Shown here: positions 1 through 35,209 of the stretch, piece by piece
How the letters are laid out: the number at the start of each line of letters is the position of its first letter
Position numbering within the stretch: position 1 is the stretch's first letter
Source of the DNA: Vulcanimicrobiota bacterium
GTDB taxonomy: Bacteria; Vulcanimicrobiota; Vulcanimicrobiia; Vulcanimicrobiales; Vulcanimicrobiaceae
Assembly: GCA_019245275.1 (NCBI GenBank)
Contig: JAFARW010000134.1
Span: 1-35,209, forward strand
Direction: 5' to 3'
DNA: 35,209 bases
Notes under the pieces: model-generated
Seen by the model: only the letters and a program-made list of their open reading frames with translations
Database searches by the model: none
Told to the model about the DNA's origin: nothing
Translations under genes and position numbers: made by a program

Positions 1-44
1 GACTCTTTTGCGACGCAGCCCGGAAAGAAGCCGTATTTTTTCAT
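1..44 (-). CDS. N-terminal fragment of HdrB/SdhE-like CCG-domain (cysteine-rich) subunit, truncated by window edge
   Basis: Reverse complement of 1-44 reads ATGAAAAAATACGGCTTCTTTCCGGGCTGCGTCGCAAAAGAGTC = MKKYGFFPGCVAKES, resembling the start of HdrB/SdhE-type CCG proteins; directly downstream of sdhB on the same strand. Confidence 0.6.
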   Translation of the reverse strand, partial: MKKYGFFPGCVAKE

Positions 45-106
45 CTCGGCCGAGTGCGTGCGCCGGTGCGCATCTCTGACTTGCTGCTCGGGGAGCAATG
101 CGGTGG

Positions 107-1066
107 TCAAGATACAGGTACCTCAAGCGATTCGTAAATCGTGCGCACTTCGTCCACCTTGGGAATCGGACGCAAGAAGAGCGGCGGCATTTTGCCCTTC
201 GCCGCCATCCGCATGCCGAGCGGTGCGATCTTCAGCAAGCCGCGGATGTTGAAGCGACCGACCGTTCCTTGAATCACTTCCGTTTCGGCGAGCATCCCTG
301 TCTGGCGAATCGTCTTGTTGACGACAAGCGCATGGCGCGGGCCAGGTTTGTCCATGTGGACGCGCTCCGCAACCGTACGGCGTTTGACATCCACGATGCG
401 GTCGTGCGGTTCGACGTGCTTCGGACAGTACGAACAGGCGTAGCAATGCGCGCAGAGCCAGAGATAATCGTCGTTGATCTGCGCCAGCCGTTCCTTCGTT
501 TTTGAATCCCGCACGTCTTCAATGAATCGATAGGCATAGGCAATCGCGGCGGGACCCGCAAAGGCCGGATCGACACTGACGACCGGGCACAAGGCGTAAC
601 AGGTCGCGCACATAACGCAATTCGCGGCCTCGACGAGCTTCTTCATATCTTCTGGGCTGACACGCCGCTCGCGCTCGTGATCCTCGTCGCGATCCGCCGG
701 CTGCAGATACGGTTTTAGTCGCGTGTACTTATCCCAAAACGGATCCATGTGAACGACAAGATCTTTCATCGGCTGGAAGTTCGGCATTGGATCGATGTGA
801 ATCGAGCCGTCCGAACGCAAGACGGTATTGCACGGCGTCTTGCAAGCCAGGCCCGTCACGCCGTTGATGTTCATCGAACACGAGCCGCAGATCGCAGAGC
901 GACAGGAGCGACGGAACGTAATCGATCCGTCGACCTCGGCCTTTGCCGTCTCCAGTGCATCCAGAACTGTTGTCGTTTCGGGCACGTCGATGTCAACGCG
1001 ATCGCGGTGCGGTACTTCGTCGGTTCCCTGATCGAAACGGAAGATATCGAGCGTAATGTGAGCCAT
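107..1066 (-). CDS. sdhB: Succinate dehydrogenase/fumarate reductase iron-sulfur subunit
   Basis: 2Fe-2S motif CRSAICGSCSMNINGVTGLAC and ferredoxin motifs CVMCATCYALCP and CAHCYACSYCPKHVEPHD; overlaps the sdhA stop by 1 nt. Confidence 0.95.
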   Translation of the reverse strand: MAHITLDIFRFDQGTDEVPHRDRVDIDVPETTTVLDALETAKAEVDGSITFRRSCRSAICGSCSMNINGVTGLACKTPCNTVLRSDGSIHIDPMPNFQPMKDLVVHMDPFWDKYTRLKPYLQPADRDEDHERERRVSPEDMKKLVEAANCVMCATCYALCPVVSVDPAFAGPAAIAYAYRFIEDVRDSKTKERLAQINDDYLWLCAHCYACSYCPKHVEPHDRIVDVKRRTVAERVHMDKPGPRHALVVNKTIRQTGMLAETEVIQGTVGRFNIRGLLKIAPLGMRMAAKGKMPPLFLRPIPKVDEVRTIYESLEVPVS

Positions 1067-2745
1067 CAGTATTTACGCACCTCGGGTTGCCACTTCGTGA
1101 AGACTACTTTGCGCGAGTAGTCGAGGCGTGGATCGCCGTCGGTCCTCCAAACGAGGGTGTGGACGAGCCATTTTTCGTCGTCGCGCTTCGGATAATCCGT
1201 GCGCGCCTGCGCACCGCGCGATTCCGTTCGCGCCAGTGCTCCGTGGACGACGCATTGCGCAGCCTCGATCAGAAATTCTGTCTCCATTGTCCCGACGAGA
1301 TCCGTATTAAAAGTCTTCGATTTATCCATGACGGTCACGTGTTTGATCGCTTCGCGGACCTCTTTCACGTCATCGCAGGCCTTGCGAAGCTGCGCCTCGT
1401 CGCGGAAGATGAAGGCATTTTCGGACATCGTTGCGTTCAGACGTTTGCGGATTTGCGGAGCGCGCTCGCCCTCTTGTCGGGCTAACATTTCGTCGATCCG
1501 CTCTTGCTCGGCTTTGAGGGTCCGCTCGGAAGGCTTGGCCGCGCCGTTGCTCTTGACGTAATCGACTGCATGCTGCGCGGCCCGCGAACCGTAGACGATC
1601 GTTTCCAGCAAGGAGTTACCGCCCAAACGGTTTGCACCGTGCACCGAGACGCAGGCGGTTTCGCCGGCTGCGTAGACGCCGTCGATGCGCGTCTTCCCCC
1701 AAATGTCGGTCTCAATGCCGCCCATCGTGTAGTGCATTCCGGGCAGGATTGGAATCGGCTCCTTGATCGCATCTTTTCCAGTTGCGTCTAGCGCGAGTTC
1801 GCGAATCTGCGGCAGCCGCTCCAAAATCTTTTCGCGGCCCAAATGTCGCAAGTCGAGCAGCACGCAGCCGTCGATGCCGCGCCCTTGCATGATCTCGGTC
1901 CACTCCGCGCGCGAAACGACGTCGCGTGAGGCCAGTTCTCCCTTTTCCGGCGCGTATTTGAACATAAAGCGGTCACCTTCGGAGTTGAGCAAATACGCGC
2001 CCTCGCCTCGCGCCGCTTCCGAAAGCAGCACGCCGTTTTCTTTGAGCGATGTCGGATGGAACTGCACGAACTCCATGTCCATAATCGGCAAACCGGCGCG
2101 AAATGCAATTCCCAACCCGTCGGCGGTCGACGCGTACCCGTTGGTCGTCTTCGCATACATGCGTCCCGCGCCACCGGTCGCAAAAATCGTGGCGCCGGCG
2201 GTAATGAGCTCCAGCTCGCCGGTGCGCATGTTCAGCGCGACGACGCCGGTCCCGATACCGTGCTCAACGCAGAGCGCCGTGCAAAAATACTCTTCGTAAA
2301 CCTTGACGCCGAAACGCTCCAATTGCTCCCAGAGCGTATGTAAGATGACGAGCCCGGTCACGTCGGCGGAGTAACAGGTGCGGGGCGAGCCGGCGCCACC
2401 AAAGGGCCGCTGCGCCAGCCGTCCATCGGGACGGCGTGAGAAGATGCACCCGCGGTGCTCCAGCCAGATGATCTGCCGTGCCGCATCATCGCACATCGCT
2501 TCGATCGCATCCTGATCCCCGAGGTAATCCGACCCCTTAACGCAATCGAACGCGTGGCTTTCCGGAGTGTCGTCCGCCGCATTTCCGAGCGCCGCATTAA
2601 TGCCACCTTGCGCGGCACCGGAGTGACTGCGCACAGGATGCAGCTTCGAAACGATGGCGACGTCGGCGCCGCGTTCGGCGGCTTCCACCGCTGCGCGCAT
2701 GCCGGCCAAGCCGCCCCCGATGACGACTACATCATGTTTGATCAA
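1066..2745 (-). CDS. sdhA: Succinate dehydrogenase/fumarate reductase flavoprotein subunit (TTG start)
   Basis: N-terminal [17 protein letters not shown] Rossmann motif, [15 protein letters not shown] flavin-attachment motif, and [11 protein letters not shown] and GGNSLLE motifs. Confidence 0.96.
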
Positions 2746-2903
2746 AGGGTGTGCCTTTCAAATCTCTCCAAGGAGCCTTCTCCTTTATACGCTTGCACGC
2801 TGCGCCGCCCCCACTACCTCAGTAGTAGCCGTCCCGCCGCCGCCAAGCATCGCGTCAAACGTGTCGAAAGAGTGCTACCGATGAACCGCTGCCGGGCGCT
2901 CAG

Positions 2904-5900
2904 TTGAATTCATTCGTTCACCTGCACGTCCACAGCGAATACTCGCTGCTCGACGGCGCATGTCGCATCGGCGACCTCTGCCGCCGCATCGCCGAGCAAG
3001 GCGCGCCCGCCGTCGCGCTCACGGACCATGGCGTGATGTTTGGCGCGATGGAGTTTTACTACGCAGCCAGGGAACACGGGCTCAATCCAATCATCGGATG
3101 CGAAGCCTACGTTGCCCCGCGCGGCCGATTCGATCGCTCCGTCCGTGAGGAAGCGCATGTAACGCTCCTTGCAGCGGACCTTGGCGGTTACCGGAATCTC
3201 GTGCGCCTCGTCTCAAAGGCGTCGCTCGAAAGCCATTACTACAAGCCGCGCATCGACCTGGAGCTCCTGGCCGAACATCAGAGCGGCTTGATCGCACTCT
3301 CGGGGTGCATGTCGGGAATGGTTGCCGCACCTCTGCTCAAGGGTGACTACGATAAAGCACGGGGCGCCGCGCAGACGTACTCTCAGATTTTCGGCGATCG
3401 GTTCTACTTAGAAATCATGCGGCACGGGATGCCGGAAGAAGATACGATCAACGACGGCCTGATGCGGATCGCGCAGGAACTCAAAGTTCCGCTCGTGGCA
3501 ACGAACGATTCGCATTATCTCGATCGCGCCGATGCGCCGGCACACGATGTCCTGTTGTGCATCGGCACCGGCAAAACGATCTCCGACGAGAATCGGATGA
3601 AGTTTTACTCCGATGAGTTCTATGTCAAGTCGCCCGAAGAGATGCGCGAGGTGTTCGCGGACCTCCCGGAAGCCTGCGACAACTCACTCAGGATCGCCGA
3701 GCGGGTCGACCTCCGACTGCCGGCGCGGCTTTACCGCCTGCCCGAGTTTCCGGTCCCACAGGAGTCGAACGGAGCGGCGACTCCGGAACGCTATCTACGA
3801 CAACTGTGTGAAGAGGGGCTGATAGCGCGCTACGGCGCGACGCGCGCTGCGGAAGATACCGCGCTGCGGGAACGGCTCGAGCACGAGCTTGACGTGATCA
3901 CGACGATGGGCTACGCATCCTACTTCTTGATCGTTTGGGATTTCATCAAGTTTGCGCGCGACAACGACATTCCCGTCGGGCCGGGCCGCGGCTCCGCCGT
4001 AGGCTCCGTCGTCAGTTATGTCCTCGGCATCACCGACTTGGATCCGCTCAAATTCAACTTGCTCTTCGAGCGTTTTCTGAACGCCGATCGCATCTCGATG
4101 CCTGACATCGATACGGATTTCTGCGTCGAGCGCCGCGGCGAAGTGATCCAATACGTCAGCCAAAAGTACGGCGCGGATCGCGTTGCGCAGATCGTTACCT
4201 TTGGGAGGATGAAGACGCGGGCGGCTGTGCGCGACGCGGGGCGAGCTCTGGGCGTGCCTTTGCCGGATGTCGATCGCGTTGCGAAACTGATTCCGGCTGG
4301 TCCGGGCGGTCTTTCAATCAGCGCGGCGCTCGAGCAGATTGCGGACTTGCGCATCATGTATAATCGTCAGCCCGAGGTTCGCAAATTGCTCGACACGGCG
4401 AAAGCGATCGAGGGCCTCGTGCGGCACGCGTCAACACATGCCGCCGGCGTCGTGATCTCGGCCGAGCCGCTGGTAGATCACTCGCCGCTGATCAAGCTCG
4501 CTGAAGGAGAAGTTAACACACAATATTCGATGGGCTGGATCGAGCGCATCGGTTTATTGAAGATGGACTTTCTCGGGCTGCGCAACCTTACCGTAATGAA
4601 GGGCGCGGTCAACGAGATCCGCCGCACAGTCGATCCCGATTTCGACGTGGCGCACATCCCCGACGACGATCGAAAGACGCTCGACATGCTCGAGCGCGGC
4701 GAAACGATGGGCGTCTTTCAGTTGGAATCCGAGGGCATGAAACGCGTCTGCGCCGAGCTGCGGCCCTCCGGACTCGACGACATCATTGCGCTGGTGGCAC
4801 TCTACCGTCCCGGCCCAATGGAATTAATTCCGCGCTTCATCAGCAATAAGTTCGGACGCACTCAAGCCGAGTATCTGCACCCGAAACTAGAGCCGGTCCT
4901 CAGCGACACGTACTCAATCCCAATCTACCAAGAACAGATCATGCAGATCGCACGCGACTTGGCCGGCTTCACGATGGCAGAAGCGGATCAACTCCGCGAC
5001 GTCATCGGCAAGAAGAAGATCGAGAAAGTCCCGGAGTACCGCAAGAAATTCATCGAAGGCGCGATTGCGACATCGGGAATTTCACGCGCACTCGCCGAGC
5101 AGATCTTTGCGTTTGTCGAGCCGTTCGCGGGGTATGGTTTCCCCAAAGGCCATGCCGCTGCGTACGCCTGGATCGCGTACCAGACAGCCTACCTCAAGGC
5201 GAACTTTCCGTTACCCTATTTTGCGGCGCTGATGACGTCGGTGCGCGACCGCACCGAAAAACTTGTAGAGTACATCGACGAAGCGAAGGCGATGGGCATT
5301 CCCGTTCTCGCTCCCGACATCAACGAATCGCTGGTTGATTTCGCGGTGGTCGACAACCAGATTCGCTTCGGGCTCGCGGCAATCAGAGGCGTTGGCGAAA
5401 GTGCGGTCGCGTCGATTTTGCAGGCCCGCGAAGAAGGCGGTCCGTTCACCGATCTCTTCGATGTCGCAAAACGTGTCGACACGCGCGCCGTCAATCGCCG
5501 CGTCTTCGAATCGCTCGTGAAAGCCGGCGCACTGGATGCCCTCCCCGGTAATCGCGCCGCACTCCTTGATTCGATCGACATCGCCCTCGAACTCGGTGCG
5601 AGTGCATCGCGCGATGCGCAGCGCGGCCAAGCATCACTCTTCGGCGATCGAGGGCATGACGTCAGCGGCTTGGTTCCGCGACTGCGTCCTAGCCCACCGC
5701 CGACGACTCTCGAGATGCTCACGTGGGAGAAGGAGACGCTCGGCGTGTTCATCTCCGGCCACCCGCTAGCCGACGTTGCGGATGCGTTGGCGCAAACGCG
5801 TGCAATCCCGGTCAAAGAAGTGCGTAACCGTACGGACGATGAGCTCGTGACGATTGCCGGCATGGTGATGAATGTGCGCCGCACGCTGACGAAGGCACAG

Positions 5901-6347
5901 CAGCAAATCTTGATCGCGACGGTTGAAGACCTGAGCGGCAGCATTGAAGTCGTCGTCTTTTCAAAGCTTTACCCGGTTGTTCAAGGTCTGTTCGTTCCGG
6001 ATAGCATCCTCGTCATTCGCGGTCGGGTGCGCCTACGGGAACGGGCGGGCGCAACGCCGGGTGCTGAACCGCTCGTCGAATATTCGGTTACTGCGAATGA
6101 AGTCTCGGCGTTTGTGCGCCCGGCGCAGAACCGCGAACCATCCGGCTGGCATGTCGTTGCGGAGACTCGCGATCAGATCGATCGACTAGCGCATCTCGCC
6201 GACGAGTGGCCGGGTACCGTGCCGGTTGTCATCCATGCAGGCACAGCATCGCAACAGATGGCCCGTTCGGTCTCGTCCAGCCACCTCGTCAAGCGGGAGC
6301 TCGAGCGAATTTTCGGCGTAGCGAACGTGCGTGAATCCGCGCCCTAA
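2904..6347 (+). CDS. dnaE: DNA polymerase III subunit alpha (TTG start)
   Basis: PHP domain start FVHLHVHSEYSLLDGACRI, VGPGRGSAVGSVVSYVLGITDLDPL, PDIDTDFC, ALYRPGPMELIP, GYGFPKGHAAAYA; C-terminal OB fold. Confidence 0.98.
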   Translation: MNSFVHLHVHSEYSLLDGACRIGDLCRRIAEQGAPAVALTDHGVMFGAMEFYYAAREHGLNPIIGCEAYVAPRGRFDRSVREEAHVTLLAADLGGYRNLVRLVSKASLESHYYKPRIDLELLAEHQSGLIALSGCMSGMVAAPLLKGDYDKARGAAQTYSQIFGDRFYLEIMRHGMPEEDTINDGLMRIAQELKVPLVATNDSHYLDRADAPAHDVLLCIGTGKTISDENRMKFYSDEFYVKSPEEMREVFADLPEACDNSLRIAERVDLRLPARLYRLPEFPVPQESNGAATPERYLRQLCEEGLIARYGATRAAEDTALRERLEHELDVITTMGYASYFLIVWDFIKFARDNDIPVGPGRGSAVGSVVSYVLGITDLDPLKFNLLFERFLNADRISMPDIDTDFCVERRGEVIQYVSQKYGADRVAQIVTFGRMKTRAAVRDAGRALGVPLPDVDRVAKLIPAGPGGLSISAALEQIADLRIMYNRQPEVRKLLDTAKAIEGLVRHASTHAAGVVISAEPLVDHSPLIKLAEGEVNTQYSMGWIERIGLLKMDFLGLRNLTVMKGAVNEIRRTVDPDFDVAHIPDDDRKTLDMLERGETMGVFQLESEGMKRVCAELRPSGLDDIIALVALYRPGPMELIPRFISNKFGRTQAEYLHPKLEPVLSDTYSIPIYQEQIMQIARDLAGFTMAEADQLRDVIGKKKIEKVPEYRKKFIEGAIATSGISRALAEQIFAFVEPFAGYGFPKGHAAAYAWIAYQTAYLKANFPLPYFAALMTSVRDRTEKLVEYIDEAKAMGIPVLAPDINESLVDFAVVDNQIRFGLAAIRGVGESAVASILQAREEGGPFTDLFDVAKRVDTRAVNRRVFESLVKAGALDALPGNRAALLDSIDIALELGASASRDAQRGQASLFGDRGHDVSGLVPRLRPSPPPTTLEMLTWEKETLGVFISGHPLADVADALAQTRAIPVKEVRNRTDDELVTIAGMVMNVRRTLTKAQQQILIATVEDLSGSIEVVVFSKLYPVVQGLFVPDSILVIRGRVRLRERAGATPGAEPLVEYSVTANEVSAFVRPAQNREPSGWHVVAETRDQIDRLAHLADEWPGTVPVVIHAGTASQQMARSVSSSHLVKRELERIFGVANVRESAP

Positions 6348-7143
6348 ACCGAAGTTATTGGCGCTCGATCTCGACGGAACGTTGATTGGGCGAGATTTGC
6401 AGATTCGCCCGCGTGTTCTCCAAGCGGTTGCTGCGGCCCGATCGGCGGGGATAACCGGCTGTATCGTAACGGGCCGCATGTTCCAAGCGACGCTTCCGTT
6501 TGCGCGCCAGATCGAATTCGATCAGCCGATCATCTGCTATCAAGGCGCGGCAATCGTCGATCCGAGCTCAGATGAAGTCTTACAGCATGTCGGCGTCGAG
6601 AGTCCGCTGGTCCTCGAAATCTCCAAGCGGGTGCTCGAGGACGGGATGCATCTCCAACTCTACGCGAACGATCAATTCTACGTGGAAGCGGAGAACGAAT
6701 TCTCCGAACTCTACGCGCGCCTTTCGGGCGTTCGGCCTGTTCGCGTGGACTCGCTCTTGGAAGAATTTCGCTTCCGCGACGCAACTAAAATCGTCGTAAT
6801 CGATCGACCCGAGCGCGCACAAGCGTATGCTGAGACGCTGCGCTCGCTTTTCGGCGATCGCGCATATATCACGCGCAGCTTCCCTGAATTTATCGAGATT
6901 CTGAACCAGAATGTCGACAAGGGCCAAGCGCTGCGCTTCGTCGCGACGCGCGCCGGCATCGATCGGGAGGCCGTGGTTGCCATCGGCGACTCGTGGAATG
7001 ACGTGCCGCTGCTGCGTGCTGCCGGATTTGGAATTGCGATGTCCTCGTCGCCTCCCGAGCTGCTCGAAGTCGCGGATGCGATCGTTCCGGATGTGCTGCA
7101 CGATGGTGTGGCTGAGGCGATCGACCGCTTCGTCATCGCATGA
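6331..7143 (+). CDS. Cof-type HAD-superfamily hydrolase
   Basis: LALDLDGTLIG (motif I), IVTGRMF, and VVAIGDSWNDVPLLRAAGFGIAM (motif IV); overlaps the dnaE 3' end. Confidence 0.92.
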   Translation: MNPRPKPKLLALDLDGTLIGRDLQIRPRVLQAVAAARSAGITGCIVTGRMFQATLPFARQIEFDQPIICYQGAAIVDPSSDEVLQHVGVESPLVLEISKRVLEDGMHLQLYANDQFYVEAENEFSELYARLSGVRPVRVDSLLEEFRFRDATKIVVIDRPERAQAYAETLRSLFGDRAYITRSFPEFIEILNQNVDKGQALRFVATRAGIDREAVVAIGDSWNDVPLLRAAGFGIAMSSSPPELLEVADAIVPDVLHDGVAEAIDRFVIA

Positions 7144-7877
7144 CCGCACGTCGTACGCGCAAAGGTGCGGTCGCCCGCATTCGCCCGTTCTCGATCCTCA
7201 TCGTCCTCCTCGTCGCAGGCGCGGCGATCGGTGCATACTACGCAGCCCAGTGGCCGGGCTTTCATCCGCGGCACATCGCCGTGGTCGGCGCGTCGGTCGT
7301 TCCCAAGGCCGAGGTGCTGCAGCGCGCGGCGCTCGATCGGAGTCGAAACATCTGGCTCCAGAACACCGGCGCGGCGGCGCAACGCGTTGCCCAAATCCCG
7401 TACGTTCGGAGCGTGAAGATACGACGCCGTTTGCCCGCCGACGTGACGATCGCAATTCAGGAACGCAAACCGTTTGCGATCGTTAGTGATGGATCCGCGC
7501 GCGTTCTGGTCGATGACCAACTCCACGTCCTGGACTCCAACCCCGGAGCGACCAATCTTCCCCTAATGCACTCGCAGATCGGCGACGCGTCTGTCGGGAA
7601 GAAGCTTGCATCGCAACAACTTGCGCAGCTCGCGCGCGATTGCCAAACCCTGGTGCATGCGTCCGTGCCGGTGGCGTATTTAAATCTGGATCGCTTGGGC
7701 AATCTCAACGCGCGTCTGACTTCCGGAGTTCTGGTTGAATTTGGCGACGACGCCGATATCGCGTCCAAAGCCCGCCTCGTCAACCCGGTGCTCGCGCAAG
7801 TACCGCAAGGCGGACGCAAAATTCGCGCGCTCGACCTGCGAGCGGCGAAGACGCCGGTTCTTGTTTTCACTCACTGA
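7140..7877 (+). CDS. ftsQ: Cell division protein FtsQ/DivIB (POTRA domain)
   Basis: Single N-terminal TM followed by POTRA-like segment (HPRHIAVVGASVVPKAEVLQRAAL...NIWLQNT...IPYVRSVKIRRRLPADVTIAIQERKPFAI); ATGA overlap with the upstream gene; immediately precedes ftsA. Confidence 0.88.
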   Translation: MTARRTRKGAVARIRPFSILIVLLVAGAAIGAYYAAQWPGFHPRHIAVVGASVVPKAEVLQRAALDRSRNIWLQNTGAAAQRVAQIPYVRSVKIRRRLPADVTIAIQERKPFAIVSDGSARVLVDDQLHVLDSNPGATNLPLMHSQIGDASVGKKLASQQLAQLARDCQTLVHASVPVAYLNLDRLGNLNARLTSGVLVEFGDDADIASKARLVNPVLAQVPQGGRKIRALDLRAAKTPVLVFTH

Positions 7878-7975
7878 ACAAATTGCACAGGCGCTCCACA
7901 TTCCGCTCACAGCCTTATCCTCAAGGAACGGGCTCCTGCGGCCGACAAAGGGCCGCCGATGGAGCGCTCTTGCGC

Positions 7976-7981
7976 TATAAT
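7976..7981 (+). promoter_or_regulatory. Candidate -10 hexamer TATAAT upstream of ftsA
   Basis: Perfect TATAAT in TTGCGCTATAATTTG, 51 nt upstream of the ftsA ATG; no good -35 match, so weak. Confidence 0.4.
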
Positions 7982-8032
7982 TTGTAGGGGAGCATCGGAC
8001 GTTACACAAGATATGGGATCGCGGGCTCGCCT

Positions 8033-9253
8033 ATGAGGCATGACACGGTAGCCGGCCTAGACATCGGCACGACGAAGACGTGCGCGGTCGTCGCAGCCGA
8101 GGGACCGAGCGGACTCGAGATCGTGGGCGTCGGCGAAGCGCCGTCCCTCGGCATGCGCAAAGGCGTTGTGACCGATCTCGAAGAGACGATCAAATCGATC
8201 GAAGCAGCAACTGAAAAGGCCGAACGAATGGCCGGCGTCCACATCTCAGACGTCTACGTTGCGATCACCGGCGAGCACATTCGAAGTACGAACAATCGCG
8301 GCGTCGTTGCCGTCACCGGCCCGGATCGCGAAGTCGTACCGCAGGACGTTCGCCGCGTCGTCGACGCATCGAAGATCATCAACATCTCAGCGGATCGCCA
8401 AATCATTCACGCGCTGCCGCGTCAGTTCACCGTGGACGGTCAAGACGGCGTGGAAGATCCCGTCGGCATGGCGGGCGGCCGGCTCGAAGTCGACACGCAT
8501 ATCATCACGGGCGGTACGTCCTTCATCACGAACGTTCTGAAGTGTGTCCACCGCGCCGGGCTCGAAGCGGCGGGACTCGTCGTCGAGCCGCTCGCTTCAT
8601 CGGCTGCCACCCTCTTAGATGAAGAGAAGCAGGTCGGCGTCGTGCTGCTCGACATTGGCGGCGGCACGACCGACATCGCCGTTTACAGCGGCGGCGGTGC
8701 GATTTACACTTCGACGATTCCGGTCGGCGGCAACATCCTCACGAACGACATCGCGCTCGGCCTCAAGACGACGACGGCGCAGGCCGAGCAGATCAAACGC
8801 ACCTACGGCGCCGGAACGATCGATGGTGAGTCCGCGCACATCTTCAGCGCGCAAACGCTCGATGGTCGCAGCGAACGCGACGTTTCAACAACGCAACTGC
8901 GGCAAATCGTCGTACCGCGCGTTCAAGAGACTTTCCGGATGGCCAAGACCAAGATCATCGACAATGTGCCACGCGATTTAATCCTGGGTGAGCTCGTGCT
9001 AACGGGCGGCGGCGCGCATCTGCGTGGCATTGAAGCGCTTGCCGAAGAAGCGTTCGGCCTTCCGGTGCGCGTCGGTATGCCGAAGACCATCGGCGGATTG
9101 ACTGAAGCGCTCGCGCAACCGGAGTACGCGACGGCGATCGGCTTGATCTTATTCGGACCAAACGAAGGCGGCGCGCTCAACGGGCATTATAGCCGCCGCG
9201 GAACGACGGTCTTCCGTAAACTCGGCCGCTGGTTTAGCGATCTTTGGAATTAG
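8033..9253 (+). CDS. ftsA: Cell division protein FtsA
   Basis: VAGLDIGTTKTCAVVA, GEHIRSTNNRGVVAV, GVVLLDIGGGTTDIAVYSGG, LTGGGAHLRGI actin-fold motifs; upstream of ftsZ. Confidence 0.97.
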   Translation: MRHDTVAGLDIGTTKTCAVVAAEGPSGLEIVGVGEAPSLGMRKGVVTDLEETIKSIEAATEKAERMAGVHISDVYVAITGEHIRSTNNRGVVAVTGPDREVVPQDVRRVVDASKIINISADRQIIHALPRQFTVDGQDGVEDPVGMAGGRLEVDTHIITGGTSFITNVLKCVHRAGLEAAGLVVEPLASSAATLLDEEKQVGVVLLDIGGGTTDIAVYSGGGAIYTSTIPVGGNILTNDIALGLKTTTAQAEQIKRTYGAGTIDGESAHIFSAQTLDGRSERDVSTTQLRQIVVPRVQETFRMAKTKIIDNVPRDLILGELVLTGGGAHLRGIEALAEEAFGLPVRVGMPKTIGGLTEALAQPEYATAIGLILFGPNEGGALNGHYSRRGTTVFRKLGRWFSDLWN

Positions 9254-9301
9254 TCTTTATTGTACGAACAACCGGATCTAAATAAGGAGGCTCCCGAAGC
9301 G

Positions 9302-10372
<1,071 letters not shown>

Positions 10373-10446
10373 CGCGTATTGTGCATAAGTAAAAGAATTC
10401 TGCGCTTGCGCTAACTCCTCGGAGCGTGGGCTTGCGATAATGCAAC

Positions 10447-11166
10447 ATGATGCATGGCGCAAGCGCGGCAACGGCATTAAGAGCGTGGCTCAAGCAACGA
10501 ACCCCCGAGAATCGTAGCCGTATAGTTCATGCGCATGCATACTTGTGCATGCGCGCGGCGCGGAAGTTCGTGCGGCCCGGCTTGGAGCGCTGCGACTTAG
10601 AGCAAGTCGCCGCAATCGGTCTTCTGAAAGCATGCGATCGTTACGAGCCGGCGGCTGGAACCCCGTTCGAGGCCTACGCATGGCTCTTTGTGATCGGCGA
10701 ATTGATGCACTACGTGCGCGACTGGGAGCGACCGATTCGCCCGCCGCGCAAGCTCCGCTCCCTGGAACTAAAGCTCAGGCGCGCAAGTGAAGAACTCGTC
10801 TGCACGTTTGGGCGAAAACCGACGGATGCCGAACTGGCACAACATCTCGGAATCACGCTCGGCGAACTCGCCGGCGTATTGGAATGCCGCGCGCGCTCGA
10901 CCGCATCGTCGTTGGAATCGCTCGCACCGGCATCGCGCCGCGCCATCGCCAACGATTCCGCTCTCGAGACGACTTTAGACCGTCTCGTGATCAAAGATGC
11001 GTGCAGTGTGCTAACGGAAGCGGAGCGCGCAGTCTTATGGGGCGTCTATTCCGGCGGCTTCAGTCAACTGGAGATCGCAAGGCGCCTAGGTTACTCGCCG
11101 CGGCACGTGTCACGCATGCATCGTGCGGCGTTAGGGAAGATCGCTCCGTTGTGCGCCGTGCACTGA
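10447..11166 (+). CDS. RNA polymerase sigma-70 family factor, SigB/F/G-like architecture (regions 2, 3, 4)
   Basis: Region 2 YLCMRAARKFVRPGLERCDLEQVAAIGLLKACDRYEPAAGTPFEAYAWLFVIGELMHYVRDW; region 3 GRKPTDAELAQHLGITLGEL; region 4 LTEAERAVLWGVYSGGFSQLEIARRLGYSPRHVSRMHRAAL. Confidence 0.92.
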   Translation: MMHGASAATALRAWLKQRTPENRSRIVHAHAYLCMRAARKFVRPGLERCDLEQVAAIGLLKACDRYEPAAGTPFEAYAWLFVIGELMHYVRDWERPIRPPRKLRSLELKLRRASEELVCTFGRKPTDAELAQHLGITLGELAGVLECRARSTASSLESLAPASRRAIANDSALETTLDRLVIKDACSVLTEAERAVLWGVYSGGFSQLEIARRLGYSPRHVSRMHRAALGKIAPLCAVH

Positions 11167-11951
11167 CTCTGCCGATTGGGCTCGACGTCGGAGCAACGCG
11201 CATCAGATTGGCAGTCGCTCGGGTACGCAACGGAACGGCGCGCGTCGAGGCCATCGTGGGCCGCGATCGTCGCGACGACGTTTCGCCTGCCGCGTTGGTT
11301 CGAGAAGCGTGGGCGGAGCTCGACGTTCCCGAGCGGCGTTGTGTTCTGGCGCTCGGTGCTCCGGAAGCCGAACTCCGGCCCGCAACTTTACGGCCGCATC
11401 GCATGGTTGGAAGCGCGCAACGCGCCGCGCTTGAAGCGCGCCTCGAGGCGCTCGCAGCCACACCACTGCAAGCGCTGGCGGTCGACCATGAATCCCTCGC
11501 GCTGCAACGAGCGCTGCCGGGCTACCGGATCGTTATCGACGCCGGATACGAACGCACGAGCCTGCATCTGTTCGACGAGTCGCCACCTCGCACGATGTCT
11601 ATTCCGTGCGGCGGTCGCGAGATCGCATTGCAAATTGGGCGAGACCTCGGCATCGACGCGCGAAGTGCGGAATATCGAAAACGCACGCTCGGCGTTAACG
11701 GTGCTGGCGAGGCGTCCTATGAACGATTGCTCGCAGAGATCGTCGCGGCGATGCGGTCGCTGCATACGGGAGCGGACCGGATCGCCTTGGTGGGAAACAA
11801 CGCTCGGCTAGCCGGCATTGCAAAGGATCTCGCTTCGGCCTGCGCATGCACCGTCGACCTACCTGAATCCGAGTTGTTGTGCGGATTGGATGTTGCTGCC
11901 GCCGAGTGGAATCTCGCCGCAGGGCTGAGCATCTGGATGTTGGGCGCTTGA
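11151..11951 (+). CDS. PilM-like actin-fold ATPase (type IV pilus / secretin assembly protein), GTG start
   Basis: LPIGLDVGATRIRLAVARV (PilM/FtsA-like phosphate 1 motif), YRIVIDAGYERTSLHLF (phosphate 2), RIALVGNNARLAGIAKDL; overlaps the sigma gene stop; precedes a secretin. Confidence 0.75.
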   Translation: MRRALTLPIGLDVGATRIRLAVARVRNGTARVEAIVGRDRRDDVSPAALVREAWAELDVPERRCVLALGAPEAELRPATLRPHRMVGSAQRAALEARLEALAATPLQALAVDHESLALQRALPGYRIVIDAGYERTSLHLFDESPPRTMSIPCGGREIALQIGRDLGIDARSAEYRKRTLGVNGAGEASYERLLAEIVAAMRSLHTGADRIALVGNNARLAGIAKDLASACACTVDLPESELLCGLDVAAAEWNLAAGLSIWMLGA

Positions 11952-12454
11952 ATCGACATGATTTTTTGCACTCGCGGAACGGTTGCGAGCGGCGTCGCGT
12001 TCAGTTACGCCGAGCCGTTGCAATTATAGCCGCGACTCTGAGCGTTTTTCTCATCCTTGTTCTCATCGCATTCTTTCACAACGACTTGCAGATGCGGAGC
12101 GCAGCCGTCGACCCGATTTCTCCCATACCGCATCGTGTGACGAAGATCTATCGCACGCAAGCGGCTCGCGTGCAAGCGCATCGGAAATTAAAGAAGGCAG
12201 TCCGACTAGTTACGCCATTCCGCGCTACGCCACGGCCGCCGCGCGTTTTGACGGTGGCATCGCGCCGCAGAGCAGAATATGCAAGGCTGCTTGCCGTTGC
12301 GGTAGGCGGACAGCCGCAGGCGATCGTCGCAGCGGGCGCGCAAACGCGTATCGTCACCATCGGCGACGTTGTCGATGGCCATCGCATCGCGGCGATCGTG
12401 CTTGACGGCCTGCGCTTTGCGGGTGTGCAACAGATGATGCGAATCCGTCGATGA
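11948..12454 (+). CDS. Single-pass membrane protein with C-terminal PilP/GspC-like homology region (putative inner-membrane clamp), TTG start
   Basis: TTGA overlap with upstream stop; N-terminal TM VAIIAATLSVFLILVLIAFF; C-terminal RIVTIGDVVDGHRIAAIVLDGLRFAGVQQ resembles PilP/GspC HR pattern; followed by secretin. Confidence 0.55.
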   Translation: MNRHDFLHSRNGCERRRVQLRRAVAIIAATLSVFLILVLIAFFHNDLQMRSAAVDPISPIPHRVTKIYRTQAARVQAHRKLKKAVRLVTPFRATPRPPRVLTVASRRRAEYARLLAVAVGGQPQAIVAAGAQTRIVTIGDVVDGHRIAAIVLDGLRFAGVQQMMRIRR

Positions 12455-13668
12455 AGCAGCGTGCATTCATCGCGCTCGTTTGCATGCTGTGCGTGGCTGC
12501 TTCGTCAAGCGCCATGCCGATCTCGATCGACATCCGCGACGCGCGTTTAGGCGATGTCATCTTCATGCTCGCAGCCCAGTCGGGAAAGAGCATCATCGCG
12601 GATACATCCGCGCGCCGCGAACGCGTAACGTTACGCGTGCGGAATGCAAGCTTCGATCGAATCCTGAAGCTCCTGGCGGGCACACACAATCTCCGGCTGA
12701 TGCGCGACGGCAACATCTACCTGCTCTCGGCAAACGCACCCACAGCGCACGCAGCATCGGCGACGCCGAACACCATGCGCCCTCACGAACTGCGTCTGCC
12801 GGCCGTCGTGATCCCCGCGAATCCATTTGACTCTGCGAAGCGCACGCCAAGCGTCGCCGATGCCACCGTCGACGTGAGCTCGATCTCGCTGCGGTTCGTC
12901 AAACCGTCGGTGGCGCTCGATGCGGTGCGCGATCTATTGCCCGCGGCAACCTTCATTCCAGATGACACGCATCGTGGCGTGACAGTCGTAGGAAGCGCGA
13001 GCGCAGTGAATATTTCGAGCTACCTGCTGGAGAACGCCGATTCACAGCGGCCGCGCGTCCTAGTCGATGTGCGCGCGATTGACGTTCGAATCGCGGAGCA
13101 GGAAGATACCCTCGCGCAGGAACTCAGCGACGATCCCGTTGCCCAGAGCAAAAACGTGCCGCTGTACGCCTTTCTCAAAAACACGCGATCGCTGGAGGGC
13201 GATCTGCGTTTCTTGGTCGATGTTGGACGGGCGCAGAGCATCGCAAGCCGCCGATTCGTAGCGCCGGCCGGCCGGCACTTCGATTTCCTAATCGGCGGCC
13301 CAAACGGCGCCGACGTTGACATCAAGCCGGCGCCAGCCGATCCAGGAATCGGCATGGAGATCGCTAGCCGATATAATCTGCCGGTGAAAGCCGGCGGCGC
13401 AACCGCGCTGCTGAGCCGCGAAAGGACCTTTTCGTTCCGCGCGCAGCCGAACCAATCGATTATTGTGGGCGGCTTTTTCAAAGAGGTCGATCCGCAGACG
13501 ATCGCCGGCGCGCCGCGCTTGGAGCAACTTCCGGCCCTAGGCCCGATCTTTTTGAAACGCAGACGCTCCCATATAAAGGATGAAATCTGCGTCGTGATCA
13601 CGCCGCGGCTGGTCGGGCAAGGGCCGGGAAGGGCTCGTCAGCACGAAAGGGGCGCGCGCTCGGCGTAA
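12451..13668 (+). CDS. Short secretin (STN domain + type II/III secretion system secretin domain)
   Basis: Signal peptide; STN-like IDIRDARLGDVIFMLAAQSGKSIIADTSARRERVTLRVRNASFDRILKLLAGTHNLRLMRDGNIYLLS; C-terminal LPALGPIFLKRRRSHIKDEICVVITPRLV secretin signature. Confidence 0.82.
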   Translation: MKQRAFIALVCMLCVAASSSAMPISIDIRDARLGDVIFMLAAQSGKSIIADTSARRERVTLRVRNASFDRILKLLAGTHNLRLMRDGNIYLLSANAPTAHAASATPNTMRPHELRLPAVVIPANPFDSAKRTPSVADATVDVSSISLRFVKPSVALDAVRDLLPAATFIPDDTHRGVTVVGSASAVNISSYLLENADSQRPRVLVDVRAIDVRIAEQEDTLAQELSDDPVAQSKNVPLYAFLKNTRSLEGDLRFLVDVGRAQSIASRRFVAPAGRHFDFLIGGPNGADVDIKPAPADPGIGMEIASRYNLPVKAGGATALLSRERTFSFRAQPNQSIIVGGFFKEVDPQTIAGAPRLEQLPALGPIFLKRRRSHIKDEICVVITPRLVGQGPGRARQHERGARSA

Positions 13669-13687
13669 AGCAAAGGTAGCGCCTCCA

Positions 13688-14866
13688 GTGTTCCGCTACC
13701 TGACCGCCGGCGAATCTCACGGACCAGCCCTAGTGGGCATCCTCGACGGGCTGCCGGCGCACCTCGAAATCGATATTGCCGCCATAAATGCGGCGTTGCG
13801 TAACCGCCAAGGTGGTTACGGGCGTGGCAAGCGGATGCAAATCGAATCCGACAAAGTCGATTTTTTGGCCGGCGTGCGCGGATCGGTGACTCTGGGATCG
13901 CCGATTGCCATCGTCATTCAAAATCGCGATTTCGAAAACAATCGCGCCTTGATGGATCCCCTGACCGGGGCGGGCGCGCCGCTCGCGTCACCGCGGCCGG
14001 GACACGCCGACTATGCCGGCGCGTTAAAATATCGCCAAACGGATTTGCGAAACGTTCTCGAACGCGCAAGCGCCCGTGAGACAGCGATGCGAGTTGCGCT
14101 CGGCGCGATCTGCGCGCAATTCCTAGCAGTGCTTGGCATTAAAACGCTTTCGTACGTCACGCGAATCGGCGACGTCGACGCACCGGATTTCGCAGATGTC
14201 GATCGCTCCGCGATCGACACGAGTAGCGTCCGCTGCCCCGATGCCGATAGCGCGCGCAGCATGGAAGCCGCGATCGATCGCGCGAGCGCGGCCGGCGATA
14301 CGCTCGGGGGTGCCTACGTCGTGAGCATTGACGGCGTGCCCGCCGGCATCGGCTCAAACCGTCAACCGGACACGCGCCTCGACGGGATTTTGGCGGGCGC
14401 ATTGATGGGCATGCAAACGGTTAAAGCGGTGGAAGTCGGCGCGGGTGCCGCGGTTTCGTCGCGATCGGGATCGCAGGCACACGATACATTTTCAATGACG
14501 GGCTCGACGGTCACGCGCGGCTCAAATCGTGCCGGCGGCATCGAAGGGGGCATTTCGAACGGCCAAACGATCTTGTTGCGGGCGTACGTCAAACCGCTCC
14601 CGACGCTGCGCAATCCGCTGCAATCCGTCGATCTGCACCAACGCACTGCCGCGCCGGCAACGGTGGTTCGTAGCGACATCTGCGTCGTTCCGGCGGCTTC
14701 GATCGTCGGCGAAGCGATGGTGCGCCTCGCTTTAACCGGCCCGGTTCTCGAAAAATACGGCGGCGATTCGATCGAAGAGACGCAGGCAAACTTCAAGCAA
14801 TCGACGCGCGCTGCTGACGAACTCTTCGGTAAGAGTCCACGACGGCGAAAGCGCGTTACGAGCTAA
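13688..14866 (+). CDS. aroC: Chorismate synthase
   Basis: FRYLTAGESHGPALVGILDGLPAHL, RNRQGGYGRGKRM, RPGHADYAGALKY, ARETAMRVALGA motifs. Confidence 0.98.
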   Translation: MFRYLTAGESHGPALVGILDGLPAHLEIDIAAINAALRNRQGGYGRGKRMQIESDKVDFLAGVRGSVTLGSPIAIVIQNRDFENNRALMDPLTGAGAPLASPRPGHADYAGALKYRQTDLRNVLERASARETAMRVALGAICAQFLAVLGIKTLSYVTRIGDVDAPDFADVDRSAIDTSSVRCPDADSARSMEAAIDRASAAGDTLGGAYVVSIDGVPAGIGSNRQPDTRLDGILAGALMGMQTVKAVEVGAGAAVSSRSGSQAHDTFSMTGSTVTRGSNRAGGIEGGISNGQTILLRAYVKPLPTLRNPLQSVDLHQRTAAPATVVRSDICVVPAASIVGEAMVRLALTGPVLEKYGGDSIEETQANFKQSTRAADELFGKSPRRRKRVTS

Positions 14867-14869
14867 GCG

Positions 14870-15391
14870 ATGCGCAACCATCTCGCGCTCCTCGGCTTCA
14901 TGGCCGCAGGTAAGTCAACGGTCGGCAAGCGGCTCGCCCGCAAGCTGAAGGTGCCGTTCGTGGATGTTGACGATGTCATCACTAAAGAACATGGCCCTAT
15001 TGCCGATATCTTCGATTCGCAAGGTGAACGCGCGTTTCGCGAACTCGAATACGATGCAATCGCTCGCGCCGTCGAACAGGAACCGTCAGTGTTGGCTCTT
15101 GGCGGAGGCGCGGCTACCTACTTGCCGACCCTTAAACTGCTACGCAAGCACACCTACCGGATCTTCATCAAGGTGCCCGTCGAAGTGATTGCCGGCCGCC
15201 TGAACCGATCGCGGCGCGAGCGGCCGTTGCTCGGTCCCCATCCAACGCTTCATCACATCAAAGAATTGTACGAAAGGCGCATCGAGAGCTACGCGAACTG
15301 TGACTTGACTGTGACGGCGGATCACCTGCGAGCGCCGCAGATCGTCGATCACATCGTCGAGTGGATGCACCGCAAGAAGCTCGCTCGTTGA
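14870..15391 (+). CDS. aroK: Shikimate kinase
   Basis: LLGFMAAGKSTVGKRLA Walker A, FVDVDDVI, GERAFRELE, VLALGGGAA motifs. Confidence 0.96.
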   Translation: MRNHLALLGFMAAGKSTVGKRLARKLKVPFVDVDDVITKEHGPIADIFDSQGERAFRELEYDAIARAVEQEPSVLALGGGAATYLPTLKLLRKHTYRIFIKVPVEVIAGRLNRSRRERPLLGPHPTLHHIKELYERRIESYANCDLTVTADHLRAPQIVDHIVEWMHRKKLAR

Positions 15392-16455
15392 TCCGAAACG
15401 ACGATCTCGGATATCCGATCGTCATCGGCAACTCCCTACGCTCGGAACTGCGGCACTTCTTACACGACCGTGACACCGACGTTGTTGTTCTCGCAGATCG
15501 CAACGTCGCTCCACTAGCGGAGCGGCTGACTAAAGGCACTCGAGGCGGCGTCATCGTCCACCGGTTCGACCTCGGCGAACGGCGCAAGACGCTCGCAACG
15601 CTCGAGCGTATTCTCGATGTTCTGATCGAATCGGGCGTCGAGCGGACGACAACGATCGTCGGCGTGGGCGGGGGCGTTGCTTGCGATCTCTTCGGCCTCG
15701 CAGCCTCGCTGTGCATGCGCGGTCTCGATTACATCGGTGTCGCCACGACGCTTGTGGCGATGGCTGATGCGGCGATCGGCGGGAAAACCGGCGTCAATCT
15801 GGCGCGTGGCAAGAATCTTGCCGGCACATTCGCACAGCCGCGGGCTGTCTTCTGCGAGCTCGACGCGTTGAGAACGTTGCCCTACGCGCGGCTTCGCGAA
15901 GGTCTCGCCGAAGTCGTGAAAGCGGCGATCATCGAGGGCGGCCGATTCTTCAGTCTGTTAGAAGAGGTCGCCGCACTGCCGTTTCGAGCGTGGCCGTGGG
16001 CCGAAATCGTTGAAGAATCCGTCAAAGTCAAAACGATGTATGTTGCCGATGATCGCACCGAGCAGGGAGCTCGCGAAACTCTGAATCTTGGTCACACGTT
16101 CGCGCATGCAATCGAGCGTGCGAGCCACTACCGGGTCAGTCACGGCGCTGCGGTGGCAGTCGGATTGCGGGCGGCTGGTCTGGCCGCCCTCAAGACCGGC
16201 CGGTTCAGCCGCATCGAGCACGGTCGCGTGTTGACTCTGCTTGCCTTGCTCGGCCTGCCCTTGCGCACCGGTGTTGACCCCAGTGAGATTCTTGCATCTC
16301 TTTCCGCTGATAAGAAGCGACGCAACGGTCGTCTTCGGTTCGTGCTGCCGCTTGCGATCGGCGACGTCGAACCTGGCGTTGAAGTGCCGACTCGCGTCGT
16401 ACGCAGCGTTATCGAGGCCTGTGTCACGCCGCCTTCGGCACGAGAGTTTGTCTAA
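15388..16455 (+). CDS. aroB: 3-dehydroquinate synthase (TTG start 15388 in TTGA overlap, or GTG 15361)
   Basis: VGVGGGVACDLFGLAAS, VATTLVAMADAAIGGKTGVNL, GLAEVVKAAII, LNLGHTFAHAIE motifs. Confidence 0.96.
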   Translation: MIRNDDLGYPIVIGNSLRSELRHFLHDRDTDVVVLADRNVAPLAERLTKGTRGGVIVHRFDLGERRKTLATLERILDVLIESGVERTTTIVGVGGGVACDLFGLAASLCMRGLDYIGVATTLVAMADAAIGGKTGVNLARGKNLAGTFAQPRAVFCELDALRTLPYARLREGLAEVVKAAIIEGGRFFSLLEEVAALPFRAWPWAEIVEESVKVKTMYVADDRTEQGARETLNLGHTFAHAIERASHYRVSHGAAVAVGLRAAGLAALKTGRFSRIEHGRVLTLLALLGLPLRTGVDPSEILASLSADKKRRNGRLRFVLPLAIGDVEPGVEVPTRVVRSVIEACVTPPSAREFV

Positions 16456-16475
16456 AGCAGAGGTTGTGCTATAAC
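16448..16475 (+). promoter_or_regulatory. Candidate sigma-70-like promoter TTGTCT-N16-TATAAC
   Basis: -35-like TTGTCT at 16448-16453, -10-like TATAAC at 16470-16475, immediately upstream of the ATG at 16484. Confidence 0.45.
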
Positions 16476-16483
16476 AGGTGGGT

Positions 16484-17194
16484 ATGTTTGGGTTTCTTCT
16501 TCCCGTAGCCATTGTCGCGTCAGCCATCGCGATCCCGAATCCGCAGCCGACGCTTCCGCCGTTGATCGGCAACGTCTACTCACGTGGACACTGCAGCGAC
16601 GGTCAGCGCACGCTGCTACGCGTTTTGCCGATGCTGATCACCAATGACAATACGATCGGGCGCGCCGTCGTCGGACTGGCGAGGGTCGATTCAACAAATG
16701 AGGCCACAACGCAGTTTGCCGTCAACCACACGCGACAGATGAGCAACCAAATTTTCAAAAACCTAGAAGGGGCCAAGAAGGAGCTCACGACGCTTCATGC
16801 GTTGGCAGCCGCAAGTTCAAACCCGGAGCAAGCTCGGCATTTTTCAGATGTTGCCGATTCGCTCGATACGGTTGTGGCGGAACAAAATGCCGTCGCGGAT
16901 CAGCTGAACGGTTACGCGGATACTGCAGATATGAGCCTTCTCTACACCGGCAGTGAGACTGAGCGGCAGATGGAAGCCTCAACAGGGCCTGGCGAAAACA
17001 CTTATTTGGGATCTCTCCAAGCAACGCAAAAGGCGCAGCACCCCTCGATGGCCCTGAGCGACATCGGCGCGTTGACGACGAACGTCTTCAAAGACGTTCA
17101 GACGCTGCGCGGGCAACTTGCCAATACCGAGGCACAAACGACGCAGCAGGTTCGCGAAGTCGTGAAAACCTGCGCGCCCAAACGCAAACCGTAA
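16484..17194 (+). CDS. Secreted or membrane-anchored helical hypothetical protein
   Basis: Intact ORF with N-terminal hydrophobic segment MFGFLLPVAIVASAIAIPNPQPTLP followed by Q/A/T-rich predicted helices; no family recognised. Confidence 0.75.
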   Translation: MFGFLLPVAIVASAIAIPNPQPTLPPLIGNVYSRGHCSDGQRTLLRVLPMLITNDNTIGRAVVGLARVDSTNEATTQFAVNHTRQMSNQIFKNLEGAKKELTTLHALAAASSNPEQARHFSDVADSLDTVVAEQNAVADQLNGYADTADMSLLYTGSETERQMEASTGPGENTYLGSLQATQKAQHPSMALSDIGALTTNVFKDVQTLRGQLANTEAQTTQQVREVVKTCAPKRKP

Positions 17195-19581
17195 CCCAGC
17201 GCGCTGTCGAGGCGCTGCCAATCCTTCGCTCGTCGCAGTTCGACCTGCCGCTGACATATGCGTGTTCGGGCGAACGACTTCAAGTTGGCGACATCGTGCG
17301 CGTACCGCTTGGAAAGCGCGAAGCGTTCGCTTTCATCACGCGCGATCCACACGAGCCGGCCGATGACCGCCCGTTGCGCGCCGTCATCGAGAAGGCAGCC
17401 GCGCCGCCGGCTTTCAACGCGACCGGGCTCGCCCTCGCAAAGTTCGTATCAGAGTACTATCTCTGTACGCTCGGCGAAGCGCTCTCAGCGGCCGTCCTGA
17501 GCTCGGCTGTTCCGCGGGCGGTAGACGAACTTGTGCGCCAAACTGGGGTACCCGCACACGGGAAGTACCTAAGCGTGCCTCCTCGACTTGTAAACTTGAT
17601 TTGGCACGACTTTCCAGAGCGGTTCTCGCTGGTTGCCCTGTTGCGCCATCCCGAAGCGCGGCGCTGCGGGGATCGGCGCTCGCTGTTGGCTTATGTGCGC
17701 GCGCTCGTGCAGGGCGGCGCGCTGGCACGCAAACGAGCCTTCATCGAGCCGCGCATGCATCAATACACGGTAAAAATGCTCTATCCGGCGGATGCTGAGA
17801 TTCGCGGTCACCGCGCGACGGAACTGACCGCGCTCGTGCGAGAACGGGGCAGCATCTCCCGAGCGGATGCACTTTTGGCGGGGTACTCGCGCGCGCTGAT
17901 CGCGCGTGCCGTTAAAGCGGGAGCGTTGCGCGAAGTCGATCAAGCGCCGGCGCGCAATGTCTCGACTAGTGCGCCGTCGATCGTCGATTTGACGCCGACC
18001 GCGGATCAAGCGGCCGCGCTCAAAGAGATCCGAGCGCGGCTTTCGGACAGTCGGTACGCACAAATCCTCTTGCAAGGCGTTGCCGGTAGCGGCAAGACCC
18101 TTGTCTATATCAAGGCGATTGAGGACGTGCTCGCGCGCGGCGGCCGCGCGATCGTGCTGGTGCCCGAGATCTCGCTGACGCCGCAGACGGCACGCCGCTT
18201 CCAAGACGCGTTCGGACAGCGCGTCGCGGTTTTACACTCGGCGCTGTCGGAGCGCGAGCGTTACGACGCATGGCAGGCGAGCGCGCACGGTGACGTCGAC
18301 ATCATCGTCGGAGCGCGTAGTGCAATCTTTGCGCCGCTGCCTGATGTTCGGTTGGTCGTTGTCGACGAGGCACATGAGAGCGCTTACAAACAAGAAAGCG
18401 TTCCGCGATACGACGCGGTCACGGTTGCGCGGAGGCGGATGCAGTTGGAAAACGGCGTCCTACTGCTTGGCAGCGCAACGCCATCCGTTGAATCTTACGC
18501 GGCTGCGAACGACGGGCGCTTGGCACACTTGATGCTTCGGACGCGGCCAAGCGCGCAGCCGCTCCCTGCCGTTCGCATCGTCGACATGGCCGCCGAGTTC
18601 GAAAGCGGCAATCGCACGGTCTTTAGCAGCGCTCTGATTGGCGCGCTCGACGAGCGGTTGCAACGCGGGGAGAAATCCGTGCTCTTGATCAATCGGCGCG
18701 GAAGCGCGCGTTTTCTCCTCTGCCGCACCTGCGGATACGTACCAAAATGCACTCGCTGCAGCGTCGCGTTCACGGTTCACCGCAGCGAAGGGTTGCTGCG
18801 CTGCCATTACTGCGATGCGCAAGAACCGCTCTTTGATGTCTGTCCGTCGTGCGGTGCATCTTCCACGCGCGAACTTGGAATCGGGACGCAGCGCGTCGTT
18901 TCCGAAGTCGGGCGTCTTTTCCGCGCCGCGCGCATCATTCGCATGGACAGCGACACGACGACCCACATCGGCGATCATGCGCGCCTGCTCGATGAATTCG
19001 AACGAGGGGGCGACGTCTTGGTCGGCACGCAGATGGTCGCGAAAGGACTCGACTTTCCGCAAGTAACGCTGGCGGCGGTCGTTGTCGCGGAGTTCGGACT
19101 CTTCGGCAGCGACTTCCGCGGCGCGGAGCAGACGTTCGCTCTCGTCGCGCAGCTGTGCGGACGAAGCGGCAGAGCCCAACCCGGTGAAGCGATCGTCCAG
19201 ACGTACGTGCCCGAGCACCCAGCTATACGCCTTGCGGCGGCGCATGATTACGATTCGTTTGCGCGCGGCGAACTCGAGGAGCGTAGGCTTTCGCAGTGGC
19301 CGCCATACGTACGGCTGATCTACCTGGGCGTCATCGGCCGCGATCGAGAGAACGTCGTCGAGCAGGCCACGAAGTACGCGTCGGTTTTGCGCGGCAGCTC
19401 AAGCGCTGAAGTCTTGGGGCCGGCGCCCTTTCCGATCGCACGGCTCAACGAAGAGTGGCGGTACCGAATCGCGCTGAAGACGCATGATGCGCCGGCGCTG
19501 CGGCGATTTTTGCGCGATACGCTGCTGCCGCAGGCGCGCCGCGAACGGAACACGCGCCTAGCAATCGATGTTGACCCGTAG
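17170..19581 (+). CDS. priA: Primosomal protein N' (replication restart helicase); start uncertain, first ATG/GTG/TTG in frame is GTG 17296
   Basis: Walker A GVAGSGKTLVYI, DEAHESAYKQ, GSATPSVES, zinc-binding CRTCGYVPKCTRCSVAF...CHYCDAQEPLFDVCPSCG, LAIDVDP C-terminus. Frame is open upstream of 17296 and encodes PriA-like AVEALPILRSSQFDLPLTYACSGERLQVGDIVRVPLG. Confidence 0.94.
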   Translation: MRAQTQTVTQRAVEALPILRSSQFDLPLTYACSGERLQVGDIVRVPLGKREAFAFITRDPHEPADDRPLRAVIEKAAAPPAFNATGLALAKFVSEYYLCTLGEALSAAVLSSAVPRAVDELVRQTGVPAHGKYLSVPPRLVNLIWHDFPERFSLVALLRHPEARRCGDRRSLLAYVRALVQGGALARKRAFIEPRMHQYTVKMLYPADAEIRGHRATELTALVRERGSISRADALLAGYSRALIARAVKAGALREVDQAPARNVSTSAPSIVDLTPTADQAAALKEIRARLSDSRYAQILLQGVAGSGKTLVYIKAIEDVLARGGRAIVLVPEISLTPQTARRFQDAFGQRVAVLHSALSERERYDAWQASAHGDVDIIVGARSAIFAPLPDVRLVVVDEAHESAYKQESVPRYDAVTVARRRMQLENGVLLLGSATPSVESYAAANDGRLAHLMLRTRPSAQPLPAVRIVDMAAEFESGNRTVFSSALIGALDERLQRGEKSVLLINRRGSARFLLCRTCGYVPKCTRCSVAFTVHRSEGLLRCHYCDAQEPLFDVCPSCGASSTRELGIGTQRVVSEVGRLFRAARIIRMDSDTTTHIGDHARLLDEFERGGDVLVGTQMVAKGLDFPQVTLAAVVVAEFGLFGSDFRGAEQTFALVAQLCGRSGRAQPGEAIVQTYVPEHPAIRLAAAHDYDSFARGELEERRLSQWPPYVRLIYLGVIGRDRENVVEQATKYASVLRGSSSAEVLGPAPFPIARLNEEWRYRIALKTHDAPALRRFLRDTLLPQARRERNTRLAIDVDP

Positions 19582-19667
19582 GAAGCTCCGAGTGAGTCTG
19601 CGTGGTTCAGCGTCGTGATGAAAGCGTCCGAGGATGAGCCGCGTGGGACTTACTCGGAGCTTCCTAC
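19578..19667. repeat. 21-nt inverted repeat (one G-T wobble) with 48-nt loop between priA and phaC
   Basis: 19578 GTAGGAAGCTCCGAGTGAGTC 19598 and 19647 GACTTACTCGGAGCTTCCTAC 19667 are complementary over 21 positions with a single G-T; the left arm contains the priA TAG stop. Confidence 0.9.
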
Positions 19668-19724
19668 ACTGAAGGTGCAAGGGCGGCGGCGCCCTAATTG
19701 GGGGTGCGCCCGCTGGGGCATACG

Positions 19725-21383
19725 ATGACGAAACAAAGCTTTAGCAATCTCTTCGACCCGCTGGGCATCGGACAGGCGTCAACGGCTGTCTGGCAAGCGA
19801 TGCTTTCCGACCCGGAGCACCTGCTGCGCTCTCAGCAACAACTAGCCTGTGGATGGCTCAACATGTTGAACGGCGAGAGTGGCACTGAAGCGCAGCCGGC
19901 TTCTTCGAAAGCGACGGTCGATAAGCGCTTTTCGCATCCAGCCTGGGATGCGAATCCAGGTTTGCGAGCCCTCAAGGACGCCTACCTCATAGCAACCGAC
20001 GCCGTTCTTTCCAGCATCGAAAATACGCCCGGCGCCGATCCAAAGGCGATTCGGCGAGCGAAATTTTTTGCAAAACAGTTTGCGGATGCGATGAGCCCGA
20101 GCAATTTTGCGTTCTTCAACCCACTAGTTATTGAAGAGACGCTGCGAACGGGCGGTCAGAATCTCGCCAAGGGGATGCAGAACCTGATCGAAGACATCCG
20201 CGAAAACGCCGGACGGCCGGCGCTTGTCGATAAGAAGGCCTTTCGCGTCGGCAAGAACGTCGCGGTGACGCCTGGGCGGGTCGTGCACCGCAACCAGTTG
20301 TGCGAACTGCTCCAATACGAGGCAACGACGCCAACGGTTCACGAGAAGCCCGTTTTAATCGTGCCACCCTGGATCAACAAATACTACGTCCTCGATCTTC
20401 AGCCGGACAACAGTTTGATCAAGGCGCTTGTCGACCAGGGATTCACGACATTCGTTATCTCCTGGCGCAACCCCGATGCGGAACTGCGCGACATGACGAT
20501 GCGCGATTACCTCGTGCACGGCCCGCTGGAATGCATTCAGGTCGCAACGGAAATCACGAAGACGGATTCGTGCAGCGCGGTAGGCTACTGCATCGGAGGC
20601 ACGCTGCTCGCGATGCTGCTCGCCTATCTGGCCAAACGTCGCGAACCGATCGTCGGCGCGGCGACTTTTCTGGCATCGCTGATCGACTTCTTAGAGGCCG
20701 GCGAGATCGAGGCATTCCTCGGTGAAGACGCGCTCGCATACATCGAGAAGAAGATGGGCGAGCGCGGTTATCTCGATGCACGCGAGATGAGCGACAGCTT
20801 TAATATGCTGCGCAGCAACGACCTCATCTGGTCGGTAGCCGTCAACCGCTACCTGCTCGGGAAAGATGCGCCCGCTTTCGACCTGCTGTATTGGAACAGC
20901 GACTCGACGCGTATGCCGGCTGCGATGCACGCCTACTACCTGCGCAACATGTACGTCGAGAACAACCTCGTGAAGCACGATGTGCTCGAAATCGACGGAA
21001 CGCCGCTTGACTTGCACGATATCAAGAATGACGTCTACTGCGTGGCAACGATCGAAGATCATATCGCGCCGTGGAAGTCGGTTTACAAATTAACGCAGTT
21101 GACGAGCGGGCAAACGGCGTTTCGTTTGGGCGCGTCCGGTCATATTGCGGGCATCATCAATGCACCGAAGCGGCTCAAGGGCGCGTATTGGTCTGGTACG
21201 AAATGCCCGCCGGATCCCGACGCATGGCTTGCCGCCGCTTCAAAACACGAAGGATCGTGGTGGCCGGATTGGTTCACCTGGCTTTCAGAACGCAGCGGCC
21301 CTCGCGTACCGGTGTCTCAAATCGGATCGATCGAACACCCGCCCCAAGAGGCGGCGCCGGGCACCTACGTCTTAGCTACTTAA
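19725..21383 (+). CDS. phaC: Poly(3-hydroxyalkanoate) synthase, class I-like
   Basis: Lipase-like box SAVGYCIGGTLLAM with catalytic Cys, PVLIVPPWINKYYVLDLQPDNSLIKALVDQGFTTFVISWRNPDAE, GASGHIAGIINAP motifs. Confidence 0.95.
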   Translation: MTKQSFSNLFDPLGIGQASTAVWQAMLSDPEHLLRSQQQLACGWLNMLNGESGTEAQPASSKATVDKRFSHPAWDANPGLRALKDAYLIATDAVLSSIENTPGADPKAIRRAKFFAKQFADAMSPSNFAFFNPLVIEETLRTGGQNLAKGMQNLIEDIRENAGRPALVDKKAFRVGKNVAVTPGRVVHRNQLCELLQYEATTPTVHEKPVLIVPPWINKYYVLDLQPDNSLIKALVDQGFTTFVISWRNPDAELRDMTMRDYLVHGPLECIQVATEITKTDSCSAVGYCIGGTLLAMLLAYLAKRREPIVGAATFLASLIDFLEAGEIEAFLGEDALAYIEKKMGERGYLDAREMSDSFNMLRSNDLIWSVAVNRYLLGKDAPAFDLLYWNSDSTRMPAAMHAYYLRNMYVENNLVKHDVLEIDGTPLDLHDIKNDVYCVATIEDHIAPWKSVYKLTQLTSGQTAFRLGASGHIAGIINAPKRLKGAYWSGTKCPPDPDAWLAAASKHEGSWWPDWFTWLSERSGPRVPVSQIGSIEHPPQEAAPGTYVLAT

Positions 21384-21724
21384 CGCTTTTTCGCGGCAGA
21401 GCGCGCCGTGGTTTTGCGCGCCGTTGCCTTTTTGCGCCCCGTGCGTTTTGTCGCTTTTGCGACCGGCTCGGCAGCGGCTACCGCTTGTAAGGCTTTGGCC
21501 AAACGCGATTTCTTGCGCGCCGCCTTGTTCGGGTGAATGATGCCTTTCGAAGCGGCTCGGTCGAATTGCGATTCGACCATCCGGCCATACTCGGCATCGG
21601 TCGCTTGAGACGCTTTCTTATGCAGTGTCTTCAAGCGCGTTCTCGCGCTTAGGTTGCGTTGGGTTCGTTTTTCCGCCTGGCGGACGGACTTGATTGCGGC
21701 TTTGATCTTTGGCACGGGGCGCAT
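21380..21724 (-). CDS. rpsT: 30S ribosomal protein S20 (start ATG 21724 or GTG 21715)
   Basis: PKIKAAIKSVRQAEKRTQRNLSARTRLKTLHKKA...FDRAASKGIIHPNKAARKKSRLAKAL is a typical S20; Lys/Ala-rich C-terminal extension. Confidence 0.95.
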   Translation of the reverse strand: MRPVPKIKAAIKSVRQAEKRTQRNLSARTRLKTLHKKASQATDAEYGRMVESQFDRAASKGIIHPNKAARKKSRLAKALQAVAAAEPVAKATKRTGRKKATARKTTARSAAKKR

Positions 21725-21810
21725 TGTACCACATGCGCCGGACGAGGGTCTACTGTCATACCCGCGGCCGGATGAAAGAACCGCGCACGCGCCTAACGAT
21801 GCAAGGAGTG

Positions 21811-22359
21811 ATGAAGACCTACCTATCGCTACGCTTCGGCCGAATGCTTTCTGCTACCGAGGCGTCTTCGCTGGCGGCGGATGCGCACGATGCAGGTTGG
21901 GAACCGCAAGTCCGGCGCAGCGAGCGGTTTGCGCGCACCTACGCGCTGTTGAGCGGCACGCGCGACGCCGCGACGGACAGCTTCGTCTCCGAATACGCCG
22001 GCGCCGAGCGTTTCGCAGACCCGCTGCTCGCGCTTTCGATCGAACCGGATGCGGCGGACGGCTTGCCTTCGCTTACCGCGGCGCTCAAGGGGCACGGCAG
22101 CCCTGAAGGCATTCTGACGGCGGAGACAGTCGAGCACGAGCTGTTGATCGAGTTCTTTCCGGCGCGCACGTCGTGGCGGCTCGTGCGCGCTCTGATCGAC
22201 GTCGAACTGGGACGCTACGGATCGACCGTCCGGCGCACCACGCTACTGTCCCCGATCTCGCCGGAGATGGAGACGCAGATCGCCGCGGATGGCCTGCAAG
22301 AGCCGGAGCTGAATCAATCACGCGTCTTGGAGGCCTTGATGGGCGATGCCGATCGCTGA
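21811..22359 (+). CDS. Hypothetical protein, translationally coupled to cdaA
   Basis: ATG 21811 preceded by AAGGAG; ORF MKTYLSLRFGRMLSATEASSLAADAHDAG...; 3' end overlaps the cdaA start by 14 nt. Confidence 0.75.
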   Translation: MKTYLSLRFGRMLSATEASSLAADAHDAGWEPQVRRSERFARTYALLSGTRDAATDSFVSEYAGAERFADPLLALSIEPDAADGLPSLTAALKGHGSPEGILTAETVEHELLIEFFPARTSWRLVRALIDVELGRYGSTVRRTTLLSPISPEMETQIAADGLQEPELNQSRVLEALMGDADR

Positions 22360-23215
22360 AATCGGCCAATATGTCGGCATCAACGACGTCATCGATGTCG
22401 TTGCGACGAGCATATTGATCTACTACGTGCTCCTGTTGATACGCGGGACTCGCGCCGTTCAAATCCTCGGTGGAGTGCTCTTCCTCGTGCTCTTGCTGGG
22501 CGCCGCAAACTTAGCGCACCTCTTGCTGCTCGGCACGATCCTGCAGTTGATCGTGCTAGGCGCCGCAGTCAGTTTGCCGATCGTCTTTCAACCGGAGCTG
22601 CGCAGGTTGCTCGAGCGCCTTGGACGCGGCGGACTCTTTCGATTCGACCGATCGGAAGGACGAGTTCTGCGCGGCGAAGACCGAGCGATCGCAATTCTCG
22701 CGAAGACGGCATTCGCTTTGGCTCGCAACCGATATGGCGCGCTCATCGTAATCGAACAGTCGAGCGGACTGCAAGACGTGGTCGAAAGCGGGACGGTAAT
22801 CGGAGCGGAGCTTTCCGGCGAATTGCTCCTTGCGCTCTTCAGCCCGCGCTCGCCGCTCCACGACGGCGCCGTCATCGTTCGCGACCAAACCGTCGTCGCG
22901 GCCGGCTGTTTCTTGCCGCTCGCCGAACAATCGCTAGGCGAGCCGCGTCTTGGAACGCGGCATCGCGCCGCGGTTGGTTTGACCGACCAGGCCGACGCCG
23001 TGGTCATCGTCATCTCGGAGGAGACCGGCAACGTCGCGGTCGCACGCGAAGGACGGCTTTCCCGCGACATCGGTGACGAAGCGCGTCTCAATCGGTTGCT
23101 GTTGGCTTGCACGCGCGCACCACGGACAAAAGCCCGAGAAGACCTCATCGCGCAGGTGCGCGCGATTTTCGCTCGGCGTCCCGCCGAAGAACAGCGCCAT
23201 GTTGCAGATCTTTAA
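22346..23215 (+). CDS. cdaA: Diadenylate cyclase CdaA/DacA (c-di-AMP synthase)
   Basis: Three N-terminal TM segments, PIVFQPELRRLLERLGRGG, LFSPRSPLHDGAVIV (DGA), LGTRHRAAVGLTDQADAVVIVISEETG (RHR) DAC-domain motifs. Confidence 0.96.
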   Translation: MPIAEIGQYVGINDVIDVVATSILIYYVLLLIRGTRAVQILGGVLFLVLLLGAANLAHLLLLGTILQLIVLGAAVSLPIVFQPELRRLLERLGRGGLFRFDRSEGRVLRGEDRAIAILAKTAFALARNRYGALIVIEQSSGLQDVVESGTVIGAELSGELLLALFSPRSPLHDGAVIVRDQTVVAAGCFLPLAEQSLGEPRLGTRHRAAVGLTDQADAVVIVISEETGNVAVAREGRLSRDIGDEARLNRLLLACTRAPRTKAREDLIAQVRAIFARRPAEEQRHVADL

Positions 23216-23861
23216 GAACAACTTCTCGCTCAAGCTGCTCTCGCTGGCGCTCGCGCTCGCGGGATGGGGATACTTTCGCTTCGCAACCAACGCGGTCGTC
23301 GCCGCCCCACAACAACTCAGCATTCCGATCACGACGACGCATTTGGCATTAGGCTACATCGCGCGCTTCGCTGAGAAGCAAGCCGTCGTAACGGTTGCGG
23401 CGCCAAAACGCGGTGGCGCGGCAGTCCGTCCAGACGACGTCAAAGCTGTGCTCGACCTTAACAGTCTAAGCGCGGGTGTTTACAATGTACCTGTACAACT
23501 CGTTGCGCCGAACGTTGCCGTTCAGTCGCTCAGTCCGGCGTCGGTCACGCTCGCAATCGAGCGTATCGCGCAAAAAGTCTTTCCGCTCGGGATCTACTAC
23601 TCCGGAGCGCGCGGAAACGCGGTGGTAGCCAGCGATGCGAAGATTTTGCCGCTTCAAGCCGCCGCGCGGGGCGCATCGGACGACCTTTCTCGCGTCGCAT
23701 CGATTCGAGCGGACGTTCCTTTGCCAAATGCGCCGGAACAGTTCGACTCGATGGTCCGGCCGGTGGCTGTCGATTCGCTCGGTACCGAAGTTACCGACGT
23801 CCAAGTTTCGCCGAACCTCGTGCGCGTTCGCGTTCACTTCGCAGGCGCAAAACCCAGATGA
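23199..23861 (+). CDS. cdaR: YbbR/CdaR-like c-di-AMP synthase regulator
   Basis: MLQIFKNNFSLKLLSLALALAGWGYFRF typical YbbR N-terminal TM; repeated YbbR-type beta domains; between cdaA and glmM. Confidence 0.85.
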   Translation: MLQIFKNNFSLKLLSLALALAGWGYFRFATNAVVAAPQQLSIPITTTHLALGYIARFAEKQAVVTVAAPKRGGAAVRPDDVKAVLDLNSLSAGVYNVPVQLVAPNVAVQSLSPASVTLAIERIAQKVFPLGIYYSGARGNAVVASDAKILPLQAAARGASDDLSRVASIRADVPLPNAPEQFDSMVRPVAVDSLGTEVTDVQVSPNLVRVRVHFAGAKPR

Positions 23862-25213
23862 GCCGTCTGTTCGGAACCGACGGCGTTCGTGGAGTCGCCA
23901 ACACCGAGCTGACGCCCGAACTCGCATTCAAACTCGGCCGCGCCGCAGCACGCGTGCTCGCGGCAAAGAGCAAGCGGGGCGCATCGTTTGTCGTCGGACG
24001 CGACACGCGCGTCTCTGGAACGATGCTTGAGGCGGCATTGGTCGCCGGCATTACGTCGGCGGGGCGAGATGCGGTATCGATCGGCATCGTGCCGACTGCG
24101 GCAGTTGCGATCGTCACGCGTCGCACAGGTGCAGCGGCAGGCTGTATGATCAGCGCATCACACAACCCGATCGACGATAACGGCATCAAGTTCTTCGGTG
24201 CCGACGGCTTCAAGTTGTCGGATGAAATGGAGAACGCGATCGAAGACGCGATGGAGAACGATCGGGAAAGCCGGCCGACGGGCACCGGGGTCGGTGCCGC
24301 TCGAATCGCGCTGAATCTCGGCGCGCACTACTACGACGCGCTCTACGAACACGCCGGCGACCTCGGCGGCTTAACCGTCGTCGTCGACGCCGCGTTTGGC
24401 GCAGCGTACGCAATCGCGCCATACGTTTTGAAGAAACTCGGCGCAACCGTCCACGAATTAAACTGCGAAGCGGATGGGGCGCGAATCAATGTCGACTGCG
24501 GCGCCACGGATCTGCGGCCGCTGACGAATCGTGTCAGAGAACTGATCGAGCGCGGAGAAGAGCATGTCCTCGGCGTTGCATACGACGGAGATGCGGATCG
24601 AGCGCAATTCGTCGACGAGACCGGCACGGCCCTGAATGGCGACCATCTGCTGCTGGTTTTGGCGCAAGCGTTGAATCGCAGTGGCGACCTCGCGGGCGAT
24701 GCGGTTGTCGGGACGGTCATGAGCAACCTCGGCCTTGAAGAAGCGCTCAAGCACAGCGGAATCTCGCTGGTGCGGGCACCGGTCGGCGACCGATATGTGC
24801 TCGAAGCAATGCGCGCGGGCGGATACACACTCGGTGGCGAGCAGTCGGGACATGTCATCGATTTGCGCCGCAACACGACCGGCGATGGTCCGATGACGAC
24901 CGTGACGTTGCTAAGCTTGCTCGCACATTCAAAGATGACGCTGCATGAAGCCGCGGCACCGATGCATTCCTACCCGCAGGTTTTGATCAACGTTCGCGGC
25001 GCCAAAGAAGCGCTTGACGATGCAAGCGTATCGGAGGCGATCGCGCAGGCCGAGCGCAGGCTGGGAGCAACCGGCCGCGTCTTGGTGCGTGCTTCCGGGA
25101 CCGAACCGGTAGTCCGGATCATGATCGAGGGCGCCGATATGGCGGAAATCGAGCGCCTAGCGGACCAGCTGGCAGTGGCGGTCGCCGGGGCCTCGAGCCG
25201 CGCGCGACCCTAG
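23858..25213 (+). CDS. glmM: Phosphoglucosamine mutase
   Basis: LFGTDGVRGVANTELTPELAFKLGRAAA, MISASHNPIDDNGIKFFG, AYDGDADRAQFVDE, GGEQSGHVI, VRASGTEPVVRIMIEG motifs. Confidence 0.98.
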   Translation: MSRLFGTDGVRGVANTELTPELAFKLGRAAARVLAAKSKRGASFVVGRDTRVSGTMLEAALVAGITSAGRDAVSIGIVPTAAVAIVTRRTGAAAGCMISASHNPIDDNGIKFFGADGFKLSDEMENAIEDAMENDRESRPTGTGVGAARIALNLGAHYYDALYEHAGDLGGLTVVVDAAFGAAYAIAPYVLKKLGATVHELNCEADGARINVDCGATDLRPLTNRVRELIERGEEHVLGVAYDGDADRAQFVDETGTALNGDHLLLVLAQALNRSGDLAGDAVVGTVMSNLGLEEALKHSGISLVRAPVGDRYVLEAMRAGGYTLGGEQSGHVIDLRRNTTGDGPMTTVTLLSLLAHSKMTLHEAAAPMHSYPQVLINVRGAKEALDDASVSEAIAQAERRLGATGRVLVRASGTEPVVRIMIEGADMAEIERLADQLAVAVAGASSRARP

Positions 25214-25269
25214 CCGAAATTATTTTCGATTGTTCGGCTGCGAACGGAAGGAGATGCCGGCCGTGCGGT

Positions 25270-25412
25270 AAACCCGCGCGCTTAAGCTAGTCACTGAATC
25301 CGTCTTGCCGAGCGCGGGCGGAGCGGGGGAACTCCTCCGGTAGGGGTGAATGGGCCGGTCGGCCCTAGGGCAAGTCTTCTCGTCCGAACCCGTCAGCTAA
25401 CCCCGCAAGTAG
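25270..25412 (+). ncRNA. c-di-AMP riboswitch (ydaO/yuaA type)
   Basis: Matches the remembered conserved core of the ydaO/yuaA motif in order: GCGCTTAA, GAGCGGGGGAACTCC, TAGGGGTGAAT, variable hairpin GGGCCGGTCGGCCC, TAGGGC, TCCGAACCCGTCAGCTAACCCCGCAAG; lies in the 5' leader of an NlpC/P60 gene, a canonical ydaO target class. Confidence 0.9.
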
Positions 25413-25431
25413 TTTGGAAGAGGAGCTTCTT

Positions 25432-26070
25432 TTGCGTAGTCTACTCGCAGCCGGCTTATTTTTCGTTTTAGTTTTCAGCACGGGCGGTTTTGCGCGTGCG
25501 AGTCAGATCGCTCAGCACGTTCCGGCGATCGGAAACTCGGCGTCTGCGGACAACACTGACCTTGCTTCATCTGCGACGAGCGCGGAGGCGCTTCCGGCAA
25601 TCGTCGAAACCCAGCCGGCGTACGAACACGCAGCGGCGGCGGCAGCGGCCGCTCCGCGCACGCTTACGCGGCTTGCGGTTCGCGTTGTGCGTCGCGCATC
25701 CACGATCGCACGTGCGCTAACTCGAGATGCGCTGCGCTTTCTCGGGACGCCTTACGTCTTCGGCGGCACTTCGGGCTATGGCTTTGATTGCTCCGGCTAT
25801 GTGCAGCATGTCTTTGCGATGGCCGGCGTCTACTTGCCGCGTACGGCTGATGCCCAGTATTACGCCGGCAGCGGCGTCAGTCAGCCGCGGGCTGGTGACC
25901 TTGTGTTCTTCCAAACGTACGAAGCAGGTCCATCGCACGTCGGCATCTACCTAGGCGGCGGTCGTTTCGTGCATGCGAGTTCGAGCCGCGGAGTCATGGT
26001 CAGCAGTCTCGGCGAAAGCTATTGGTCCGCCCGTTACATCGGCGCGAAGCGCTTCGCCCGTAAGCACTAG
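25432..26070 (+). CDS. Secreted NlpC/P60-family cell-wall endopeptidase (TTG start)
   Basis: Signal peptide LRSLLAAGLFFVLVFSTGGFARA; GYGFDCSGYVQHVFAMAGVYLPRTADAQ catalytic Cys; GDLVFFQTYEAGPSHVGIYLGGGRFVHASSSRGV catalytic His; GAGGAG 7 nt upstream of TTG 25432. Confidence 0.92.
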   Translation: MRSLLAAGLFFVLVFSTGGFARASQIAQHVPAIGNSASADNTDLASSATSAEALPAIVETQPAYEHAAAAAAAAPRTLTRLAVRVVRRASTIARALTRDALRFLGTPYVFGGTSGYGFDCSGYVQHVFAMAGVYLPRTADAQYYAGSGVSQPRAGDLVFFQTYEAGPSHVGIYLGGGRFVHASSSRGVMVSSLGESYWSARYIGAKRFARKH

Positions 26071-26076
26071 CGAGGA

Positions 26077-26102
26077 CCCTTCGACAGGCTCAGGGTGACG
26101 GG
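26077..26102. repeat. REP-like short repeat GACCCTTCGACAGGCTCAGGGTGACG
   Basis: Matches, from memory, a motif (CCTTCGACARGCTCAGGGTGA) dispersed in many bacterial genomes, whose antisense reading gives the spurious peptide RHPEPVEG seen in the minus-strand ORF 25951-26202. Confidence 0.5.
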
Positions 26103-26126
26103 CGCTCAAAACCAAGCCTGACGCCT

Positions 26127-26199
26127 TGGGGCGTAGCCAAGTTGGTAAGGCACCAGACTTTGAATCTGGCATGCGTTGGTTCGAGTCCAGCCGCCCCAG
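26127..26199 (+). tRNA. tRNA-Gln (anticodon TTG)
   Basis: Acceptor TGGGGCG/CGCCCCA, anticodon stem-loop CCAGACTTTGAATCTGG with TTG anticodon, T-loop GGTTCGAGTCC; no encoded CCA (followed by CAA). Confidence 0.93.
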
Positions 26200-26203
26200 C
26201 AAC

Positions 26204-26779
26204 TCACTTCGAAAGCGCAGCTGCCGTGACTACGGCGGCGGCCATTGCGAGCTTGTGATCGCTGTTCCACGGCGGCCCGATTGCTCGCCGCATTTGGAGA
26301 AAGTGTTCCTCAAAGTTCTCGACGTGCAACGCTTGACTCGCGGCGCCTAACACCGTCTTCGCGTCAAACCAATAGACGGGCCAACCGCGCGCCTTCGCCG
26401 CGGCGGCCAGGGCTTCGCGGTACATCACCCAGTCGGCAAGGTTTCGCGCACGATGGTCCTTGATGCGCTCGGCAATTGTGGGCGGGAGCCGTGGACAACT
26501 CCGCAGCGCGACGCCGAGGATCGATGGTATGGTCATCGCCAGCGTGTCCAGCGCGAGCGCCGCATGTCTCTCCGCCGAAGCGCGCACCCGCTCGACCAAT
26601 GCCACGGCCCGATCCATCGGGAGCAGCTGGCCTTCGTGGTGATGGGGAAGACCCGGCAGACTGTCGTCCACAAGCTCGACGCGGCGACGGTCTAGGAGCG
26701 TGCCGTCGCGCGCCATCGTCACCAACACCGCCCAACCGCCGTGATCTGAAGCCCCGACGACGCCGCCGTTTTTTGACAT
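26204..26779 (-). CDS. Conserved-looking hypothetical protein
   Basis: ATG at 26779 preceded on the minus strand by GGAGGAGGATC; MSKNGGVVGASDHGGWAVLVTMARDGTLLDRRRVELVDDSLPGLPHHHEGQLLPMDRAV... Confidence 0.78.
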   Translation of the reverse strand: MSKNGGVVGASDHGGWAVLVTMARDGTLLDRRRVELVDDSLPGLPHHHEGQLLPMDRAVALVERVRASAERHAALALDTLAMTIPSILGVALRSCPRLPPTIAERIKDHRARNLADWVMYREALAAAAKARGWPVYWFDAKTVLGAASQALHVENFEEHFLQMRRAIGPPWNSDHKLAMAAAVVTAAALSK

Positions 26780-26849
26780 GATCCTCCTCCGAAATGACTG
26801 ATCACGCGCCCCGCAAAGGCTGCCGGTCTTTTCTTTTGAAGCCTTCCTT

Positions 26850-28130
26850 ATGACGACAGCCACGATCGACCGCTCCGCGGCACAGAGCACAGACAACGTT
26901 TGGCAAATGGCGCAACGCCAGCTGGATGAGGTCGCGGCGCTCATCGATCTCAACCCTTCGGTTCACGAGTACCTGCGTTATCCGAAGCGGGTGCTGGAAG
27001 TCTCGGTGCCGGTTCGCATGGACGACGGCGAGTTCAAGGTTTTCACGGGCTATCGCGTCCAGCACAATATGTCGCGCGGTCCTTCAAAGGGCGGCATTCG
27101 CTTTCATCCTGATGTGACGCTCGACGAAGTCAAAGCACTGGCGATGTGGATGACCTGGAAATGCGCGCTCGTCAACATTCCTTTCGGCGGAGCGAAGGGT
27201 GGCGTTATCTGCAATCCCAAGGCGATGTCCATGCAGGAGCTCGAGAATTTGACGCGCCGTTTCACGACGGAGATCTCGATCATCATCGGACCTGAGAAAG
27301 ATATTCCGGCGCCCGACGTTTACACGACGCCGCAGATCATGGCGTGGATCATGGACACATTCTCGATGCAGCATGGCTATTCGATTCCCGGCGTCGTCAC
27401 CGGCAAGCCGATCTCGATCGGCGGTTCGCAAGGGCGCGATAAAGCGACGGCACGCGGCTGTCTGTACGTCATCGATGAAGCGATGAATTCGCTCGGCATC
27501 CCGATTCAAGGTGCGCGTGTTGCAATCCAAGGCTTCGGCAACGCGGGGTTGCACGCCGGCGAGTTGATGGCGCAGCGCGGCTACACGATCGTTGCCGCTT
27601 CTGATTCACGCGGCGGCGTCTACCGCGAGCGCGGCCTGAACGTTGCGGAGCTAATCGCGCATAAGGAAGCGACGGGGTCGGTCGTTGGTTTTGAGGGCAG
27701 CGAGCCGATCTCGAATCGTGACCTTCTCGCGTGCAGATGTGAAGTGCTCGTTCCGGCGGCATTGGAGAAGGTGATTACCGAAGAAAACGCGCGCGACGTC
27801 AAAGCCAAGATCGTTGCGGAAGCGGCCAACGGCCCAACGTTACCGGAAGCCGACGACATCCTCTTCGAACGCGGAATCATGGTGTTGCCCGATATCCTCG
27901 CGAACGCCGGCGGCGTCACGGTTTCGTATTTCGAGTGGGTGCAAGATCTGCAAAACAACTTTTGGGAAGAAGATGAGATCAACAAGCGCCTGAAGCAGAT
28001 CATGACGCGCGCCTTTGCGGAAACCGCCGACCAGGCGCGCCGCTACAACGTCGACATGCGGCGCGGTGCATATGCAGTCGCCGTCAGCCGCGTTGCGGAG
28101 GCGACGGCAAAGCGCGGTCTCTACCCGTAG
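26850..28130 (+). CDS. gdhA: Glu/Leu/Phe/Val family dehydrogenase, probable glutamate dehydrogenase
   Basis: GYRVQHNMSRGPSKGGIRFHPDVTLDEVKALAMWMTWKCALVNIPFGGAKGGV, PAPDVYTTPQIMAWIMDTFS, VAIQGFGNAGLHAGEL, NAGGVTVSYFEWVQD motifs. Confidence 0.96.
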   Translation: MTTATIDRSAAQSTDNVWQMAQRQLDEVAALIDLNPSVHEYLRYPKRVLEVSVPVRMDDGEFKVFTGYRVQHNMSRGPSKGGIRFHPDVTLDEVKALAMWMTWKCALVNIPFGGAKGGVICNPKAMSMQELENLTRRFTTEISIIIGPEKDIPAPDVYTTPQIMAWIMDTFSMQHGYSIPGVVTGKPISIGGSQGRDKATARGCLYVIDEAMNSLGIPIQGARVAIQGFGNAGLHAGELMAQRGYTIVAASDSRGGVYRERGLNVAELIAHKEATGSVVGFEGSEPISNRDLLACRCEVLVPAALEKVITEENARDVKAKIVAEAANGPTLPEADDILFERGIMVLPDILANAGGVTVSYFEWVQDLQNNFWEEDEINKRLKQIMTRAFAETADQARRYNVDMRRGAYAVAVSRVAEATAKRGLYP

Positions 28131-28135
28131 GGAAA

Positions 28136-29080
28136 TTGACCTCAAAGCTGCATGTCACGAACGGCGACTCGGTCGTGTACACTTGGCGCAAAGGCGGCCT
28201 CATCGGCACGCAACTTCCGTGGCGCGACGCGCTGCATGACGGCCCGGTTCCGGCAGGTTTAGCGCTTCCCGAGCTGAGCGCGCTGCGCGCGCAGTATCTG
28301 GGCGTCGCCGGCTACGGCAACCCGATCAGACTCGGCCACGATTTTCAAAAACGCGATGCGACGATCGCGCGCTGCATGGAGTTCGACGAAGTCGTGCTCT
28401 GGTTCGAGCACGATCTTTACGACCAGCTGCAGTTGTTGCAGATCCTCGACTACCTCGCTGGTCAATCCTTGCCGTTGGGAAGCCTGCAATTGATCCAGAG
28501 CGATGATTTCTTGGGATTGCTCGCCGCACCCGAACTGCTAGCGCTCCAAAACAGTCGGCGCCCGGTGCTCCAGCAAACGTTGCGCGGGGCATCGGAGATG
28601 TGGGCGGCTTACCGGGCGCCGACGCCTGAGCGACTCTTTGAAATCCACGGGGCCGTTCCGGCACAACTTCGTCACATGACGAGCGCGCTGCGGAGGCTTT
28701 TCGAGGAGTATCCGTCGGTGCGAACGGGCACATCGCGCACGCAACGGCACATCCTCGAAGCGGTTGCAGAAGGCGCGCATGCCAAAGAGGACATTTTTCG
28801 GCTCGCGCAACTGCGCGAAGAGGCTGCGTTTTTGGGCGATGCGCCGTTTTACAAACGCTTCGAAGAGCTCTGCGACGCATCGGCGCCGTTACTGCAGGCA
28901 ATACAAAACGGATACCGACTTACGCCGCTCGGGCGCCGCGTGCTTGCGGGCGCTGAGGATTGGCTTGCGTTGCGCGGGAGCGAGCGTTGGATCGGCGGCG
29001 TGCATCTGAGCGGCGCCGACGTCTGGCGGTGGGATGAGGACGCAGCGATGTTCGCCGCGCCCTCAAATTTGGAAACCTAG
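28136..29080 (+). CDS. DUF1835-domain-like protein (TTG start)
   Basis: LHVTNGDSVVYTWRKGGLIGTQLPWRDALHDGPVPAGL and FDEVVLWFEHDLYDQLQLLQILDYL match the DUF1835 pattern as remembered. Confidence 0.75.
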   Translation: MTSKLHVTNGDSVVYTWRKGGLIGTQLPWRDALHDGPVPAGLALPELSALRAQYLGVAGYGNPIRLGHDFQKRDATIARCMEFDEVVLWFEHDLYDQLQLLQILDYLAGQSLPLGSLQLIQSDDFLGLLAAPELLALQNSRRPVLQQTLRGASEMWAAYRAPTPERLFEIHGAVPAQLRHMTSALRRLFEEYPSVRTGTSRTQRHILEAVAEGAHAKEDIFRLAQLREEAAFLGDAPFYKRFEELCDASAPLLQAIQNGYRLTPLGRRVLAGAEDWLALRGSERWIGGVHLSGADVWRWDEDAAMFAAPSNLET

Positions 29081-29418
29081 CTTTTCTTTCGGCTTCGTTT
29101 TCGTTTCGGAACTTTGCCCCCGGAGCGGCGTGCCTCGGAAAGCCCGATCGCGATCGCCTGTTTGCGGCTCGTTACCTTCTTGCCGGAGCGACCGGAACGG
29201 AGTTCGCCGCGCTTCATCTCGTGCATGCTGCGTTTGACTTTGCGGGAAGCCTTCGGACCGTATTTCCGTTTTTTGCGCCCGCCCTTGGACTTGCGCGAGC
29301 TTTTTCGCGACGATTTCTTACGTCCGCTCGATTTTCGCCGCGAGGAACTGCTGCGGCTGCTCGAGCTGCGTTTCCGGCGGCTCGAGGATTTCTTGCGGCT
29401 GGATTTTTTTCTCGGCAT
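29077..29418 (-). CDS. Lys/Arg/Ser-rich basic protein with C-terminal DUF6496-like segment
   Basis: MPRKKSSRKKSSSRRKRSSSSRSSSSRRKSSGRKKSSRKSSRKSKGGRKKRKYGPKASRKVKRSMHEMKRGELRSGRSGKKVTSRKQAIAIGLSEARRSGGKVPKRKRSRKKS; start ATG 29418. Confidence 0.8.
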   Translation of the reverse strand: MPRKKSSRKKSSSRRKRSSSSRSSSSRRKSSGRKKSSRKSSRKSKGGRKKRKYGPKASRKVKRSMHEMKRGELRSGRSGKKVTSRKQAIAIGLSEARRSGGKVPKRKRSRKKS

Positions 29419-29528
29419 AGTCTTTCTTCGCTTTCCTCCTGACGAGTAACGAATCGTGGAGCCTACCGTTGTACATACCCATATCCGCGAGAGGACCGTC
29501 GCTAACGGGATGCAGAAGCGACTTCTCC

Positions 29529-29906
29529 ATGGCTTCCGCTCAGCTAGCGATCGACGTCGTCGGCGAACCGCGACCCGAAGCGAAAGTTCTGGCGCTCCGC
29601 GGAACACTGGATATGGCAACGTCGCCGTCTTTGCGCTCCGCATTGCTCGAGGCCACCGAAGCTGGTAAAGAAGAGATCGTCATCGACTTGACGCGCGTCG
29701 AGTACATCGACTCAACCGGATTGGGTTCATTGATCGGCGCGCAGCGCAGAGCGCAGGAACGCAATGGCTGCCTGCGGCTCGTCGTTAAAGAGGGACCGCT
29801 CTCGCGGCTTTTCAACATCACGGGCCTGGTGCGCGTCTTCGGAATCTATCCCAGCGTTGATGATGCGCTCGGCGATACGCGCCGCGTCGCCGCGGCACAA
29901 GCCTAA
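29529..29906 (+). CDS. STAS-domain anti-sigma factor antagonist (SpoIIAA/RsbV-like)
   Basis: LALRGTLDMATSPSLRSALLEATEAGKEEIVIDLTRVEYIDSTGLGSLIGAQRRAQERNGCLRLV with phosphoacceptor Ser in DSTGLG. Confidence 0.93.
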   Translation: MASAQLAIDVVGEPRPEAKVLALRGTLDMATSPSLRSALLEATEAGKEEIVIDLTRVEYIDSTGLGSLIGAQRRAQERNGCLRLVVKEGPLSRLFNITGLVRVFGIYPSVDDALGDTRRVAAAQA

Positions 29907-31261
29907 GAACTATACGCTTCGTCTAGCAATTCGATCACGTGGGCGACCCGCGTCGCCGCGCCGTTTTCGGCCAGCATCGCGCGCAATTGCAAGGCGCAGC
30001 CGGGGTTTGCAGTCGCGATGATCTGTGCGCCGGTCGCACGCGCGTTTTCGATTTTGCGCCGGCCGAGCCGCTCGGACATCTCGGGCTCGGTGAGATTGTA
30101 GATTCCGGCCGAACCACAGCAGACGCTGCTCTCCGCCATCTCGACGAGCTGCAGCCCCGGGACTAAGCGCAGCAACGCGCGCGGTGCGTGCGCGATCCGT
30201 TGCGCGTGCGCGAGATGACAGGGCTCTTGGTAGGTAACGGTTTCTTCGATACGCCGGTCGGTCGCCGGGAGTTGGCCGTCCGCAAGCACCTCGATGACAT
30301 CTCGGACTTTCGCGCTGAATGCGGCTGCACGCTGCGCCCAACGCGGATCGTCGGCAAACCATTCGCCGTATTCTTTGAGCGCGGCGCCGCAGCCGGCCGC
30401 GTTGACGATATAAAGGTCGGCGCCGGAACGCTCAAACGCTTCGATGTTGCGCCTGGCTAGCGCGCGTCCGGCATCGCGCTCACCCGCATGCACGCTCAAT
30501 GCGCCGCAGCAGCCTTGACCGGGCGGCACGACAACCGTGAAGCCTGCGCGGTTCAACATGCGCACGGTTGCGCGGTCGACATCGGCGTACGCGATATGCA
30601 TAATGCACCCGGCGTGCAAGAATACGGTTGCGCGCGATCCGCTAACCGTAAACCGCTGGCCGGATGGAACGAAGAAAGAAGAAGAGATCGCCGGCGCAAG
30701 CCGTTCGGTGCGCTCGAGCTTCAGCAGCCGGAGCAGCCCGCAGCGCCGCGCGAATTGCTGCAAGCCGGAACGCTGGTAGAAGCGCAGCATAGCGGCGACT
30801 GCGCGCAAGCGGCGCAAGCGTCCAAACAAGAATCGAAAGGCGAACCAGCGCCCGAAGCGCTCCCAAAACCCGCCGGGATCGACGCGCACGATCTGCGCGC
30901 GCGCGGTTTCGATCAATTGGCCGTAGTGTACGCCTGACGGACACACCGCCTCGCAGGCTCGGCAACCCAAACACTCCGACATCTGATCGACGAAACCGGG
31001 GCTCAAGAGGTCCAGTTGTCCTTCGCCGACGGACTTGATCAGGCTGATCCGTCCACGCGGTCCGGATGTCTCGGTCAGTGTCTCTAAATAAGTCGGGCAA
31101 CTCGAAAGACAGAGTCCGCAGCGCACGCAGCGGTTGTAGATCGCATCCGAAGGAGCATCCGAGTTGCTGTAACCGCGCAGCGCTTGCGCGGTCGCATCGT
31201 TAGAGTTCGATATCTTCGCTTCGCTGGTCGATCGGTACGTACTTGACACCGCGTGGTCCAA
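29903..31261 (-). CDS. glcF: Glycolate oxidase iron-sulfur subunit-like protein (two ferredoxin motifs, two CCG domains)
   Basis: CVRCGLCLSSCPTYLETLTETSGPRGRI, CLGCRACEAVCPSGVHYG, CCGALSVHAG, CCGSAGIYNL; start overlaps the citrate synthase 3' end. Confidence 0.85.
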   Translation of the reverse strand: MDHAVSSTYRSTSEAKISNSNDATAQALRGYSNSDAPSDAIYNRCVRCGLCLSSCPTYLETLTETSGPRGRISLIKSVGEGQLDLLSPGFVDQMSECLGCRACEAVCPSGVHYGQLIETARAQIVRVDPGGFWERFGRWFAFRFLFGRLRRLRAVAAMLRFYQRSGLQQFARRCGLLRLLKLERTERLAPAISSSFFVPSGQRFTVSGSRATVFLHAGCIMHIAYADVDRATVRMLNRAGFTVVVPPGQGCCGALSVHAGERDAGRALARRNIEAFERSGADLYIVNAAGCGAALKEYGEWFADDPRWAQRAAAFSAKVRDVIEVLADGQLPATDRRIEETVTYQEPCHLAHAQRIAHAPRALLRLVPGLQLVEMAESSVCCGSAGIYNLTEPEMSERLGRRKIENARATGAQIIATANPGCALQLRAMLAENGAATRVAHVIELLDEAYSS

Positions 31262-32369
31262 CGTAGTTCGCGCGTGGCCGGATCAACTTGTTGTCGGCAT
31301 ACTGTTCTATGATATGGGCACACCAACCGACAACGCGGCTGATCGCAAAAACCGGCGTGAAATATTGTGTCGGGATGCCGAGCGTATAGTAGACCGAAGC
31401 CGAATAGAGGTCCACGTTTGGATAGAGTTGCTTGCGCTCCCAGACGGATTTTTCCATCCGCTCCGTCATCTCGATCCACTTCGTCGTGCCGGCACGAGTT
31501 CCGACTTCCTTTGCAATTCGTTTTAACTCTGCAGCTCGTGGGTCATACGCTTTGTAGACCGCGTGGCCGAATCCCATAATCTTTTCGTGGGCGTCCAGCT
31601 TGCCGGCGACCCAGGGGTCGACGTTTTCAATGTCGCCGATCTCGAGGAGGTTCATAATGACGCCTTCGTTGGCGCCGCCATGGAGCGGGCCTTTGAGCGC
31701 TCCGATCGCCGAGGTGATCGCGGAATACATATCGGAAAGCGTCGCTGCGGTCACGATGGCCGCAAACGTCGATGCGTTCATGCCGTGGTCGGCATGCAAG
31801 ATCAAAGCCGCATCGAGGACGCGCACCGCTTGCGCGTCGGGTGCTTTACCCGTAAACATCTGCAAGAAGTTGGCCGCCGTATCAAGCTCCGGATCCGGTT
31901 TGATCGGGTCGAGACCTTCCGATATCCGGTGGTACGCGGCCAGGATGCTCGGAACACTCGCGGTGAGTGTCAGGGCTTTATCAACTTGCGATTCGCGCGA
32001 CATCTCTGCGCCACGTGGATCCAGAACGCCCAGCGCCGAGACCATTGTGCGCAGGATATTCATCGGAATCCGGCTCGGCGGCAAACATCGCAGCAAAGAT
32101 ATGATTTCAGGCGGAAGCTTCCGTCGCTCATTCAGCTGCGCGCGGAATTTGTTCAAGTGCGCGGCGGTCGGCAGTGCACCGAACCACAGCAAGTATGCGA
32201 TCTCCTCAAACGTTGAATTGACCGCAAGCTCGCGGATATCGATTCCGCGATAGATCAGTTCGCCGCGCTCACCGTTAATCGAGGAAAGTTTCGTGTCGCC
32301 TACGACGGCGCCGCGAAGGCCGGTTTGGCTCGGTGCGGCGGGCGCAATCGTGGGTGCCGGATTTGTCAT
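31200..32369 (-). CDS. gltA: Citrate synthase
   Basis: GERGELIYRGIDIRELA, LILHADHGMNASTFAAIVTAATLSDMYSAITSAIGALKGPLHGGANEGV, MGFGHAVYKAYDPRA, RPRANYVGP motifs; start ATG at 32369 on the minus strand. Confidence 0.96.
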   Translation of the reverse strand: MTNPAPTIAPAAPSQTGLRGAVVGDTKLSSINGERGELIYRGIDIRELAVNSTFEEIAYLLWFGALPTAAHLNKFRAQLNERRKLPPEIISLLRCLPPSRIPMNILRTMVSALGVLDPRGAEMSRESQVDKALTLTASVPSILAAYHRISEGLDPIKPDPELDTAANFLQMFTGKAPDAQAVRVLDAALILHADHGMNASTFAAIVTAATLSDMYSAITSAIGALKGPLHGGANEGVIMNLLEIGDIENVDPWVAGKLDAHEKIMGFGHAVYKAYDPRAAELKRIAKEVGTRAGTTKWIEMTERMEKSVWERKQLYPNVDLYSASVYYTLGIPTQYFTPVFAISRVVGWCAHIIEQYADNKLIRPRANYVGPRGVKYVPIDQRSEDIEL

Positions 32370-32377
32370 GTAGCACG

Positions 32378-32410
32378 CTTTTGAGGAACCTCTGGGGTTC
32401 CTTTCAAAGG
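32378..32410. promoter_or_regulatory. Imperfect palindrome in the divergent gltA/mdh intergenic region
   Basis: CTTTTGAGGAACC-TCTGG-GGTTCCTTTCAAAGG: GGAACC/GGTTCC inner arms plus outer TTTGA/TCAAA arms with a 2-nt bulge. Confidence 0.6.
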
Positions 32411-32472
32411 AGAGGCGCGCGAGCGCGCAGTAAGCGTCGCGCGGTTTCTCTACGACTTCTTCAAGGAGCAGC

Positions 32473-33417
32473 ATGCGCAGGAAAGTCACGATCGTGGGTG
32501 CCGGAAATGTCGGCGCGACGACCGCTCACTGGCTGGCCCAAAAGGGGCTCGCTGATATCGTGCTCGTCGACATCGTCGAAGGTGTCCCGCAAGGGAAAGC
32601 GCTCGATCTGATGCAGGCGTTGCCGGTCGAGAAGAGCGACGTCTCCGTCATCGGCGCGAACGATTACAGCGACACAAGCGATTCCGATATCGCGGTAATC
32701 ACGGCCGGGTTTCCGCGCAAACCGGGAATGAGTCGCGACGACCTCGTGCGCATGAATGCCGAGATCGTTGGAGAGGCGACGCGGGAGATCGTGCGACATT
32801 CGCCGGCTTGCATCTTGATTGTCGTCACGAATCCGCTCGATGCGATGTGCGAAGTTGCCCGCCGCGTCAGTGATTTTCCACGCGAGCGCGTTTTAGGGAT
32901 GGCGGGCGTTCTCGATTCGGCGCGCTTCTCGACATTCGTCGCAAAAGAGCTCGGCGTTAGCGTCAACAACGTCCACGCGTTCGTTCTTGGCGGCCACGGC
33001 GACCAGATGGTGCCGCTGCCGCGCTACTCGACGGTTGCCGGAATCCCGATCACGGAATTGTTGGATAAGGCAACGATTGACCGGCTCGTCGATCGTACCG
33101 CGAAAGGCGGCGGCGAGATCGTCAACCTGCTCAAGAGCGGAAGTGCCTACTACGCTCCCGCGCGATCGATTTCCGAAATGGTCGATTCGATCCTGAATGA
33201 CAAACATCAAATTCTGCCGTGCGCCGCATACCTTCAAGGCGAGTACGGGATCCGCGATCTCTTCGTCGGTGTGCCGTGTCAGCTCGGCGCTATCGGTCTG
33301 GAGAAGATCATCGAGATCAAGCTCACACCGGAGGAGCAAGCCGCGTTACAGAAGAGTGCGGAAGCGGTAGAAGCATTAGTGAAGAGTCTTCCGCAAGAGG
33401 TGTCGCAGAAAGCGTAA
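32473..33417 (+). CDS. mdh: Malate dehydrogenase
   Basis: [102 protein letters not shown]. Confidence 0.97.
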
Positions 33418-33860
33418 TGGATTACCGGAGCGATTCGGATCGCGTCCACGTTAATGTCGGATCGCCGGCGGGTTCGTACACCGTCGGCAGCGCGTCGTTC
33501 TTCCGGTACATCGTGCGGCTCGCCGAGATGGGCCTGACGCTGCGGCCGGTGGAACGTGAAGCCGTTGAGATGCTCGCCAATATTCCGCATGCGTTTTTTG
33601 ATGAAGGCGTTTCGTCTGGGAACGGCTGGCGCATCGTGCCGCCTTCGTCGTTTGAGGATTGGCCGGTTATGGAAGCCACACCGCAACGCCTGCGCGCTGC
33701 CTTGCAAACCGCACGGCGAATCCTGTGGCAGAATGCGGCGCCGGTTGGCGTCAGCGCCGGCGACATCGTCGCAATAGAAGAAGAACTCGACCACGTTTTT
33801 GGCGTCCTGCATAGGGCCGAAGCGGCCGGCTTCTCCGTTAACGTTTCCTACGTATCGTAA
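33417..33860 (+). CDS. Small hypothetical protein coupled to mdh
   Basis: TAATG overlap with mdh; [68 protein letters not shown]... Confidence 0.75.
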   Translation: MDYRSDSDRVHVNVGSPAGSYTVGSASFFRYIVRLAEMGLTLRPVEREAVEMLANIPHAFFDEGVSSGNGWRIVPPSSFEDWPVMEATPQRLRAALQTARRILWQNAAPVGVSAGDIVAIEEELDHVFGVLHRAEAAGFSVNVSYVS

Positions 33861-33886
33861 CTAAAGTCCGATCGACTGATGCTGCG

Positions 33887-34759
33887 ATGCGGAGCATCGC
33901 GGCGCTTCCGCTGCGCGGACCGTCGGGCGAGCCGATCGACTTCGCGCGCACGATCCATTCCCACGGCTGCACGTCGCTGCTGCCTGCTATCGACGACGAG
34001 AGCGTCGAGCACTACCGTTATCGGATGCGGATCGGCAACGCCGTTCGCACGCTGCATTTCGAGCCGCGCGACGGCAACCTAATCGTTTCGTGCGATGGAC
34101 CGCTGGGTGCGGCGCAAGAACGGCGGCTGCTAGAGGTCGTGCGAAGGATGTTTCGCCTCGACGAAGACTTCGGACCATTTTACGACGCGATTCGGGACGA
34201 TCCGGATCTCGCTTGGGCATCGGTCGGCGCGGGACGTCTGCTCGCGAGCCCCACGGTGTTCGAAGATGTCGTCAAGACGATCTGCACGACGAACTGCGCG
34301 TGGTCGGGCACGGTTCGGATGGTTAGAGCGCTTGTCGAGAATCTCGGCAAGGGCGCCTTTCCAACGCCTGAGCAAATGGCGCAAGCACCGCTCGAATTTT
34401 ACACGCAGGGCGCGCGCGCGGGCTACCGCGGCGCGTATTTGCGCACGCTTGCGGAGGGGGTCGTTGAAAAACGCATCGATTTGGAAGCGCTGCGCCCTTC
34501 CAGCGGCATGCCGGATCAAGAAGCGGAAGAACGGCTGTTGGCGCTCCCGGGGATCGGCCCGTATGCGTGCGCACACATCATGCTGCTCTTAGGCCGGTAT
34601 GGAAAGCTGGTGTTCGACTCTTGGACGCGTCCGAAATACTTGAAAATCTCGGGTAAACGGCGCGCTGCGGACAAGACGATCGAACGGCGCTTCAAACGGT
34701 ACGGACGTTTCGCCGGCCTGGCTTTCTGGCTGCTGCTCACGCGCGATTGGCTCGATTAG
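33887..34759 (+). CDS. HhH-GPD base-excision DNA glycosylase (AlkA/OGG-like)
   Basis: TVFEDVVKTICTTNCAWSGTVRMVRALVENLG, HhH segment LLALPGIGPYACAHIMLLLGRYGKLVFDSWTRPK with downstream Asp. Confidence 0.85.
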   Translation: MRSIAALPLRGPSGEPIDFARTIHSHGCTSLLPAIDDESVEHYRYRMRIGNAVRTLHFEPRDGNLIVSCDGPLGAAQERRLLEVVRRMFRLDEDFGPFYDAIRDDPDLAWASVGAGRLLASPTVFEDVVKTICTTNCAWSGTVRMVRALVENLGKGAFPTPEQMAQAPLEFYTQGARAGYRGAYLRTLAEGVVEKRIDLEALRPSSGMPDQEAEERLLALPGIGPYACAHIMLLLGRYGKLVFDSWTRPKYLKISGKRRAADKTIERRFKRYGRFAGLAFWLLLTRDWLD

Positions 34760-34869
34760 AAGCCCTGCCATGTCCCATGGACCGGGGCGCATTCGAACGA
34801 GGGATGGCGTCGCTTGCGCCCAACGATTCCAAACATCGTTTCTTTTACTCAGATGAAAGCTGATTTGTT

Positions 34870-35034
34870 ATGGCAACATGTCCACTTTGCAACGATATGA
34901 AGCACGTTCAATGTCCGAAATGCGAAGGAACCGGGCAGCTAAGTGACGGGCACGGCGGCTACAAGACGTGCTTCATGTGTAACGGCAGTACCCGAGTGAC
35001 ATGCCCTCGTTGCGGCGGCTCCGGGCAAGCTTAA
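34870..35034 (+). CDS. 54-aa DnaJ-type zinc-finger mini-protein (four CXXC motifs)
   Basis: Direct translation MATCPLCNDMKHVQCPKCEGTGQLSDGHGGYKTCFMCNGSTRVTCPRCGGSGQA*; below the 60-aa cutoff of the ORF track. Confidence 0.7.
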   Translation: MATCPLCNDMKHVQCPKCEGTGQLSDGHGGYKTCFMCNGSTRVTCPRCGGSGQA

Positions 35035-35036
35035 CC

Positions 35037-35180
35037 CAGTTTCGCTAAGTGCACGGACTGTCGATATCGCCGTGTGCGCAAGTCCGCGGATCCCTTCCAG
35101 TTTCACGACCATTCGGGCGCACTTCCCTCACAGTTTCTTACCAGACGAAGAAGACTGCCGCTATCCTCTCTGACAGTTTC
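35037..35180 (+). repeat. Four direct copies of CAGTTTC in 144 nt of non-coding sequence
   Basis: Copies at 35037-35043, 35098-35104, 35131-35137 and 35174-35180; the last two extend to CAGTTTCTT. Confidence 0.6.
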
Positions 35181-35209
35181 TTGATATTGGCGCGACCGGA
35201 AGGCGCGAC

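What the first reader, a model, noticed from the sequence alone, without database searches (positions are those of the whole stretch)
11151..13668. Minimal PilM / PilP-GspC-like / short-secretin cassette directly behind ftsAZ and a sigma factor
Seen: overlapping or 4-nt-coupled ORFs (GTG 11151, TTGA 11948, ATGA 12451) encode a 266-aa PilM-like actin fold, a 168-aa single-TM protein with GDVVDGHRIAAIVLDGLRF near its C-terminus, and a 405-aa secretin. No PilB/PilC/pilin/PilN/PilO in the window. Known: PilM and FtsA are homologous actin-fold proteins, and PilM-N-O-P-Q is the type IV pilus envelope-spanning complex. Inference: either a split type IV pilus locus or a stripped-down secretin conduit co-expressed with the division machinery; a secretin also implies an outer membrane.
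Basis: partly seen in the sequence, partly recalled or inferred. Interest (0 to 1): 0.7.

Follow-up and report, generated by a model that had tools for sequence, protein, structure and literature searches.

The report
Stripped pilus operon with PilN–PilP hybrid
In an uncultured Eremiobacterota bacterium, the gene set that normally builds gripping pili has shrunk to three tightly coupled genes, one of them an apparent merger of two pilus proteins that could by itself bridge the inside of the cell to a strongly altered outer-membrane ring protein, although the pilus motor appears to be gone.

Summary
The three ORFs are real, at the stated coordinates, intact and overlap-coupled. They are not a novel cassette placed behind ftsAZ. 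In this Eremiobacterota family a complete type IV pilus operon normally sits exactly here (ftsZ-pilB-pilT-pilC-sigma-ccdA/TPR-pilD-pilMNOPQ-aroCKB-priA); in the window about 8 kb of it is missing. No PilB/T, PilC, PilD, PilN, ComEC or second secretin was found in the 77.9%-complete genome, and the 96%-complete sister genome also lacks PilB/T, PilD, PilN, ComEC and a secretin. New here: the 168-aa protein is best read as a fusion of the PilN cytoplasmic tail plus membrane helix with the PilP/GspC HR domain. PilM keeps its conserved core but has lost most of subdomain 1C. PilQ keeps N0, one N1 and the C-terminal secretin signature but is eroded in the secretin core. Coding signals and zero stops argue that all three stayed under selection. 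Most likely: a pilus-less remnant of the PilM-PilN-PilP-PilQ axis, possibly still an envelope tether; the main rival is a decaying relic. No second example was found in 99 family genomes or about 50 named Eremiobacterota pil loci.

The parts
10447..11166 (+). SigB/SigF/SigG-type sigma factor gene, inherited member of the pil operon; overlaps pilM by 16 nt
   Evidence: orthologue lies between pilC and ccdA/pilD in relatives and is kept next to aroC in several pil-less relatives
11151..11951 (+). PilM, 266 aa; actin-like core kept, about 38 aa of subdomain 1C missing after residue 76
   Evidence: Pfam alone weak
11948..11980 (+). PilN-type cytoplasmic tail (MNRHDFLHSRN) of the hybrid protein; TTG start overlaps the pilM stop
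   Evidence: PSSM of 21 family PilN starts: 16.1 bits; best non-PilN of 41,953 start contexts about 11.2 bits; tail-composition shuffle p = 5e-6
11981..12100 (+). single membrane-spanning helix of the hybrid (residues 12-51)
   Evidence: AlphaFold2 helix 12-51; hydrophobic segment visible in the sequence
12101..12280 (+). basic, proline-containing periplasmic linker, predicted disordered
   Evidence: pLDDT about 50-58
12281..12454 (+). PilP/GspC HR beta domain of the hybrid, plus stop codon
   Evidence: independent HMM 45 bits; AlphaFold2 pLDDT about 95; Foldseek best hits GspC HR 3oss and several PilP structures, though E-values are only 0.007-0.4
12451..13668 (+). PilQ-type secretin, 405 aa, strongly diverged
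   Evidence: Pfam Secretin 1.9e-10, C-terminal half only; family alignment A2
12520..12735 (+). PilQ N0/STN domain (residues 24-95)
   Evidence: confident AlphaFold2 fold; N0 domain 4ar0 among Foldseek matches
12868..13089 (+). PilQ N1-type domain (residues 140-213); the other N domain is largely missing, as in G071, G002 and G019
13090..13389 (+). eroded secretin core; about 20 residues of the family segment TYPIVY..GGQxVQFVDIGVKLRLTPTIG lost after residue 282
13390..13614 (+). conserved C-terminal secretin signature (..LPALGPIF..DEICVVITPRLV)
   Evidence: profile positions 94-168

Best explanation
This is the family's ancestral type IV pilus operon after reductive deletion. Three blocks are gone: pilB-pilT-pilC; the ccdA/TPR-pilD block; and most of pilN, all of pilO and the start of pilP, which joined the PilN cytoplasmic tail and membrane helix to the PilP HR domain. 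The remaining products are a PilM lacking most of subdomain 1C, a one-pass PilN::PilP hybrid, and a PilQ with a reworked secretin core. No pilus can be built with what was found. The most likely working model is a minimal cytoplasm-to-outer-membrane link: PilM at the hybrid's cytoplasmic tail, the hybrid spanning the inner membrane and periplasm, and its HR domain docked on PilQ N0. Shown here: the anatomy, homology, gene losses and coding constraint. Inferred: expression, PilM-tail binding (uncertain because much of 1C is missing), HR-N0 docking, outer-membrane insertion, and any role at the division site.
For: Full operon at the same site in relatives. Tail match to PilN and HR match to PilP. 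Published roles: PilM clamps the PilN amino terminus and the PilP HR domain binds PilQ N0 (PMC5285504; PMC3724824); the first eight PilN residues bind PilM (PMC6325625). No PilB/T, PilC, PilD, PilN or ComEC found. Coding constraint: no stops, normal codon bias, PilM conserved-site retention 0.82 and branch length within the family range. Where the operon decayed elsewhere only scars or fragments remain.
Against: PilQ is heavily eroded: it keeps 43% of conserved positions against at least 79% in the others, and its branch is 2.53 against at most 0.57. PilM lacks much of subdomain 1C, which I recall forms one side of the PilN-binding channel. Only one genome shows the arrangement and it is 78% complete. 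Recurrent complete loss of the operon in relatives fits a relic on the way out. A 50-residue PilN N-terminal HMM (rather than the 7-residue PSSM) is only modestly specific: one of 300 shuffles scored higher.
Confidence: 0.58

Rival explanations
1. A non-functional relic: the operon is decaying after loss of pili and the ORFs are still open only because the loss is fairly recent, or because translation through them protects expression of the downstream aroCKB genes.
For: At least seven separate losses of the operon across the family; erosion of PilQ and loss of PilM 1C; in G080 a single large deletion left an in-frame PilB::PilQ scar in front of aroC, so in-frame fusions can arise by chance.
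Against: No stop in 839 codons where composition alone predicts about 24; many indels relative to the family, all frame-preserving; gene-like codon usage; PilM evolves at the family rate. Relatives that lost the genes keep aroCKB without them.
Confidence: 0.3
2. A split type IV pilus locus: the motor, platform, peptidase and pilins lie in the unsampled 22% of the genome.
For: Genome 77.9% complete in 228 contigs. A split arrangement does occur in the sister family f2, where ftsZ is followed by pilO-pilP-pilQ and pilN and pilD lie together elsewhere.
Against: In f1 these genes normally sit in this operon and the site here is contiguous. PilB/T, PilC, PilD, PilN and ComEC all missing by chance is unlikely, and the 96%-complete sister G004 lacks PilB/T, PilD, PilN, ComEC and secretin. 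PilN tail use and loss of PilO are hard to reconcile with a standard machine.
Confidence: 0.07
3. A GspC-GspD-like (type II secretion) conduit rather than a pilus derivative.
For: The hybrid has GspC topology (short tail, one helix, linker, HR domain), and the best fold match is GspC HR.
Against: Location and neighbours are those of the family pil operon; the tail is that of the family PilN; no GspE or GspF homologue was found in the genome.
Confidence: 0.03
4. An assembly or binning artefact.
For: Single MAG, single genome with the arrangement.
Against: Flanking synteny matches the family (ftsQAZ, aroCKB, priA); the junctions are in frame and coupled; divergence is spread through all three genes; FtsZ and AroC place the contig with its family.
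Confidence: 0.02

Closest known systems
PilMNOPQ alignment and secretin subcomplex of type IVa pili
   Same: PilM, PilP HR and PilQ N0/N1/C-terminal domains in the same gene order; the cytoplasm-to-N0 chain of parts is kept
   Different: PilN and PilO periplasmic domains missing, PilN tail fused to PilP, no motor, platform or peptidase found, PilM 1C and PilQ core reduced
PilO-PilP gene fusions (e.g. Pseudomonas putida Q88CU9, cited in PMC3169554)
   Same: fusion of PilP to another alignment-complex protein
   Different: here the partner is the PilN tail and helix, both PilN and PilO globular domains are lost, and no pilus machine was found
GspC of type II secretion systems
   Same: topology: short cytoplasmic tail, one membrane helix, linker, HR domain of the kind that docks on secretin N0
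   Different: origin from pilN/pilP in a pil operon; no other T2SS genes found; no further C-terminal domain after HR
Intact Eremiobacterota pil operon (e.g. G032, G027, G078; Vulcanimicrobium makes type IV pili)
   Same: same locus between ftsZ and aroC, orthologous sigma, PilM, PilP HR and PilQ
   Different: relatives carry pilB, pilT, pilC, ccdA/TPR, pilD, pilN and pilO as well

Membership tests
Type IV pilus machine | Extension ATPase PilB (PF00437) | tested here: not met
   none in own genome, 77.9% complete; none in sister G004
Type IV pilus machine | Platform protein PilC (PF00482) | tested here: not met
   none in own genome
Type IV pilus machine | Prepilin peptidase PilD (PF01478) | tested here: not met
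   none in G000 or G004
Type IV pilus machine | Pilins with class III signal | not tested
   no genome-wide pilin search was made; none recognised in the window
PilMNOPQ alignment complex | Separate PilN and PilO with periplasmic domains | tested here: not met
   no PilN by family profile (best E = 0.07); PilO absent from the window, not searched genome-wide
PilM | Actin-like fold with conserved nucleotide-site residues | tested here: met
   82% of conserved non-gap positions kept; family profile matches 2YCH; the fold itself was not predicted
PilM | Subdomain 1C, side of the PilN-binding channel | tested here: not met
   about 38 residues of 1C missing; assignment of 1C to this block is from memory of the 2YCH work
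PilN | N-terminal cytoplasmic motif at the start codon | tested here: met
   weaker with a longer HMM
PilN | Periplasmic ferredoxin-like domain | tested here: not met
   replaced by a disordered linker and HR domain
PilP/GspC HR domain | Small beta domain of the HR fold | tested here: met
PilP | RDPF motif and long linker before HR | tested here: not met
   family RDPF reads VTPF in the window and the linker is unrelated
Secretin (PilQ) | N0 and N1 domains plus C-terminal secretin signature | tested here: met
Secretin (PilQ) | Complete core barrel/gate region | tested here: inconclusive
   about 20 residues lost, low AlphaFold2 confidence, 43% of conserved sites kept

The most novel reading that the evidence does not exclude
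A dedicated pilus-free envelope machine: an actin-like PilM in the cytoplasm is tied by a single PilN::PilP protein to an altered outer-membrane secretin ring, co-opted for envelope tethering or outer-membrane handling at the division site next to whose genes it is encoded.
Probability: 0.15. Interest if true: 0.75.

Novelty: new variant of a known kind. Interest (0 to 1): 0.5.

Why it matters
If functional, it is a natural minimal version of the PilM-to-PilQ link, with PilN and PilO globular domains dispensed with, and it would ask what a PilM-secretin axis can do without a pilus; machinery of this kind is known to be recruited to division sites in Pseudomonas (PMC5285504). If a relic, it is still a rare intermediate of pilus loss in a family that has lost the operon at least seven times, and a clear example of how deletion can merge PilN and PilP in frame.

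Tried and rejected
A single-protein PilQ scan of genome contigs found nothing; the alignment scan found about 50 Eremiobacterota pil loci, none with this arrangement. 99 family genomes hold no close PilQ relative. The idea of a special ftsAZ-secretin cassette was dropped once the full operon was seen at the same place in relatives. Loss of one PilQ N domain was first taken as erosion but also occurs in G071, G002 and G019 with full operons. PF11104 does not report the window's own PilM, so it cannot exclude a second divergent PilM. Contig ends of G004 and G026 were read to see whether they keep the cassette: both stop within the ftsZ-aroC gap; G004 shows no PilQ end in the 275 bases before aroC. 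dN/dS was not attempted for want of a close relative.

Full report
Observation. The three ORFs exist as described: GTG 11151-11951, TTG 11948-12454 and ATG 12451-13668, joined by 4-nt overlaps, behind ftsQ-ftsA-ftsZ and a sigma gene and in front of aroC-aroK-aroB and priA. The sigma gene is of the SigB/F/G kind and overlaps pilM by 16 nt.

Source. The window's genome G000 is 1.77 Mb in 228 contigs, 77.9% complete. On FtsZ plus AroC it groups with G004 and G026 (supports 85-89 around the group).

The normal state of the locus. In relatives the same stretch between ftsZ and aroC holds pilB, pilT, pilC, sigma, a CcdA/DsbD-type gene, a TPR gene, pilD, pilM, pilN, pilO, pilP and pilQ, about 11 kb (confirmed in most of about 50 named loci). 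In the window the ftsZ-aroC gap is 3.3 kb. Adjacency to ftsAZ is thus inherited. The operon is lost repeatedly in the family: only sigma is left in G035, G074, G082, G066 and G021; nothing in G025 and G020; a frame-shifted PilQ tail in G033; and a PilB::PilQ deletion scar in G080.

Not a split locus as far as can be seen. G000 has one secretin and no PilB/PilT, PilC, PilD, ComEC or PilN by profile. G004, 96% complete, lacks PilB/PilT, PilD, ComEC, PilN and a PilQ match too. A second divergent PilM cannot be excluded, because PF11104 does not list even the window's own PilM.

The hybrid. The 168-aa protein starts M(TTG)-NRHDFLH, directly on the pilM stop, where relatives start PilN with motifs such as MIRFDYLHD or VIQFDFLHD. 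A PSSM from 21 PilN starts gives it 16.1 bits; among 41,953 start-codon contexts in 41 loci only genuine PilN starts score as high, the best other being about 11.2. Shuffling its own tail reaches that score with p = 5e-6, and PilP and PilO starts score below 1. A longer N-terminal HMM is less specific (one of 300 shuffles is higher). The C-terminal 65 residues match an HR profile built from relatives only (45 bits). AlphaFold2 gives a helix at 12-51, a disordered linker, and a beta domain at 112-168 with pLDDT about 95, whose best Foldseek matches are GspC HR and several PilP structures, with modest E-values. PilO-PilP fusions are known (PMC3169554); I found no report of a PilN-PilP one in the library.

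PilM and PilQ. PilM keeps 82% of conserved non-gap positions (others 78-100%) and has an ordinary branch length, but lacks about 38 residues of the block matching 2YCH residues around 90-140, which I take from memory to be subdomain 1C. PilQ keeps N0, one N1 and the C-terminal signature, but only 43% of conserved positions (others at least 79%) and sits on a branch of 2.53 (others at most 0.57); about 20 residues of the most conserved core segment are gone and the core folds with low confidence. Foldseek still finds V. cholerae PilQ first.

Is it still selected? Composition alone predicts 7.1, 5.5 and 11.8 stops in the three genes; none is present. Codon choice is that of neighbouring genes. 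The indels relative to the family all keep frame. These favour protein-level selection for much of the divergence, but cannot date its end. A rival is that open frames are kept for the sake of the downstream aroCKB genes, or that decay is recent; the in-frame PilB::PilQ scar of G080 shows that in-frame fusions can also be accidents.

Mechanism. Published work gives the two contacts that the retained parts correspond to: PilM with the first residues of PilN (PMC6325625; PMC5285504) and the PilP HR domain with PilQ N0 (PMC5285504; PMC3724824). The hybrid carries both ends in one chain, so a PilM-hybrid-PilQ bridge is the simplest working model. The weak points are the missing part of PilM 1C and the reworked PilQ core. 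Division-site localisation is known for this machinery in Pseudomonas (PMC5285504), but nothing here tests it.

Verdict. A reduced and partly fused derivative of the PilMNOPQ system, new as a variant, with an open question between a pilus-free envelope link and a relic.

Noticed in passing
L050 (G037:C87), 6967-12113: In sister family f2 ftsZ is followed directly by pilO-pilP-pilQ and then aroC, while pilN and pilD sit together elsewhere (G037:C74 about 149-152 kb): a truly split pil locus.
   Followed up: partly
L115 (G080:C84), 3566-4717: A 384-aa ORF joins the first ~300 residues of PilB to the last 58 of PilQ, an in-frame scar of one large deletion in front of aroC.
   Followed up: partly
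L113 (G033:C11), 9412-9698: PilQ tail in two different frames, a pseudogene in a genus whose other members have the full operon.
   Followed up: partly
L116, L117, L118, L119, L123: The SigB/F/G-type sigma gene of the pil operon is kept near aroC in genomes that have lost the pil genes there, so it probably has its own role.
   Followed up: partly
L112 (G020:C10), 1573-12036: The pil genes are gone but the ftsZ-aroC gap is still about 10.5 kb, so something else occupies it.
   Followed up: no
window 16478-17194: 238-aa ORF with a likely signal peptide and no Pfam or NCBIfam match.
   Followed up: no
window 29077-29643: Lysine/arginine/serine-rich basic protein with histone-H1-like repeats (KKSSRRKRSSS...).
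   Followed up: no
window 13349-13377: Promoter-like TCGGCA-17-TATAAT inside pilQ upstream of aroC; could be a chance match (3 found, 1.2 expected in the region).
   Followed up: no
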